This document shows positions 1 to 60,233 of a DNA stretch of 60,233 nt, in pieces. The DNA lies in NCBI GenBank assembly GCA_900620265.3, contig UYNY03000023.1, forward strand, positions 1 to 60,233, written 5' to 3'. The number at the start of each line of letters is the position of its first letter. Positions within the stretch are counted from its first letter, which is position 1. A program made the translations under genes and the position numbers. Below the pieces are notes generated by a model. That model did not search any database. It was given only the letters and a program-made list of their open reading frames with translations, and was not told the origin of the DNA. The DNA comes from Nitrosopumilaceae archaeon. GTDB taxonomy: Archaea > Thermoproteota > Nitrososphaeria > Nitrososphaerales > Nitrosopumilaceae.

Positions 1-1212
1 GCGCCCCATCCGGCGCGTGATCCCGCCGACTATGAACTCGGCCACCTCGTCCATCCCCGCCACGCCAGAGTCCTCCGTCCCGCCGGCGTCGACCAGCAGC
101 ACCCTGCCCCTGGTCCTCTGCCCCGAGTACTCGGGGGACGAGACGTCGTTTGCGACCACCATGTCGGCGCGCGCCTCTGTCAGCTTTTTACGCGCCGCCC
201 CCTCGAGGTCCCCGCCCGCCCCCGCCTTGAACGCCACGATGAACGCGCCCCCGCTCATCCCCCTCACCCCGTCTATTATCTTGGGTGCGCGGCGCATCCT
301 GACGCTGATCTCCCCCTCGGTGCTGGGCATCTTTGACCCTTGGGCGTCCGGCACATAGTCGGCGACGGCGGCCGCCATCACGATGATGTCGCTGCCGGGC
401 GCCAGCCCCGCGACGGCGGCCGCCATCTCGGCCCCCGTCCTTGCAGGCACGACCTTGGCGCCCGCCGGCGGCTCCGCCGAGGCGGCCCCCCATACGAGCG
501 TGACTGACGCGCCGGCCCGCAAGAGGCGCCCGGCGACCAGCGCCCCCGTGGTGCCCGTGCTCCGCGCGGAGACGAACCGGACCGGGTCGATGGGCTCCTC
601 CGTCGCGCCCGCCGTCACGAGGGCGCGCATGCCGGCAAGCGGCCCGCCTGACACCTCCGCGATGATCCTTGAGAGCGCCTCCTCCGGCTCCGCCGCCCTG
701 GCCTTGCCCTCTGCCATCTCCGGCCCGAGGAACCCGACCCTCCCGCGCAGGAACCCCACGTTCCTCGAAACGGCCGGGTTTTCGTACATGGACTCGTGCA
801 TCGCGGGGCAGACGAGCACCGGGATCCCGGAGCCGAGCGCCGTCGTGAGCACCGACGAGACGGCGGTATCGTCGATCCCGTTTGCGAGCTTGCCTATGGT
901 GTTGGCGGTCGCCGGGTACGCGACCACCATGTCCGACATGCCGCGCTCTGCAAGGCGCACGTGCTCCAGCTCGCCTGTCAGCGACGTGACGACGGGGTTC
1001 CCGGTCGCCCACCGCAGGTACTCGGGGGTGACCAGCCGCGCGGCCGCCCCGCTCTCGACGCAGCGCACGTCCGCGCCGTGCCTTGCAAGCAGCCTCGCAA
1101 GCTCGATCGCCTTGTATGCCGCCACGCTGCCGGACACGCAGAGCACTATCCTCCTGCCGCGCAGCTCGTCCCCGCGCGACCCGGTGATGTCCCGGGACGG
1201 GTGCTCATCCAA
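1..1212 (-). CDS. coaBC: Bifunctional phosphopantothenoylcysteine decarboxylase / phosphopantothenate-cysteine ligase, 3' end cut by window
   Basis: Cytosolic flavoprotein that joins cysteine to phosphopantothenate (CoaB) and decarboxylates the product (CoaC) in CoA synthesis. The N-terminal part shows the flavodoxin-like start IVLCVSGSVAAYK, the PATANTIGKLANGI stretch and the PAMHESMY substrate-binding motif. The second half has the CoaB start ALVTAGATEEPID and the ADYVP motif. 404 codons are visible and the frame runs off base 1; the family is about 400-420 residues, so only a short tail is missing. The start is TTG at 1212, overlapping the panB stop. Last of four overlapping CoA genes. Both domains are clear. 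Confidence 0.93.
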   Translation of the reverse strand, partial: MDEHPSRDITGSRGDELRGRRIVLCVSGSVAAYKAIELARLLARHGADVRCVESGAAARLVTPEYLRWATGNPVVTSLTGELEHVRLAERGMSDMVVAYPATANTIGKLANGIDDTAVSSVLTTALGSGIPVLVCPAMHESMYENPAVSRNVGFLRGRVGFLGPEMAEGKARAAEPEEALSRIIAEVSGGPLAGMRALVTAGATEEPIDPVRFVSARSTGTTGALVAGRLLRAGASVTLVWGAASAEPPAGAKVVPARTGAEMAAAVAGLAPGSDIIVMAAAVADYVPDAQGSKMPSTEGEISVRMRRAPKIIDGVRGMSGGAFIVAFKAGAGGDLEGAARKKLTEARADMVVANDVSSPEYSGQRTRGRVLLVDAGGTEDSGVAGMDEVAEFIVGGITRRMGR

Positions 1213-1984
1213 CGGTGTGCTCCCCCGCCGGGAACGCGCCCGACCTTACCTCCTCGGCGTACCTCGAGACGGCGCCCGCCGCGCGCGCCCCGAGGTCGTC
1301 ATAGATCTTTGCAAACGGCGGCCTCATGTCCGGATACAGCCCGAGCATGTCGTGTATCACGAGCACCTGCCCGTCGCAGCCGGGGCCCGACCCTATCCCG
1401 ATGGTCGGGATCCCGACCTCGCCCGTTATCCGGGCCGCCGCGGCGCCGGCCACCCTCTCGAGCACGATGCAGAACGCGCCGGCCTCCTCGATGCCGCGCG
1501 CCTGGCCTGCCAGCAGGTCGGCGTCCCCGGGGTCCGTCCCCCGCGCCGCGTACCCGCCGAACGCCGCCGACTGGGGCTGCACGCCGATGTGCCCCATCAC
1601 CGGTATGCCCGCCGCGGTGATCGCCCTGATGGCCGCAAGGTCTGCCCCCTCGAGCTTTACGGCGCCGGCGCCCGCCCTGGCGAGCCTGCCGGCGTTGCGC
1701 ACAGCATCCCGGACCGACGCCTGGTACGACATGAACGGCATGTCAGATACGACGAGGGCGCCTTTGCTGCCCCTTGCAACGGCGCCCGTGAAGATGCACA
1801 TCTCGCCCATCGTGACGCCGAGCGTGTCGCGGCGCCCGAGCACCACCATGCCGGCGCTGTCCCCCACCAGCAGCACGTCGGCGCCGGCGCCGCCGCAGAT
1901 CGACGCCGTGGGATAGTCATAGCTCGTGACGGCCACGATCTTCCTCGAGCCCTTCATCGCGGCGATCTCGGCCGCCCTAGGCAT
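1205..1984 (-). CDS. panB: 3-methyl-2-oxobutanoate hydroxymethyltransferase (ketopantoate hydroxymethyltransferase)
   Basis: Transfers a hydroxymethyl group from methylene-tetrahydrofolate to 2-oxoisovalerate to make ketopantoate, the first committed step toward pantothenate. The 259 residues match the family length. Hallmarks: VTSYDYPTA near the N-terminus, the Mg-binding VGDSAGMVVLG loop, DMPFMSYQ, VKLEG, and GHIGVQPQ. ATG 1984 overlaps the end of the phosphopantothenate synthetase gene by 8 nt; an internal ATG at 1957 is an alternative start. It sits inside a complete archaeal CoA cluster, which supports the assignment. Confidence 0.95.
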   Translation of the reverse strand: MPRAAEIAAMKGSRKIVAVTSYDYPTASICGGAGADVLLVGDSAGMVVLGRRDTLGVTMGEMCIFTGAVARGSKGALVVSDMPFMSYQASVRDAVRNAGRLARAGAGAVKLEGADLAAIRAITAAGIPVMGHIGVQPQSAAFGGYAARGTDPGDADLLAGQARGIEEAGAFCIVLERVAGAAAARITGEVGIPTIGIGSGPGCDGQVLVIHDMLGLYPDMRPPFAKIYDDLGARAAGAVSRYAEEVRSGAFPAGEHTVG

Positions 1985-2744
1985 GCGCGGCCCTCCCCAG
2001 GTTCTCCCTCATCTGCGCGACGCTCTCTGCCAGGTTCGCCGCGTTGTCAAACCGCGAGAGGATCCCGAGCAGCCGGCCCCTCCCCATGCGCGACATGCCC
2101 TCGATCTCGCGCGCCAGCAGCCCGGCCGAGCGCACCACGTTGTCGACTATCGTGATGCTCGCCGTCCTGGCGGTCCTTGACAGCGGGTTGAGGTCCAGCG
2201 CGATGACGGTCTTGCCCGCGTCCCTGAGCGCCGCAGTCCTGTCGCCGTCCTCGAGCGGCACCAGCACCGCGTCGGCCGCCAGTATGCCGCGCCTGTCGGC
2301 CCACCCGCGGTCCGAGTCCGTCCCCGCAAGGCGCGAGCGCGAGGCGCGCTCCGTCCCCAGCACCCCGCTGGCCCCGTGCCTCCGCAGCGTGCGCGCCACG
2401 GCCCCGGCGCGCCCGCGCCCGCCGTAGAACAGGTTCACCTCGATGGGCGCGCCGGCGGCGCGCCCGATCCCGACCAGCTCGGCCGCGCAGAGCGCCGCGG
2501 CGTTCCCGTTCACGGAGACCACCGGGTGCGACGCGAGCAGGAGGGCGGCGGCCGCCGCCCGGCAGGCGCGCCTTGCGGCCCTGCCGGTCCTCTCCCCCAG
2601 CATATAGTCAAACGCCTCGCCCCTGCCGTGTGCAAGCAGCCCCTCGCGGGCGACCAGCCCGGCGTCAAACCCGTCGACCAGCCTCTGGCGGACGAGCAGC
2701 GAGGCGGCCCTCGGGTGCGAGGCCGGTATGGCATGCCTAGCCAA
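1977..2744 (-). CDS. Archaeal phosphopantothenate synthetase (4-phosphopantoate--beta-alanine ligase)
   Basis: ATP-dependent ligase joining 4-phosphopantoate to beta-alanine; with pantoate kinase it replaces bacterial PanC/PanK in archaea. Recognisable DUF137/COG1701 features: the N-terminal IPASHPRAASL segment, VSVNGNAAAL, EVNLFYGG, VLVPLEDGDRT, and IALDLNPLSRTA. The start chosen is TTG 2744, which gives 255 residues, the usual family size, and overlaps the pantoate kinase stop by 8 nt. A longer reading to 2810 would intrude deeply into that gene and is rejected. Confidence 0.92.
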   Translation of the reverse strand: MARHAIPASHPRAASLLVRQRLVDGFDAGLVAREGLLAHGRGEAFDYMLGERTGRAARRACRAAAAALLLASHPVVSVNGNAAALCAAELVGIGRAAGAPIEVNLFYGGRGRAGAVARTLRRHGASGVLGTERASRSRLAGTDSDRGWADRRGILAADAVLVPLEDGDRTAALRDAGKTVIALDLNPLSRTARTASITIVDNVVRSAGLLAREIEGMSRMGRGRLLGILSRFDNAANLAESVAQMRENLGRAAHA

Positions 2745-3609
2745 CCATCCTCGCCCCCCCGCCGATCCCCGACGTGATGGTGGTGCCCGCGGCCCCCTCC
2801 AGCGCGTCAAGGACGCGCCGCTCCCCGCCCGGCTCTACCAGCGAGAACACCGTCTCGCCGAAGAGCGCCACGCCGCACGGCGCGCCCGCGCCCCGGATCC
2901 TGGCGGCCGCCTCCTCCATGCGCGGCGTGACGACCCCCGCGTGCCTTGCAAACTCGAGCGACATCTCCTGGAACCTGGCCGTGTCCGGGCTCTCGAGCAT
3001 CTCTGAGACCATCCTTCCGCCCCGGCCGTTTATCCTGTCCATGCCGTCCCTCATGAACGAGCTGGTGCGCACGGGCGCGATGCACGATATTACGGCGATG
3101 TCGCCGGACCTGCGCGAGACGACCTCCCCGATGCCGGGCGCGCCGGGGCGCGTGCGCACCTCGAGCCCGCCGTGCAGCGCCGCTATCACGTCGCCGAGCC
3201 CGGTCCTGCACGCGATCTCGGCGCGGTGGGCCACCCTGGCCGCCCCCTCCCTGCCAAGGCCCGTGCCGAGCGCCGCGTCCAGCGCGAGGGACAGCGAGAG
3301 CGCGGCGGCCGCGCTGGCGCCAAGCCCGTATCCGGCCGGCACCCCCACCTCGTGGCATACCTCCGTCCTGCGCGGCCCCGCGATCCCCTCGAACTGGCGC
3401 AGCACGTGCTCTGAGACGGCGGTGCCGCCGGGGTCGTGTCCTGACGCGGTGATCACGTGGCCGGACCCGGCCGAGACGCGCACCCTGGTGGTGACCCCGA
3501 CCGAGAGCGAGAACCCCGCCCCCGTCGAGCCCGCCCTGTCCGGGTCGTCCCCCGGGAACGCCTTGAAGAACCCGGTCACGTGGGCCGGGCAGAAGGCCGC
3601 CGCCTGCAT
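2737..3609 (-). CDS. Pantoate kinase (GHMP kinase family, archaeal)
   Basis: Phosphorylates pantoate to 4-phosphopantoate. It is a 290-residue GHMP-superfamily kinase: N-terminal AFCPAHVTGFF, GSTGAGFSL, and the ATP-binding loop PAGYGLGASAAAAL near residues 90-105. First gene of the CoA cluster, followed with overlap by phosphopantothenate synthetase, panB and coaBC. ATG 3609 lies about 29 nt after a TATA-like CTTATATC on the minus strand (3635-3642), so the message is probably leaderless. The intergenic space is shared with the divergent PhoU-like gene. Confidence 0.93.
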   Translation of the reverse strand: MQAAAFCPAHVTGFFKAFPGDDPDRAGSTGAGFSLSVGVTTRVRVSAGSGHVITASGHDPGGTAVSEHVLRQFEGIAGPRRTEVCHEVGVPAGYGLGASAAAALSLSLALDAALGTGLGREGAARVAHRAEIACRTGLGDVIAALHGGLEVRTRPGAPGIGEVVSRRSGDIAVISCIAPVRTSSFMRDGMDRINGRGGRMVSEMLESPDTARFQEMSLEFARHAGVVTPRMEEAAARIRGAGAPCGVALFGETVFSLVEPGGERRVLDALEGAAGTTITSGIGGGARMVG

Positions 3610-3615
3610 CGATCC

Positions 3616-3660
3616 CGATTTAAACTTGGCACAAGATATAAGAATATGGCTTAAACTAGC
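3616..3660. promoter_or_regulatory. Divergent promoter region, CoA cluster / PhoU-like regulator
   Basis: A 65-nt AT-rich gap separates two divergent starts. Minus strand: CTTATATC at 3635-3642, about 29 nt before ATG 3609. Plus strand: a weaker TTAAAC box at 3651-3656, about 22-25 nt before TTG 3675. The boxes are so close that initiation in one direction could hinder the other; that last point is inference. Confidence 0.6.
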
Positions 3661-3674
3661 TAAACCGGTATAAA

Positions 3675-4634
3675 TTGGCTAAATTCGTCCGCCGCCTGCA
3701 GAGGATAGGGAGCAGCAGCCTCGTCTCCCTTCCAAAGGAGTGGGTCGACTCGAACGGGCTCGGGCGCGGCAGCCAGGTGGAGCTTGAGACGGGCCCCCAC
3801 GGCGTCTCGATATCTGCCGGCGGGGCCCCGCCTGCAAAGGAGCTTGACGTCAGGTACCCCCTCCCCGCCGAGGAGAACATCGTCGCATACGTGACCGGCG
3901 CCTACCTGCTCGGGTATGACGTCATCCGGGTCAGCTCAAAGGCCGCCGTCCCGCCGGGCGACCGCGAGAAGATACGCGACTCGACCAGGTGGCTCGTCGG
4001 GATGGAGATAATGGAGGAGGCCGCCTCCAAGATATCGATGCAGTTCCTGCTCGATCCCACGGCGCTCGACCCGTCCCGGATACTGCGCAGGATGGGCTCG
4101 ATAGCGCTCGGCATGTACGAGGACGTGGTACGCGGGCTGGGGCAGGACAGGTCCGGGCTGGCGACCGTGGCGGCGCGGGACGTCGAGGTCAACCGGCAGT
4201 ACTTTCTGCTGGTGCGCCTGATACGGAGCGCCCTCGTGGACAGGCGCCTTGCGGGGTCGTTCCACCTCAACACGGACGTGCTGGACTATAGGATCGCGGC
4301 GCACCAGCTCGAGAACGCGGCCGACCACATCGTCGAGCTTGCAAGGTACATGGGCGGCTCGGGGCTCGCCCCGGCCGATGCGGCGCGCCTGCGCAGGGCC
4401 GCCTCGGGGTTCGGCGCCGCCGCCTCAAAGTCGGTCGAGGCGTTCGCGGCCGGTGACAGGCGCCTTGCCATCGAGGCAATATCCATGCACGGCAGGTTCG
4501 CCGCCGGGCTCGCGGCGCTCCGCGGCAGGGGGCAGATGCCCGTCGGCCTGCTGGATATGGTGCACATGTTCGAGAGGGCCACGAGGCCGTGGGCCGACAT
4601 GGCGGACCTTGTCAGGCCGGCGTACGGCCCCTAG
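3675..4634 (+). CDS. PhoU-domain phosphate uptake regulator with N-terminal AbrB-like domain
   Basis: Probable cytoplasmic regulator of phosphate uptake. Residues 1-45 form a SpoVT/AbrB-type swapped-hairpin DNA-binding domain ([19 protein letters not shown], then GSQVELE). The rest is two helical PhoU-like bundles with [37 protein letters not shown] and [11 protein letters not shown]. Archaeal proteins of this architecture are about 320-340 residues; this one is 319. The start is TTG. It is not next to a pst transporter here, so the phosphate link rests on family alone. It overlaps the Nudix gene tail-to-tail by 4 nt. Confidence 0.85.
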
Positions 4635-5137
4635 CGCGGCGCGTACGCCTGCATGGCGCAGATGGTCTTTGAGTCCATTATCCGGCCTGTCCGGATCATC
4701 GAGAGGATCCTCCCGGGCCTCATGCGCCGGACCGTGATCCTCTCGTCGGGATCGAGCCTCTGCCCCGACGCGCGCTCGACCCCCGACGCCAGGAAGCAGT
4801 GGATCACCTCGGTGTTGTACCCGATCGACGGGTAGAACGAGACGAGCCGGGTCATGCGGCGCGCCCGGTAGCCGGTCTCCTCCTCCAGCTCGCGGAACGC
4901 GCACGCCCTCGGGTCCTCGCCCCTCTCGAGCGTCCCGGCCGGTATCTCGAGGACGTCCCCCGCCGGGTACCTGTGCTGCCGCACCATGAGGATCCGGCCC
5001 TCCCCGTCGGGGGCCACCACGGCGGCGGCACCCGGGTGCTCGATGATCTCGCGCCTTGAGCGCCTGCCGTCCACGACCCCCTCGTATATCCCGAGCCCGA
5101 GCACCCTGCCTCGGTATACCCGCCTCGTCCTCCTCAC
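4631..5137 (-). CDS. Nudix hydrolase, ADP-ribose pyrophosphatase-like
   Basis: Cytosolic hydrolase of nucleoside diphosphates linked to another group, most like ADP-ribose pyrophosphatase. It contains a complete Nudix box: G, five residues, E, seven residues, RELEEETGY (near residues 85-107). The preceding segment ([17 protein letters not shown]) is typical of the NudF/ADP-ribose subgroup. The start chosen is GTG 5137 (168 residues), about 27 nt after a TATA-like AGATAAAT near 5162-5169. A longer frame to 5326 would overlap the divergent permease gene and is rejected. Confidence 0.85.
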
Positions 5138-5195
5138 GGGGCCGCCCCGTGCCCGGGGCCCATTTATCTGCTTGAGGTCGTATAGATCCCATCCA

Positions 5196-5203
5196 TTAAA
5201 TAA
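5196..5203 (+). promoter_or_regulatory. TATA-like box of the ABC permease operon
   Basis: TTAAATAA centred about 26 nt before ATG 5225, the spacing expected for a leaderless archaeal transcript. It would drive the permease, ATPase, secreted protein and small membrane protein as one unit. Confidence 0.6.
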
Positions 5204-5224
5204 GATGACGACAGGGGACGGGGC

Positions 5225-6412
5225 ATGGAATACCGCCTCCAGCTGGCAAAGCGGATGCTCTTCAACAAGAAGGGCAGCCTGATAGGGGCCATCCTGGCAG
5301 TCACCATCGGGATACTGGTGATCCACGTCAACTTTGTCATATTCCAGGGGCTCTATGACGCGTTCGTGCGGGACATCGGCAACTATAACACGGGCGACAT
5401 ACTGATAAGCGACAAGGAGGACTATATCGAAAAGTCAGACCTCTCGCTGGTCAACTGGCTCATCCGGATACCAGAGGTGGACGCGGCAACGCCGCGCCTG
5501 TCATCACAGGGCAAGGCGGAGGTCACCATCGGCGGCAGGATCATAGAAAAGACGCGCCTGCCCGTCGTCGGCGTCGACCCGTTCTGGGACGTGCAGGCGT
5601 CCGGCGTCCACGAGACCGTCTCTGACGGCCAGTACGTCTTTTCAAGGAACACGATGGTGCTCGGCTCGGCAGTCGCCGAGGACCTCGGCGGCGCCAAGGT
5701 CGGCGAGAGCGTAAAGCTCATCCTGACGGACAGGTGGGGCATCGAGCAGGAGAGGCGGTTCACGGTATCCGGGGTCGCAAGCTCGCCGGGCGGCCAGGGG
5801 TTCGACTTTTCCGCGGTGGTCCACATCGACACGCTGCGCGACATGCTGAGCAGGCAGGGCACGTCCGACTCGATAATGGTGCGCCTCAACGACCCGGCGG
5901 CCGCGGCCCCGGTGCGCGACTTTTTCATCCGGTCGTTCCCCAACGACGACTTTATCGCAGAGACCGTCGAGGAGGCCTCCGAGGAGTCGCTTGCCGGGTT
6001 CAGGTCCGGCATCGCCCTGATAAACCTGATCGGGTACTTTGGCATGATGTCCTCGGCGTTTGCCATCGTGACAATCCAGATGATGCTCGTCAACGGCAAG
6101 ACGCGGGAGATAGGGGTGATGAGGTCCATAGGCGCCAAGAGGCGCGACATACTCATCGTGTTCATATTCCAGGGGATGATAATAGGGGCGATCGGCGCGG
6201 GAGCGGGCACGGCGGCGGGCCTCGGGTACACGTTCTATGCAAAGGAGACCCGCATGTCGTTCAACGACAGCCTCGAGCTCGAGGTGACCTACAACTGGGA
6301 GAAGATATCCCAGACGGCCCTGCTCTCGTTCGCGCTGACGATAGTGGCGTCGCTGTACCCGTCGTACAGGGCCACAAAGCTGCTCCCGGTGGAGGCGATG
6401 CGGACTGTCTAG
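5225..6412 (+). CDS. ABC transporter permease, FtsX/MacB type
   Basis: Membrane subunit of a mechanotransmission-type ABC system. The N-terminal membrane helix (about residues 19-40) is followed by a large extracytoplasmic domain (about 45-255), and then three C-terminal helices near 265-290, 320-340 and 365-385. The [20 protein letters not shown] segment between helices 2 and 3 is diagnostic of FtsX-family permeases. 395 residues is a normal length. The gene is one base upstream of its ATPase, and a secreted protein follows. These systems move lipoproteins or peptides, or signal to surface proteins; the substrate cannot be told. Confidence 0.9.
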
Positions 6413-6413
6413 G

Positions 6414-7088
6414 GTGCTAGAGGTCTCCGGCCTCACAAAGGTGTACGGCGAGGGCGAGAACGCGGTGCACGCGCTCTCCGGGGTGGACTTTGTCGTGGAA
6501 AAGGGCGAGATAGTGCTGATAGTGGGCAGCTCGGGGTCCGGCAAGTCGACGCTGCTGAACATGATAGGGCTGCTTGACAGGCCGACGGAGGGCAAGATAC
6601 TGCTTGACGGCACCGACACCACCGTGCTCAGCGACGGCGGGATATCGTCGTTCCGCAACAAAAAGCTGGGGTTCATCTTCCAGTTCTCGAACCTGATAAC
6701 CGACCTTACGATCCTCGAGAACGTGATGCTGCCGCTCCAGATAGGGGGCGGAGGGTCAGAAGAGTCCGCAAGGGATCTGCTCGAGGCCGTCGGCCTCACC
6801 GACCAGATGCACAAGCGGGCCAACAAGGTCTCCGGCGGCCAGGCCCAGCGCGCCGCGATAGCAAGGGGCCTGATAAACAGGCCCTCGATCGTGCTGGCAG
6901 ACGAGCCTACGGGGAACCTTGACTCGGTGACGTCCGAGAAGATAGTCGAGCTGATAAAGTCGATGGCCCGCAAGCTGGGCCAGACGTTCGTCATCGTCAC
7001 GCACGACAGGCAGCACTTTGGCGACGTGGACCGCATAATCACTATAAAGGACGGCAGGGCCGTGGAGGCCATGGAGGTGGCAGCATGA
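6414..7088 (+). CDS. ABC transporter ATPase, LolD/MacB type
   Basis: Cytoplasmic ATPase partner of the preceding permease. Walker A GSSGSGKST (about residues 38-46), Q-loop FQFSNL, signature VSGGQAQR, Walker B IVLADEPTGNLD, and the switch histidine in VTHD are all present, so it should be active. At 224 residues it is a single-domain ATPase of the usual size. GTG 6414 starts immediately after the permease stop, and the gene overlaps the next secreted-protein gene by 4 nt, so all three are probably made from one message. Confidence 0.93.
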   Translation: MLEVSGLTKVYGEGENAVHALSGVDFVVEKGEIVLIVGSSGSGKSTLLNMIGLLDRPTEGKILLDGTDTTVLSDGGISSFRNKKLGFIFQFSNLITDLTILENVMLPLQIGGGGSEESARDLLEAVGLTDQMHKRANKVSGGQAQRAAIARGLINRPSIVLADEPTGNLDSVTSEKIVELIKSMARKLGQTFVIVTHDRQHFGDVDRIITIKDGRAVEAMEVAA

Positions 7089-8347
7089 GGGCCCGCGGGA
7101 TCGTGCTCGCGGCGCTGGCAGTCGCGCTTGCCGCGCCGCTGGCAGGCCAGGCCGACGCGCAGGCCCCCTCGTTCGCGCGGGACTTTGGCGACGTAAAGTT
7201 CCTCGAGGCCTACTTTGGGACGCTTGACAGCAAGATAGAGGTGGACGCGGGTGACAGCAACGTCCCGTTCACGGTGGTGTTCGCCAACGTCGGCACCCAG
7301 GACATAACGGGGATCAGCGGGCAGCTCTCGCTCCCGTTCGGGTTCTCCGGCACCGGCGGCCCCGGGGAGCCCATACAGGCGGCCAGCGGCTCCAACTCGC
7401 TGGCGGGCCAGACGTTCCACCTGACGTTCTTCGTGAACGTGGGCGAGGGGACCGAGATACGGCAGTACCCCGGCAGCGTAAAGGTCGACTATTCGAGGCT
7501 CCGCGAGTCCGGCGTGCGCACCTCGTTCGGCGAGTTCGCGTTCAAGGTGACCGGCAACAGCGTCATCAACACAAAGGCCGTCGACCCGTTCCTCACGTCG
7601 CTGAGGGCCAACGAGGTGACCATCGAGATAACCAACGACGGGACGGCCCCCATATCGGGGGTCGAGGTGCTGGCGGCCAACACGCAGGCCGACCTCGGCT
7701 CGATGGCGTCGCAGACTACCAACGTGCAGAACGTGGTCATCCTTGACACGAACTGGGACGCCGGGCACATCGAGCCGGGCACGTCGAGGCAGCTTGACGC
7801 GACCATCTACGTGCCGGCCTCCTTCGAGGGGGCGACGCTGCGGATACCGCTGGATATAACCTACTACAACCCGCACGGGGACAGGCAGGAGATATCAAAG
7901 GTGGTGGACTTTTTCGTAAAGGGCCTGGTGGATCTCCGGGTCTTCAACGTGGACGTCATCGAGCTGTCCGGCACGACGGTGCTAGTCGGCGAGGTGATCA
8001 ACGAGGGGAACGTCAACGGGCTCTTCGGGTTCGTCACGGTGGAGGGGCGGGCCGGCTCGAACATCAGGACGGTCACGCAGTTCATCGACGAGATAGAGAT
8101 AGACGCGCCAGTCCCCTTCAACGTGCCGCTCGAGTTTGACGGCGACCCGTCGTACGGCGAGCACGAGGTAAAGGTGACCGTCAGGTACAAGGACGGGATC
8201 CGCGACGAGATCTTCCTCGAGCACGACGCCACCGTCACGGTGCCGTCGCCGCCCGACGTGCAGGAGGAGAACCCGTACATGCTGCTGCTGCTCGCCGCCC
8301 CGGCCGCCGTCGCCGCGGTGGTGGTCGCAAAGCGCAGGCGCAGCTAG
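7085..8347 (+). CDS. Secreted, C-terminally membrane-anchored CARDB-like protein of the ABC operon
   Basis: 420-residue exported protein. A signal peptide covers about residues 1-27 (AALAVALAAPLAG core, cut near ADAQA). The body is beta-rich with repeated NVGTQDITG and NDGTAPISG segments like CARDB/COG1361 domains of archaeal surface proteins. The C-terminus has one membrane helix (about 398-414) followed by AKRRRS. The start overlaps the ATPase stop (ATGA). It may be the extracellular partner or cargo of the FtsX-type transporter; the sequence alone does not decide. Confidence 0.75.
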   Translation: MRARGIVLAALAVALAAPLAGQADAQAPSFARDFGDVKFLEAYFGTLDSKIEVDAGDSNVPFTVVFANVGTQDITGISGQLSLPFGFSGTGGPGEPIQAASGSNSLAGQTFHLTFFVNVGEGTEIRQYPGSVKVDYSRLRESGVRTSFGEFAFKVTGNSVINTKAVDPFLTSLRANEVTIEITNDGTAPISGVEVLAANTQADLGSMASQTTNVQNVVILDTNWDAGHIEPGTSRQLDATIYVPASFEGATLRIPLDITYYNPHGDRQEISKVVDFFVKGLVDLRVFNVDVIELSGTTVLVGEVINEGNVNGLFGFVTVEGRAGSNIRTVTQFIDEIEIDAPVPFNVPLEFDGDPSYGEHEVKVTVRYKDGIRDEIFLEHDATVTVPSPPDVQEENPYMLLLLAAPAAVAAVVVAKRRRS

Positions 8348-8509
8348 ATGGAGGCGCACCGCCTCCTGACTGCGGCCGGCGGCGTCCTGCTGGTAGCCAC
8401 GGTGGCCCTGAACGCCGGCGGCCACACGTACCCGGCGTATGCGGCGGGCGCCGCGATGCTCGGATCCCTCGGGGCGGGGCTCTTTATCTTCATGAAGGGG
8501 CGCGTCTAG
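8348..8509 (+). CDS. Small two-helix membrane protein, last gene of the ABC operon
   Basis: 53-residue open frame whose ATG directly abuts the TAG of the secreted-protein gene. It has two hydrophobic segments, residues 6-20 (LLTAAGGVLLVATVA) and 28-48 (AAGAAMLGSLGAGLFIF), and ends KGRV. Zero-base spacing and clean hydrophobic helices suggest a real translated gene, probably an accessory subunit of the transporter. No family is recognised. Confidence 0.55.
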   Translation: MEAHRLLTAAGGVLLVATVALNAGGHTYPAYAAGAAMLGSLGAGLFIFMKGRV

Positions 8510-8563
8510 CCATGCGGCGGTCCCAGGGGGTCCCCGGCGCTAAATAGCAGATTGTAAACCGTT

Positions 8564-9328
8564 TTATACACGGCCATGATGCCGCACCCCGTTGTAGCTT
8601 CGGCTGCGTTGGGGGATGCGGGGCCTACGGCCCCCCTCCGATTTTACAAACATCTTGAGGCCGCCCACGGCGAGCAGCTTTTTCTCGACGGCGGAATAGT
8701 ATCCGGACCACCCCGAGCTGCCGGGGCCCTTCCGGAACCTCCGCCGTATGCAGTACGCCACGCAGTCGGCGACCTGCGTCATGTTGGTCCACCTCGAGTT
8801 CGTGAAGAGCGGGCTTGCGATGATGCGGCGCGATCCGGCCCCGGGCTCTAGGAGCGGGGCCAGCTTTTTGTGCAACCTCCAGTTCTTCCTGTTCGTCTCG
8901 CCGTCCACGACCATCATCGCGTGTACACCCTTGTCCGTCGACAGGTACTTGGCAAGGCGCTTTATGATAAACCCGTAGCCCAGCCGCTCGTTGTCCCCCG
9001 GGGGCCGCATCTCCCCCTTTCTGACAAGGGCCGCCATGATCACCAGCGGGGTGTCCGGATCGGAGATAAATCCAAAGACATCGTCCAGCAGGGCGCGGAT
9101 CCTGTCGTCCGGCATGCCCTTGTAGGCCCCAGTGTGGTTTATGATGTCCTTTGCGTGGATCTCCGCGTCCGCGGGACTCCTGCCCGGAAAGTGCCTGCTC
9201 CTTATCTTGTCGATCTTGTCGTCCAGATAGGGCCGGCTGCGATCATCTACGACCGCGGCGGCCACCACATAGTCCTCCGGATCGGCGAACCCCGGGCTGC
9301 CGGACGTGTCACAGTACGCCATGTACAT
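8564..9328 (-). CDS. DUF3800-family protein, copy 1
   Basis: 254 residues. The DUF3800 hallmarks are visible: N-terminal AYCDTSGSPGF (the DxSG motif), a central MMVVDGETN strand with an Asp, and the C-terminal motif TQVADCVAYCIRRRF. DUF3800 is predicted to have an RNase H-like fold and is often found with mobile or defence genes, but its activity is unproved. ATG 9328 lies about 27 nt after TATA-like AATAAATA (9351-9358). The closest relative in the window is the next gene (9492-10346); a third, broken copy is at 29.1-29.9 kb. Confidence 0.8.
   Translation of the reverse strand: MYMAYCDTSGSPGFADPEDYVVAAAVVDDRSRPYLDDKIDKIRSRHFPGRSPADAEIHAKDIINHTGAYKGMPDDRIRALLDDVFGFISDPDTPLVIMAALVRKGEMRPPGDNERLGYGFIIKRLAKYLSTDKGVHAMMVVDGETNRKNWRLHKKLAPLLEPGAGSRRIIASPLFTNSRWTNMTQVADCVAYCIRRRFRKGPGSSGWSGYYSAVEKKLLAVGGLKMFVKSEGGRRPRIPQRSRSYNGVRHHGRV
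8596..8640. repeat. Repeated 3' tail shared by the two DUF3800 genes (copy at 9555-9601)
   Basis: The last coding stretch of copy 1 (8596-8640) matches that of copy 2 (9555-9601) at roughly 85% of bases by eye, with a 2-nt net length difference in its G/C runs. Because of that, the two proteins leave alignment here: copy 1 reads PRIPQRSRS, while copy 2 would read PRIPRYSRS only after a frame change. Confidence 0.65.
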
Positions 9329-9491
9329 TGCCGGCTCCTGCCCGGGATGCTATTTATTGATAGCGTCAACCACGCCCCGGGCAGGCGCCGCCTGCGGCGG
9401 CCCCGAGCTGGCGCCGGTCCTCCGCGGGCAGCATGGCCACGACAATCCCGCCACGGGGCTGGGGCCCCGGCCGCCTCCCCCCGTTTCATGC

Positions 9492-10346
9492 CTAACCCGG
9501 CCGCGGCCCGGGACTAATCTTTTTAAGAGGTACTCCTGATGCCCTCCTTGCAACAGCTTCGGCTGTATCGGGGGATGCGGGGCCCCTCGGCCCCCCCTCC
9601 GGTCTAGGAAATACCGCCAGCCCATATTGCCTATATGTCCCGTCCACGGCGAAAAACTTTCCCTCCAGCGCTGAGAAATACCCCAACCAGCGCCTTGAGT
9701 CATTTGGGACGTTTTCCCGGAACTCTTTCCGTATGCAGTATCCCACACAGTCGGCAACCTGTATCATGTTCTTTGAACGTGAATCCGCAAAAAACAGCCT
9801 ACCTGCGTCGTCTACGTACCTTCCTACCTCCGGATTATCCCTCAATATCCTAGCTATCTTGTTCTGCAGCTTGCCGTTCTCGCGGTTCATCTCGTTGTCA
9901 ATTATTATCGTCATGTTCCCCGCCGATTCCCCTTTTGGAGCCGTCTTGTTCTTTCCGGCTAGATACAGACCAAGGCGCTCGAAAACCATCAAATAGCTCA
10001 GGTATTCTATATCGAACTTTTGCAGCACTGCTTTCTTTATGACCATGGATGAGATGTTAGTGATCGGCGTGCTAGGATCAGATATAAATCCAAATACATC
10101 GTCGAGCATCGAATAAACCCTATCTTCTGAGACGCCCTCGTAGACGCCCTCGTGGTTGACCATGTCTTTTACATGGATCTCCACATCCGCCGGTTTTTTA
10201 TCCGGAAAATACCTTCTCTTTGTCTTGTCGATCCCTACGTCCACATAGTCGCTGTCCGCCTCGTTGATAACAGATGCGGTCAGCACGTAGTTCTCCGGAT
10301 CGCGAAACTTTGGGTTGCCGGACGTGTCAAAATATGCCCCGAACAC
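9492..10346 (-). CDS. DUF3800-family protein, copy 2
   Basis: 284 residues, clearly paralogous to the gene at 8564-9328: AYFDTSGNPKF at the N-terminus, VFGFISDPSTPI, IIIDNEMNRENGKL, and QVADCVGYCIRKEF near residue 210. It uses GTG 10346, about 26 nt after a TATA-like box (TATTTAA, 10369-10375). Base composition is clearly less GC-rich than neighbouring genes, which hints at later acquisition. The final 50 or so residues are out of register with copy 1 because of a 2-nt difference in a G/C run, so the C-terminus may not be native. Function unknown. Confidence 0.75.
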   Translation of the reverse strand: MFGAYFDTSGNPKFRDPENYVLTASVINEADSDYVDVGIDKTKRRYFPDKKPADVEIHVKDMVNHEGVYEGVSEDRVYSMLDDVFGFISDPSTPITNISSMVIKKAVLQKFDIEYLSYLMVFERLGLYLAGKNKTAPKGESAGNMTIIIDNEMNRENGKLQNKIARILRDNPEVGRYVDDAGRLFFADSRSKNMIQVADCVGYCIRKEFRENVPNDSRRWLGYFSALEGKFFAVDGTYRQYGLAVFPRPEGGPRGPASPDTAEAVARRASGVPLKKISPGPRPG

Positions 10347-10460
10347 GGGGGGCGCCCCCGGCGGCAGTTATTTAAGGCGCGTCCTGATCGCCCATGATCG
10401 CCCCGGCAGCACGCCCCGCCCCCCCGTAGGATTATAAGCAGAAGCGCCCCCCGCCGCGGC

Positions 10461-10805
10461 ATGGACGTCCCCAAGGAGGTGCGAGAGACGGTGCCCCCCT
10501 GGATGAAGGAGACCCTCCTCGGCGCGCCAGAGGGGTCCATCAGGCAGTACCGGGACGGCAACATGCACGTCCGCGAGTACGCCGACAGGTACTCCGTCCA
10601 CTATGACAGGTTCGACCCCAGGTCGGCCCCCATACGGCACCTCCTCTTTGACGCGCAGGAGGTGGCAGCCGGCCTCGCATACGCGGCAGTGGCCGGCCTC
10701 GCGGCCGCGCGCGGCCCCGGCGGCCCGGGGCGCGCGCTGGCGGCCGCCGCGGCGGCCGGGTGCGCCGGGTACGCGGCCGCGCGGCGCCTCAAGGGGCGGC
10801 CCTAG
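10461..10805 (+). CDS. Conserved hypothetical protein with Ala/Gly-rich hydrophobic C-terminus
   Basis: 114 residues. The N-terminal half is soluble (PKEVRETVPPWMKETLLG, then SVHYDRFDP). Residues about 65-105 are Ala/Gly-rich and could form one or two membrane helices. ATG 10461 is about 27 nt after ATTATAAG (10431-10438). The stop TAG shares its last base with the GTG of the ABC1 kinase gene, so the two are almost certainly co-expressed and may act together at the membrane. No family is recognised. Confidence 0.65.
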   Translation: MDVPKEVRETVPPWMKETLLGAPEGSIRQYRDGNMHVREYADRYSVHYDRFDPRSAPIRHLLFDAQEVAAGLAYAAVAGLAAARGPGGPGRALAAAAAAGCAGYAAARRLKGRP

Positions 10806-12334
10806 TGCACACCATACGGACGCTGCTCGTCTTTGCGAGGCTGCTGCCGTCCGTGCTCGCGCTGCGCCGGGACCGCCGCATCTGGACCGGCAGGGCCAAG
10901 GCCGACCCGGAAAAGTTCCGCCGCAACGCGCGCCGCCTGCTTGACGCCCTGGTGTCGCTCGGCCCCGTCTACATAAAGCTCGGCCAGTGGCTCTCGTCGC
11001 GCGCCGACATACTGCCGCAGCCGTACCTCGAGGTGATGGCGCGCCTGCAGGACCAGGTCCCCCCGGCCCCGTTCGAGGAGGTGCGCCCGTCAATCGAGCG
11101 CGACCTCGGGCCCATAGAGTCGCGCTTTGACGAGTTTGACACAGAGTCGATATCGGGCGCCTCGCTCGGCCAGGTGTACAGGGGCGCCGTCGCCGGCCGG
11201 CAGGTCGTCGTAAAGGTGCGCCGCCCCGGCATCGAGGAGGCCGTCAGGCGGGACGTCGAGGTGCTCAAGAAGGTGCTCCCCGTCGCGCTCAGGTTCGTGG
11301 ACCCGAACCTGCGCCACTCGGCCCGGGCGATGCTCGCCCAGTTCACGGAGACGATCCGCGAGGAGCTCGACTATACGGCCGAGGCGGGCAACCTGGCGAG
11401 GATCCGCGAGGCGGTCAGCGGCATGGGCATCGTGGTGGTCCCCGACGTGCTGCCGGGCCACTCGACGAGGAACGTGCTCACCATGGAGTACCTGCCCGGC
11501 ACCAAGGTCACCGACGTGGCCGAGCTTGACAGGCGCGGCGTCGACCGTGAGAAGCTGGTCGTCGACCTGCACCGGGTCTTCTTTACGATGCTGCTGCGCC
11601 ACTCGATATTCCACGCCGACCCCCACCCGGGCAACATATCCATCACCGACTCGGGGCGCCTCATCCTGTACGACTATGGGATGGTGGGCCGGATCGACCC
11701 CGAGACCCGCAAGAGGCTCATCAGGCTGTACCTGGCCCTGGTGGAGAAGGACCCGCCCCGCGTCGTGAACGCCATGGACGACCTCGGGATGCTCGTCCCC
11801 GGGTACGACCGGGACACGATGGAGAAGGCCATGGACATATCGGTCCGCGCGATGCACGGCAACAAGCCCGACGAGATGGAGGTGCAGGGGCTGATGGAGC
11901 TTGCAAACCGCACCATGAGCAGGTTCCCCTTCGTCCTGCCCAAGAACCTGGCCCTCTACATGAGGATGGCCACCATAATAGAGGGGATCTACAAGACGCA
12001 CGGGGTCGAGTTCCGGTTCGTCCGGGTTCTGCGCGAGATACTCCGCGAGGAGGACCTGGTGACGGGCGCCTATGTAGAGGAGCTAAAGATCGCCGCGCGC
12101 TCGGCCGCCCGGTCCATCGACTCGCTGCTCCGCCTCGGGCCCGAGGTGCGCGCCGCCCTGGCCGCGCGGGAGAGGCGCCCGCGCCCGCCGGTCCTGCTTG
12201 CCGGCTCGATATTCGCCGCCGCCGTCTTTGCCGGGTCGTCGTTCATCTACCCGGCCAGCCCGCAGCTTGGGTGGACCGGCATGATAACGGCCGCCTGCAT
12301 CATGGCGATATCGGCCGTACTCGGGCGCCGCTAG
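10805..12334 (+). CDS. ABC1/UbiB (AarF) family atypical kinase-like protein
   Basis: 509 residues starting at GTG 10805, overlapping the upstream stop by one base. ABC1-family motifs are all present: the KxGQ signature in PVYIKLGQWLSSRADILP, the Ala-rich loop ISGASLGQVYRG, the Lys-containing VVVKVRRPG, the catalytic loop FHADPHPGNI, and the metal-binding YDYGMVG. Two hydrophobic segments at the C-terminus (about 460-505) suggest membrane attachment, as in UbiB. Family members act as ATPases in isoprenoid-quinone or lipid biology; the exact substrate here is unknown. It overlaps the Hsp20 gene tail-to-tail by 4 nt. Confidence 0.92.
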   Translation: MHTIRTLLVFARLLPSVLALRRDRRIWTGRAKADPEKFRRNARRLLDALVSLGPVYIKLGQWLSSRADILPQPYLEVMARLQDQVPPAPFEEVRPSIERDLGPIESRFDEFDTESISGASLGQVYRGAVAGRQVVVKVRRPGIEEAVRRDVEVLKKVLPVALRFVDPNLRHSARAMLAQFTETIREELDYTAEAGNLARIREAVSGMGIVVVPDVLPGHSTRNVLTMEYLPGTKVTDVAELDRRGVDREKLVVDLHRVFFTMLLRHSIFHADPHPGNISITDSGRLILYDYGMVGRIDPETRKRLIRLYLALVEKDPPRVVNAMDDLGMLVPGYDRDTMEKAMDISVRAMHGNKPDEMEVQGLMELANRTMSRFPFVLPKNLALYMRMATIIEGIYKTHGVEFRFVRVLREILREEDLVTGAYVEELKIAARSAARSIDSLLRLGPEVRAALAARERRPRPPVLLAGSIFAAAVFAGSSFIYPASPQLGWTGMITAACIMAISAVLGRR

Positions 12335-12699
12335 CCGACAGGTATCTGCCGCGCGTCGTCAGAGACGGGCAGCAGCAGGTCGAGCACCCCGTCGGCGTAC
12401 CTTGCCGATCCTATCGCGTCCTCGTCAAGGCTGCCGCCCGGCGGCAGGCGCACCTCCTTGTCGAGCCTGGCCGGCCTCTGGGACGTGACGGCCCCCTCCG
12501 GCACGTCCCGCTCGGCACGCACGCGCAGGACCCTGCCGTGCAGGCTCAGCGAGATCCTCTCCCTCTCAAATCCCGGCATGTCGACCAGGACGCGGATCCC
12601 GCCCTCCTCCTCGATGACGTCGGCCGGCGGCATTACAAACTCGTAGAACTCCCTCGCGCGGCCCTCGATCCCCCTCGCGGCGTCCTCCAGGATCCCCAT
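12331..12699 (-). CDS. Hsp20-family small heat-shock protein
   Basis: 122-residue alpha-crystallin-domain chaperone that holds unfolding proteins. The core reads PPADVIEEEGGIRVLVDMPGF, then ISLSLHGRVLRVRAER and VRLPP, with ARYADGVLDLLLP as the penultimate strand; the C-terminal I-x-V tail (QIPVG) is present, so oligomerisation should be intact. It is short for the family because the N-terminal arm is only about 20 residues. ATG 12699 is about 27 nt from GTTTATAA (12723-12730). Confidence 0.92.
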   Translation of the reverse strand: MGILEDAARGIEGRAREFYEFVMPPADVIEEEGGIRVLVDMPGFERERISLSLHGRVLRVRAERDVPEGAVTSQRPARLDKEVRLPPGGSLDEDAIGSARYADGVLDLLLPVSDDARQIPVG

Positions 12700-12809
12700 G
12701 CCGCGGGAGGCGGGAATTTTGGTTATAAACCTTGGCGGGTCCCGGGGGGCGCAGTCCGCCGGCCCGGGGATCTCTACCTTTTAATCGGCGCGGATCGCGG
12801 GCGCCCGCG

Positions 12810-13376
12810 TTGATAATAGCCGTCGAGGGCGCCGACAGGGCCGGCAAGATGACCCAGTCCCGGATGCTCGCAGGCGCCCTGCGCAGGCGCGGCCACGGGG
12901 CGCGGGTGGCGCACTTTCCGGACTATGCGACGCCGGTCGGCAGGGAGATAGCAAGGTGGCTGCGCTCGAGGCGGGAGCGGGACCCGCGCCTGGTGCACTG
13001 CCTGCTGGCCGCCAACCGGCTCGAGAGGATCCAGATGCTGCGCGGCCACTCCGGCGTGCTGGTGCTGGACAGGTACTACCACTCGAACGTGGCGTACGGG
13101 ATGGCCAACGGCCTCGGGAGGCGCTGGCTCGAGGCGCTCGACTCGCAGCTGCCGCGCGCCGACCTCGTGATACTGCTGGACATAGATCCGGCCGAGTCTA
13201 TGAGGAGGCGCGGCGGGCGCCGCGACAGGTTCGAGAGCGACGCGCGGTTCCTGGGCCGCGTCTGCAGGGCGTACCGGCGCCTTGCCAGGGACGGGCGCTG
13301 GCGCGTCATCGACGCATCGCGGGACCCGGCCGACGTCCACGCCGACGTGCTGGCCGCCGCGCTCCGGAGGCTCTGA
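12810..13376 (+). CDS. tmk: Thymidylate kinase-like P-loop kinase
   Basis: 188 residues from TTG 12810, about 27 nt after a TTTTTAAT box. The phosphate-binding loop is AVEGADRAGKMTQ; DRYYHSNVAYG corresponds to the DRY motif of dTMP kinases, VILLDIDP is the Walker B-like strand, and RRRGGRRDRFE resembles the Arg-rich lid. Phosphorylates dTMP to dTDP. The gene overlaps the following HD hydrolase (TGATG) and lies two genes from UMP kinase, a pyrimidine-nucleotide grouping. The loop has DRAGK rather than DGAGK. Confidence 0.85.
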   Translation: MIIAVEGADRAGKMTQSRMLAGALRRRGHGARVAHFPDYATPVGREIARWLRSRRERDPRLVHCLLAANRLERIQMLRGHSGVLVLDRYYHSNVAYGMANGLGRRWLEALDSQLPRADLVILLDIDPAESMRRRGGRRDRFESDARFLGRVCRAYRRLARDGRWRVIDASRDPADVHADVLAAALRRL

Positions 13377-14554
13377 TGGCCTACACGGATATCATGGACC
13401 CGATACACGGGTTCATCCGGCTCGACGAGTGCGAGAGGGAGGTGGCCGACTCGGGGACCTTCCAGAGGCTCCGCCGGATACGGCAGCTCTCGGGCGCCCA
13501 CTTTGTGTATCCGGCCGCCCAGCACACCAGGTTCGAGCACTCGCTGGGGGTGATGCACATAGCGGGGCTGGCCGGCTCCGCGCTCGCCGCCTCGGGGGAC
13601 GTCCCGGCCGGCGCAACCAGGGTGCTCCGCCTCGCCGGGCTCCTGCACGACGTGGCCCACGGCCCCTTCTCCCACCTCTTCGAGGAGGTCGAGGGGGGCG
13701 CCTCCCACGAGGAGGCCGGCAGGCAGGTGATCACGAGATCCGAGATCGGGGAGATCCTCTCAAGGCACGGGGTGGCGGCCAGGCAGGTGGCCGACGTGGC
13801 GTTCGGCAGGTCCGGAAAGGGCCACCTCAACGAGGTGATCTCCGGGGCGCTCAGCGCCGACATGATGGACTATCTGCTGCGCGACGGCTACTTTACGGGG
13901 GCCGAGCACGCCCGCATAGACCACCGCCGGATAACGGGGTCGCTCCGGGTCCGGAGGGGGCGGCTTGCGCTCGAGAGGTCGGCCCTCCGCTCGTTCGAGT
14001 CGATGGTGATATCAAGGTACCAGATGTTCCGCGCCGTCTACTTTCACAAGACGGTGCGCGCGGCAAACGTGGTGCTCGCCGACGCGCTCAGGGACGCGGC
14101 GCAGGAGCTGGGCCCGCTCGGCCGGTCCACCGACGAGTACGTGCTCTCGATGATCGAGTCGTCCGACTCGCCGTCCCTTGCGCGCGCAAGGCGCCTCGTG
14201 GCGTCCTACCAGGCGCGCCGCCTCCCAAAGTGCGTCCTCGACGTGGCGCTGCGGAAGGAGCCGCCGGGCGCGGCCCGCCTCCGCTCCAGGATCGCCGGGG
14301 AGGCCGGCGTCGACGAGGGGTCCGTCTTCGTGGACAGCACCGCCACGCCGTCCATCTCGCTGGCCCCCTCCAAGGACGTGCAGAGGACGCTGCTGCTCTC
14401 GTCGGGCAGGTCCGCCGAGGAGGTGCCCCTCTCAGAGATACCGCTCGTCTCGGCGATCGCCGGCTATATGAACATCCTACGCGTCTACTCCGAGCCGTCC
14501 TGCAGAAAAAAGGTTGAAATTGCCGCGCAAGGGGTGGCGGGCGGTCTGAGATGA
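13376..14554 (+). CDS. HD-domain phosphohydrolase, dGTPase/SAMHD1-like
   Basis: 392-residue metal-dependent phosphohydrolase. The HD signature is complete: [12 protein letters not shown] (first His), [12 protein letters not shown] (HD pair), and the distal Asp in [14 protein letters not shown]. The N-terminal [16 protein letters not shown] is typical of the archaeal/SAMHD1-like branch acting on dNTPs. The start overlaps the thymidylate kinase stop and the end overlaps the UMP kinase start (ATGA), so it likely takes part in nucleotide-pool control. Substrate not provable here. Confidence 0.88.
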
Positions 14555-15222
14555 AGCGGGTCGTCATAAAGCTCTCCGGCAGGGCGTTCGCGGAGGACGG
14601 CCCCGGCCTCGCAAGGTACGCGGCCGCCCTCCGGGGGATAAGGTCGCGCCAGCCGGTCGTGGTCGCCGGCGGCGGCAGGATAGCAAGGCACTATATCGAG
14701 CAGGCCCGCGCGGCGGGGGCCGACGAGGCCACGCTCGACGAGATCGGGATCGACGTCTCGCGGCTCAACGCGCGGCTGCTCATCCACGTGCTCGGGACGA
14801 GGGCCTACCCGTACCCCCCCGCGACGCTCCGCGAGGCGCTCGAGGCGGCCGACACGGGGCGGATCGTGGTGGCCGGCGGGCTGCACCCGGGGCAGAGCAC
14901 CAACGGGACGGCCGCGCTCATCGCAGAAAAGGTGGGCGCCTCGCTCTTTGTCAACGCCACCGACGTGGACGGCGTCTACGACAGGGACCCCAACAGGTTC
15001 AAGGGGGCAAGGAGGCTGCGCAGCATCGGCGTGGCGGATCTGCGCAAAAAGCTGTCCTCGGAGGAGACCATAGCCGGCGGGTACGACCTGATGGACATCG
15101 TGGCGCTAAAGACCATCGAGCGCTCGCGGATGCCCACCCGGATAATAAAGTCCACCCCCTCCAACGTGGCCAGGGCCGCCGGGGGCGCCGCGCTGGGGAC
15201 CGCCGTCATTCCGGGCCGCTGA
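14551..15222 (+). CDS. pyrH: Uridylate kinase, archaeal type
   Basis: 223-residue amino-acid-kinase-fold enzyme converting UMP to UDP. Diagnostic segments: N-terminal [62 protein letters not shown], and [17 protein letters not shown]. Length and order fit archaeal PyrH, which lacks the bacterial GTP-regulatory extension. It overlaps the HD hydrolase gene by 4 nt and its end overlaps a convergent gene by 17 nt. Confidence 0.93.
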
Positions 15223-15589
15223 CCACGGGCCTCGTCTCCGTCCAGATCTGTATGCTGCCGCCCCCGTACCTCTCCATCCCCGCCGCCGTCAGCTTGGCTA
15301 GTATCGCGTCCGCCTCCTCCCTGGTGCCGGCCCTCGACTGGGCCTTTGTGTGCCCGTCGGCGTCGGTGATTATCGCGACGTGCCCGTCGGCCGACTCGAC
15401 CACGGCGGCAAACTCCTCCTCGCCGACCGGCTCGAACGAGCCGCCGGACTTTTTCGTGGTCAGCGTTATCATGCCGAACCCGGCCGCCTCGAACATCTTC
15501 ATCTGCGAGGCAGAGGCCCTCCTGCGCCCCTCCCTGACGGCCTCAAAGTACTGCACGCGGGCCCCGCGCGCCAATGGTATAATAACCAT
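15206..15589 (-). CDS. Conserved hypothetical protein
   Basis: 127 residues from ATG 15589; GTG 15556 is an alternative, about 25 nt from the TATA-like stretch at 15576-15585 read on this strand. The sequence looks folded and soluble: [38 protein letters not shown], and [20 protein letters not shown]. There is no signal peptide or membrane helix. I recognise no family. It converges on pyrH with a 17-nt overlap. Confidence 0.6.
15576..15585. promoter_or_regulatory. TATA-like box readable on both strands
   Basis: GGTATAATAA at 15576-15585 is about 29 nt before ATG 15610 on the plus strand. Its complement TTATTATACC lies about 25 nt before the minus-strand GTG 15556. One box could therefore serve both genes, or only the LEA-like gene if the minus gene starts at ATG 15589. 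Confidence 0.45.
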
Positions 15590-15609
15590 CTGCGCCCCGG
15601 GCCCCACTG

Positions 15610-16128
15610 ATGAACCCAAAGATACTGGTGGCCGCCGCCGTCGCGGCCATGGCCGGGATGGTGGCGCTCGTGACGTCCATCCCGTCCGGCCAGGACGCCG
15701 GCGCGCCGGCCTTTGAGGACATCACGATATCGCTGGCAGGGGTCGAGGTCGAGAGGCTCAGCGAGCGGGCCGCCACCATATCGGTCTCGTTTGAGATCAG
15801 CAACCCCAACCCGGGGGCCGTCCGGGTCCAGGTGCTCGACTACCAGCTGTACGAGACGGGGGTCGGGGGCGCCCAGCTGGGCGGCGGCCAGATAGGGAGC
15901 AGGCCCGGCGGGCTGGTCGAGTTCGGGTCCGACTATTACACGCTGCTCGGGGGCGGCACTCTCTCCCTCTCCGACGAGCTGGTGCTGAGGAACACCGGCG
16001 ACGTGCCGGACCTCTGGGAGCGCCTTGCCGGCGACCCGTCCTGGAGGGTGACGGGGGACGTCTTTTGGAACCTCAGCTCGGTGACCATCGGGCAGGAGAA
16101 CGAGCTCCACTTTGAGTTTGACGGCTAG
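15610..16128 (+). CDS. Exported LEA14-like (LEA_2 domain) protein
   Basis: 172 residues. An N-terminal hydrophobic signal or anchor (about 4-22) is followed by a beta-sandwich resembling the LEA_2 / water-stress domain: FEDITISLAGVEVER, then the signature SVSFEISNPNPGAVRV, YQLYETG, and a second LVLRNTGDV-type half. The lack of a cysteine after the signal argues against a lipoprotein; it is probably N-terminally anchored outside the membrane. Role unknown, often linked to desiccation or envelope stability. Confidence 0.7.
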   Translation: MNPKILVAAAVAAMAGMVALVTSIPSGQDAGAPAFEDITISLAGVEVERLSERAATISVSFEISNPNPGAVRVQVLDYQLYETGVGGAQLGGGQIGSRPGGLVEFGSDYYTLLGGGTLSLSDELVLRNTGDVPDLWERLAGDPSWRVTGDVFWNLSSVTIGQENELHFEFDG

Positions 16129-16142
16129 ATCGTGCGTGGTTT

Positions 16143-16210
16143 GGTATCATGATATCCCAACATGGTGATACTTTGCAGAAAATCCGGCCGTATCACCAAA
16201 GTTATAATAG
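16143..16210 (+). promoter_or_regulatory. Palindromic upstream region and TATA-like box of a small membrane-protein gene
   Basis: TGGTGATAC (16163-16171) and its exact complement GTATCACCA (16190-16198) flank 18 nt and end just before GTTATAATAG (16201-16210). Farther up, TATCATGATA (16145-16154) is a perfect palindrome with the same core. The TATA-like box is about 27 nt from ATG 16233. The arrangement looks like an operator pair for a dimeric regulator; a hairpin is the alternative. Confidence 0.5.
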
Positions 16211-16232
16211 CGCCCGGCGCGCCGGGGTTCCC

Positions 16233-16343
16233 ATGGCAGAAGCTAGCATGGCAGCTTTCGGTTCGGCTGCGGGCGTCGCGGTGGCGCTCGCGGTGGTGTG
16301 CTTTGCCCTCCGAGGCAAGGGTCACCCCGAGCCGGTAGAGTAG
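16233..16343 (+). CDS. Very small single-span membrane protein
   Basis: 36 residues. A single hydrophobic segment (about 7-27, FGSAAGVAVALAVVCFALR) is followed by a short basic/polar tail GKGHPEPVE. ATG 16233 was chosen because it sits about 27 nt from the TATA-like box at 16201-16210. The elaborate upstream palindromes argue that this is a regulated gene. No homologue is recognised. Confidence 0.45.
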   Translation: MAEASMAAFGSAAGVAVALAVVCFALRGKGHPEPVE

Positions 16344-16353
16344 GCCCAGTATC

Positions 16354-16992
16354 TTATTCCCCGACCCCGAGCATCCTGGCTATGGATGCCTGTTTTCCGT
16401 GCCGCCTGTTCGTGTAACAGCGCCCGTAATACTGGCACCCTTGGCACTCGGACGACGGCTCGATGATCGGGGTCCTCTTCTTGTCCAGCATCTCGGAGAG
16501 GACCTTTGAGCGCCGCACCAGCTCCTCGAACATCGAGGAGTCCCTTGCAAGCGAGAACGCCGACTCGCCGCCCCCCCCCATGTATATGACCACGCCCTCC
16601 TGCTTGCCGTATATCCAGAGGCAGGCGTTCAGGTACAGGATGTCGGCGGCCGGCGGGTTCTCCGGCATCTCGTCGGCGTGCCGGAATATCATCACGATAT
16701 CGTCGGAGATCATGTCGGCGCGGCCCCTCAGCCTCGAGTCGCCCGTCTCGTACTCTGCCGGCTCGCCGCCGTGCCCGAGGCGGCGCAGCAGCCCCGGCAC
16801 CATCTCCCCGAACCCGGCCGCCTCCTGCTCCACCGGGTCGGTCCTGTCATAGTACGAGCGGCGCAGGCAGCGGGCCGCCTCGTGCACGTGGATGGTCGAG
16901 TGGTCCGACGCGTCGACATCCTCGGCCAGCTCCCTGCCGACGGCGCCGGCCGCGGTCCTGATCACGCTCCGATAGTCGCGGTCCCCCATCAT
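16354..16992 (-). CDS. Cas4/RecB-like PD-(D/E)XK family protein with Fe-S cysteines
   Basis: 212 residues. An early cysteine in AARCLRRSYYDR and the late cluster CQGCQYYGRC (C-x2-C-x5-C) match the four-cysteine [4Fe-4S] site of Cas4 and AddB-type nucleases. The core has LRGRADMI (the GxxD part of the nuclease motif), but the expected ExK strand reads VMIFRHAD, so Glu and Lys appear replaced. No cas genes or repeats are nearby, so this is a stand-alone Cas4-like protein, perhaps catalytically impaired. ATG 16992 is about 27 nt from TAATATT (17018-17024). Confidence 0.75.
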   Translation of the reverse strand: MMGDRDYRSVIRTAAGAVGRELAEDVDASDHSTIHVHEAARCLRRSYYDRTDPVEQEAAGFGEMVPGLLRRLGHGGEPAEYETGDSRLRGRADMISDDIVMIFRHADEMPENPPAADILYLNACLWIYGKQEGVVIYMGGGGESAFSLARDSSMFEELVRRSKVLSEMLDKKRTPIIEPSSECQGCQYYGRCYTNRRHGKQASIARMLGVGE

Positions 16993-17026
16993 GGCGGGGG
17001 GCGGCGGATCCGGCGGCAATATTAGG

Positions 17027-17236
17027 CTAATTCAGCCTAGAGTCAAGGTAGGCCGCGATCCTGCCCGAGAACGCCAGGGCCGCAAAGTGGACGGCAAACC
17101 CCGGCACCGCGGCAAGCAGGACGTTCCCCGTCGCGGCGTGTATGGCAAGAAAGGCGGCAAGCGAGGGGAACGCCAGGACGGCGGCCATGGCCAGGCTGGT
17201 CCTGTTGGTGGTGATGCCCGGCGCCCCGCCTATCAT
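17027..17236 (-). CDS. Small membrane protein overlapping the ATPase subunit C gene
   Basis: 69 residues with two hydrophobic spans, about 13-33 (TSLAMAAVLAFPSLAAFLAI) and 37-56 (GNVLLAAVPGFAVHFAALAF), ending AAYLDSRLN. Its ATG overlaps the subunit C stop (ATGA), so it is translationally coupled to an ATP synthase gene. Its composition does not match a proteolipid: there is no membrane-embedded carboxylate. It may be an assembly factor or simply a passenger. No family recognised. Confidence 0.6.
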   Translation of the reverse strand: MIGGAPGITTNRTSLAMAAVLAFPSLAAFLAIHAATGNVLLAAVPGFAVHFAALAFSGRIAAYLDSRLN

Positions 17237-18255
17237 GGCTCCAGCACGAGCTTCTTCATGGTGTCGGGGGCCGGTATCCCCTGCTCGACGGCGTACGCGA
17301 CGGCGGCAATGTTGCGCGCCTCGTAGGCGGTCAGCTTTGTTATCGCGACGGTCGTCACCAGGTTGAGCATCTTGGTAAAGGCCCTCCTTGACGCCGCGTA
17401 CATTGCCGCCTCGAAGGACCTCTCAAAGCCGGCCACCAGGTCAAGGTCGTCCCCCGACTCGGGGACCATCGGGCCGTACCTCGTCGAGGATACCTCGGCG
17501 AGCGCCTCCCGGACGCCGCCGGCCGCTATCATCCTGTCCAGCAGGGCCCCCCCGGGGGCCTTTACCACCAGGCCGCGCACCTGCTCCTCGTCAAGCCCCC
17601 AGAGCTTGGAGCGGACCACGGCCATCATGTTGTAAAAGTCAACGTCCATCGAGGCAAGCTTTGCCGCGTCGGACCCGGTCGACCGGACTGCCTTTGCGAC
17701 GCGGGTGTACAGCACCCTGTCAAGGTGCGCGTCAAAGACCTGCACGTTGCCGCCCTCGCCGTACAGGGCGGCGGCCTTTGAGACCTCGGCGCCAAACTCG
17801 GCCTGGGACAGGGACGAGACTGCCTCCTCGAGGCTGCCGGCGGCCATCGCCCTGGCCGCCACGTCCCGCCTGCCGGCCAGCTCCTCTGCGCGCAGGTTGA
17901 CGCGCCGCTCGATCTCGGCCTGGTCCCTTCCGAGCGCCTTGCCGCGGAGTATCTGCTTTAGGTTGGTTACGGCGAACCTCATATAGTAGGCCTCGAGCAG
18001 CCCCGCCCCGCCGGCCGTCTTTGCGATGTTGTGGTGGGTCTCTGCCAGGCGGCCCCTTATCGCCGACTCGATGCCGTCCGACGTGTACGGCTTTTGGAGG
18101 TCCGAGAGGGCCCCCGAGTAGTCGGTGTTCCGGATCCGGGTCACCAGCTCGTCAAGGTCGCGCGACTCTGCCAGGGTCTGCATCCGGGCGCGGCCCAGCA
18201 GCTTGCCCCTCTTGCTGTACGACTTTACGGACGCAAAGACTATCCCCGATGCCAC
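17233..18255 (-). CDS. atpC: A/V-type ATP synthase subunit C (central stalk-to-membrane connector)
   Basis: 340-residue helical protein of the V-ATPase d/AtpC family, which seats the central stalk on the proteolipid ring. Recognisable segments: VKSYSKRGKLLGRARMQTLAES at the N-terminus, YYMRFAVTNLKQILRGKALG, VQVFDAHLDRVLYTRVAKA, DFYNMMAVVRSKLWGL, and the ending RNIAAVAYAVEQGIPA. GTG 18255 is about 29 nt from CATTAAAA (18280-18287). It stands apart from the E-A-B-D operon and is followed with overlap by a small membrane protein. Confidence 0.9.
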   Translation of the reverse strand: MASGIVFASVKSYSKRGKLLGRARMQTLAESRDLDELVTRIRNTDYSGALSDLQKPYTSDGIESAIRGRLAETHHNIAKTAGGAGLLEAYYMRFAVTNLKQILRGKALGRDQAEIERRVNLRAEELAGRRDVAARAMAAGSLEEAVSSLSQAEFGAEVSKAAALYGEGGNVQVFDAHLDRVLYTRVAKAVRSTGSDAAKLASMDVDFYNMMAVVRSKLWGLDEEQVRGLVVKAPGGALLDRMIAAGGVREALAEVSSTRYGPMVPESGDDLDLVAGFERSFEAAMYAASRRAFTKMLNLVTTVAITKLTAYEARNIAAVAYAVEQGIPAPDTMKKLVLEP

Positions 18256-18282
18256 TGCGCGCCGGGCCCCCCGGAGCCGATT

Positions 18283-18957
18283 TTAATGTTTGTCGGCGCC
18301 CGAGGCCCGGTCCACGATGGCAGCCGCCGCCTCCCTCTGCCCCCTCGTCATCCCCGAGACGCCCCTGATGAGCTCGCCGTAGGGCGCCAGGATATCCGAG
18401 GCCGACCTTGCAGGGTCGAGCGGCAGCAGGTCGTCGATGCCGCCGGAGCAGAACGCCCTCACATGGCACTCGAGGATCATCCTGGCCAGCGACGGGCAGG
18501 GGCCTGCCAGCGCGGCGAGGGCCGCGGCGTGGGGCCCCGCCCCCTCCTCCCCGGCCTGGAACGCGGCGAGCAGGGACGCGACGTCCGTGCCCGGGACGGC
18601 CATGGCAGATATCATGCCCCTCCCGGTGAGGCGGTAGTACGGGACCCCCTTCTCCTGCATCGCCCTGGGGCCCCGCGTGAGGGGGAGCCTCCCCTCCTCC
18701 CCGGCAAGCCCGAGCGGCAGCATCACCTCCTCCATGTCCCGGAAGACCCCCGAGTAGACGTTCTTCCAGCGGCCCCCGTCGCCTGCTATCCTCCTTGCCA
18801 TGCCCGTGCGGGTCCTCTCGCCGGGGCCCGCCCTGCCTGCCAGCGTGGCCAGTATCAGGCGCTGCCTGGCGGCCTCGGCGGTGAGCGAGTCCCCGGTCTT
18901 GTACGTATCGAATATGGCCAGCCGGGCCGTGCCTGCCTCCATGACCTTGTCCTCCAT
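18283..18957 (-). CDS. Hypothetical protein, possible DNA-binding regulator, divergent from amt
   Basis: 224 residues, soluble. Residues about 8-75 could form a helix-turn-helix-like fold: IFDTYKTGDSLTAEAARQRL, then WKNVYSGVFRDMEEVMLPLGL and YYRLTGRGMISAMA, which resembles a winged-helix wing and final strand. The C-terminal part is helical, with ECHVRAFCSGGIDDLL. The divergent position beside an ammonium transporter suggests it could regulate that gene; that is inference from position. A TATA-like CATATAAC lies about 30 nt upstream. Confidence 0.5.
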   Translation of the reverse strand: MEDKVMEAGTARLAIFDTYKTGDSLTAEAARQRLILATLAGRAGPGERTRTGMARRIAGDGGRWKNVYSGVFRDMEEVMLPLGLAGEEGRLPLTRGPRAMQEKGVPYYRLTGRGMISAMAVPGTDVASLLAAFQAGEEGAGPHAAALAALAGPCPSLARMILECHVRAFCSGGIDDLLPLDPARSASDILAPYGELIRGVSGMTRGQREAAAAIVDRASGADKH

Positions 18958-18983
18958 TTCTGTGATACTATCTGTGGATGGCC

Positions 18984-19037
18984 CACATATAACAATTTAC
19001 ACTGTAATCCCTGTAAACGTCTACAATCCTTAATAAC
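18984..19037. promoter_or_regulatory. amt promoter region with palindrome
   Basis: The 101-nt gap is strikingly AT-rich. TTACACTGTAA (18997-19007) is an inverted repeat of TTACA around one base, and a second half-site TGTAA follows at 19012-19016. TTAATAAC (19030-19037) is the likely amt TATA box, about 26 nt before ATG 19059. CACATATAAC (18984-18993) could serve the divergent gene. The palindrome is a candidate operator. Confidence 0.5.
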
Positions 19038-19058
19038 CCCCCGTCGGGGGGGAGGGTG

Positions 19059-20618
19059 ATGAAATCCAAGAACCCCAAGTATGCTCTCATACTTGCGGTC
19101 GCAGTGTCAGTCACGGCGGCTGGGGCGTTGTCTCAGGCATACGCACAGACCGTCAACGACGGCATGGACGGATATGTAAAGGGGACCAGTGGAATCTACA
19201 CTGCAAACCCCAACGAGTGCTGGTACGACGACGGCGAAGGCGGCATGCTGCCATGCAAGGTCGATACCGGTGACATGGCATGGATGCTGATGGCAACATC
19301 AATGGTCCTGTTCATGACGCCCGGTGTCGCGTTCTTCTATGGCGGCCTTGCCAGGTCCAAGAACGTGGTCAACGTGCTCGGCATGACCCTGATGGTTATG
19401 GGCCTCATGTCGGTACAGTGGATCCTGTGGGGCTACTCGCTGGCTTTCAGTCCGAACGCCAACGAGGGCGCCAACATGTTCATGGGCAGCCTTGACTACG
19501 CCGGCTTCAACATGGTCTCGCCGTACGCGCCACTGGGTGCTCCAAGCCCGTGCGCGGACACGTGGGCCGGGGCGTACCAGATGAACGCGATGGTCGAGGG
19601 CGACGTGTGCAGTGACACGTGGCCTGGTACCGTGCCTCATCAGCTGTTCGCGATGTTCCAAGGAACGTTCGCGATCATCACGCCCGCACTCATCATCGGC
19701 GGACTGGTCGACAGGATCAAGTTCAGCGCGATCGTCATATTCGTCCTCCTGTGGGGCACCTTCGTGTATGACCCGGTGGCACACTGGGTCTGGGGAGGCG
19801 GCATCATCGGCAACCTGGACCTAGATCCAAACCTGTCGCCGAGCTATGCCCTTGACTTCGCAGGCGGTACTGTGGTACACATCACCTCTGGATTCGCCGC
19901 ATTGGCAGGAGCCCTAGTCCTTGGCAGACGCCTCGGATACGGCAAGGTGCCGATGGAGCCGCACAACATACCGTTCGTGGTACTCGGTGCATCGATACTA
20001 TGGTTCGGCTGGTTCGGCTTCAACGCGGGGAGCGAGGTACAGGTGGATGGCATCACCGTGAGCGCGTGGACCGTTACGAACACCGCTACCGGCATGGCCG
20101 TCGTCACTTGGGTCCTTATGTCATGGGCACATACGGGAAAGCCAAGCGTCGTCGGGGCCGCGTCGGGTGCTGTGGCCGGGCTGGTGGCTATAACGCCGGC
20201 GTCCGGCTGGGTCGGTCCTATGGCCTCGATCATAATCGGCATTGCCGCTGGGACGATCTGCTATGCTTCCATAGCATTCAAGAACGCCCGCAAGTGGGAT
20301 GACGCCCTGGATGTGTGGGGAGTACACGGAATGGGCGGCCTCACCGGCGCAATCCTGACTGGAACCCTTGCAAGCCCGCACATCTGGGATACCGGCGACG
20401 GTATCGGTGCGTGGACCGGCACGGCGGAAGGGATGGAGCAGCAGGCAATCAGCATCGTGGCGGCGGCAATGTCAATTGCCTATGCATTCGGTGTCACGAT
20501 TGTGATATTCAAGGTGATGGACGTCGTCTGGCCTGGCGGGATCAGGGTCACTCCAAAGGAGGAGGAGATCGGAATCGATCTTGCCCAGCACGGTGAGAGA
20601 GCATACGTCAACGAGTAG
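19059..20618 (+). CDS. amt: Ammonium transporter, Amt/MEP/Rh family
   Basis: 519 residues. An N-terminal signal peptide (about 1-29, ending LSQAYAQT) precedes an extended extracellular segment with Cys pairs, and then the 11-helix Amt core: WMLMATSMVLFMTPGVAFFYGGLARSKN is the family signature, GGTVVHITSGFAALAGAL carries the conserved pore histidine, and GVHGMGGLTGAI carries the second. It supplies NH4+/NH3, the energy source of an ammonia oxidiser. GGAGGG directly precedes the start, but the TATA spacing also allows a leaderless message. Codon use is much less GC3-biased than neighbours (gca, gga, cca, ata common), typical of a highly expressed gene. Confidence 0.96.
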   Translation: MKSKNPKYALILAVAVSVTAAGALSQAYAQTVNDGMDGYVKGTSGIYTANPNECWYDDGEGGMLPCKVDTGDMAWMLMATSMVLFMTPGVAFFYGGLARSKNVVNVLGMTLMVMGLMSVQWILWGYSLAFSPNANEGANMFMGSLDYAGFNMVSPYAPLGAPSPCADTWAGAYQMNAMVEGDVCSDTWPGTVPHQLFAMFQGTFAIITPALIIGGLVDRIKFSAIVIFVLLWGTFVYDPVAHWVWGGGIIGNLDLDPNLSPSYALDFAGGTVVHITSGFAALAGALVLGRRLGYGKVPMEPHNIPFVVLGASILWFGWFGFNAGSEVQVDGITVSAWTVTNTATGMAVVTWVLMSWAHTGKPSVVGAASGAVAGLVAITPASGWVGPMASIIIGIAAGTICYASIAFKNARKWDDALDVWGVHGMGGLTGAILTGTLASPHIWDTGDGIGAWTGTAEGMEQQAISIVAAAMSIAYAFGVTIVIFKVMDVVWPGGIRVTPKEEEIGIDLAQHGERAYVNE

Positions 20619-20643
20619 AAAAGATCGCATGTCTTTTCTTTTT
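20619..20643 (+). terminator. Terminator of amt
   Basis: Just after the amt stop, AAAAGA (20619-20624) can pair with TCTTTT (20632-20637), and the stretch continues as TCTTTTCTTTTT. This T-rich run immediately after the coding end fits archaeal intrinsic termination. Confidence 0.6.
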
Positions 20644-20717
20644 ACATCCGGGCGGGGGAGCCTGCGCCCATCCGTCTGCGCGTAGGTTAATACGTGCGCC
20701 CCCCGCCCCCCGGCGCC

Positions 20718-21473
20718 GTGCTCGTGCAGGCTGACGACCTGGGTGGGATGCCCGACGCCGTCCTGGTGGACGCCCGCCCGTACGGCGCCTATTCAAAGTC
20801 CCACATACCGGGCGCCGTCAACCTGGACCTCTTTGCGTTCCACTGGGCCGACACCACCCCCTCCGGCATGGAGGCGCTCGCCGCCCAGGCGGCAAGGTAC
20901 CTCTCGTTCGCGGGCGTCTCGGCAGGCAGGGACGTCGTATTCTACGACGACGTCTCTGGGATGCTCGCCGCGCGCGGCCTCTGGCTCTGCAGGTACCTCT
21001 CGCACAAGAGGTCGTACATGCTGGACGGCGGCATGAAGAAGTGGCTGGCGGGCGGCCGGGACGCCGAGCAGGGGACCCGCGCCGCCGAGCCCGGCTCGCT
21101 GGACCCCCGGCCCGACATGTCCGTGATAGCGGGGTTCGGGGAGATCCGGGACCGGATGGGAAAGATCCGCCTGGTGGACGCGCGGGCGCCCCCCGAGTAC
21201 GACGGGACGGTGGCGCGTGCCGCGAGCGCCGGCCACATCCCGGGGGCCGTGAACATTGACTGGGTGCGGAACGTCGGGGAGGACGGCGCCTTTCGGGATC
21301 CCGGCGAGCTGCGCGCGATCTACGGGGAGGGCGATGCCGTCACGTACTGCCACGGCGGGTACCGCGCCGCCAACGCCTTTGTCGCGATGAGCCTGGCCGG
21401 GTCAAAGCCGCGCCTGTACCCGGGGTCGTGGGGCGAGTGGGGCAACCTCGGGCTGCCCGCGTCTAGGGGCTGA
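20718..21473 (+). CDS. Two-domain rhodanese (thiosulfate/mercaptopyruvate sulfurtransferase-like)
   Basis: 251 residues from GTG 20718, about 28 nt from TTAATA (20687-20692); a longer reading to GTG 20694 adds eight mostly Pro residues and is less likely. Two rhodanese domains: the first has VLVDARPYGAYSKSHIPGA and VVFYDDVSGMLAARG but no active-site Cys; the second has VDARAPPEYDG, HIPGAVNIDW and the active loop CHGGYRAA with the catalytic cysteine. It moves sulfane sulfur from a donor to a thiophilic acceptor. No operon partner is evident. Confidence 0.9.
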   Translation: MLVQADDLGGMPDAVLVDARPYGAYSKSHIPGAVNLDLFAFHWADTTPSGMEALAAQAARYLSFAGVSAGRDVVFYDDVSGMLAARGLWLCRYLSHKRSYMLDGGMKKWLAGGRDAEQGTRAAEPGSLDPRPDMSVIAGFGEIRDRMGKIRLVDARAPPEYDGTVARAASAGHIPGAVNIDWVRNVGEDGAFRDPGELRAIYGEGDAVTYCHGGYRAANAFVAMSLAGSKPRLYPGSWGEWGNLGLPASRG

Positions 21474-21549
21474 TAACTGACAGCGAAAAGACGGCGAACG
21501 CCAGCATGACGATCCCCGGCACCGCCGTTATCAGGGCCTCCCTAGACAT
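21463..21549 (-). CDS. Very small membrane protein overlapping the end of atpI
   Basis: 28 codons. Its ATG (21547-21549) overlaps the atpI stop at 21542-21544, so it would be translated by coupled re-initiation. It is a single hydrophobic helix (LITAVPGIVMLAFAVFSLSVI) with a short charged N-terminus MSRE. It overlaps the 3' end of the rhodanese gene by 11 nt. A tiny single-span peptide beside the ATPase rotor/stator subunit is plausible as an accessory subunit, but at this size chance cannot be excluded. Confidence 0.4.
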   Translation of the reverse strand: MSREALITAVPGIVMLAFAVFSLSVISP

Positions 21550-23626
21550 CCCGCCTCCACGCGTACCTGTTGTAGACGGTCTCGGGGACCAGCTGCCTGA
21601 ACGGGGCGGCCCCGCCCGCGTACCACTTTGTAAAGAACTCGTACAGGTGCAGCCTCAGCGACTGGATGTAGACTATGAGCCCCTCTATCATCATGATCCC
21701 TATCTGCCCGCCGACCACCAGGGCAAGCGCCCCGGGCGACTCGAGGCCGCCCATCGACCTGTAGGCGCTGTTGACCGTCAGCAGCAGCGCCGCGTGCACG
21801 AGCAGCATGATCCCAATCCGGGCGTAGCTGATCGTATGCGCCAGGCACTCTATCACCTTGCCGAGCAGCACCTCCATCACCACGCTGATGGCGTCCCCGC
21901 CGGCGTCCGGGTGCCTCTTGTTGTGCAGGATGCCCCCGATTATCATCATTACCATCGAGACGATGACTGCCACGACGGCGATCCTCACCACCACCCAGAC
22001 GACGGCCCACTCGCCGAGGACCGCCGTGACCCAGGGGACCGGCTCGGCGTGGGCCCTCGAGTACATGTTGGTCACGTCGTACCCGGAGCCGATGGCCGCC
22101 AGCATCACCCCGATGACCCCGAGCCACATGACCAGGTTGGGGATCGCCTCAAAGAACATCTCGATCCGCTCGCCGGCCCTCCAGCAGTTCCTGATGCGCA
22201 GCACGAACGCCCACGCCAGGTGGATGATCCCGAGGAATATGGAGACCTTTAGGATCAGTATGACCTGCTCGAACGTGAGCTCGGCGACCTTGATGGCCCC
22301 GACCATCCACAGCACGGGGTGCAGCACCCCGCCCTCCTGGAGCAGCGCCTCGAACCCGGCGAACTTGTAGAGGGCGAACCCGAACACCTCGCCCTGGAAG
22401 AAGCCGGCAAGGGCCCCGGCCCCCCCGGACATTGCCAGCAGCATGCCCCACCTTGCAAGCGACCCCTGCCCCTTCATCTTGAAGAGCAGCCCGAGCGCCA
22501 TCAGGAGCAGCCCGTGGCCTACGTCGGCGAACATGATCCCGTAGAACACGGGCCACATCAGGGATATCATCCAGGTGGGGTCGTACTCGCCCCTCTTCGG
22601 GATCCCCTGGTTCTGGGTTATCACCTCGTAGGTCCTCACCCACCTCGGGTTGTCAAGGTGGACGGGCGCGTCCTCGCCGGCCTCCTCCGTCACGACGGTC
22701 CAGCCGCCGGCCGCGTCCCTGAACTTCTTCTCCATCTTCTTTGGTATGTACCCCTGGATCAGCGCAAAGTTCCTCGTGCCGCCCGGCTTGCGGAGCGCCT
22801 CGAGCACCTCCTTTGAGACGAGCGCGTTCTCGTGCATCGCCAGCAGCGCCGCGCGCGACTTTTTTGCGGCGCGGGCGACCTCCTTGCCGACCGTCTTTAT
22901 CTTCTCCGCAAGCTCGGCGGCCCTCGCCTCGGCCTCCTTGAACGCCCTGCCGGGCACCTGCGGGAGCCCCTCGGGGACGGCAAACGGCGCGTACCCGAGC
23001 GCCCTCATGGCGCCAAGCACCCTCGCAGAGTCCTCCGCGTCGCAGACCACCACGGCCGCGCGCCTCTCCTTTGAGCCGGTCTCCATCCCGATGACGGCCG
23101 CGCCCTCGAGCGCCCTTGACGCCTCGTCCCAGTCCTTGGCGTCGACGACAAAGAGCGCCGTAAAGAACCTCCTGCCGCGCCCGAGCATGCCGACGTCCAC
23201 GTCAAGGCCTGACGCGGCGCGGAGCACGTCGGCCGCCGCCTCGTACTCTGCAAGCGACTTTGCGGCGGCCGCCTTTTCCGCCATGAGGCGCTCGGCCTCC
23301 TCGACCGGCGCGGCGCCCTCCTCGAGGTCCCGGACCATCCCCTCTATCTCGGAGACCTCGTACTTGCGCCTCTTGATGACCGTCCCCTTGAAGAGTATCT
23401 CCATGATGCCGACCCGGAGCGGGATCCCGAGGCCGGCAAGCGCGTCGTCGATACGCTGGTAGGCCTTTTGCGCCCGGAGCAGCAGGTCGTCTATCTCGGG
23501 GGTGGCCAGGCCGTCCTCGGCCTCCCTGTTGTGGAACCACTCGAACTCGGCCAGCCGCGAGGCGACCCTCGGGGACTCTGACCTGGGAAGTATGACGCTG
23601 CCCATCAGTAGCTCAGCAACTGCCAC
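21542..23626 (-). CDS. atpI: A/V-type ATP synthase subunit I (subunit a homologue)
   Basis: 694 residues. The N-terminal cytoplasmic half (about 1-330) is coiled-coil and alpha/beta and acts as a stator arm; the C-terminal half has seven to eight helices forming the proton half-channels. Diagnostic segments: DPTWMISLMWPVFYGIMFADVGHGLLLMALG, VLHPVLWMVGA, and CLAHTISYARIGIMLLVHAA with the essential Arg beside the ring, then GALALVVGGQIGIMMIEGLIVYIQSLRLHLYEFF. GTG 23626 is about 28 nt from GGTATTAAA. It is divergent from the E-A-B-D operon; the two promoters lie within 100 nt. Confidence 0.95.
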   Translation of the reverse strand: MAVAELLMGSVILPRSESPRVASRLAEFEWFHNREAEDGLATPEIDDLLLRAQKAYQRIDDALAGLGIPLRVGIMEILFKGTVIKRRKYEVSEIEGMVRDLEEGAAPVEEAERLMAEKAAAAKSLAEYEAAADVLRAASGLDVDVGMLGRGRRFFTALFVVDAKDWDEASRALEGAAVIGMETGSKERRAAVVVCDAEDSARVLGAMRALGYAPFAVPEGLPQVPGRAFKEAEARAAELAEKIKTVGKEVARAAKKSRAALLAMHENALVSKEVLEALRKPGGTRNFALIQGYIPKKMEKKFRDAAGGWTVVTEEAGEDAPVHLDNPRWVRTYEVITQNQGIPKRGEYDPTWMISLMWPVFYGIMFADVGHGLLLMALGLLFKMKGQGSLARWGMLLAMSGGAGALAGFFQGEVFGFALYKFAGFEALLQEGGVLHPVLWMVGAIKVAELTFEQVILILKVSIFLGIIHLAWAFVLRIRNCWRAGERIEMFFEAIPNLVMWLGVIGVMLAAIGSGYDVTNMYSRAHAEPVPWVTAVLGEWAVVWVVVRIAVVAVIVSMVMMIIGGILHNKRHPDAGGDAISVVMEVLLGKVIECLAHTISYARIGIMLLVHAALLLTVNSAYRSMGGLESPGALALVVGGQIGIMMIEGLIVYIQSLRLHLYEFFTKWYAGGAAPFRQLVPETVYNRYAWRRDV

Positions 23627-23724
23627 GCCCCCCCGGCCCCGGAATTGCGCTTTAATACCTTTCTAGGGCCCGCCGCCCCCGCGGCCACAAACATTAAAAT
23701 CCGTTGCGCCGGGCCGCCCGGCAG

Positions 23725-24312
23725 TTGGCCTCAAACCCGGAGCTAGAGCGCAGCATCGACAGGGTGGTCTCGCGCGCCGGGGATGCCATGGTGGCCGGGC
23801 TGGCGGGGGCGGGCGAGGCGGCCAGGCGGTCCCTCGACGAGGCGGGCCCGTCGCTGGAGGCCGAGTACGACCGGATAATATCTGACGGCAAGAAGGAGGC
23901 CGACAAGGTCTCAAGGCAGCTGGTCGGGGGGGCCGAGCTGGCCGCCAGGAACCGCGAGCTGGTGGCGCTGGAGGAGGCCGTCGACCGGGTCTTTGAGAGG
24001 GCCCTCGAGCAGGTGGCCGGCGCCGACCACTCAAAGGTCGCCGCGAGGCTGCTGGAGGAGGCGGCCAGGACGCTGGGCACGGACGAGATGGTCGTCTTGA
24101 CGAACGCGGCCTCCCGGGGGGCCGTCGAGGCGGCGCTGTCCGGGTTCAAGGGGGCCAGCCTCTCGCCGGACGCCATAGACTGCATGGGGGGCGTCGTGGC
24201 AAGGGCCGCCGACGGCTCGATGGAGTTTGACAACACCATTGACGCGCGGGTGGCGCGGATGAAGCCTTTAATTAGGAAGGAGATCGCCGCGCAGTTCGGG
24301 GTGGGCGTATAA
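23725..24312 (+). CDS. atpE: A/V-type ATP synthase subunit E (peripheral stalk)
   Basis: 195 residues from TTG 23725, about 29 nt from CATTAAAA (23692-23699). The long N-terminal helix (about 1-90; [24 protein letters not shown]) is the stalk, and the C-terminal globular part ends with the family hallmark [16 protein letters not shown] then [11 protein letters not shown]. It links the catalytic head to subunit I as part of the stator. It is directly followed by atpA, whose ATG overlaps its stop. Archaeal partners of E are small helical H subunits; see the 42-residue gene at 28082. Confidence 0.9.
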
Positions 24313-26081
24313 TGGCGGCAAGCGGCAGGATAGTCTGGGTCAGCGGCCCCGCCGTGCGCGCCGACGGCATGTCCGACGCAAAGATGTACGAGACTGTCAC
24401 CGTCGGGGAGTCAAAGCTGGTAGGCGAGGTGATCCGGCTGACCGGCGACGTGGCGTTCATCCAGGTGTACGAGTCGACCAGCGGGCTGCGCCCCGGCGAG
24501 CCGGTCGAGGGGACGGGCAGCCCGCTCAGCGTGCTGCTCGGGCCGGGGATCATCGGGCAGCTCTACGACGGCATCCAGAGGCCGCTGCGCGAGCTCTCAA
24601 AGGCGTCCGGCTCGTTCATCGGGCGCGGGATCGTGACGAGCCCGGTCGACATGTCCAAAAAGTACCACTTTGTCCCGTCGGTGTCGGCCGGCGACCAGGT
24701 CGAGGCCGGCGGCATAATCGGCAGCGTAAAGGAGACGGACCTGATAGACCACCCGATAATGCTGCCGCCGGACCACCCCGGCGGCAAGATATCGGGCATC
24801 GTCCAGGAGGGCGACTATACGCTGGAGGACGAGGTGGCGCAGGTCGAGGGGGCCGAGCCTGTCCGGATGTGCCACAGGTGGCCCGTCCGCAAGCCGCGCC
24901 CGTACCGCGAGAGGTATGACCCGACCGTCCCGCTGCTCACCGGGCAGCGCGTCATCGACACGTTCTTCCCGATAGCAAAGGGCGGCACCGGCTCGATCCC
25001 GGGCGCGTTCGGGACCGGCAAGACCGTCACGCTGCACCAGATAGCAAAGTGGGCCGACTCGCAGGTCGTAGTCTACATCGGGTGCGGCGAGCGCGGCAAC
25101 GAGATGACGGAGGTGCTAGTAGAGTTCCCGCACCTAAAGGACCCGCGGAGCGGCAAGCCGCTGATGGACCGCACGGTCCTCGTCGCCAACACGAGCAACA
25201 TGCCGGTGGCGGCCAGGGAGGCCAGCATATACACGGGCGTCACCATAGCAGAGTACTATCGCGACATGGGCAAGGACGTCGTCCTCGTGGCGGACTCGAC
25301 CAGCAGGTGGGCCGAGGCGCTGCGCGAGATGAGCGGCCGCCTAGAGGAGATGCCCGCAGAGGAGGGGTACCCCTCGTACCTGGCATCAAGGCTGGCGGAG
25401 TTCTACGAGAGGGCGGGCCGCGTCAGGGCGCGCGGCGGCCCCGACAGGGACGGGTCAGTCACGCTGGTGGGCGCCGTCTCGCCGTCGGGCGGCGACTTTA
25501 CCGAGCCGGTCACGACCCATACCATGCGCTTCATAAAGACGTTCTGGGCGCTAGACGCAAAGCTTGCATACTCGAGGCACTATCCGTCCATCAACTGGAT
25601 GAGCAGCTACTCGGGGTACCTTGACGACATCGCCCAGTGGTGGGGCAAGAACGTGGGCGGCGACTGGCTGGACCTCAGGTCCAGGGCGTACGGGGTGCTC
25701 CAGCGCGAGGACACGCTGAAGGAGATCGTGCGGCTGCTGGGGCCCGACGCGCTCCCGGACGAGGAGAAGCTCATACTCGAGGTCGCAAGGATGGTAAAGA
25801 TAGGGCTGCTCCAGCAGAACTCGTTTGACGACGTGGACACGTACTGCAGCCCCGAAAAGCAGTACAGGCTGCTCCAGCTGCTCGTCGGGTTCTACGAAAA
25901 GGGCCTCCAGGCGCTCAGGGAGGGGGCAAAGCTCTCCGACGTGCGCGAGCTGCCGGTGGTGCCGGCGCTGCTAAAGGCGAGGATGGACGTAAAGGACGAC
26001 GAGATGCCAAAGCTCGAGGGGCTTGCCTCCCAGATGGAGGAGCAGTTCCGCGGGATGGCCGGGACAGGGGTGAGCAAGTGA
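24312..26081 (+). CDS. atpA: A/V-type ATP synthase catalytic subunit A
   Basis: 589 residues, the usual size. Walker A is GAFGTGKT in [17 protein letters not shown], the A-subunit non-homologous insert is present (about 110-190, [20 protein letters not shown]), and [21 protein letters not shown] and [15 protein letters not shown] are the nucleotide-site segments. No intein interrupts it. Second gene of the E-A-B-D run; the stop overlaps the ATG of atpB. Confidence 0.97.
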
Positions 26082-27451
26082 TGGGCGGCGTCCAGTACAG
26101 CAAGATTGCAGAGATAAAGGGGCCGCTGGTGATCGTCGACGGGGTCGAGAGCGCCGCCTTTGACGAGCTGGTGGAGATCGAGACGGCCGAGGGCGAGAGG
26201 CGCCTCGGCAAGGTGCTCGAGGTCGGCAACGGCAAGGCGATAGTCCAGGTCTTCGAGGGGACGACCGGCCTGTCGATCTCGGCCACCAACGCGCGGTTTG
26301 TGGGCAAGGTGATGGAGATGCCCGTCTCAAGGGAGGTGCTCGGGCGCGTCTTTGACGGGCTGGGGCGCCCAAAGGACGGGCTGCCCGACCCCATAGCGGA
26401 CAAGTTCATAGACATCAACGGCGAGCCGATGAACCCCGAGCAGCGCGAGTACCCCAAGGACTTTATCCAGACGGGCGTCTCCGTCATAGACGGGATGATG
26501 ACGCTCGTGCGCGGGCAAAAGCTGCCCATCTTCTCGGGGTCCGGCATGTCGCACAACCTGCTGGCCGCCCAGATAGCGAGGCAGGCAAGCGTCGTCGGGA
26601 CTGGGGACGACTTTGCAGTCGTCTTTGCGGCGATCGGCGTCCAGTACAGCGAGGCCGAGTACTTTAGGAGGAGCCTCGAGGAGTCGGGCGCCCTCAAGAG
26701 GAGCGTCCTCTTCCTGAACACGGCGGACGATCCTGCCATTGAGAGGATAATCACGCCGCGCGTCGCCCTTACGGTGGCCGAGTACCTGGCGTTCGACCTC
26801 GGGATGCACGTGCTGGTGATACTGACTGACATGACAAACTATGCAGAGGCGCTGCGGGAGATCAGCGCCGCGCGCGAGGAGGTGCCCGGGCGCAAGGGGT
26901 ACCCCGGCTACCTGTATACCGACCTGTCGACAGTCTACGAGCGGGCCGGCAAGCTGGACGGGCGCAAGGGGAGCGTCACCCAGGTGCCGATACTCTCCAT
27001 GCCGTCAGACGACATCACGCACCCGATACCGGATCTTACGGGCTACATCACGGAGGGGCAGGTGGTGCTCGGGCGCGACCTCTTCCGCAAGGGCGTCTAC
27101 CCGCCGGTGAACATACTGATGAGCCTCAGCCGGCTCATGAAGGACGGGATCGGCGAGGGGAGCACGCGCGGGGACCACGGCGAGATATCAAACCAGGCGT
27201 ACGACGCGTACTCGAGGGCGCAGGAGGTGCGCGCGCTGGCCGGGATCGTCGGCAAGGCGGGGCTCACCGAGGTGGACCTAAAGTACATGGACGTGGGGGA
27301 CGCGTTCGAGGAGCTCTTCCTGGCGCAGGCGACCGACTCGAACAGGCCGATAGAGGAGACGCTGGGGCTGCTGTGGGAGGTCGTGTCAAAGCTGCCAAAG
27401 TCGGAGATCACAAAGGTAAAGGACGCCAACATAGAGAGGTACTACAAGTAG
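26081..27451 (+). CDS. atpB: A/V-type ATP synthase regulatory subunit B
   Basis: 456 residues. It is the non-catalytic partner of subunit A: no Walker A loop is seen at the equivalent place ([19 protein letters not shown]), as expected. The conserved [36 protein letters not shown] region with the arginine finger is complete, as are [12 protein letters not shown] and [13 protein letters not shown] 26081 overlaps the atpA stop; GTG 26078 just ahead is a possible alternative. atpD follows after one base. Confidence 0.97.
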
Positions 27452-27452
27452 C

Positions 27453-28085
27453 ATGTCCTTCGGCCAGAACGTGGCGGCCACGAAGATCGAGCTGCTAAAG
27501 TACAAAAAGTCCTCGCAGGTGGCCGTCATGGTGCAGAAGATACTCGATGACAAGCGCAAGGTGCTGCTGAAGAACATCGAGGAGATGATGGACGAGGCAT
27601 CAAGGGCGCGCGGCGGCATCTGGGAGCCGCTCCAGGACATCTACGGGTCGGTCAACGAGGCGTACCTGACGCTGGGGCCCGCCACGGTGGACTCTGTCGC
27701 CGGGTCGACGCCGCCCGTGATGAGGGTGGAGGTGAGCACCAGGCGCGTGGTCGACGTGAGGATACCGGCGCTCAAGGTGTCGGAGGAGGGCGCAAGCGGC
27801 GTCCCGTACGGGTTTGCCGACACGAACTCGTCGGTCGACAGGGCGGCGCGGCAGATAAAGGACCTGCTGCCGCGGATCTGCAAGGCGGCAGAGTACGAGA
27901 ACTCGATATTCAGCCTGGCAAAGGCGCTCGAAAAGACGCAAAAGCTCCTCAACGCGCTCGAGAACGTCATCATACCCCAGTACCAGTCAAAGATGCGGTT
28001 CATCATGGGGACGCTCGAGGAGCGCGAGCGGGAGGAGTTTGCAAAGCTAAAGAAGGTAAAGGCAAAGATGGAGGCGCGGGGATGA
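27453..28085 (+). CDS. atpD: A/V-type ATP synthase subunit D (central rotor shaft)
   Basis: 210-residue coiled-coil rotor subunit. The N-terminal helix (AATKIELLKYKKSSQVAVMVQKILDDKRKVLL) and the long C-terminal helix (ALEKTQKLLNALENVIIPQY, then EEREREEFAKLKKVKAK) form the antiparallel shaft; the middle part is the globular tip. It ends in MEARG, overlapping the next ATG (ATGA). No subunit F gene, its usual partner, is found in this window. Confidence 0.93.
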   Translation: MSFGQNVAATKIELLKYKKSSQVAVMVQKILDDKRKVLLKNIEEMMDEASRARGGIWEPLQDIYGSVNEAYLTLGPATVDSVAGSTPPVMRVEVSTRRVVDVRIPALKVSEEGASGVPYGFADTNSSVDRAARQIKDLLPRICKAAEYENSIFSLAKALEKTQKLLNALENVIIPQYQSKMRFIMGTLEEREREEFAKLKKVKAKMEARG

Positions 28086-28210
28086 GGGACTCGATCAGCG
28101 GGATGATAGACGCGTCCAAGAGGAGGATCCAGGACGAGGAGAAGAAGATGGCCGACAAGGTGCGGGCGGACCTCGAGGCCGCAAAGCGGCGCGCGCTTGA
28201 AAAGGTCTGA
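28082..28210 (+). CDS. Small charged helical protein coupled to atpD, possible stalk subunit
   Basis: 42 residues beginning at an ATG that overlaps the atpD stop (ATGA). The sequence is almost entirely charged and Ala-rich helix (MIDASKRRIQDEEKKMADK then RADLEAAKRRALEKV), with heptad-like spacing. Peripheral-stalk H/G subunits of archaeal ATPases are also charged single helices but about 100 residues. Position and composition make it a candidate minimal stalk subunit; the function is inference. Confidence 0.6.
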   Translation: MRDSISGMIDASKRRIQDEEKKMADKVRADLEAAKRRALEKV

Positions 28211-28272
28211 GCGCCATGCCGCATCTCCTGCACGGGGCAGGCTTATAGGACGCCGGCGGCATGGCCGCCGCC

Positions 28273-28455
28273 ATGCACGGGCACAGGTTCCGGAGGGATT
28301 TTCCCCCGAACGACGCGGACGAGATGGAGTCCGAGGAGGTGCGGGTCGCAAGGTTCAGGTGCACGCGCCCCGGGTGCGACGAAAGAAAGGTGGTGCGGCG
28401 CAATACGAGCGACGGAAAGGTGCGCAGCGTGGCATTCATTTACGATACATGCTGA
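28273..28455 (+). CDS. Cys-pair mini-protein, copy 1 (ribbon module)
   Basis: 60 residues from ATG 28273, about 28 nt from a CTTATAGG box. It shares a clear pattern with two other genes in this window (28880-29053 and 57832-58041): HRFRRD near the N-terminus, an acidic MESEEVRV stretch, and the core RFRCTRPGCDERKVVRRNT. The C-x4-C pair with upstream His suggests a small zinc knuckle, and the basic RKVVRR tail suggests nucleic acid binding. It is followed by a degenerate DUF3800 frame. No known family. Confidence 0.65.
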   Translation: MHGHRFRRDFPPNDADEMESEEVRVARFRCTRPGCDERKVVRRNTSDGKVRSVAFIYDTC

Positions 28456-28456
28456 A

Positions 28457-28849
28457 GGGCCGGCGGCGCGTAATGCTCCAAATGCCGCGTGTTCCAGCTA
28501 TTTCATTGGCGATGGCAATAACAGCGATCCCGGCACGGGCCCGGCTGCCTCGTGCCGCGGGCATGTGCGGCCTGGCAAGCCCGCCGGTGATCTGCCTTGT
28601 CGCGACGATCCACATCAGCCCGGGGATTGCCAATACGGAGGTTGGCCCACGGGGTTCGAACCGCGCGACACGGGCTGGAAGCGTGCCACGTATAAGCATT
28701 TTCTCAGGCACGGAACGGGGCCTGTGCCCCCGGGGCCCGAACCGCGCGGTGCGGGAGGTCCGTGCCGGCGGCCCAGCCATGGCCCTGATCTGCCGCGCAC
28801 GCTTGAAACTGCCTGTTCCCACCGCGGTAATATATTATGTATCCAATAG
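28457..28849 (+). pseudogene. Degenerate DUF3800 remnant, copy 3 of the family
   Basis: In the frame containing 28499, the bases around 28478-28530 encode PNAACSSYFIGDGNNSDPG, which aligns with PNVSCAGYFIDESGNSSIP of the next DUF3800 copy at 29117-29170, including the DESG position (here GDGN). Beyond about residue 25 the frame continues but is Gly/Pro/Arg-rich with no DUF3800 features, and no start codon fits. I interpret it as a decayed duplicate. The window contains two imperfect repeats of about 45 nt (near 28644 and 28720) within it. Confidence 0.5.
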
Positions 28850-28879
28850 CATATAATACATGACCGGCACGTTCCTGCT

Positions 28880-29053
28880 ATGCAGGTGTGCAGGCATAGG
28901 TACCGGCGGGATCATCCACCGAACGAGATCGAGTCGTCCGCGGTACGCGTCTCGAAGTTCAGGTGTACGCGCCCGGGCTGTAACAAGCGGAAAGTCGTGC
29001 GGCGCAACACCAGTGACGGGAGTGTGCGCAGCGTGGTTTGTATTTATGGCTAG
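28880..29053 (+). CDS. Cys-pair mini-protein, copy 2 (ribbon module)
   Basis: 57 residues: MQVCRHRYRRDHPPNEIE, acidic linker, then KFRCTRPGCNKRKVVRRNT and VRSVVCIYG. It aligns along its whole length with copy 1 607 nt upstream. ATG 28880 is about 27 nt from CATATAATAC (28849-28858). The cysteine near the N-terminus plus His and the C-x4-C pair could bind one zinc. It lies 21 nt upstream of a DUF3800 gene, the same order as copy 1, so the two-gene unit appears to have been duplicated in tandem. Confidence 0.65.
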   Translation: MQVCRHRYRRDHPPNEIESSAVRVSKFRCTRPGCNKRKVVRRNTSDGSVRSVVCIYG

Positions 29054-29074
29054 TCTTTGCTAGCTTGAAAGTGC

Positions 29075-29897
29075 ATGTCTCGAATAAAACCAGACATAAT
29101 GAACAACGATGGGCCAAATGTCAGCTGTGCCGGCTATTTTATTGACGAAAGCGGTAATTCTAGCATACCTGACATGCGGGCCGGACGGCCGAGTTATTTC
29201 ATCCTATCCGGCCTCTCGTGCACCCCAAAAAAATAGACGTAATTAATAGTAGATGTGCGGATCTTTTGATAAAGTACGATCTTAAGGGCATAAAGGAGCT
29301 CAAATATCATGGCCTTATACCAAAAAAGGGATGTATTGGAAACATGGAAAAGTCTGCGATGATGCATGATATACTTTCCATCGTAATTTCTGAAAAATTA
29401 CCCGTACATGTAATAATTTCTGAAAAAAAGGGGCTTTTTTTAGCAGGAATCTTCCTGCTGAATCCGTGCACGTGTTTGCAACTCGGCATCTCCTATATCG
29501 CGTGCTTGAGTTTGTATACAAGCTGCCTGCATCCGACATTTACCCGCCATGTATGGCAGTATATCCTGATGATTCGGACTTGTTCATACGGAATGGTATA
29601 GACAACATGATGGACGAATGCAAGATTAATGGTTATGAGGGCAGAAAATATACGCGCAAATATTATGAAAATCTTACAACCTACGGTTTTTCCAAGTCCG
29701 AGGAACACGCCGGAATCCAGCTTGCCGACATGTGCTGCGGGGCGGTGGCGGAGCTGATACAACACGGGGACGCCCGCTTCTTCAGGCAGCTGAGGGACCA
29801 CGCCCGGGCGCTTGATCCCGGCTGGCTGGGGGTTTATCCCGGTCGGTTCAGGGACAGGACGGAGCAGGACAGGCTGCGGGGGCTATTGGACGGCTGA
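29075..29897 (+). pseudogene. DUF3800-family gene interrupted by two frameshifts
   Basis: Frame from ATG 29075 encodes CAGYFIDESGNSSIP and reaches YFILSGLSCTPKK before a TAG at the run of seven A (29224-29230). The frame one base over carries on as PKKIDVINSRCADLLIKYDLKG to the region of A7/T8 runs at 29424-29441. A third frame then finishes with NGIDNMMDECKINGYEGRKY and the family motif HAGIQLADMCCGAVAEL. Restoring both shifts gives about 270 residues, the DUF3800 size. The shifts sit at homopolymers, so sequencing error or slippage is as possible as decay. The 5' two-thirds is AT-rich. Confidence 0.7.
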
Positions 29898-30237
29898 TCG
29901 TGCCCGCGCAGGCGTGGGCCGCCACTAGGGGCGGCACGCGCCGGGCTGACCGGGGAATCGAACCCGCCGGGTCGTCACCGGCCCGCGCCTTGTACCGGGC
30001 TTGTTGATCACCTGGCCGCATCCCGCTGTATCGGCGCCCGGCCTTGATCCGCCGGACGGGCGGAGCGGCGTCCCCCGTCCCGGAACGGGCCGGGCGCCAC
30101 CCGCCCAATCGGCGCCACTGCATCCAGTCTGCGGCAAGTCCGGCCGAATCCCCCCGCGGCCGTGTGGTTTGGGCGCCCCCCGGTCCCGGCGGCCTAGTTT
30201 CCAAGTCCGGGCCGGCCCCACGCCCATGGTTTAAATA
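29898..30237. other. 340-nt non-coding GC-rich stretch before atpK
   Basis: No convincing gene. GCCGCC (29918-29923) and GGCGGC (29930-29935) form a perfect 6-bp stem with a 6-nt loop just after the DUF3800 end. On the minus strand around 29960 a TTCGATT loop preceded by GCGGG and followed by CCCCG resembles a tRNA T arm, but only three of five pairs form and no acceptor partner is found. TTTAAATA (30230-30237) is the atpK TATA box. Confidence 0.5.
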
Positions 30238-30261
30238 ATGGGTTTCGGGGGGGCCGGGCAG

Positions 30262-30564
30262 ATGAAGCCGGCGGTTCTGGTAATGGCGGTTGCGGCAGCA
30301 GCTTTGGTCTCTGCGGGACTTGTGGAGACGGCGTACGCGCAAGAGTCAAGCTCCGCCGACGGCTCCAAGCTCATCGGGGCCGGCATCGCGTTCGGCCTGG
30401 CATCACTCGGCGCCGGCATCGGCCTGGCGTGGGTGGGCTCTGCGGGCCTTGCCGTGATCAGCGAGAACCCGGCGCTCCAGTCAAAGGTCTTCATATTCGT
30501 GGGGATGGTAGAGTCGCTGGCAATCTACGGCATCGTCATGATGTTCATCATACTTGGCCAGTAG
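30262..30564 (+). CDS. atpK: A/V-type ATP synthase proteolipid subunit K (c-ring)
   Basis: 100 residues from ATG 30262, about 28 nt from TTTAAATA. An N-terminal signal-like segment (about 1-27, ending ETAYAQ) precedes two ring helices: LIGAGIAFGLASLGAGIGLAWVG and VFIFVGMVESLAIYGIVMMFIIL. The Glu in GMVESLAIYG is the proton carrier. The GAGIGLA packing motif is present. It is a standard two-helix hairpin, separated by 2 kb from the D subunit gene by the mobile-looking ribbon/DUF3800 segment. Confidence 0.93.
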   Translation: MKPAVLVMAVAAAALVSAGLVETAYAQESSSADGSKLIGAGIAFGLASLGAGIGLAWVGSAGLAVISENPALQSKVFIFVGMVESLAIYGIVMMFIILGQ

Positions 30565-30566
30565 GT

Positions 30567-31028
30567 CTAGTTGTACCTGAGCCTGTCGATATCAAGCGTC
30601 CTAGAGCAGTACCTGCACCGCAGTATCCGCCCCTCGCGGTCCACGACCTCCATCACCGACTCGATGCGCTCGCGGCTGTTGGTTATGCAGCCGGGGTTGG
30701 CGCACCTGAAGATCCTGCCGATCCTGTCCGGCAGCGAGGCGCGCCTCTTCTCCACCAGCCGGTAGTCGCGGATCATGTTGATGGTCGCCCTCGGCGCTAT
30801 GACTGCCAGCTTGTTGGTGTCATCGTCCCTGAGGAACCTGCCCTCCACCTTTATGATGTCCTTCTTGCTGAACTTGCCGCTCGGCACGTTGAGGGCGACG
30901 GTCACCTGGGAGCCGTCCCCGCCGTCGATCCCGAGGGCAGATAGCACCTGCAGCCCCCTCCCGCCGTCTATGTGGTCGATGACCGTCCCCTCCCTTATCC
31001 GGCGGACCGCCAGCTCCGAGTGCTCCAC
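30567..31028 (-). CDS. pyrI: Aspartate carbamoyltransferase regulatory chain
   Basis: 153 residues: nucleotide-binding N-terminal domain (EGTVIDHIDGGRGLQVL, VTVALNVPSGKFSKKDIIKVEGR) and zinc domain with C-x4-C (FRCANPGCITN) and C-x2-C (RCRYCS). It binds the catalytic chain and lets nucleotides tune pyrimidine synthesis. GTG 31028. It is divergent from, not downstream of, pyrB. The TATA-like GTTATATAG on its strand is near 31051-31059. Confidence 0.95.
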   Translation of the reverse strand: MEHSELAVRRIREGTVIDHIDGGRGLQVLSALGIDGGDGSQVTVALNVPSGKFSKKDIIKVEGRFLRDDDTNKLAVIAPRATINMIRDYRLVEKRRASLPDRIGRIFRCANPGCITNSRERIESVMEVVDREGRILRCRYCSRTLDIDRLRYN

Positions 31029-31038
31029 TTCAGAAGAC

Positions 31039-31059
31039 TTGTATATGCACCGCTATATA
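31039..31059. promoter_or_regulatory. Interlocked divergent promoters of pyrI and pyrB
   Basis: Only 40 nt separate the two start codons. TTGTATATG (31040-31048), about 26 nt before ATG 31069, serves pyrB; CTATATAAC (31053-31061 by eye), about 27 nt before GTG 31028, serves pyrI. Each box lies inside the opposite transcript's start region, so polymerases cannot occupy both at once. Confidence 0.55.
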
Positions 31060-31068
31060 ACCGGGGGG

Positions 31069-31986
31069 ATGGGCCGGTTCGGGGGCAGCCTCATATCCAT
31101 AAAGGACCTTGACAGGGACTCGCTCGAGGAGGTCTTTGCCGCGACTGACAGGATGATGGCCATGCCTGCGGCGGAGCGGAGGGAGGTGTGCAGGGGGAGG
31201 GTCCTCGGGTACCTCTTTTACGAGCCGTCCACCAGGACGCGGCTTAGCTTCGAGGCGGCGATGGCGTCCGTCGGCGGCAGCTCGCTCGGGATCGCCGACG
31301 CGGCCTCCTCGTCGGCCCAGAAGGGCGAGAGCCTGGCGGACACGGTCCGGATGCTCTCGATGTACTCGGACGTGATCGTGCTGCGCCACCCGCTTGACGG
31401 GTCGAGCAGGTTCGCCTCCGAGGTCTCCGGCGTGCCGGTGATAAACGGCGGGAGCGGGACGGAGGAGCACCCCACGCAGGCGATCCAGGACCTGTTCACC
31501 ATACGGCGCGAGAAGGGGCGCATAGACGGGCTCAAGGTCGGGATAATCGGGGATCTAAAGCACGGCAGGACCGTCTACTCGCTGCTGCACGGGCTGGGCA
31601 ACTATGACGTGGACGTGCGCCTGGTGTCCCCCGAGCCGCTGCGCATACGGCCGGACTCGACCTATGAGATACGGAAGAAGATAGACTATGTCGAGTCCGA
31701 CGACCTTGCGGACCACGTCTCGGAGCTCGACGTGCTGTACGTGACGAGGATACAGAGGGAGCGCTTTCCGGACGAGGAGGAGTACCTAAAGGTGCGCGGC
31801 AGCTACGTCGTGGGGCTCGACGTGCTGGGCAGGATGAAGAAGGACTCGATCGTGCTGCACCCGCTGCCGCGCCTAGACGAGATATCGGCCGACGTGGACT
31901 CGAGCCCGCACGCCAGGTACTTTGAGCAGGCCGGGTACGGCATGCACACGCGCGCGGCCCTGCTGGGGCTCGTGCTCGGATCCTAG
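31069..31986 (+). CDS. pyrB: Aspartate carbamoyltransferase catalytic chain
   Basis: 305 residues. Carbamoyl-phosphate site YEPSTRTRLSFEAAM, aspartate-site segments GSGTEEHPTQAIQDLFTI and HPLPRLDEI are intact. It condenses carbamoyl phosphate and aspartate in UMP synthesis. ATG 31069 is chosen by TATA spacing; earlier starts would run through pyrI. It works with the divergent pyrI product. Its end overlaps the next convergent gene by 4 nt. Confidence 0.96.
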   Translation: MGRFGGSLISIKDLDRDSLEEVFAATDRMMAMPAAERREVCRGRVLGYLFYEPSTRTRLSFEAAMASVGGSSLGIADAASSSAQKGESLADTVRMLSMYSDVIVLRHPLDGSSRFASEVSGVPVINGGSGTEEHPTQAIQDLFTIRREKGRIDGLKVGIIGDLKHGRTVYSLLHGLGNYDVDVRLVSPEPLRIRPDSTYEIRKKIDYVESDDLADHVSELDVLYVTRIQRERFPDEEEYLKVRGSYVVGLDVLGRMKKDSIVLHPLPRLDEISADVDSSPHARYFEQAGYGMHTRAALLGLVLGS

Positions 31987-34316
31987 CCGAACCACGACAT
32001 GTCAAACGCGCCCCTCCCGTGCACGAAGACGTCGGGGAACGCGCACGGGACGGGCGCCTTCGTGTACGCCTCGAAGACCTCGAGCACCTCGGTCACGCCG
32101 GTGCCGTAGGGGGCGCCGGGCCCCGCGTAGCTGTAGAACGTGAGGGACGTGGTCCCCCCGTCCTCGGCGCACTGGGCGACGAACGGCTCGCCGGTCCCGA
32201 GCACCATCCCGTGCGTCTGGCCCGGCCTGTCCTCCCCCATGTTCCAGAACGTGACTGACAGCGTGCCGTCCCCGTTGGCCGTCATGTTCGATATCCACCC
32301 ACTGGTGCCTCCTGCGTCCGGCACATAGTATGACAGGGGGTCCCTGTAGAGCGGGCTTGTCACGACGGCGTGCCTGACGGGGTCAAGGTACGCCGCCCGG
32401 ATCCCCGCCGGATCATCGGGGGCCGAGTAGGGCCCCGCCCCGCGCGGCGCCCCGATCCTCCCCGGATCATAGAGGTCCACCGTGTGCTCGAGGTAGTCCG
32501 GGTACGTGCACGGGACCGTCCCCGGCGCCTCTATCTTGAACTGGACCAGCGAGAGCGTCTGTGCGCCCTGGAACTCGCCGGGGCCCAGGTAGTGGTACAT
32601 CCACATGTGCGTCGTGCCGTCGTACGTGTCGCACCGGTACGCGAACGTCTGGTTTATGCCGTACGTCTGCTCGTGGACCGCGCCGAGGCGGCCGTACCCG
32701 TCCGTGTACGTGATGGTCACGGATCCGCCGCCGTTGACCTCCGCGTGCGCCGGCCCGTAGTAGTGCGGCCACGGCCGGTACCCCATCCTGTCAGGAAGGG
32801 GCTCGAAGACGCGCGGTCCCGCGGCAATCCCCGCCCCGGCCACGGGGGCGTACGCCGACGGATCCGCGCGCGCCACCGAGGCCAGCACGTCGCCGGCCAC
32901 GTGGTACGTCCAGCCGGCAGCCCTGAACCAGTCCTCCCCGTGGATGTCCGCCACATGCCCTGTCATCTCCGGCACCGAGCAGGGGACCGGGGCGCCCGGG
33001 TCCGCCGTGATCTCAAGGTATGCCAGGTGCGGCTCCCCGGCCGCGTCCCCGATCCCGAGGTACTTGTGCATGACGGCCCTCGTGTCGGACTCGTGCCTCT
33101 TGCAGTCAAAGACGAACGTCTGTCCCGGCTCGTACGCGCGCGAGTGGTTTCCGTACGATACGTACAGCGAGCCGCCCGGGCCCGGCAGAATCCCCGTGAT
33201 GATGCCGTCCCCGTACGAGGCGGCGCCGATCATCCGGAGCGGGACGGCGCGCGGCACCGGCTCCCATGTGTAGTCCGGGTCGCCGAGCGGGACCGCATAC
33301 TTGTAGTACCCGCGCGTCTCCTCCATGCTCGGCAGGGGCGGGTGGTCCGGCCCCCTAGAGTGTTCCACGTCGAACGCGGCCGGGTCGTGCGCGTCGACTG
33401 CCGCGTACAGTATGTCGTCCGTGCACGGGACGCCGTCAGCGTACGCCTCGAGGCTCGAGAGTACCGCCTCGGATCCACCGCCACGGACGCCCTCGTACCT
33501 GTAGATGTAGAGCAGGGTCGGCTCGACGTGGTCAAAGCACCCGTACACGAACGTCTGGCCGGGATCATAGCTCCGGGTGGTCGTGCCGTACACGGCGCCC
33601 GTCCTGTGGTACTCGACGACCAGCGAGCCGTCGGCCGGGTCGAACCAGACGTCCGCTATCCAGCCCGGGTGCCCGCCGAGCTCCCGCTCCGGCCCCACGT
33701 ACGTCCCCTCGTACGGCCTTGCCGGGTACGCGTGGATGTCGGGCCCCGAGAAGACGACGGCGTCCCGCACGGGATCGGCGTACGTCCGCTCCATGTGCGC
33801 CTCGTACGCTTCGAGACCCGTCATGTACGGGTGGGCCGGGTCGTAGAGGCGCGCCATCTGCTCCGCCCCGTAGAGCCAGTCGGGCGGATCAAGGAACCAC
33901 GTGCCGCCCGGCAGGGCGATCTCCCGGATTGTCGGGAACGTACAGTCGACGGACTCTGGGGCCGGCGCGCTTGCGCGCGCAAGCTCTAGGACGACGCCGT
34001 CCCCCTCCCGCGCGGCCCCCCTGTACTGGTATATGAGCAGGGTCCTCGCGCCCTCCCCCTCGAGGCAGCCGTACGTGAACGACTCGCCGGGGTGGACCCT
34101 CGTGCCCCACGTCTGGTCGGGCCCCCCGCGTATATCGACATAGAGCGCCCCGTCCCTTTCATAGGTGAGTGCCACCTCGAGCGGCCCGCCCCGCACGACG
34201 GCCGGAATTCCCGGCTCGACCAGTATGGCGTCGACGGGGAGCGCGGCAGCGTGCTGGGCGCCCAGCGCGGCGGCGACGGCAATTCCTGCATATTTGGATA
34301 ACAAGGCGCCATTCAT
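31983..34316 (-). CDS. Secreted protein of five cysteine-paired beta modules
   Basis: 777 residues with an N-terminal signal peptide (YAGIAVAAALGAQHAAA). The mature part consists of five modules of about 150 residues. Each has a beginning like PGQTFVYGC, a strand ending Y-x-Y-x-G, and a second Cys in VPC-T-x-P (for example SVDCTFP, GVPCTDD, VPCSVP, VPCTYP, VPCAFP), so one disulfide per module is likely. Aromatic-rich YPARPYE and ELGGHPGWIADVW repeats occur between modules. The first 250 residues are paralogous to the chimeric pseudogene at 36.5-37.3 kb. No known family; probably extracellular. TATATATAA sits only 5 nt before the ATG, so TTG 34304 or another start is possible. Confidence 0.7.
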   Translation of the reverse strand: MNGALLSKYAGIAVAAALGAQHAAALPVDAILVEPGIPAVVRGGPLEVALTYERDGALYVDIRGGPDQTWGTRVHPGESFTYGCLEGEGARTLLIYQYRGAAREGDGVVLELARASAPAPESVDCTFPTIREIALPGGTWFLDPPDWLYGAEQMARLYDPAHPYMTGLEAYEAHMERTYADPVRDAVVFSGPDIHAYPARPYEGTYVGPERELGGHPGWIADVWFDPADGSLVVEYHRTGAVYGTTTRSYDPGQTFVYGCFDHVEPTLLYIYRYEGVRGGGSEAVLSSLEAYADGVPCTDDILYAAVDAHDPAAFDVEHSRGPDHPPLPSMEETRGYYKYAVPLGDPDYTWEPVPRAVPLRMIGAASYGDGIITGILPGPGGSLYVSYGNHSRAYEPGQTFVFDCKRHESDTRAVMHKYLGIGDAAGEPHLAYLEITADPGAPVPCSVPEMTGHVADIHGEDWFRAAGWTYHVAGDVLASVARADPSAYAPVAGAGIAAGPRVFEPLPDRMGYRPWPHYYGPAHAEVNGGGSVTITYTDGYGRLGAVHEQTYGINQTFAYRCDTYDGTTHMWMYHYLGPGEFQGAQTLSLVQFKIEAPGTVPCTYPDYLEHTVDLYDPGRIGAPRGAGPYSAPDDPAGIRAAYLDPVRHAVVTSPLYRDPLSYYVPDAGGTSGWISNMTANGDGTLSVTFWNMGEDRPGQTHGMVLGTGEPFVAQCAEDGGTTSLTFYSYAGPGAPYGTGVTEVLEVFEAYTKAPVPCAFPDVFVHGRGAFDMSWFG

Positions 34317-35557
34317 CGCGTTATATATGGTCCCGGAAAAAGCGTTTCAGCCTTTCCACCAAACGGATCATGTCTTGATGGAGGAATTGTATAACCCAAT
34401 CCAACGGTGACACAATTCGTGTTTTTTAAAATACCAGAATTAGTTGTAGGCTGGCCATATGTGTGAGGATTTGAATCACCGGTATATCTATGTACAAAAA
34501 TAGCACCACGAGCACCCATATAACTCGCCATTTCTTCTGTAATACATACCATTCCCTTAATTGTCACTATAGCGTTGCCAGCATGAGCGACTCCATTCCC
34601 ACTTCCTTTGTATACCTGAGCTTTTACTACTCCGCCTGTGTATGGGGAAAAATTCATGGTATTTTTTGCACTACATGTATGATAATCACACGCTGTGGAG
34701 CTTACCTCGACGAATATCGAATATGGCATATATCTTGGATTAATGGAAGCATATGCATAAGGAATCAGATATTCCATAATGTTTATACCTGTTGTATCTT
34801 TTTGTACATCTATGACTTTTTTATCACCATCTCTATATTTTAGATATACTTCTCTATTACACTCTACGATGAATTCACAGATATGTATCTGTGATGTTAG
34901 ATGCCAATATTGGGGGTCTGCATTAACCAGCTCCAAAGGAACGTTGCCACTATCAGCTAGATCATTGAAACTTTGAGCGTAATTTTCAGAAAGCTTCTGG
35001 AATTTTTTATCTCCTAGAATATCTATCAGCCTGTCAGTGATCTCCTGTTCTGACTCTGGTGTAGGATATTTGGTTGCAATCCATGCATGGAATTTTTTAA
35101 CGGGTTCGCTAGCCTCATATCTATCTTGTAGCATTTGTAGCCTGGATACAAGGAGGGTTATCTCATAGCCGTCACCAATCGTGCCTACCATAGTGTCAAA
35201 ATTATATATCCTCAAGACGTTTTTGGCATAATCGTCAGCCCACCCTGTTCCATCCAAATTTGATACAATAAACTCCCTTGTACCCGTATTACGTAACTCA
35301 AAGTCATCCCTATCGTCATATTTTTCTATCCATGTGTCCCCTAATCTGTCAAGAATGTCCGATATTGGTATTTCTTCGCTCACTAGGGCCTGTTGGGTAA
35401 ATGCCTCTATCTGCGCAAAAGCCTCCCTCTCACTTGTATCTGTAGACAATTCGTCAACGTTCTGTACGTATGTCCCATTCTCCGCATTGGCGATCTGCAT
35501 ACTTGCTACTCCCACAATTAGTATCGCCGCTATTGTCACCACTATGACGCTCATCAT
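34313..35557 (-). CDS. Secreted hypothetical protein of atypical, AT-rich composition
   Basis: 414 residues with a signal peptide (VIVVTIAAILIVGVASMQIANA). Domains are not recognised. The C-terminal third is Cys-containing and polar (CDYHTCSAKNTMNFSPYTGG, GYTIPPSRHDPFGG) and ends PYITR. GC is about 40%, against about 65% in neighbours, and codons use many A/T third bases, so recent acquisition is likely. The start could be ATG 35557 or 35554; TTTATTAATAAAG lies about 27 nt upstream. It overlaps the five-module gene by 4 nt (start-end overlap), so the two are probably co-transcribed. Confidence 0.65.
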   Translation of the reverse strand: MMSVIVVTIAAILIVGVASMQIANAENGTYVQNVDELSTDTSEREAFAQIEAFTQQALVSEEIPISDILDRLGDTWIEKYDDRDDFELRNTGTREFIVSNLDGTGWADDYAKNVLRIYNFDTMVGTIGDGYEITLLVSRLQMLQDRYEASEPVKKFHAWIATKYPTPESEQEITDRLIDILGDKKFQKLSENYAQSFNDLADSGNVPLELVNADPQYWHLTSQIHICEFIVECNREVYLKYRDGDKKVIDVQKDTTGINIMEYLIPYAYASINPRYMPYSIFVEVSSTACDYHTCSAKNTMNFSPYTGGVVKAQVYKGSGNGVAHAGNAIVTIKGMVCITEEMASYMGARGAIFVHRYTGDSNPHTYGQPTTNSGILKNTNCVTVGLGYTIPPSRHDPFGGKAETLFPGPYITR

Positions 35558-35788
35558 GGGTGGTTCGTTCTCTTTATTAATAAAGTTAACTTATCCACCA
35601 AGCCAGTTTTTCCAAGGTCCGGACCAATCGGGGAAGGGGGAACATTCAAGGGAGACCGGGGGCTCTTGACACCGCCTACGCCGGCGCCCGGCCTCCTCGC
35701 GATCTCGCCGGGCCCGCAGGGCCCGCCCCTTCCAAGGCCGACCCAGTGCTCACTCAAAGCTGTACTTGTCGGGCGTGCCGTATGGCAG

Positions 35789-37287
35789 TTACGGCGTCAC
35801 CAGCCGGCCCCGGATGCCGAGCGCCTCCCCGTACTCCGGGTGCCCCCCACCCACCGCGATCATGGCGCCATCCGGGCCGGCCGCTAGCGCCCTCTCAAAG
35901 TCGGTCGCCTCCGTGTGCATGCCCAGACGGTGCATGGCGCCCGCCCTGGCCACCAAGGCCTCCCGCATGAGGCGGGCCGTCCCGTCCAAGTACCCGGCCG
36001 GATCCCGTCCCGGATCCCGCAGCTCGCCGGCCCTTGCGGGGATCCCCTCCAGCGCCTCCCCTAGTATTCCCAGCAGCCTGTCGAGGTATCCTGCCGCCTC
36101 GGCGTACCTGCTTGCCTCGGCCGCCATGACGCTTCTACCCATCAGGGCGGTGGCTGAGCGCGGCTCCGCCGCGAAGGCCGCGTCGTACAGCGCGGCCGCC
36201 CCGGCCACATCCCCAGTCCTGTGCAGGATCCTCCCCTTGTTGGCGAGTAAAAAGTGGCTGCCCGGCTCCGCGCCGAGCTCCGCCCCGAGGCACTCCAGCT
36301 CCGTCACCATGACCCTCCGCTCTCACTCCTGCGGGTCCTCCCGGGATCCGTCGAGGATGCCTCCTAGGAAGATGTCGTGGGCGTCCACGTCGCCCCTCAG
36401 CGCCCTACCGTACGATGCCATGGCCAGCCCGTAGATCCCATCCTGTCGGCCAGCCCCGTCTTGTCGATGAACGTCCTCGCATGGGACGGGTCTGACTGCA
36501 GCGCCCGGTCGTACAAGCCGAGCGCCTCCCACTCTATGCCGGCGTCCCCAAGCACGTTGTCGTCGGACCGGTCGTGCCAGACGTCCGCTATCCAGCCTGG
36601 GTGCCCGCCGAGCTCCCGCCCGGGCCTCCATGGCTCCCACTCGTAGGGCCTTGCCGGGTACGTGTGGGTGTCGGGCCCCGAGAAGACCGTGGCATCCCGC
36701 ACGGGATCGGCGTACGTCGTCCTCATGTGCGTCTCCCGCGCCTCGGTGCGGTTCACGTACGGGTGGTCGGGCTCAAAGTGGCCTGCCAGATCGTCACCGC
36801 CGTATATGGTGTGCAGCGGATCCAGAAAGTCCGTCGTGTTGTGGCTGTGGCCCCAGTCCGGGAAGGCGCACCCCATGCCTTCCAGCGCCGGGATCTCCAT
36901 CCTGGCAAGCTCGACGTGGGCGATGCCGTCGATCACGGCGGCCCCGCGGTACTGGTACACGTCAAGGATCGTCCCGCCGCCGCCCTCCCGGCACCCGTAC
37001 GCGAACGCCTCCCCCGGATAGGAGCCTGACGACGTGGAGAATCTCGGGTCGTCCTCCTCCCACATCTTGGCGCCTATGGTGCCGTCCTTGTTGTAGGTGA
37101 GCTCGACGGCGACGGGCCCCTCGCGGTGCAGCACCGGCGCCCCCGGCTCCGCCTCGACGATCTCCACCGGGATCCCCCGGGCCTCGCGGCCGTCCGGCGC
37201 CGCCGATGCGGCGACGACCATGGCGGAGAACGCCGCGGCCGCGGCGCACGTCCCGCATGCCATGCAGGCGCGCCTCCTGCCGTCCAT
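35789..37287 (-). pseudogene. Chimeric, frame-disrupted secreted module / TPR gene
   Basis: From ATG 37287 the frame encodes a signal peptide and a module paralogous to the start of the protein at 31983-34316 (YPARPYE, RELGGHPGWIADVWHD). Near 36565 it switches into TPR sequence like that of the protein at 41063 (GIEWEALGLYDRAL, then LADRM). A one-base shift near 36440 moves on to IYGLAMASYGRALRG, an in-frame TGA at 36323 follows, and the frame resumes as GSHFLLANKGRILHRTG and EPRSATALMGRS to 35789. The usual TPR-protein C-terminus is absent. It is therefore a recombinant with at least two lesions; a 296-residue product from the first part could still be made. Confidence 0.7.
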
Positions 37288-37309
37288 CGCAGCCGGTGCG
37301 TCCTTCCCG

Positions 37310-37324
37310 CTATTAAGGCTGACC
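37310..37324 (-). promoter_or_regulatory. Shared-family promoter, chimeric pseudogene
   Basis: Read on the minus strand: GGTCAGCCTTAATAG, centred about 27 nt before ATG 37287. The same 15-mer, with one or two changes, precedes other genes of this zone. Confidence 0.6.
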
Positions 37325-37368
37325 CGCCCCCGGCCGAAATTGCAAGCGCCGCCGATCACGCGCCGCCC

Positions 37369-37494
37369 CTAGGGGCAGGCGCGCAGCAGCGGGAACCAGA
37401 ACGCGACGGACCCGAGGAACGCAAGGCATGCCGTCCCGGTTATGACTATGGCGGGGCGCCTGCCGGAACCCGCGCGGCCGCCGTCGCGCGGCAT
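37369..37494 (-). CDS. Small single-span membrane protein B
   Basis: 41 residues: a basic N-terminus (MPRDGGRAGSGRRP) followed by one hydrophobic span (AIVITGTACLAFLGSVAFWF) and LLRACP. The ATG overlaps the stop of protein A (TGATG), so the pair is translated together. A decayed relative of the same region exists at 38815-39010, reading IVITGTAFLGS, which shows that the pair was duplicated. No family recognised. Confidence 0.5.
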   Translation of the reverse strand: MPRDGGRAGSGRRPAIVITGTACLAFLGSVAFWFPLLRACP

Positions 37495-37613
37495 CACCAG
37501 CAGATCCCCAGCGCGGCCCACACCAGCGGCTGCCACAACGGAAGGAGGGCCAGCGCCGCGGCCGCGAATATCCCGGCCAGCACCCTGTCGCTGATCAAGC
37601 CCGCGCCCCGCAT
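37494..37613 (-). CDS. Small single-span membrane protein A
   Basis: 39 residues with one hydrophobic segment (VLAGIFAAAALALLPLWQ) and a Trp-rich end (VWAALGICWW-type). ATG 37613 is about 26 nt from the TATA-like part of the shared promoter at 37635-37649. It forms an overlapping pair with protein B. Its duplicate upstream of the TPR gene at 38743 is degenerate. No family is recognised. Confidence 0.5.
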   Translation of the reverse strand: MRGAGLISDRVLAGIFAAAALALLPLWQPLVWAALGICW

Positions 37614-37634
37614 GATGCGGCTACGTCCTTCCCA

Positions 37635-37649
37635 CTATTAAGGCTGACC
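37635..37649 (-). promoter_or_regulatory. Shared-family promoter, small membrane-protein pair
   Basis: Minus strand GGTCAGCCTTAATAG, identical to the element at 37310-37324, about 26 nt before ATG 37613. The flanking TCCTTCCC is also conserved. Confidence 0.6.
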
Positions 37650-37654
37650 CGCCC

Positions 37655-38743
37655 CTAGTTGAAATAGTACGGGGCGCCGATCCCGTGCCACGCGTGGCGC
37701 TCCTCGTACGCGGGGTACCCCTCCAGCACGGCGCCAAGGTACGCGGCCGCGCCCTCCGGCCCGCGCGGCCGCGCGTGGTCGGCGAACCGCCCCTTGAGGA
37801 GATCCGTCTCGCCCCTGTCCGCGCCGGGCAGGTACTCGAGCCGCGCGTGCTCGCGCAATACGTGGTCGCGCAGCACGTCGGCCGCCCCGAGCGCCTCGGC
37901 ATGCATCCCCGCCCGGTGCAGGCCGGCGGCCCTGTTTGCGAGGGCCAGCAGGTTGCCCGGGTCCGCCTCGAGCGCCGCCTCCAGGTGCTCCTGCGCGCCG
38001 GCGTCATTGCCGGCCCTGTGCAGGGCGGCGGCCGCGTCCAGCGAGATCAGGGACGCCGCCCTCGACATCTCCTCGGCCGCGTCATGGTACTCGGGGGCGG
38101 TCGCGTGCCCCGCGCCCAGCGCCGCGGCCCATCCCCCGAGGACCGCCGCGTTCCCGCGGATCCCGGCCGCCATCCCCCCAAGCACGCCTGCCCGCTCCTC
38201 GTGCATGCCCGCCTCGCCCAGGATGTCGGCCCTCCCGAGCAGCGCCGTGGCCGAGCGCGGCTCCACATCCAGCGCCGCCTCGTACATGGCGGCGGCTCCG
38301 GCGTCCCCCGACTTGTGCAGCGCGTGCGCCTTTGCGGCCAGGAGGAAGTGGTTGCCCGGGTGCTCGAGCAGCTGCGCGTCAAGGCGTGCCCCCTCCACGC
38401 CGGCCGCCAGCGACGTCCAGAGCATGCCGTCAAGCCAGCGCGCCAGCATGTGCTGGACGTCCCATTTGAGCGTCCGCTCGTAGCTCCTCGCGGCCAGGTC
38501 GTACGCGCCTATGGAGTCAAGGTAGGTGGCCCTCTCGATCCCGCTGCGCCCGCCTACAAACCACTCAAAGTAGAGGCTGGCCTGCCCCGGATCCTTGCCC
38601 CCGAGCGTCCCCGGCGCGGCGTCCTGTCCCGCCGGAACCGCGTGCGCGGCCGATGCCGCCAGCAGCGCCGCCGACACGCCGGCAAGCAGGGCGGCCCGCA
38701 GGGCGCCGCCATGGCGGGACCCCGTCGCCATCATACGTGCCAT
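37655..38743 (-). CDS. Secreted TPR-repeat protein
   Basis: 362 residues. ATG 38743 is about 26 nt from the shared promoter. The signal peptide (ALRAALLAGVSAALLAASAAHA) is followed by repeated 34-residue helical units: DSIGAYDLAARSYERTL, HPGNHFLLAAKAHALHKSG, EPRSATALLGRADILGEAG and ALANRAAGLHRAGMHAEAL. The C-terminal segment YLGAVLEGYPAYEERHAWHG is shared with the other TPR genes. TPR units build protein scaffolds; outside the membrane this suggests a surface assembly role. It belongs to a family of at least three intact or broken copies here. Confidence 0.75.
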   Translation of the reverse strand: MARMMATGSRHGGALRAALLAGVSAALLAASAAHAVPAGQDAAPGTLGGKDPGQASLYFEWFVGGRSGIERATYLDSIGAYDLAARSYERTLKWDVQHMLARWLDGMLWTSLAAGVEGARLDAQLLEHPGNHFLLAAKAHALHKSGDAGAAAMYEAALDVEPRSATALLGRADILGEAGMHEERAGVLGGMAAGIRGNAAVLGGWAAALGAGHATAPEYHDAAEEMSRAASLISLDAAAALHRAGNDAGAQEHLEAALEADPGNLLALANRAAGLHRAGMHAEALGAADVLRDHVLREHARLEYLPGADRGETDLLKGRFADHARPRGPEGAAAYLGAVLEGYPAYEERHAWHGIGAPYYFN

Positions 38744-38765
38744 CGGCCGCGCGCCGCCCTTCCTT

Positions 38766-38780
38766 CTAATAAGGCTGACC
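38766..38780 (-). promoter_or_regulatory. Shared-family promoter, TPR gene 37655-38743
   Basis: Minus strand GGTCAGCCTTATTAG, centred about 28 nt before ATG 38743; it differs by one base from the elements at 37310 and 37635. Confidence 0.6.
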
Positions 38781-38814
38781 CGTCCCGCGCGCCACCGGCC
38801 GCCCCCGGACGCAC

Positions 38815-39010
38815 GCGCGCGGCGGGAACCCGAACGCGCTGATCCTAGGAAAGCGGTCCCGGTTATGACTATGTAGGGCGCCTGCACGGGCCCGCGCTAC
38901 CGCCGCAGGCGCGTAGCATCACCGGCAGATCCCCGGCGCGGCCCACGCCAGCGTCTACCACATAGGAAGGAGGGCCAGCTCCGCGGCCGCGAACGCCGCC
39001 ACTAGGCCCG
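38815..39010 (-). pseudogene. Decayed duplicate of the small membrane-protein pair
   Basis: This stretch aligns with 37371-37600 by eye at roughly three quarters of bases, including cggttatgactatg, gcatcaccggcagatcc and ggaaggagggccag. Stops and indels break both small frames. It lies directly upstream of a TPR gene promoter, as does the intact pair, so a whole segment was duplicated. Confidence 0.55.
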
Positions 39011-39024
39011 GTTGCTCAACACGG

Positions 39025-39807
39025 TCAGTTCACGCGGTGCCAGTTGGTGACATAGTCTCCCCACCAAAAGGATGGCCATCCATAGCTCAGTATCTGTGGG
39101 TTGGGCTCATTGGTGTGTCCCGTAGTATACCATCCCGTCCGGAGGTCGGGGTTGGAATTTCTCGGATCACCCCTGTGTATGATGCGCTGATCCCTGTACT
39201 CGCCTCCCGTACAACCGCCCTTTCCTACAGGATTTATCCTTTGATAGTCATTGAGGGGATCACTGGAAGGAAAGATCACGAGTCCAAACCCATCCCTCTT
39301 GAGCGCGGACACCAGTTCTCCCCTGCTTGCAGTTCCCGTGTATATATATTCTAAAACTGGTCGTTTGTCCCATTTGTTATCGCTGTACGTGACCCCGCAC
39401 GCGGTTAGGATCTGCCGGATGGGGGCGTGCCCACCACCAGCCCAAGCGCCGCCGGTACTGGGTGGGTTGGTCATTAGGCTGAACTGTCCCTCTCTTCCAT
39501 CCTCGATCACTATGCCGATTGCCGTCTGGTTCCTTGCCAGTACCGCGTCCACGAGAGCGTTTGAGTGTGCGGCCCACTTTGACATGATCTCAATATCAAC
39601 ATCCTGAATACCGCCCGCCCTCATGGATTCCACATCGACCACTAGGTGGTTGTACTCCCCATACCGTACGTACGGCTCGGCCGCCTCGAACGCCGCATGG
39701 ATCTCCTGCGGGAGGAATTTTTCACCTTCGTCGGCATGCGCCGCGATGCCCGCCGGAGCGAGCAGCGCCGCCGCCAGAACCGCCATCCACGCACCTGTCC
39801 GCGTCAT
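39025..39807 (-). CDS. Secreted hypothetical protein
   Basis: 260 residues with a signal peptide (WMAVLAAALLAPAGIAAHA). Mature segments include EGEKFLPQEIHAAFEAAEPY, VDVESMRAGGIQDVDIEIMSKW, then GRGELV-like GASRGELVSALKRDGFGLVIFPSSD and a Trp-rich tail SYGWPSFWWGDY. Somewhat lower GC than its neighbours. ATG 39807 is about 27 nt from TAATAAGG of the related promoter (39830-39845). No family recognised; the signal peptide and promoter put it with the secreted-protein group. Confidence 0.65.
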   Translation of the reverse strand: MTRTGAWMAVLAAALLAPAGIAAHADEGEKFLPQEIHAAFEAAEPYVRYGEYNHLVVDVESMRAGGIQDVDIEIMSKWAAHSNALVDAVLARNQTAIGIVIEDGREGQFSLMTNPPSTGGAWAGGGHAPIRQILTACGVTYSDNKWDKRPVLEYIYTGTASRGELVSALKRDGFGLVIFPSSDPLNDYQRINPVGKGGCTGGEYRDQRIIHRGDPRNSNPDLRTGWYTTGHTNEPNPQILSYGWPSFWWGDYVTNWHRVN

Positions 39808-39829
39808 CACCAGTACCCCGTCCTCTTTG

Positions 39830-39845
39830 CTAATAAGGTTGGCTT
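39830..39845 (-). promoter_or_regulatory. Variant of the shared-family promoter
   Basis: Minus strand AAGCCAACCTTATTAG, about 27 nt before ATG 39807. The TATA half CCTTATTAG is kept; the upstream half is CCAA rather than TCAG. Confidence 0.5.
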
Positions 39846-39913
39846 ATCCCCGGGGTACGTTCTTCCCCGTGGGCGCCTGCAACGGTTAAAGGCGGGGACG
39901 GCGCACGCGGCGC

Positions 39914-40159
39914 ATGGACGCGGGAGCCCGCCCCGGCTATGAGCCGCTCAAGCTGGTGGACATGCGCCTAGTGTGCCGGATCGGCGCCTGCCTCGGGGAG
40001 AACCCCGGGATATGCAGGACACGGGCGGCCACCGCGTGCGGGCTGCACTACCGGTCGTACGTCAGGTACGTGGAGTGGATGAAGCTCTTCGGCCTCCTGG
40101 ACGCCGGCGGCGCCGTCACGGACCTGTGCAGGGGGCTACTCGGGCGCTATCCCAGGTAG
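39914..40159 (+). CDS. Small winged-helix-like DNA-binding protein
   Basis: 81 residues. The order helix (LKLVDMRLVCRIGACLGEN), helix-turn-helix (CRTRAATACGLHYRSYVRYVEWM), then LFGLLDAGGAVTDLCRGLLGRY resembles the one-domain archaeal winged-helix regulators. ATG 39914 is about 26 nt from GGTTAAAG (39885-39892). It is the only plus-strand gene among the secreted TPR genes and so a candidate local regulator, by position. It overlaps the TPR gene at 40147 tail-to-tail by 13 nt. Confidence 0.6.
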   Translation: MDAGARPGYEPLKLVDMRLVCRIGACLGENPGICRTRAATACGLHYRSYVRYVEWMKLFGLLDAGGAVTDLCRGLLGRYPR

Positions 40160-41070
40160 CCGTTGCTCCCCCAGATGAGTCTCTCCAGAAGATGGCGCGC
40201 GTACTCGTAGCGGGGATACACGTAGAGCACGTCCCCGAGGTATTCCTCCACGGCAGGACCCGCGCCCCCCGGGCCTGCCTGCGGGCGCGGGTACGTCTCA
40301 AGCACCGACCCGAGCGGGGCCAGGCCGTACGTGCTCATCATCCGCAGCCCCCCGTCAGGGTACCTCTCCAGCACGCGCCCGGCCGCGTCAATGGCTCCCA
40401 GCGCCCCGGCGTGGTCGCCGGCGCGGTGCAGCGCGGCCGCCCTGTTGGCAAGCGTTCCCGGGTCGTCGGGGTGCGCCGCCAGCACGGCGTCGAGCGCCGC
40501 GGCCTCCTCCGAATGCCTGCCCAGGTGGTGCAGCGCGGCCGCCCTGTTGGCGTGGAGCGCCGGGACGTCCCCGAGGACCGCGAGCGCCCCGTCGAGCGCC
40601 GCAAGCTCCCCGCCGTGCCTGCCAAGCTCCGCGAGCGCCGAGGCGCCGCCCAGCAGGGCCAGCGCCGAGCGCGGCTCCGCGCCGAGCGCCATCCCGTACC
40701 AGCGCGCCGCCTCCTCCAGGCGCCCCGGGTCCCCCTCGTATCTGGATATCCTGTGGTGGGCCAGCCCCGCCGCGGCCATCAGAAAGTGGTTGTCCGGGTC
40801 CGCGGCGCGCGCGCCCCCGAGGTACGCAAGCTCGGCGCGGTGCGCGTGCCCCCCGAACGTGAACCTGTCGTAGATCTTCGAGGCCACATAGTACGGGTCG
40901 CGCCACAGCTCCCCGACGTACGCGTCCATCGCGGCGTCGTGCATGCCGGCCGCGTCGAGCATGGCGGCCCTCGAGGCGGGGGACGCGCCGGCCGCCGGGT
41001 CGGCGTGGGCGCAGGCGCCGGCCGCCAGCGCGAGCGCCGCGCACAGGGCCGCCGCGCCGCCCCTAGTCAA
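40147..41070 (-). CDS. Secreted TPR-repeat protein, second gene of a pair
   Basis: 307 residues from TTG 41070, which overlaps the stop of the upstream TPR gene; a longer open frame to 41217 lies inside that gene and is rejected. Signal peptide AAALCAALALAAGACAHA, then TPR units MLDAAGMHDAAMDAYVGELWR, DNHFLMAAAGLAHHRISRY, EPRSALALLGGASALAELG, ALHANRAAALHHLGRHSEEA and TLANRAAALHRAGDHAGAL. The C-terminal part (VEEYLGDVLYVYPRYEYARH) matches the family ending. It is likely co-expressed with the next gene upstream. Confidence 0.7.
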   Translation of the reverse strand: MTRGGAAALCAALALAAGACAHADPAAGASPASRAAMLDAAGMHDAAMDAYVGELWRDPYYVASKIYDRFTFGGHAHRAELAYLGGARAADPDNHFLMAAAGLAHHRISRYEGDPGRLEEAARWYGMALGAEPRSALALLGGASALAELGRHGGELAALDGALAVLGDVPALHANRAAALHHLGRHSEEAAALDAVLAAHPDDPGTLANRAAALHRAGDHAGALGAIDAAGRVLERYPDGGLRMMSTYGLAPLGSVLETYPRPQAGPGGAGPAVEEYLGDVLYVYPRYEYARHLLERLIWGSNGYLG

Positions 41071-42325
41071 GGTACGGCCCCCCGACCGCCATGTTCCCGT
41101 AGTGGCGCGAGTACGAGGGGTACCCCTCGAGCACCGCGTCAAGGTACGCGATCTCGTCTGCCCCGACGCCGCCGCCCGGCGCCGTCCCCGGGCGCGGGAT
41201 CCCCTCAAAGATCCCAAGATCGGCCGGCCCCCCGTATATGACCTTCAGGCCCCCCTTCCCCGGCCCGTCGAGGATCTCGTGTACCTGGCGCAGCCTGTCT
41301 ACTACCGCGAGCGCCTCGGCGTGCCTCCCCGCCTGGTGCAGGCCGGCGGCCCTGTTCGCAAGGTACAGCGGGTCGTCGGGCGCCGACTCGAGCGCCACGT
41401 CGACCAGCGCGAGCGCCTCTGCATCCCTCCCCATCCCGTGGAGCGCCTCGGCCTTTGCGGCGACGGCGTCCAGCCGGTCCCGCGCCATCTCGGCCGCCCT
41501 GGCGATGTACTCGCCGCCCCGGGAGCTCCGGCCCGCGTCGTACATGGCGGCCGCCCTCTCCGTGACGTCCGGGATGCCGTCATCGAATATGGCAAGCAGC
41601 CTCTCAAGGTATGCCGCCGCTTCCGCGTGCATGCCGGCGCCGGCCGCGATGGCGTGCTTTCTGACAAGGGCCGTCGTGGCGCGCGGCTCGGCCCCGAGCG
41701 CCATGTCGTACCAGAGGGAGGCGCCGTCCCGGTCCCCCGCCCGCTCCATCACGAGCCCCCTTGCCGCCATCAAAAAGTGGTTGTCCGGATCCGCGCGCAG
41801 CAGGGCGTCGATGTGGCCAAGCTCCACGGCGCGCCTTGCCGGGTCGCCCCCCATGCGCGAGAGCATGTGGGCCGGGTCCCACCTCAGCGTGCGCCCATAA
41901 CTGTCCATCGCGGGCCCGTGCATGCCCAGCATGTCGGCGAGCGCGGCCCTGTCAGCAAGCGTCCGGGTGTGGAACGCGTCGGCGGCTAGCGCGTGGTCGT
42001 ACCAGTCCAGCGCCTCCCAGTACATGCCGGCCTCCTCGAGCGCGTTCCCGACGGCCCTGTGCACCGGCGCCTCGGCGGGGTCCGGGCCGGGGCTCCTCCA
42101 CCCCGGTGTCAGCGCCAGGCTGCCGGCGTCCTCCCGCGCCATGAGGACGAACTCTGCGCGGGGGATCTCCCCGCCGCGCCAGAGCCCGGCCGCCTCGTGC
42201 AGCCGGTCGGGGAGGTACTGGCGCGGCTCCCGCGGCCCGTCGTACGCCGCTAGCGCCGCGAGCGCGCAGACGCAGAGCGCCGCCTGGACCCGTCGCCGGC
42301 GCAGGGCGCCGATAACCGGGGACAA
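41063..42325 (-). CDS. Secreted TPR-repeat protein, first gene of a pair
   Basis: 420 residues from TTG 42325, about 27 nt from the shared promoter (42350-42365). A signal-like segment (VQAALCVCALAALAAYDG) precedes TPR units: NALEEAGMYWEALDWYDHAL, ADMLGMHGPAMDSYGRTLRW, DNHFLMAARGLVMERAG, EPRATTALVRKHAIAAGAG and YLANRAAGLHQAGRHAEAL. It ends YLDAVLEGYPSYSRHYG. It serves as the intact template for reading the chimeric pseudogene at 35.8-37.3 kb. Probably an extracellular scaffold protein; no enzyme motif seen. Confidence 0.75.
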   Translation of the reverse strand: MSPVIGALRRRRVQAALCVCALAALAAYDGPREPRQYLPDRLHEAAGLWRGGEIPRAEFVLMAREDAGSLALTPGWRSPGPDPAEAPVHRAVGNALEEAGMYWEALDWYDHALAADAFHTRTLADRAALADMLGMHGPAMDSYGRTLRWDPAHMLSRMGGDPARRAVELGHIDALLRADPDNHFLMAARGLVMERAGDRDGASLWYDMALGAEPRATTALVRKHAIAAGAGMHAEAAAYLERLLAIFDDGIPDVTERAAAMYDAGRSSRGGEYIARAAEMARDRLDAVAAKAEALHGMGRDAEALALVDVALESAPDDPLYLANRAAGLHQAGRHAEALAVVDRLRQVHEILDGPGKGGLKVIYGGPADLGIFEGIPRPGTAPGGGVGADEIAYLDAVLEGYPSYSRHYGNMAVGGPYLD

Positions 42326-42349
42326 CGCGCCCCCCTCCCGCCCTCTTCT

Positions 42350-42365
42350 CTAATAAGGCTGATCC
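42350..42365 (-). promoter_or_regulatory. Shared-family promoter, TPR gene pair
   Basis: Minus strand GGATCAGCCTTATTAG, about 27 nt before TTG 42325. Confidence 0.6.
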
Positions 42366-42399
42366 GGCGCGCACCGCAGCGGTGCGCCGGAAAAAAAAA
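42364..42399 (-). terminator. T-run and hairpin after the gene at 42414-42647
   Basis: On the minus strand nine T (42391-42399) follow the stop of the two-helix protein by about 15 nt, then comes a long GC inverted repeat (42364-42390; CCGGCGCACCGC pairs with GCGGTGCGCGCCGG around one base). The T-run fits archaeal termination. The hairpin abuts the promoter of the next gene. Confidence 0.55.
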
Positions 42400-42413
42400 G
42401 GGAGGGATCCCCC

Positions 42414-42647
42414 TCAGGGGTACCCGGGAAGCCCCGACAGGGCAGCCCCCAGTATGGCAGCGTATATGCCCCACACTATGAGCGCCGGGACTATGGTGAG
42501 CACGATGCTGGCAATCAGGTGCCTCGTCGCGGCGGAGTTGTTCCTCTCGCGCCAGATGAGGTAGCAGATCAGCCCCGTGATGATCCCGAGGAAGAGGTGC
42601 CCCAAATACCACAGCGCGCTCGGCTTTTCGAGCCTTTCAGTCGCCAT
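42414..42647 (-). CDS. Small two-helix membrane protein
   Basis: 77 residues from ATG 42647, about 26 nt from CTTTTATCA. Two hydrophobic spans: ALWYLGHLFLGIITGLICYLIW (about 11-32) and LIASIVLTIVPALIVWGIYA (about 43-63), joined by RERNNSAATRH. The topology suggests both termini on the same side. No family is recognised with confidence. Confidence 0.65.
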   Translation of the reverse strand: MATERLEKPSALWYLGHLFLGIITGLICYLIWRERNNSAATRHLIASIVLTIVPALIVWGIYAAILGAALSGLPGYP

Positions 42648-42799
42648 GCCGGGGGGTGCGGATCCCGATGATAAAAGCATGGAATTACGGCGCCGCACCG
42701 GGTGGGGCGCCGCCCCACCGGGCCCTGCGCCCGCCCCGGGATCAGGCCGCCCCGGGATCCGGCCGCCCCCCGTGCCCCGCGGTACGCACGATCCGCCAT

Positions 42800-42813
42800 G
42801 ACAGCCTTATATA
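42800..42813 (+). promoter_or_regulatory. Shared-type promoter of the subtilase gene
   Basis: GACAGCCTTATATA on the plus strand, about 27 nt before ATG 42835. It matches the TCAGCCTTATTA element of the neighbouring secreted genes although it is on the opposite strand. Confidence 0.6.
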
Positions 42814-42834
42814 CGCGGCATCCGGCCCCGCGTA

Positions 42835-45800
42835 ATGCGGGTCAAGCTGGCGGCGGCCCTGGTGGCGCTGGCCCTCTCCGTGGCCGTGCCGGCCGCCATA
42901 TCGGCCCAGGCGGCGGCCCCCGGGGATCCGGGGCGGTCTGCCGTGTCCGCTGATGAGGGGATAAGGTCAAAGTTTGATCCGGGGTTCTATGAAAAGGTGC
43001 AGCTCCTTGCCGGCGGCGCCGCGCACGGCGGCGGTGAGAACGGCACCAGGTACTATGACGTGGTCATCATAGTCGGCCGCGACGCCTCCCCCGACGACGG
43101 CAACGTCGCAAAGATCAACAAGGCCGAGCTCGCAGAGAGGCTGGAGCTCCTTGGCGCGACCGGCATAGTGCAGGGGGAGCTCCTGTCCTTCGTCATCGCG
43201 TCGGTGCCTGTCGACGCGATCAACTACATATCGACGCTGGCCGAGGTGTACAGGATCGGGGACGGCGAGATGGAGGTGACGAGCTTCATAAACAGGGCAA
43301 AGATGGTCACCAACTCGACCCCGGCGCGCATCATCGCCGCGGCGGGGACGGAGCTTGACGGGAGCGGCGTGCTGGTGGGCATCATAGACGGGACCCACAC
43401 GCCCGTAAGCCCCAACATATTCGGGGACCGGGTGGTGGGGCGGTACACGTGCGGCCAGACGTGCGTCGAGATCGGGGATCCCATGTCATCCGGGCACGGC
43501 TTCCTCGTCTCCCAGGTGGTGGGCAGCTCGCACGTGGACCACCCCGGCGTCGCGCCCGGCGTGAGCCTCATCAGCTTCCACCCCACCACCTTCCCCGCGT
43601 GGGGGCTGGCGATGGAGAGGGCCGTCCTCGAGGGCGCCGACGTGGTGGGCATGATGCTCGGCATCGCCCGCGCATGGTGTAATCCGACGAGCACCCTCTG
43701 GCTGGACCTGCTCATAAACGAGACTGTCGAGAACGGGGCGGTCTTTGTGAGCGCCACCGGGAACAGCGCCGGGTCGGGCGGCCGCGTCCCCAACACCATA
43801 CCCGGCCCCTCGTGCGCGCACAACACGATCACCGTGGGAGGCCTGTCCCTGAGCCCAAAGGAGAGGCTGTACGGGCCGAGCGGCAGGGGGCCGACTGGCG
43901 CCCCGGTACCGCAGCTAAAGCCGGAGCTCGTGGCCGTCGCCCACCCGATCACCCTGATAAACGACCCCCTCATCTCGCAGCCCGGGGCCCCCACGCACGT
44001 GGCCGGCGGGACCAGCATGGCCGGCCCGATGGTGATGGGCTCATCGGCGCTGCTCATCCAGGCCGATCCCCACCTCACACCACTGGACGTCAAGGCGTAC
44101 CTGATGCTTGGCGCCAGGTACACGGGGCCGGACGACTGCACGTCAAAGAGGTACGAGACCACCGACGACGAGGACGATCTGTGCTCGATGAGCGGACGCA
44201 CCACGGCCACCTTCAGGGACCATGATCCGCTGGAGACAAGGACGCTCAACAACGTGGGGCTCGGGGTGCTCAACGTCGAGCAGTCCCTGAGGTACCTCTA
44301 CGCCGGCTCCCACCTGGCCGCCAGCTCCGTCGACTCGACGTCGGCCACCCGCGAGTACCAGTTCGAGGTGACGGACACGACCAAGCAGGTAAAGATCGTG
44401 ATGGTGTGGCTGGCCCACCACGAGGGCACCACGTCGAACATGGACTTTGTAACGCGCGATCCGGACGGGACGGTGGTGGCCGAGGGCAGCGGGGACTCGG
44501 GCAGCCAGCTGTTCGAGTTTACCGTGTTCACCCCGGACCGGGCCGGCACGTATACCGTCACGGTCTCGGCGCCGGGCCTCTCTGACGCGGTGGACGAGGA
44601 GCGCTTTGTGCTCGGGAGCACGATGCAGCTCTCGCGGGACGGCGCCCTCGTGACCAGCACGGTCCCCAAGATCCAGCTGTCCGGCAACAACACGGTGTTC
44701 GAGTCCGGGACGGAGCCCCCCGGGGCAGAGTGCCTCGACGCCGAGGACGGCCGCTTTGAGGCGGCGCGCGTCGATCCCCCCGGCTTTGAGATGGGCGGGG
44801 GCAACTTTACCTTTGAGAAGCGCCAGATACCGTACGAGTTCACGTACGTCTGCACCGACTCGGCCGGCCGGATGAACCAGACGAACGGCATGCACACCCA
44901 GGTCAGCGACGTGCCGCACCTGCAGATCCCGGGGATCACCCATGATGATGCCGGCAAGCAGGAGTTCTCCACGCTGACGTTCCACAGGTCCGGCAACCTG
45001 CCCTCGTTCGACGACGCCTGGTGCTACCACCACTCGACCGGCCAGTTCCGGAACGACGCCTCAAAGATCGCGATAACCGGCGAGGACGACGAGGGGAATG
45101 CAGTGGAGAACAAGAACAACAAGCTGCATAACTCCATCAAGGACAACCTGGGCTGGCACCTGATAACCCACACGTGCACCATAGACGGCAAGTCAAACGC
45201 CATATCCCAGACCGTCTACACCACCGCCAGGGACCAGCCGGTCATCAACACCAATGTCGGATCCGGGGAGGCGGTGCACCCCCTGGGGGATGCCTTTGAG
45301 CACCCGGCAAGCTGCGCCTCCGTCTTTGACGAGGCCCTGCCCGTGCCTGACCCGGACATCCTCGACGAGGCGATGATGACCGTCGCGATGATCGACGGGT
45401 CGACCCCGCTGGGCACGTATACTGCCACCTACTCGTGCACCCAGGACCTGGCCGAGAACGCCAACCACCTGGGGGGCTCCTTTACGGCGGCGCAAAAGTC
45501 CCTCGTGATCAACGTCATCGAGAGGACAAAGCCGCTGCTCACGGTGCCGGCCGGCCGGATCGTCCACGAGTTCGGCACGGCGCTCGACCTGGCCGGCATC
45601 GGCGTCACGTGCACCGACAACGTGGGCACCCCCGACCTCGACTATGAGCCAAAGGTCACGGCCACCACCGCGGTCGGCACCGTGGACGTCACCATAACAT
45701 GCGAGGACGGGTCTGAGAACGTCGTGGATAGGGAGATCGAGGTGGTCGTCCGCGACATGCAGGTGCCCGTCGTCACGCTGCTAGGCGACCCCGTCATCAC

Positions 45801-47919
45801 CTCCGAGGGGCACCTCTTCCGCGACCCGGGCGCCTCGTGCGAGGACCCGCAGGACGGGCGCCTTGAGGCCACGTCGACGATCCGGCGCCACGGCCGGCCG
45901 GGCGTGGTCCCGATCGCCGACCCGGGCAGGTACGTGATAGAGTACAACTGCACCGACTCTGACTCCAACGCGGCGGAACCGGCCACCCGCGACGTCTACA
46001 TCGGCAGGATCGGGGACGCCCTCGAGCCGGTGATCAGCATCAACGGGTTCTCCACCATCAGGATGGCGATCGGCGGCATATATGATGACGATGGCGCCGT
46101 CTGCACCGACGCAAACTATGGCGACCTGCCCGTCGTGGTCCGCGAGGACGTGGTGGACTCGGCCAGGGCCGGCTCGTACGAGGTCACCTACACGTGCACC
46201 GACGGCACGTTCACCGCGACGGCCGTGAGGACCGTCATCGTGGTGGCAGAGGTGCCGGAGGACACCATGGCCCCCGTGATCGAGACCGACGGGCCGTTCA
46301 GCGGGTACGCCTCCGAGGCATCAGGCTCGATGCAGACTGCCGGCCCCATAGGCGTGCACCCGCCGCCCGCCCGGGCCGCGGCCGGCCCGACCGGGATGAT
46401 CGGCCCGTCCGGCAACGCCACGTTCGTGCCGCCGCCCGGACCGGGCGGCGCCGCCTCGTCGCACGACACGGAGCGCCTGCCGCACCGGCAGGGGACGGAG
46501 TTCGTGCCCCCGATACTCTGGTGCGTGGACGGTACCGACGGCGGGGGCGTGGACATACGGACGGCCTCGAACTCGACACACGGGATCACCCCGTCGACGG
46601 CGGCCGGCCCCGAGGACGTCACCTACACGTGCAAGGACGCGGCCGGCAACGAGGCCCCGGAGGTGACCCTCCGCGTCCAAGTCGAGGAGGGGCCGCCGCC
46701 GGTCGCCGCGCTTATGGGCAGCAGGACCGTGATGATGGCGCCCGGCCAGGTGTACGAGGAGGAGGGGGCCGCGTGCGACGACGGCAGGTTCGAGAGGCCC
46801 GACCGCGAGCTGCTGCCGGTCGTCCGGCCGGACAGCGACGACCCGTCCGAGTTCTCAAAGCCCGGCAGGTACGTGATAAACTACGCGTGCGAGGCGGCCG
46901 GCGCCATGTCGGGGATCATCACCCGGATCATCATCGTGGGCGGCAGCAGGTCCGCCGAGGAGGACTGGCGGCTGAACCCCACCTTCGGGGTGTCGTGGGT
47001 CGACAACACGCAGGCAGTCACCGGCGGGTTCTCGTTCGACGGCAGGCACGTCGACGTCACCGACAACTTCCACGCCCACTTTGCAAGGATCGACGCGGCC
47101 GTCGGCGAGGAGCACGTCATAACTGCAAAGATCCACTCCGAGCAGGACCTCGAGAGGTTCACGATCTACCTCGGCGTGCCGGACGTCTCGCGCGCGACGG
47201 ACGCCGAGGCCGAGATCGCCGTTGATGTGGCGCCCGACGGCGCGTCGGAGCCGTGGTATTTGATAACCGGCACGTCCCACGTGCAGGAGGACCCGCTGGT
47301 TGACGCCGGCTACACGCGCGCCGAGCTGCGCTCGGAGGCGTGCCGCCCCGGCTCCGACGTAACGTGCCTCGAGGTCGAGGTGAGGTTCCGCGTCATGGCG
47401 CCGCTCTCGTCCGATATCATGGCGATATCGGCGATGGATACGGAGCGCCGCGTCACGGTCACCTATGTGAACGACGGGGTGACGTTCACCGGCGGGCAGC
47501 TCTTCCCGCCGGCCGAGGCCTCGTTCGTGACCCGGGCCGGCAACCAGCACCCGGCCGAGTGGATCCGCCTCGTCCAGCCGGACCGCAGGTACAACGTGTG
47601 GGAGGACCAGCACGGGTTCGCGTGGCTGCAGAACCAGTACGGGTCGTGGATCCGGCTCACGCACGCCGGGTTCGAGCGCCTGGCAGACCCCGCGGTGTCG
47701 ATCGTGACGCGGCACCACGACTCGTTCGCGGACCTGCTCCGCGCAGAGCAGGAGAGGGCCGCCCTCGTCTTTGACGCCTCGGAGCTCGAGCGCGAGGTGG
47801 GCGAGTCGTTCAGCCACGACGCGCCCGTCCGCGCCGAGAGGCTGAGGGATCCGGCGATACTGGAGCGGCTCCACGTCTCGGAGCTGGCGGCACTCGAGTA
47901 CCTTGTCGCCCGCCCGTGA
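42835..47919 (+). CDS. Giant secreted subtilisin-like protease with Ig-like repeats
   Basis: 1,694 residues. The signal peptide (about 1-26) is followed by a propeptide and a peptidase S8 domain with an intact triad: Asp185 in VGIIDGTHTP, His221 in SSGHGFLV and Ser394 in GGTSMAGP, with oxyanion Asn in SATGNSAGSG. A long region of cysteine-containing DUF5011/HYR-like Ig repeats follows (about 620-1370), with motifs such as CTDNVG, RYVIEYNCTDSDSNAAEP and YTCKDAAGN. The C-terminal 300 residues are of unknown type, and no membrane anchor or PEFG tail is seen. Probably an extracellular or surface-bound peptidase. It shares its promoter type with the TPR genes. Confidence 0.85.
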   Translation: MRVKLAAALVALALSVAVPAAISAQAAAPGDPGRSAVSADEGIRSKFDPGFYEKVQLLAGGAAHGGGENGTRYYDVVIIVGRDASPDDGNVAKINKAELAERLELLGATGIVQGELLSFVIASVPVDAINYISTLAEVYRIGDGEMEVTSFINRAKMVTNSTPARIIAAAGTELDGSGVLVGIIDGTHTPVSPNIFGDRVVGRYTCGQTCVEIGDPMSSGHGFLVSQVVGSSHVDHPGVAPGVSLISFHPTTFPAWGLAMERAVLEGADVVGMMLGIARAWCNPTSTLWLDLLINETVENGAVFVSATGNSAGSGGRVPNTIPGPSCAHNTITVGGLSLSPKERLYGPSGRGPTGAPVPQLKPELVAVAHPITLINDPLISQPGAPTHVAGGTSMAGPMVMGSSALLIQADPHLTPLDVKAYLMLGARYTGPDDCTSKRYETTDDEDDLCSMSGRTTATFRDHDPLETRTLNNVGLGVLNVEQSLRYLYAGSHLAASSVDSTSATREYQFEVTDTTKQVKIVMVWLAHHEGTTSNMDFVTRDPDGTVVAEGSGDSGSQLFEFTVFTPDRAGTYTVTVSAPGLSDAVDEERFVLGSTMQLSRDGALVTSTVPKIQLSGNNTVFESGTEPPGAECLDAEDGRFEAARVDPPGFEMGGGNFTFEKRQIPYEFTYVCTDSAGRMNQTNGMHTQVSDVPHLQIPGITHDDAGKQEFSTLTFHRSGNLPSFDDAWCYHHSTGQFRNDASKIAITGEDDEGNAVENKNNKLHNSIKDNLGWHLITHTCTIDGKSNAISQTVYTTARDQPVINTNVGSGEAVHPLGDAFEHPASCASVFDEALPVPDPDILDEAMMTVAMIDGSTPLGTYTATYSCTQDLAENANHLGGSFTAAQKSLVINVIERTKPLLTVPAGRIVHEFGTALDLAGIGVTCTDNVGTPDLDYEPKVTATTAVGTVDVTITCEDGSENVVDREIEVVVRDMQVPVVTLLGDPVITSEGHLFRDPGASCEDPQDGRLEATSTIRRHGRPGVVPIADPGRYVIEYNCTDSDSNAAEPATRDVYIGRIGDALEPVISINGFSTIRMAIGGIYDDDGAVCTDANYGDLPVVVREDVVDSARAGSYEVTYTCTDGTFTATAVRTVIVVAEVPEDTMAPVIETDGPFSGYASEASGSMQTAGPIGVHPPPARAAAGPTGMIGPSGNATFVPPPGPGGAASSHDTERLPHRQGTEFVPPILWCVDGTDGGGVDIRTASNSTHGITPSTAAGPEDVTYTCKDAAGNEAPEVTLRVQVEEGPPPVAALMGSRTVMMAPGQVYEEEGAACDDGRFERPDRELLPVVRPDSDDPSEFSKPGRYVINYACEAAGAMSGIITRIIIVGGSRSAEEDWRLNPTFGVSWVDNTQAVTGGFSFDGRHVDVTDNFHAHFARIDAAVGEEHVITAKIHSEQDLERFTIYLGVPDVSRATDAEAEIAVDVAPDGASEPWYLITGTSHVQEDPLVDAGYTRAELRSEACRPGSDVTCLEVEVRFRVMAPLSSDIMAISAMDTERRVTVTYVNDGVTFTGGQLFPPAEASFVTRAGNQHPAEWIRLVQPDRRYNVWEDQHGFAWLQNQYGSWIRLTHAGFERLADPAVSIVTRHHDSFADLLRAEQERAALVFDASELEREVGESFSHDAPVRAERLRDPAILERLHVSELAALEYLVARP

Positions 47920-47972
47920 CGTGAGCCCGCCGGGCCGCATTCAATATATCCGGCCTCCCCGGGGGCAGGCCG

Positions 47973-48665
47973 GTGACCCGGACCATCCCCGTCTTCCCCC
48001 TCGACCTGGTGCTGTTTCCCAGGCAGGAGCTGCCCCTCCGGATATTCGAGCCCCGCTACAAGCAGATGGTAGACGACTGCATGCTGGGGGACGGTCAGTT
48101 CGGCGTCTGCCTCGTGGACAGGTCCTCCGACGTCTCCGGGTGGGAGGCGCCCCGCATGACGGGGACCCTGGCAAAGATAACGAGGTGCGAGGACGCCAGC
48201 CCGGACGGGATGCAGCTGCTGCTCGAGGCGGTGGGCCGCAACCCGTTCCACATATCCAGGATCATCCCGCCGTCGATCCCGCGCCCCGGCGGGTACGACC
48301 CCGGCTCGCTCGACGGGCACCGCGCGATCTCGGAGATGAACGAGGGCGCCGGCGGCGGCGTGATGTACCTGCGCGCGGAGGCCGAGATGCTCCCGGAGAT
48401 AGACGGGAGCGTGCCGCTCTCAAGGTGGGAGGGGCTGGTCGACGGGTGGAAGAGGTCGGCCGCGTCGCGGGCGGGGCGCGACATCGACCCGCGCGAGCTT
48501 GACATGCTGCTCGAGCGGTACTATCTCCGGACGGAGACGCCGACGCCCGACTATGTCTACTCGCTGGCGGCGCTCTGCGCGTCTGCGCCCGAGGACCTGC
48601 AGCCGATACTCGAGTCGCGCGACATGGAGGAGCTGCTAAAGAGGACCGGTGACCTGGTTGGGTAG
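47973..48665 (+). CDS. LON substrate-binding-domain protein (stand-alone)
   Basis: 230 residues. The N-terminal half is the LON/PUA-like domain: IPVFPLDLVLFPRQELPLRIFEPRYKQMVDDC, GTLAKITRCEDASPDGMQLLLEAVGRNPF. A helical part follows. There is no ATPase or Ser-Lys protease region, so it is not a Lon protease; stand-alone forms are common and of unproved role, perhaps protein-binding adaptors. GTG 47973 is about 27 nt from CAATATATCC (47942-47951). Its end overlaps the next gene by 17 nt. Confidence 0.85.
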   Translation: MTRTIPVFPLDLVLFPRQELPLRIFEPRYKQMVDDCMLGDGQFGVCLVDRSSDVSGWEAPRMTGTLAKITRCEDASPDGMQLLLEAVGRNPFHISRIIPPSIPRPGGYDPGSLDGHRAISEMNEGAGGGVMYLRAEAEMLPEIDGSVPLSRWEGLVDGWKRSAASRAGRDIDPRELDMLLERYYLRTETPTPDYVYSLAALCASAPEDLQPILESRDMEELLKRTGDLVG

Positions 48666-49968
48666 GATCGCGCTCGTCATAGCGGTGGCGGCGCTCGCCG
48701 CCGCGCCGGCCGCCGCATACGGCCACGGGCAGGGGCTTGACACGATCCGCGGCGTGCTGGCCGACGGCAGGGAGCTTGACGTCGAGGTGCAGATGCCGGC
48801 CGACTATGGGGGCGGCGCCGGCGACATCACGATCACGGCGCTCGGCGACGGCGAGCCCGTCGAGGATGTCACGCTGCTGGTCGGGCTGTACCGGGGCGAG
48901 CGCCTCGTATTCAGGAACTATTTCTTTGCCGCCGACGGGTCCGTCGAGATGAGGGTCGAGCCGTCCGGCGGCGACGTCAAGATACGGGGCGAGCGCACCG
49001 GGCTGCTCGACGCGTGGAGCGGGGACCCCGTGGTAATCACGGGGCCCGTCCTCGACTCGGGGGGGCTCTACAGGTTCGAGATAGAGGTGAGGACCGCCGG
49101 CGACCGCTCCCGGATAACAGAGTCGGACACCTACGAGGCGGACGTGAGCGTGGCCGACACGTACGGGTTCGGCCAGTTCTCCATCAGGTCCTACTTTGAC
49201 GTGCCCGGCGAGCCCGTCTACGACGGCGGGTCCGTCGCGTTCGGGATGCCGTTTGACTGGCGCGAGAGCAAGATATCGCACATACCGGTGGTGCACGTCG
49301 AGGTCCGGTTCCCAAAGTCCTCCTCGTTCTTCACGCCGGGGTACGAGGGGTACGTCAACGGGCAGCAGCTCTCAAAGTCGTCGGTCACCATAGACGACTA
49401 CTCGCGGGGCGAGGAGCGCGTCGTCCACTTTGTGCTGCTCGAGGACCACCTGCGCCGGATAAAGGCGGCGCTCGAGGCCGTCCCGGACGTGATGGAGTTC
49501 GAGCTGCGCTCGACGGACGTGCTCGAGTTCCCGCTGTCCGCGTTCACCCTCGACGAGGAGTTCGAGGTGAGCCTCTCGTGGAACCCCGTCGAGATCGAGC
49601 CGGGGTCAGAGACGGAGTTCGTCTTTACCATCCGGGACGGCGCCACCGGCGAGCCGCTGCGCAACTCGGACTATACGATGGTGCTGCTATCCAGCGGGGA
49701 GGAGATACACCGCGCGTCGGGCACGGCCCAGATAGGCGGCTACTTTGAGAGGTTCACGTTCTCCGAGGACCACGCGGGGCCCGTGACGGTCCGGTTCGAG
49801 GACATACGCGGTACCGGCAAGGAGACGGAGTTCGGGATCGTCGTGGTGCCGGAGTTCGGCCTGCTGTACCTGGTGCTTGCCGCGTCGGCGGCCCCCGCCG
49901 TCATAGCGCGACGAGCCTTACGGTGTCCATGTTTCGGTTGGAGCGAAAGTCCGACGCCATCGTCGTGA
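48649..49968 (+). CDS. Secreted protein with a PEFG-CTERM surface-sorting tail
   Basis: 439 residues. Signal peptide (GRIALVIAVAALAAAPAAAYGHG); beta-rich ectodomains with repeated VEDVTLLVGLYRG and TIRDGATGEPLRNSDYTM-type segments. VVPEFGLLYLVLAASAAPAVIARRA near the end is a PEFG-CTERM signal (motif, one membrane helix, basic residues), recognised in thaumarchaea as an archaeosortase-type substrate tail. About 14 unusual residues (CPCFGWSESPTPSS) follow, because the frame runs 68 nt into the convergent nikR-like gene. GTG 48649 overlaps the LON-domain gene; TTG 48658 is an alternative. Confidence 0.8.
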   Translation: MTWLGRIALVIAVAALAAAPAAAYGHGQGLDTIRGVLADGRELDVEVQMPADYGGGAGDITITALGDGEPVEDVTLLVGLYRGERLVFRNYFFAADGSVEMRVEPSGGDVKIRGERTGLLDAWSGDPVVITGPVLDSGGLYRFEIEVRTAGDRSRITESDTYEADVSVADTYGFGQFSIRSYFDVPGEPVYDGGSVAFGMPFDWRESKISHIPVVHVEVRFPKSSSFFTPGYEGYVNGQQLSKSSVTIDDYSRGEERVVHFVLLEDHLRRIKAALEAVPDVMEFELRSTDVLEFPLSAFTLDEEFEVSLSWNPVEIEPGSETEFVFTIRDGATGEPLRNSDYTMVLLSSGEEIHRASGTAQIGGYFERFTFSEDHAGPVTVRFEDIRGTGKETEFGIVVVPEFGLLYLVLAASAAPAVIARRALRCPCFGWSESPTPSS

Positions 49969-50296
49969 TCCTGGGGGCGTCGCCGTCCACTATGAAGAGC
50001 TCCATGCACTTTGAGGCGTCTATCTTGCTGTGGAGGTGCGTCACCACCAGGTCCTCGAACCTGTGGGTGATCCCCGACACGACGTGGTCAAACTCGCCGC
50101 CGTGGACCACCAGCAGTATGCCGCGGACCTGCCCCTCGAGGTCGGCCTTCTGCCTCTCCTCGGCCACGAACGCCCGGATGCCGGCCCGGATGGCCTCTGA
50201 CCTGCCGGAGAAGCCGAGCGACTTTTGGAGCCTGTCAAGCTCCCCGAGTATCTCGTCGTTGAGGGATATCGATACTATGGGCAACCTGCGGGGCAC
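49901..50296 (-). CDS. nikR: NikR-like metal-responsive ribbon-helix-helix regulator
   Basis: 131 residues. The N-terminal ribbon-helix-helix (IVSISLNDEILGELDRLQKSLGF, RSEAIRAGIRAF) binds DNA; the C-terminal ACT-like domain binds metal. The metal ligands would be His78, His87, His89 and Cys97 (HLHSKIDASKC). E. coli NikR has His76, His87, His89 and Cys95, so the first and last are displaced by two and the metal may differ. It is divergent from a zinc/manganese-type ABC transporter, which it probably regulates. The start is GTG 50296. Confidence 0.85.
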   Translation of the reverse strand: MPRRLPIVSISLNDEILGELDRLQKSLGFSGRSEAIRAGIRAFVAEERQKADLEGQVRGILLVVHGGEFDHVVSGITHRFEDLVVTHLHSKIDASKCMELFIVDGDAPRITTMASDFRSNRNMDTVRLVAL

Positions 50297-50361
50297 TGGT
50301 TATTAAACCACTTATAACTTTAACAGGCAAAATTATTAAGATTCAACAAAAACCTTATTAA
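50297..50361. promoter_or_regulatory. Metal-transport/NikR divergent regulatory region
   Basis: The 86-nt gap is very AT-rich. TGGTTATTAAACCA (50297-50310) has inverted TGGTT/AACCA arms and touches the nikR start. GTTATAAG and GTTAAAGT (minus strand, 50311-50323) are the likely nikR promoter. CCTTATTAACC (50353-50363), about 26 nt before ATG 50383, is the likely transporter promoter. The palindrome is a candidate NikR operator. Confidence 0.55.
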
Positions 50362-50382
50362 CCCACCATGCGGGGGCTCCCC

Positions 50383-51285
50383 ATGAAGACTGCGATCATT
50401 GCAGGGATCGTCGCGGCTGCAGCCGCGGTGGGAGTGGCCGCCGTCCTGGCCGGCATGGGCCCGGACCAGATGGACGGCCAGATGATGGCAGATGAGATGG
50501 CGGACGGCGGGATGATGGCCGACGAGATGGCCGGCGGGATCACGGTGGCCGCATCGTTCCTCCCGATCTACGAGTTTGCTACGGCGGTGGGCGGTAACAC
50601 GGTATCGGTCTCGCAGCTGGTGCCCCCCGGCGCCGAGCCCCACGACTGGGAGCCGACCGTCCGCCAGGTGCAGGAGCTCCAGGAGGCCGACATCATCGCG
50701 ATCAACGGGATCCACTTCGAGGAGTGGCTCGGGGACCTTGACGCGTACGGCGGCGCCCTCGTCGACACCAGCGCCCCGGTCGAGGTGATGCACGAGGACC
50801 CGCACATCTGGCTGGTCCCCACCAACGCGGCGCTGCAGGCCAGGGAGATCGCAATGGCGCTGGCAGAGATAGACCCCGGCAACGCCGACGAGTACATGTC
50901 AAACGCGGATATATTCACCGCCGAGATGGACGCGCTCGACGCGGACATACGGGCCGGCCTCGAGGGCTGCGGCACGGAGTTCGTCACGGCGCACGGCGCC
51001 TTTTCCTACTTTGCGGAGGAGTACGGGCTGGTCCAGCACGCGATAATAGCGGGCGGCGACCCGCACGGCGAGGCGTCGCCGCACGACATCGGGGACGCGG
51101 CAGCGCACGCGGCGGAGACCGGCTACATACTGGCGGAGTCGCCGTCGAGGCTGGTCGACGCGACGGCGGCCGAGGCGGGCGCCGAGGTGCTGATACTTGA
51201 CCCGCTGGAGACCAGCGAGGGGCCGTACGAGGATGTGATGCGCAGGAACCTCGGCGTCCTGCAGCAGGCGCTTTGCACGCAATAG
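50383..51285 (+). CDS. znuA: Metal ABC transporter substrate-binding protein, ZnuA/TroA family
   Basis: 300 residues from ATG 50383; ATG 50368 is an alternative adding five residues. Signal or anchor helix (IIAGIVAAAAAVGVAAVLAGM), then a Met/Asp-rich linker (QMMADEMADGGMMADEM) that could gather metal. The binding lobes show three metal histidines in EPHDWEP, EDPHIWL and VTAHGAFSYFAEEYG, and an acidic late ligand. It delivers Zn2+ or Mn2+ to the permease. It overlaps the ATPase gene by 13 nt. The metal preference cannot be read from the sequence. Confidence 0.87.
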   Translation: MKTAIIAGIVAAAAAVGVAAVLAGMGPDQMDGQMMADEMADGGMMADEMAGGITVAASFLPIYEFATAVGGNTVSVSQLVPPGAEPHDWEPTVRQVQELQEADIIAINGIHFEEWLGDLDAYGGALVDTSAPVEVMHEDPHIWLVPTNAALQAREIAMALAEIDPGNADEYMSNADIFTAEMDALDADIRAGLEGCGTEFVTAHGAFSYFAEEYGLVQHAIIAGGDPHGEASPHDIGDAAAHAAETGYILAESPSRLVDATAAEAGAEVLILDPLETSEGPYEDVMRRNLGVLQQALCTQ

Positions 51286-51995
51286 AGGTCGAGGGGGTCA
51301 CCGCGGGGTACCCCCAGGTGCGCGCGCTCGAGGACGTCTCGTTTGCCATCGACGACGGGGACCTGCTCGGGATAATCGGGCCCAACGGCGCCGGCAAGTC
51401 CACCCTCTTTGACATACTGCTGGGGCTCAACACCGACTACGAGGGGACGGTGCGCTTCTTCGGGAGTGACATCAGGGGGTCGAGGGACCACCTGCGCCGC
51501 ACCGGCTACGTGCCGCAGGACCCGGGGTTCGAGTCAAACTTCCCGGCGACCGTCCGGGACGTCGTCTCGATGGGGCTCCGGGGCAAGGACCGCGGCAGGG
51601 TCGACGAGATGCTAAAGCGGCTCTGGATACACGAGCTGGGGCTCCGGAGGATCGGCGAGCTCTCCGTCGGGCAGCAGCAGCGCGTCATGATGGCAAAGGC
51701 GCTGGTGGGCGAGCCCCGGATACTGGTGCTCGACGAGCCGGCGGCCGGCGCCGACGTGCAGAGCTCCGAGCTGTTCTACAGCATACTGCGCGGGCTCAAC
51801 GGGGACGGGATCACCATAGTGTGGTCCTCGCACGACCTTGACGCCGTCTCGCGGCTCTCCAACAGGGTGGCGTGCCTGAACAGGACGCTCTTCTTCCACG
51901 GCGAGGCGGACAGCTTCTTCTCGGACGAGTCGCTCGTCAGGCAGTACTCGGAGGCGACGATGCAGGCCCACATGAGGGAGCACGCCGATGCTTGA
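51273..51995 (+). CDS. znuC: Metal ABC transporter ATPase, ZnuC type
   Basis: 240 residues starting at TTG 51273 inside the end of znuA. Walker A GPNGAGKST, Q-loop YVPQDP, signature LSVGQQQR, Walker B ILVLDEPAAGAD and switch His in SSHD are all intact. Cytoplasmic energy unit of the transporter. The end overlaps the permease gene by 8 nt. Codon usage is like its neighbours. Confidence 0.92.
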   Translation: MHAIEVEGVTAGYPQVRALEDVSFAIDDGDLLGIIGPNGAGKSTLFDILLGLNTDYEGTVRFFGSDIRGSRDHLRRTGYVPQDPGFESNFPATVRDVVSMGLRGKDRGRVDEMLKRLWIHELGLRRIGELSVGQQQRVMMAKALVGEPRILVLDEPAAGADVQSSELFYSILRGLNGDGITIVWSSHDLDAVSRLSNRVACLNRTLFFHGEADSFFSDESLVRQYSEATMQAHMREHADA

Positions 51996-52854
51996 GATAC
52001 TCGAGTACGGGTTCATGCAGCGGGCGCTCCTCGCCGGCTCCGCCACGGCCGCGCTCTGCGCCGTGATGGGGCTCTTCATGGTGCTGCGCAGGTACTCGCT
52101 CTTCGGGGACGCGGTCGCGCACACGTCGTTCGGCGGCATAGCGGTCGGCATGGTGGCCGGCATCTACCCGTTCTGGACCGCGTACGCCGTCTCTGTGGCG
52201 AGCGCCATCCTGATAACGAGGATGCGCGAAAAGTTCCAGATATCCGGGGACGCGGCCGTCGCCGTGCTGCTCTCGTCGGGGATCGCCATCGGGCTCACGC
52301 TGATAAGCGTGTCGGGGTGGCCGCCGGCCACCGTCCTGGCGTTCCTCTTCGGCAGCATACTGCTGGTGGCGCCCGAGGAGGCGGCGCTCTCCGTCGGCCT
52401 CTCGGCCGCGCTGCTGCTCTGCGTCGTGGCGATATACAAGCCGCTCCTGTATACCACCTTCAACGAGAGGCAGGCGCGCGCGGCCGGGATACGGGCGGGC
52501 GCCATCAACTACGCCGCGGTGGTGATGGCCGGGATCACGGTGGTCACGTCGGTCCAGCTGGTCGGGGTGCTGCTCGTCTCGGCCCTCTTCGTCATACCGA
52601 ACGTCACGGCGATGATGTACGGGTACGGCTTTGCGAGGACCGCCGCGCTCTCCTCCTCGATAGCCGTCTCGGTGACGATCTCGGGGATCCTGCTCTCGTA
52701 CGTGCTGGACATCGCCCCGGCCGGCACCATCGTGCTGCTCTCCATCGGGTTCCTGGCCGCCACGCTGGGGCTGCGGTCCCTCAAGGTGATACCAAGGAGG
52801 GCAGGCGGCGCGCATCAGCTGCCGCTCTTGCAAAGAATAGCACGGAGGAGATGA
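51988..52854 (+). CDS. znuB: Metal ABC transporter permease, ZnuB type
   Basis: 288 residues with about eight to nine membrane helices. The ABC-3 family segments RRYSLFGDAVAHTSFGGIAVG and LLVSALFVIPNVTAM are clear. The hydrophilic C-terminus (KVIPRRAGGAHQLPLLQRIARRR) runs 74 nt into the end of the convergent CopC/CopD fusion gene. Third gene of the znuACB-type operon. Confidence 0.9.
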   Translation: MLEILEYGFMQRALLAGSATAALCAVMGLFMVLRRYSLFGDAVAHTSFGGIAVGMVAGIYPFWTAYAVSVASAILITRMREKFQISGDAAVAVLLSSGIAIGLTLISVSGWPPATVLAFLFGSILLVAPEEAALSVGLSAALLLCVVAIYKPLLYTTFNERQARAAGIRAGAINYAAVVMAGITVVTSVQLVGVLLVSALFVIPNVTAMMYGYGFARTAALSSSIAVSVTISGILLSYVLDIAPAGTIVLLSIGFLAATLGLRSLKVIPRRAGGAHQLPLLQRIARRR

Positions 52855-55471
52855 TGCCGGCGGCCATCAGGGGGCCGGCAAGCCCATAGTACGGGATGTC
52901 AAGCGGGGCCGCCCGCGGCGCCCGGGCGGGCGCCTCTGAGACCGCGACATGCCCGAGCGCGTTTGTCTTTTGCTCGACGAACCAGACGTCCCCGTCCCCG
53001 TCGGCCGCTATGAACTGGACGAACGAGGACTCTGCGGGCCCCTGTATCTGGCGGACGCCGCCCCCGGACGGGTCGTGCACGCCGAGCTCGTCCACCTCGT
53101 GCTGGGCAAACCAGACGTTCCCGTACCTGTCGAGCGCCATGCCGAACGGGAGCGAGTCGGGGTTGGGGACGGCCACCCTGCCGAACCTGTCAAGCACCGT
53201 GTCATAGGAGGCCAGCGAGGCGCCCCCGTGCTCTGAGATCCAGAGCGTGCCGCCGTCAAACAGCAGCGCCTCGGGCGCGTTGAGCCCGGCGTCGGCCTCG
53301 CTGTACTCGAGGGTGTCCGGGTTGACCACCCCCAGCGAGCCGGACCCGCTGCCCGTATACCAGATGCCGCCCCCCGGCCCCTCTGCCAGGGCGAACGGGA
53401 GCGTGCCGCGCGGGAGAAAGACGGTGTCAAACCCGCCCGTGCCCGGATCATACCTTGCAAGCACGTCCTTGTTTATGATGGATGTCCAGACGGCCCCCGT
53501 GCCGTCGACCAGCAGGGATATCGGCGTGTTGGCGCTGGCGCCGCCCTGGAAGGGGATCTCCGTGTACGCCCCGTCCGCGCCAAGGCGCCCGATCCCGTTG
53601 CCCGGCGTGTCGACGTACCAGATAGCGCCGTCCGCGCCGGCGCCAAGGAAGGTCGTCGCCTGGCCGGCCGTCCCGTGGGACGTGAACGCGCCGGTCCCCG
53701 GGTCGAACTCCCATATGCGCGGCGCAGACGCGTCGCTTATCCAGATGCGGCCGTCGTGGTATACGGGGTGCAGCGGCATCGACGGCTCCGGCAGCTCGTA
53801 CCTGGTTACCGACGCGCGCACGTCGGAGAGCGCCGGCCTCGCCTCGACGTCCAGTATCACCGACTCGCTCGGCGACGCCGTGCGCCGCGCCTCGACGTCC
53901 AGCTGCCACGTGCCGGAGAACCCGAGGACGACCTCGGCCGAGTGGGACCGGCCCTCCCGGGCGACCTCCGCCTCGATGGGGGCGACCCCGCGCAGCGGGT
54001 TTGAGACCTTTATCCTCACGTCCGCAAGGTCGCCAAGCGGGGAGCCGTCCGGGCCGGACACGGCGACGCGGACCGTGTTCGTGCCGCTTGAGAGCGGGGA
54101 TATCTCGACGTCAAAGCGGGCGCCGGCGGTGAACTCTGTAAGGTAGGCCACGCGCGGCCCCTCGTACGCGTCCTGGGCCTCGCCGGCCGGCAGCGTCCCG
54201 TTGACCAGCAGGGCGACGACCCCGAGCAGGGCTATGCCCATCGCCGCGTCAACTCGCAGGGCGCGGCGCAGCGGGCGCCGCACCTGCCTGCCGGGGTCGC
54301 GCTCGGCCGCCCCCTGGACGCGCCTCTGGATCATGAACCCGGTGGCGGCCATCGCGCCGGCCAGCGCTATCTTTAGCGCGAGCAGCTGCCCGTACAGCGA
54401 GGAGGCGGCAAGCCCCAGGTCCGGCTCTAGGATCCACATCAGGGCGGGCCCGGTGACGAGCGCCGCGCCAAGCGACGCTATGAAGACCATCGAGAACCGC
54501 GGTATGACGGCAAGCATGGCGCGCTCGCCGAGCGCCGGGAGCACGGCGAACAGCATGTAGATGATGCCGCCTATCCAGGCGGCCGCGACGAGGTTGTGCA
54601 TGTAGTCGAGCGCGACGGCGGCAGGCTCGCCGGACGCCGCGCCGTGCCCGATGAGCGTGGTCGTCGATATGAGCGCCAGTGACAGCGCCAGCGGGATGGC
54701 CTGCGACCTTGCCGTGACGGGCCGCCTGTCCTGGGCGAACCACCACGCGATGAGGGCGGCCGTGAGGACCAGGCGCGCCACCAGGACCGACCCAAAGTAC
54801 GTGCCGGCCGTGTCAAGCAGCGTGGCGCCCAGCCGGCTGGCCTGGACGGCGATCATCAGCACGTCCGAGGCGAGCACCAGGACGATCCCGGCGCCGGCGA
54901 CGGCCATGTACCTGGAGTGGTGTGCGCGCGCCGCCTCTGCAATCTGGCCGCCGAGCGCGCCGGGCCTGCACCATATGAGCATGCACGAGATCAGCGCGCC
55001 GAGCACGACGGACTGGCCGACGAGCCCGGGGAACCTGGCGCCCGCCTCCGGCAGGAAGACGAGGTCGGCGCCGGCCCCCTCGAGCTGCCCCGGGTCCGCC
55101 ACGGCGCTGCCCACCGCGAAGAGGAACGCGTCGGGGACGAGGTGGCCGTCCACCTTTGAGAGCACCCTGCTTGACACCGTATAGACGCCGTCCTCTAGCG
55201 GCTCGGTGGCGACCGCGAGGGACGTCTCGCCCTCGTGGTACGTGGTGCCGCCCGTGTCGACCCGGTCCCCGGAGCTGTCAAGGACGCGCAGCTCGCTGAA
55301 CTCGATGTCGACGGGCTCCGAGTAGAATACTATGACGCGGTCGACGCCGGCCGGCGGGTTGGCCTCGAGGCTCGGTATTGTCCTCTCCGTGAACGGGTGG
55401 GCGGCCGCGTCGTGCGGGGCCGCCGCCAGGGCCAGCGCGGCCGCCAGCAGGGCCGCAAGTGCGCGGTTCAC
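52781..55471 (-). CDS. CopC-CopD-beta-propeller fusion protein
   Basis: 896 residues from GTG 55471, about 25 nt from CTGATATAG. Order: signal peptide (about 1-24, ending DAAAH); CopC-like beta domain with the N-terminal His after the cut and KVDGHLVPDAFLFAVG; CopD-like part with eight membrane helices (about 150-430; LVGQSVVLGALISCMLIW, VAAAWIGGIIYMLF); a beta domain; then a Vgb/NHL-like propeller (about 580-830) with IWYVDTPGNGIGRLG, IWYTGSGSGSLGVVN and VWFAQHEVDELGVHD repeats; and a last helix (YYGLAGPLMAAGIISSVLFF). Likely copper handling at the membrane. The fused propeller is unusual; a longer reading to 55627 has no signal peptide fit. Confidence 0.85.
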   Translation of the reverse strand: MNRALAALLAAALALAAAPHDAAAHPFTERTIPSLEANPPAGVDRVIVFYSEPVDIEFSELRVLDSSGDRVDTGGTTYHEGETSLAVATEPLEDGVYTVSSRVLSKVDGHLVPDAFLFAVGSAVADPGQLEGAGADLVFLPEAGARFPGLVGQSVVLGALISCMLIWCRPGALGGQIAEAARAHHSRYMAVAGAGIVLVLASDVLMIAVQASRLGATLLDTAGTYFGSVLVARLVLTAALIAWWFAQDRRPVTARSQAIPLALSLALISTTTLIGHGAASGEPAAVALDYMHNLVAAAWIGGIIYMLFAVLPALGERAMLAVIPRFSMVFIASLGAALVTGPALMWILEPDLGLAASSLYGQLLALKIALAGAMAATGFMIQRRVQGAAERDPGRQVRRPLRRALRVDAAMGIALLGVVALLVNGTLPAGEAQDAYEGPRVAYLTEFTAGARFDVEISPLSSGTNTVRVAVSGPDGSPLGDLADVRIKVSNPLRGVAPIEAEVAREGRSHSAEVVLGFSGTWQLDVEARRTASPSESVILDVEARPALSDVRASVTRYELPEPSMPLHPVYHDGRIWISDASAPRIWEFDPGTGAFTSHGTAGQATTFLGAGADGAIWYVDTPGNGIGRLGADGAYTEIPFQGGASANTPISLLVDGTGAVWTSIINKDVLARYDPGTGGFDTVFLPRGTLPFALAEGPGGGIWYTGSGSGSLGVVNPDTLEYSEADAGLNAPEALLFDGGTLWISEHGGASLASYDTVLDRFGRVAVPNPDSLPFGMALDRYGNVWFAQHEVDELGVHDPSGGGVRQIQGPAESSFVQFIAADGDGDVWFVEQKTNALGHVAVSEAPARAPRAAPLDIPYYGLAGPLMAAGIISSVLFFARAAADARRLPSLVSP

Positions 55472-55557
55472 GCCGCCCCCGGGCCGGCCCCCTATATCAG
55501 CTGATAAACCGGCGGGGGGCCGCGGATGCCTCCTGCCAGGGGCCTGCCCGCGCCGTG

Positions 55558-56460
55558 CTAGGACAGCTTGGAGGCGAACTCGGCCCTGTGCGCCGGATCC
55601 GGCCTGCCGCGCCCCATCACGCGCCACAGCTCGTCATATGCCCGCATCGCCTCGTCCCTCGTCATGGCCGCCCTGTTGTTGCAGTACTGGAGGAACGCGA
55701 ACGAGTCGCTGGCCTCGATGCCGCGCCCGCGTATGACGCTGCGAGCCTTTTTATCATCAGTCAGGATCATCCGTTTTTCATGTATGTTGTCCTCCAACAT
55801 CAATATGGCCCAAATCAGCCCCCGTTCACCGGGATCCAGTTTTGTCAGGCGCTTATACAGCTTGTTTGATATGTTCCGTATCCTAGCTATCTGCATCATC
55901 CCATCCGGACCGGGCTGATATACATTGATGCCCATCCCGGCCATCATGTCGACGAACTCTTGGTGCCCCATGCCGGATATCTGGACGGACAGTCTGATAC
56001 TGGCCTTGTCTTTTTGGTACAGTGACCGTGCCGCCTCCACTCTGAACTCCTCGTATTCCCCGTACCTTTTGGACTTTTCGGCAAACTCCGGGTGCTGTGA
56101 GTAGGTATACGCGACGGCCTCCCTTTCGGTCATGTCATTCATCTGCATCTTCATGGCGGACATCACCTTCCTTACCGGGTCATCGGCCACGTCCCAGGCG
56201 CGTCTCGCCATCTCCATACCTTTGTCAGACAGCCGGAGCCGGCCGTCTCTGTCCTCGACTATGCCCCCCGATCTCCTCCACGACTCTAGCGCGCCGTGCA
56301 GCTCTTCGCTGTACGGGCCCGTCTCGTGGCTTGCAAACCGCAGCCCCGTGTCCGGGCGCCGCATGGAGACCATGAACATCTCCATCTGCAGGAACGCGGC
56401 GCTCTGGACGGGCTCGTTGGGCTTCCCCGTGCCGCCCGGCTGATACATGAACATGCACAT
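55558..56460 (-). CDS. Two-part protein: YwgA/DUF4065-like N-terminus and PIN-like C-terminus
   Basis: 300 residues from ATG 56460, preceded by GGAGG about 12 nt upstream; a TATA-like TTTTAACC lies about 45 nt upstream, so this is one of the few genes with a leader. Residues about 10-85 (SAAFLQMEMFMVS, ETGPYSEELHGALESWRRSGGI, LRLSDKGMEMAR) resemble the YwgA/DUF4065 helical group. Residues about 205-285 (LDPGERGLIWAILML, ILTDDKKARSVIRGRGI, RDEAMRAYDELWRVM) resemble the second half of a PIN RNase domain. The first acidic PIN motif was not found. It may be a self-contained toxin-antitoxin or RNA-cleaving protein; function unproved. Confidence 0.55.
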   Translation of the reverse strand: MCMFMYQPGGTGKPNEPVQSAAFLQMEMFMVSMRRPDTGLRFASHETGPYSEELHGALESWRRSGGIVEDRDGRLRLSDKGMEMARRAWDVADDPVRKVMSAMKMQMNDMTEREAVAYTYSQHPEFAEKSKRYGEYEEFRVEAARSLYQKDKASIRLSVQISGMGHQEFVDMMAGMGINVYQPGPDGMMQIARIRNISNKLYKRLTKLDPGERGLIWAILMLEDNIHEKRMILTDDKKARSVIRGRGIEASDSFAFLQYCNNRAAMTRDEAMRAYDELWRVMGRGRPDPAHRAEFASKLS

Positions 56461-56584
56461 ATGCCGCTCCGCCCTCCATGCGGGCCCCTTCCCCCGCAGC
56501 CGGTTAAAAGCATACCCGGCCCGCCGCCGCCCCGGGGCCCCGGCCACCCGAACATTATATAACGCCGCCCGCCCGGGGCCGCGC

Positions 56585-57223
56585 ATGAGGATCCACGCGG
56601 CCGTGGCGCTGCTTCTGGCCGCCGGCATGGCGGCCCCGGCGTACGCGCACACCACGGTGGTGGTGGGCCAGTACGAGATCGAGGCCGGCTGGGGGACGGA
56701 GCCGCCCATAGTGGGGATCAGGAACCAGCTGGTCTTCAAGGTGATAGAGCGCGGCGAGTCGGAGGGCACGTACAGCGGGATAACGGGCGCCTTTACGGAC
56801 ATCCGGGCGACCGCCGTGTTCGGGGGCGCCACCAAGGAGATCGTGATGAGCTCCGACCCGCGCCCGGGGTACTATTTCTCGCCGATAATACCCACAAAGA
56901 CGGGCAGCTACATGGTGGAGCTGGAGGGGCAGATCCAGGGGACGGCCGTGAGCGAGCTGATCCCGATCGAGGACGTGGAGCCGACGTCGCTGCTTGACTT
57001 TCCGCCCGCGGCCGGCGCGGGGTCGGCCGACGTCGAGGCGCTCAAGAACGCCGTCACGGCGCTCCAGCAGGACGTCCGGACGGGGGCGGCGGCCCCGGCG
57101 GCGGAGGGCGGAGCCCCGTACGACATTGCGATCCTGGGGCTGTCGATATCGGGGGCGGCGATCGTGCTGTCGGCAGTCGCGCTCGCGAGGCGGCGGCAGG
57201 GGCCCGCGGCGGCTGCGCCATAA
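56585..57223 (+). CDS. Secreted protein with C-terminal membrane anchor
   Basis: 212 residues. ATG 56585 is about 27 nt from ATTATATAAC (56554-56563). Signal peptide MRIHAAVALLLAAGMAAPAYA, followed by a beta domain starting HTTVVVGQYEIEAGW and with GYYFSPIIPTKTGSYMVELEGQI, a short coiled stretch (ADVEALKNAVTALQQDV) and a C-terminal helix (IAILGLSISGAAIVLSAVAL) ending ARRRQG. The mature protein beginning with His resembles copper-chaperone-type exported domains; a copper role is only suggested by neighbours. Confidence 0.7.
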   Translation: MRIHAAVALLLAAGMAAPAYAHTTVVVGQYEIEAGWGTEPPIVGIRNQLVFKVIERGESEGTYSGITGAFTDIRATAVFGGATKEIVMSSDPRPGYYFSPIIPTKTGSYMVELEGQIQGTAVSELIPIEDVEPTSLLDFPPAAGAGSADVEALKNAVTALQQDVRTGAAAPAAEGGAPYDIAILGLSISGAAIVLSAVALARRRQGPAAAAP

Positions 57224-57330
57224 GCGGACCGGGGGGCCGATCCCGGAGGTCTTGGTCAGTCTTCGCCCTCGAGCTTTCTTTCTATGTTGGTTCTTACCTT
57301 GAACTCGAAATTGATCAGATTTGGCTTGTT

Positions 57331-57546
57331 TTATTCTTCATCGTACTCAAATATGACCTTGCATATATTATCAGTCACATACCATCTCTTTGTACCAGTC
57401 CCGCATGACACCAAACCATCAAGTTCTCTGATGCTGTCAGCTTTGCCGATCTTTTCCATTAATTTTGTAACCATATCAGTTTGTTGATGCATTACTCTGA
57501 TGCCTATTAACTCGTGAATAAATCCCCGGGTTACTGTGAGTTCCAT
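57331..57546 (-). CDS. Small protein, possible RelE-like toxin of a two-gene locus
   Basis: 71 residues: FIHELIGIRVMHQQTDMVTKL, then IRELDGLVSCGTGTKRWYVTDNICKVIFEYDEE. The last part resembles the R-x-R-V-G-D-Y-R-V-I-Y-E-x-D-D-E core of RelE-type toxins, but the protein is short. ATG 57546 shares its A with the stop of the preceding 51-residue gene, the tight coupling usual for toxin-antitoxin pairs. After the TAA, the same frame continues as NKPNLINFEFKVRTNIERKL to a TGA at about 57258, so the gene may once have been longer. AT-rich. Confidence 0.5.
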   Translation of the reverse strand: MELTVTRGFIHELIGIRVMHQQTDMVTKLMEKIGKADSIRELDGLVSCGTGTKRWYVTDNICKVIFEYDEE

Positions 57547-57701
57547 CAGGAATTGAGTATGGCGAGGATCTTTCTCATCTTGTCTGCCGTCATTGGAATC
57601 TTCTCAGTACCGTGCCTTAGTGACTCCTCCACCAGTTCGGTATCTCTCTCGGTCCACCCGTTCCACGTCTTCCTGTCCCCCGGATCCACCTTGTCCTCCA
57701 T
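57546..57701 (-). CDS. Small acidic-basic protein, possible antitoxin
   Basis: 51 residues from ATG 57701, about 27 nt from the AT-rich TATA region ATTATATATTTATTTAA (57724-57740). Sequence: KVDPGDRKTWNGWTERDTE then LVEESLRHGTEKIPMTADKM and RKILAILNS. It is helical and charged, and its stop overlaps the next start (TGATG). The size, charge and coupling fit an antitoxin; no domain is recognised. Confidence 0.5.
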   Translation of the reverse strand: MEDKVDPGDRKTWNGWTERDTELVEESLRHGTEKIPMTADKMRKILAILNS

Positions 57702-57831
57702 GCCCCTCACGCATGATCGGGTGTATTATATATTTATTTAATACGTGGCGTGTGGCCATGGGCGTTCCAAGATATTCCCTGCAGGTGGCTGCGATCTAGG
57801 GCGATTGGGGAGATCTTGATCAGAGTCCCGC

Positions 57832-58041
57832 TCATGGAGGCGTCACTTGTAAAGGTATGATACGCTCTTTATCCTGCCATCCGGGTTGGCTCCGCCTTAC
57901 CACCTTCCTCGTGTTGCAGTCCGGGCGGGTGCACCTGAACCTGTACACCCTTACCTCAGGCGACTCCATCTCGTATACGCCCCTGACGGGCCTGCCCTCC
58001 GGTATCCCGTCCCTGCGGAACCTGTGCCTGCATGCCACCAT
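57832..58041 (-). CDS. Cys-pair mini-protein, copy 3
   Basis: 69 residues. The N-terminus ACRHRFRRDGIPEG and the core YRFRCTRPDCNTRKVVRRS align with the two copies at 28.3 and 28.9 kb. After that, the sequence differs (QPGWQDKERIIPLQVTPP). ATG 58041 is about 28 nt from GATATAGC (58064-58071). There is no DUF3800 gene beside this copy; the neighbours are a possible toxin-antitoxin pair. A small zinc-binding nucleic-acid-binding role is possible. Confidence 0.65.
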   Translation of the reverse strand: MVACRHRFRRDGIPEGRPVRGVYEMESPEVRVYRFRCTRPDCNTRKVVRRSQPGWQDKERIIPLQVTPP

Positions 58042-58170
58042 GGCCGGGCTCCGGCCCCCCCGGTGCTATATCCGGATCCCCCGCGGGCGGGGCCCGGGAT
58101 CACGCCTAGATCCGGCGATCAGCGGACAGGTCGGGAGGGTTTTTATACGACCCTGATCCGGGCCGGGGCG

Positions 58171-59292
58171 TTGAAGGCGGCCATGGTCTCCCTCTTGGCG
58201 GTACTGGCAGTTACCGTTGGTGTCGTAGGTCCTGCGTTTGCGGACCATCCGGAGGTCAGGATCAAGAGCGAGGGCGGTACCAGCACGGCCTGCGTCGAGA
58301 CCGATACCTGCTTTGAGCCGAGCTCCGTCACCGTGGAGGTCGGAGCCACCGTCATAATGGAGAACACGGAATCGCCGGACATACCGATACTGCACACCTT
58401 TACGCATGGCGAGGCGCCGCCAAACCAGCTGCCCGCCGACGAGAGGGCGTTTGATTCAGGGTTCCTGGCAGCCGGCCAGTCCTACGAGTGGGTCCCGGAC
58501 ACGCCGGGCGAGTACCCGTACTTTTGCCTTGCACACCCGTGGATGCTCGGCATGATCACGGTGGTGGCAGCCGGTGAGACGCACGGGGACGGGATGACCG
58601 CCTCGAACGAGAACACCAACATGTCCGACGAGCCCGATCCAAGCATGGAGGCCGACGGGAACATGGAGGCCATGCAGGAGGGCGAGAACATGGGCGACGC
58701 GATGCCGGGGGACGGCATGGAGCAGATGCAGGAGGGTGAGGCGATGTCAGGTGACGGCATGATGGATGGTGAGATGATGGGCGGCATGGAGATGACCGAC
58801 GAGGAGCGTATGATGATGGACGAGATGATGGCGGGCATGGTACACGAGCTGGCGGGCGGCGAGCTGATGGTCGCAGTCGACGTCCACTCCGAGGGCTCCG
58901 CCGCCGGCGACCAGGTCCCGGTGACAGTCGCCATCGTCAGTCCCGGCAATGCGGGCGCGATGATGCACTATAACTACCGCGTAACCGCGATGCAGATGGG
59001 CGAGATGGTAATCGACGAGACTGTCCACTCGCACGACGGCGTCATGGAGGGCGACCTTACAACGGCTCCGCTGCCGGCCGCCATATCCGGTGACGCCCCG
59101 CTGGACGTCAGCGTCGAGTTCCTCGGCTTTGGAATCCCCGGCGAGGGCGAGTTTACCGGGCCGGGCATAGGCGAGATGGCCCAGATACAAGAGGTGCCAG
59201 AGTTCGGCGTGATAGCAGTGGTGGTCCTGGGCGCGGCCGTGGTAGCAGTCATCGCGGTCACCTCTAGGTCAAGGATCACGCTTACCGCCTGA
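58171..59292 (+). CDS. Surface cupredoxin with Met-rich linker and PEFG-CTERM tail
   Basis: 373 residues from TTG 58171, about 27 nt from TTTTTATAC; ATG 58183 is an alternative. Signal peptide (SLLAVLAVTVGVVGPAFA). Plastocyanin-like domain with the type 1 copper ligands His75 (ILHTFTHG), Cys119, His122 and Met125 (YFCLAHPWMLG). The linker (about 145-225) is packed with Met, Asp and Glu (GDGMMDGEMMGGMEM) and could bind more copper. A second beta domain follows, then VPEFGVIAVVVLGAAVVAVIAV plus SRSR, the PEFG-CTERM signal. Likely a blue copper electron carrier fixed to the cell surface, fitting an ammonia oxidiser. Confidence 0.92.
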   Translation: MKAAMVSLLAVLAVTVGVVGPAFADHPEVRIKSEGGTSTACVETDTCFEPSSVTVEVGATVIMENTESPDIPILHTFTHGEAPPNQLPADERAFDSGFLAAGQSYEWVPDTPGEYPYFCLAHPWMLGMITVVAAGETHGDGMTASNENTNMSDEPDPSMEADGNMEAMQEGENMGDAMPGDGMEQMQEGEAMSGDGMMDGEMMGGMEMTDEERMMMDEMMAGMVHELAGGELMVAVDVHSEGSAAGDQVPVTVAIVSPGNAGAMMHYNYRVTAMQMGEMVIDETVHSHDGVMEGDLTTAPLPAAISGDAPLDVSVEFLGFGIPGEGEFTGPGIGEMAQIQEVPEFGVIAVVVLGAAVVAVIAVTSRSRITLTA

Positions 59293-59458
59293 TCATACCA
59301 AGGACCCACCCAGTGTCTTTTCATTGGTTCCTTTGCCAAATCCGGTTCCGGCGCCGATTCTGCGATGCGGATACAAGGACAATCCCCCGGGCTGGAGATA
59401 ATTGGGCGCGGCATCATGGGCCCGCATGCTTTTAATGCCTCCTTTTTCCACCTGGCTC

Positions 59459-59587
59459 GTGGACCCATTCAAGCCCGGCTGGCTTTACAGGCTGGCAGAG
59501 GAGAACGAGAAAGAATGTGAAAAGATCCCCCGGTGGCAAAAGGACATGGTAAGGAGGGTTCTAAAACACGACGATGGCGGCGAGTAA
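59459..59587 (+). CDS. Small charged hypothetical protein
   Basis: 42 residues from GTG 59459, about 26 nt from CTTTTAATG (59429-59437); ATG 59425 would add a hydrophobic stretch. It reads DPFKPGWLYRLAEENEKECEK then IPRWQKDMVRRVLKHDD: highly charged and helical with two Trp, no membrane segment. No family recognised. The good promoter spacing is the main support. Confidence 0.45.
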   Translation: MDPFKPGWLYRLAEENEKECEKIPRWQKDMVRRVLKHDDGGE

Positions 59588-59631
59588 GGCACCGCCGGAT
59601 CCGGCACGGCCTGACCCGCGCCCGTCCAGGT

Positions 59632-59639
59632 AAAAAAAA
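59632..59639 (-). terminator. T-run after the gene at 59654-60028
   Basis: Eight T on the minus strand about 15 nt after the stop codon, no strong stem; fits the T-run termination used by archaea. Confidence 0.55.
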
Positions 59640-59653
59640 TGGGGAGTGGGCCC

Positions 59654-60028
59654 TCAGGCCCTCTCCATCCACTCACAGTCCTCGGCGGCCTTTGGGGCTC
59701 CCTGCGCATAGACGGTGCTGTCGTCCTGCGGCCCCGGCTCGGAGTGGGCCTGGCCCTCCTCCACGTCGGGACCTGCCGCGTCAAGATCCCTCTGGATCTC
59801 CGCCTCCGTCCACTCTGGCTCCTGCAGCGTGTCGATCATCTCGAACTCGTCTGCGGGGTCAGGCGAATCGGAGGGGCTCGGGTTCTCGAACGAGGCCGGC
59901 TCCCCGCCGTCGTCGTTGACGTAGACCATCCTCTCGGGCCCCTCGGACGCCTCTGCAACCAGCGTGGATGCCGAGGCGCCGAGCGCTGCCGCCGCCACCA
60001 GAAAGATGCCGGCAATCGTCGCCTTCAT
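59654..60028 (-). CDS. Small secreted acidic protein
   Basis: 124 residues from ATG 60028, about 27 nt from GTTTTATCC. The signal peptide (MKATIAGIFLVAAAALGAS) is followed by a low-complexity, very acidic Pro/Ser/Asp/Glu-rich chain (NPSPSDSPDPADEFEMID, DAAGPDVEEGQAHSEPG) ending EDCEWMERA. Probably unstructured and extracellular; function unknown. Confidence 0.6.
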   Translation of the reverse strand: MKATIAGIFLVAAAALGASASTLVAEASEGPERMVYVNDDGGEPASFENPSPSDSPDPADEFEMIDTLQEPEWTEAEIQRDLDAAGPDVEEGQAHSEPGPQDDSTVYAQGAPKAAEDCEWMERA

Positions 60029-60168
60029 GGATGACGCATGCGCCGTCACCGGATAAAACCCCTTTGCGCCCGCGCCGGATCCGGGCGGGCGCCCGCGCCG
60101 GGGGCCCCCCGAGCTTACCCCCGCGGTACGTCCCGCACGGCGGACCCTGCCGTGTTCGGCGCGTTCGA

Positions 60169-60177
60169 CGTTTATAG
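60169..60177 (+). promoter_or_regulatory. TATA-like box near the right edge
   Basis: GTTTATAGA on the plus strand would start transcription near 60200, for a gene that lies beyond the window. Nothing else is supported in 60029-60233. Confidence 0.35.
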
Positions 60178-60233
60178 ATCGGGGGCCGCCCCGTGGACCG
60201 CGGGGTTCACGGCCGGCATGCCCGGCATGAGGG

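Follow-up and report, generated by a model that had tools for sequence, protein, structure and literature searches.

Results

Gene content of the locus

The window, by which we mean the whole 60,233-nt stretch of DNA analysed, comes from an archaeon of marine type and contains three copies of a gene for a small protein (the mini-gene), together with DUF3800 genes and a DUF3800 remnant (Table 1). Mini-gene copies 1 and 2, the remnant and a broken DUF3800 gene lie together in the A-type ATP synthase cluster; copy 3 lies apart, on the other strand. The distance between the subunit D and proteolipid genes is 186-194 nt in six relatives from the genus and 2,176 nt here. Hence, the mini-gene/DUF3800 block has been inserted into the conserved A-type ATP synthase cluster.

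Table 1. Positions of the mini-genes, their promoters, DUF3800 sequences and neighboring features in the window
Feature	Position	Strand	Description
Insertion of about 2 kb	28211..30237	.	Separates the ATP synthase subunit D / small ORF genes from that for the proteolipid subunit
TATA element TTATAG of copy 1	28243..28248	+	At -30
Mini-gene copy 1	28273..28455	+	60 aa, MHGHRFRRD...FRCTRPGCDERKVVRR...VRSVAFIYDTC; ORF, dN/dS, WRKY match
DUF3800 start remnant	28473..28549	+	SSYFIGDGNN...; alignment with 29109-29190
Two 30-nt stretches	28645-28674, 28726-28755		80% identical; one with a GGTTCGAACC core like a tRNA T-arm
TATA element ATATAA of copy 2	28851..28856	+	At -29
Mini-gene copy 2	28880..29053	+	57 aa, MQVCRHRYRRD...FRCTRPGCNKRKVVRR...VRSVVCIYG; ORF, WRKY (PF03106) match, AlphaFold model
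DUF3800 gene, three frames	29075..29897	+	29075 to ~29233, ~29218 to ~29441, ~29442 to 29897; FIDESG and QLAD kept
Mini-gene copy 3	57832..58041	-	MVACRHRFRRD...FRCTRPDCNTRKVVRR, followed by a frame shift immediately past 57892
Homologous tail of copy 3	57890-57843	-	ANPDGRIKSVSYLYK, in another frame
TATA element ATATAG of copy 3	58066..58071	-	At -30
Two small AT-rich ORFs	57331-57546, 57546-57710	-	Downstream of copy 3
Two full-length DUF3800 genes	8564-9328, 9492-10346	-	Tandem, YFDTSG/YCDTSG type; without adjacent mini-gene or large partner

The original prediction had described two mini-genes in parallel spacing, each followed by DUF3800 sequence. The spacing was confirmed: the two ORFs are 607 nt apart from ATG to ATG, and the YFI codons of the DUF3800 sequences, claimed to be about 635 nt apart, are 636 nt apart. 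Both mini-genes are real, but the count was incomplete, as copy 3 had been overlooked; a whole-genome search gave no other credible copy beyond these three. Copies 1 and 2 are 74% identical across 127 nt. The likeness of their upstream DNA, which was reached by 26 of 2,000 shuffles, is suggestive only.

A similarity to DUF3800 had also been claimed at 28.48 kb, and alignment upheld it: the score is 49, and none of 500 dinucleotide shuffles exceeded 37. Of the first DUF3800 copy there is indeed a remnant, detectable over about 77 nt, but past 28550 the similarity is only at chance level. Downstream of the remnant we observed two similar 30-nt stretches, one of them with a core resembling a tRNA T-arm; neither ARAGORN nor Rfam found a tRNA there, and there are no tRNA genes in the window.

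The C-terminal part of the second DUF3800 copy (29466-29897) matches PF12686 above the cut-off, with 26.3 bits, or 28.9 bits in the genome search. The gene as a whole is not one continuous reading frame. Two frameshifts had been predicted and taken as decay; both breaks are present, but decay is unproven, as they fall in homopolymers, at an A7 run (29227-29233) and at A7/T7 runs (29423-29441). These sites make up three of the five A or T runs of 7 or more in the 60 kb. Because the breaks sit on such runs, sequencing error, slippage and decay are indistinguishable. At third codon positions, the GC content (GC3) is 0.76-0.88 in the mini-genes and 0.88-0.90 in the host ATP synthase genes, against 0.33-0.54 in most of the DUF3800 gene. 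This contrast suggests that the mini-genes and the DUF3800 gene have different histories; the latter, AT-rich and sporadically distributed, was probably acquired horizontally.

The mini-genes are old and constrained

All three mini-proteins share HR[FY]RRD toward the N terminus and [KR]FRCTRP[GD]CxxRKVVRR. Where the gene copies differ, it is mostly at third codon positions. Pairwise dN is 0.13-0.19 and dS 1.6-1.9 (about 1.7), giving dN/dS of about 0.08-0.10. The third-position bias and low dN/dS argue that the mini-genes are coding, constrained and old, and the near saturation of synonymous sites places the duplication far back. We conclude that strong purifying selection has long acted on the mini-genes. 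In copy 3, the reading frame shifts just past VVRR, and the homologous tail continues in another frame. The two small AT-rich ORFs downstream of this copy had no convincing family match.

A TATA hexamer lies 29 or 30 nt upstream of the ATG in three of three mini-genes; the background for this motif is 0.9% per 16-nt stretch. For copy 1, the element at -30 led us to prefer the ATG at 28273 over that at 28261. Among the mini-gene promoters, only that of copy 1 has a W-box-like site nearby, at -288. No TATA box was found in the 21-nt gap between copy 2 and the DUF3800 ORF, and the two genes are probably cotranscribed.

Perhaps the block is merely a small decayed mobile island in the ATP synthase cluster, none of whose genes matters now? 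It is an insertion relative to six relatives, its DUF3800 gene is AT-rich with frame breaks, and it holds a DUF3800 remnant, all of which would fit. However, long and strong purifying selection on the mini-genes and the retention of their promoters make this explanation very improbable.

The mini-proteins resemble WRKY domains

Searching Pfam at E<=10, we obtained WRKY (PF03106) as the sole family match for each of the three copies. The scores were 21.6 bits for copy 2 (E 2.6e-4), 18.1 for copy 1 and 13.5 for copy 3, to be read against the family cut-off of 21 bits, which only copy 2 exceeds, and against noise of up to 19 bits for the WRKY profile in a search of 398 genomes. When a profile of the three copies was compared with all PDB chains, the top six were WRKY chains (best E 0.012). 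With an HMM built from nine plant WRKY domains, copies 2, 1 and 3 scored 23.1, 24.1 and 18.8 bits, compared with maxima of 20.7, 17.5 and 15.7 bits in 20,000 shuffles of each with Cys and His fixed. Alignment of the mini-protein with WRKY by hhalign gave a probability of 95% over 30 columns, and about 30 residues is the extent of the similarity.

The predicted folds point the same way. AlphaFold models of copy 2 (pLDDT 81, pTM 0.59) and copy 1 (pLDDT 77, pTM 0.58) contain a four-stranded antiparallel sheet of WRKY type; they were built on three sequences only, and recall of the WRKY pattern by AlphaFold may contribute. WRKY domains occupied ranks 1-5 of the PDB fold matches for the copy 2 model and ranks 1-6 for the copy 1 model (probability 0.84-1.00), and the query-normalized TM scores of these predicted models reached 0.72 with AtWRKY2 and 0.71 with AtWRKY1. 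Foldseek E-values were 0.007-0.5, none of them at or below 0.001. AFT2, another member of the WRKY-GCM1 group, appeared at lower rank.

The putative zinc ligands are arranged differently. Before the first strand, three of three mini-proteins have [C/H]-x-H, as H-G-H in copy 1 and as C-R-H in the other two, and all keep a C-x4-C pair ahead of the RKVVRR strand. The C-terminal H-x-H of WRKY is absent from all three copies, which end in ...IYG, ...IYDTC and ...LYK; WRKYGQK or a near-variant is likewise absent from them, its position being occupied by HRFRRD or HRYRRD. Strand 1 of the WRKY meander begins at the end of the sheet where the cysteine pair lies. By this geometry, a zinc site made from the N-terminal [C/H]-x-H and C-x4-C is plausible, and the ligand pair of the mini-proteins has probably been relocated relative to WRKY. 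Since the mini-protein lacks both WRKYGQK and the C-terminal H-x-H, we do not file it as a WRKY member: it is a WRKY-like domain. The earlier suggestion of a small nucleic-acid-binding protein gains support and is sharpened, by sequence and model, to a putative WRKY-like beta-sheet zinc domain.

Might the mini-protein instead be a small zinc ribbon ([CH]xH...Cx4C) with no kinship to WRKY, of phage/plasmid type or like PyrI, that converged on FRCTxPGC? Its ligand arrangement is unlike that of WRKY, a neighboring gene encodes a PyrI with FRCANPGC, and small actinophage proteins turn up in a viral fold search with probability up to 1.00. However, the PyrI zinc knuckle, put through the same WRKY comparisons as a control, aligns over just 12 columns and scores inside the shuffle null, there is no sequence relative in phages or plasmids, and WRKY came first in four comparisons. 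An unrelated zinc ribbon is therefore a tentative alternative, on the unlikely side.

In the portion of a 2015 survey available to us, WRKY genes are listed from plants and some diplomonads, amoebae and fungi, and prokaryotes go unmentioned there (PMC4350883). A literature search, limited in coverage, gave no mention of WRKY in prokaryotes.

The mini-gene has no detectable relatives outside this genome, and its DUF3800 pairing is seen at one locus

No relative of the mini-protein was found in 249 other genomes of the family or in a search of 94 other genomes of the genus, and none that was credible in a GTDB scan, viral contigs, phages or plasmids. Across 398 genomes of the phylum, only short weak matches appeared, none credible. 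Several candidates were inspected and rejected. A Thiohalocapsa match from GTDB had low identity, overlapped a gene for a phosphate-binding-type protein and was judged due to chance; a weak match on contig C84 overlapped an 863-aa ORF; among plasmid and phage tblastn matches, the inspected plasmid translations held no mini-like protein; and the phylum matches were short, several of them containing stops.

DUF3800 is described as a family of RNase H-fold nucleases that accompanies some Cas12 loci and noncoding RNAs (PMC10910872, PMC12669027). At our locus we found no Cas12, TPR or known noncoding RNA partner, and Rfam, including its DUF3800-associated RNAs, gave no match. DUF3800 matches occur in 14 of 95 genus genomes, with eight in this genome, and none of the seven others here and none in the 13 relatives lies beside a mini-gene. 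The upstream ORFs of those DUF3800 loci that were fetched and could be placed encode no mini-like protein. Conversely, no DUF3800 sequence is detectable downstream of mini-gene copy 3.

The original prediction had read the two genes as an undescribed two-component system and had expected homologues of the mini-protein to lie beside DUF3800 in other genomes. As far as this could be tested, they do not: the mini-protein has no detectable relatives outside this genome, copy 3 stands alone and the other DUF3800 genes are unpaired. Perhaps the mini-protein nonetheless acts on the DUF3800 nuclease here, as its antitoxin or regulator, in a toxin-antitoxin or defense module? The gene order, a small DNA binder followed by a putative nuclease, the 21-nt gap with no internal TATA and the presence of DUF3800 sequence in both duplicated copies would suit such a module, as would a sporadic nuclease family known as a CRISPR accessory (PMC10910872, PMC12669027). 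Yet the pairing at a single locus amounts to one event, partly duplicated, and the mini-genes have a host-like GC3 while most of the DUF3800 gene does not. Given the unpaired DUF3800 genes and the solitary copy 3, we take the pairing as one local arrangement, partly duplicated. What survives of it is the short gap without TATA and a duplicated block that takes in the DUF3800 start. A toxin-antitoxin or defense pair is not supported, and we consider it quite doubtful.

Other DUF3800 loci in the genome

DUF3800 follows a protein of about 1,000 aa, similar to Dsr1, in four places in this genome, a more regular association than that with the mini-gene; the window contains no remnant of this large partner. 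Eight paralogues of the Dsr1-like protein lie on three contigs (C8, C12 and C106), and their similarity to Dsr1 in PADLOC had E 7e-8 for one copy and 0.045 for another. Four of the eight directly precede DUF3800, each time with a second paralogue nearby. Distant relatives occur in only 2 of 94 other genus genomes. The Dsr1-like protein and DUF3800 are a candidate lineage-specific defense-like module.

At a locus on contig C57, a DUF3800 gene is flanked by three repeats of about 530 nt with 71-81% identity (242-766, 856-1387 and 2727-3252 of that locus), which coincide with ORFs of about 180 aa.

Discussion

The explanation that we favor, with belief and doubt in roughly equal measure, is that the mini-genes encode lineage-specific, stand-alone, WRKY-like DNA-binding zinc proteins, and that copy 2 is cotranscribed with an acquired DUF3800 gene that is not an obligate partner. 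In such a protein, C-x4-C and the N-terminal [C/H]-x-H, the latter in place of the C-terminal H-x-H of WRKY, would bind zinc, and the arginine-rich sheet (HR[FY]RRD, RKVVRR) would bind DNA; we infer the binding from the predicted fold and the arginine-rich strands. The protein could serve as a small transcriptional regulator or a DNA-binding accessory. The block itself would be an insertion of about 2 kb inside the ATP synthase cluster, partly duplicated long ago. The frame shift near the C terminus of copy 3 counts against the WRKY-like reading.

A bolder proposal, which we think improbable, is that the mini-protein is a true archaeal DNA-binding domain of the WRKY-GCM1 superfamily, standing alone in 60 residues, with one zinc ligand pair moved from the C to the N terminus, that it has expanded to three copies, and that at one locus it controls a DUF3800 nuclease. 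In the part of the survey available to us, WRKY-type domains are reported from no organisms but eukaryotes, namely plants and some microbes (PMC4350883). If the mini-protein is a stand-alone archaeal relative whose zinc site was rearranged, it would inform the question of how the WRKY-GCM1 fold arose; otherwise, it would offer a clean example of convergence, with sheet and zinc knuckle reached independently. The DUF3800 partnership is local and, on present evidence, should not be catalogued as a defense system.

How does the locus compare with known systems? Like other members of DUF3800 (PF12686), the gene here has the FIDESG and QLAD motifs and a C-terminal part above the family cut-off, but it is split by two frame breaks and stands without a Cas12, TPR or known noncoding RNA partner. 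With type II toxin-antitoxin operons, the locus shares the order of a gene for a small basic protein, then a putative nuclease gene after a short gap; unlike those operons, its pairing is not conserved, and both genes also occur alone. From WRKY (PF03106), the mini-proteins differ in having the N-terminal [C/H]-x-H, in lacking WRKYGQK and the C-terminal H-x-H, and in being stand-alone proteins of 57-65 aa in an archaeal host. They share with it the [FY]-[RK]-C-T-x-P-G-C-x-x-[RK]-K-x-V-x-R core, the strand spacing and the predicted sheet, and WRKY is their best match in sequence, profile and fold comparisons alike.
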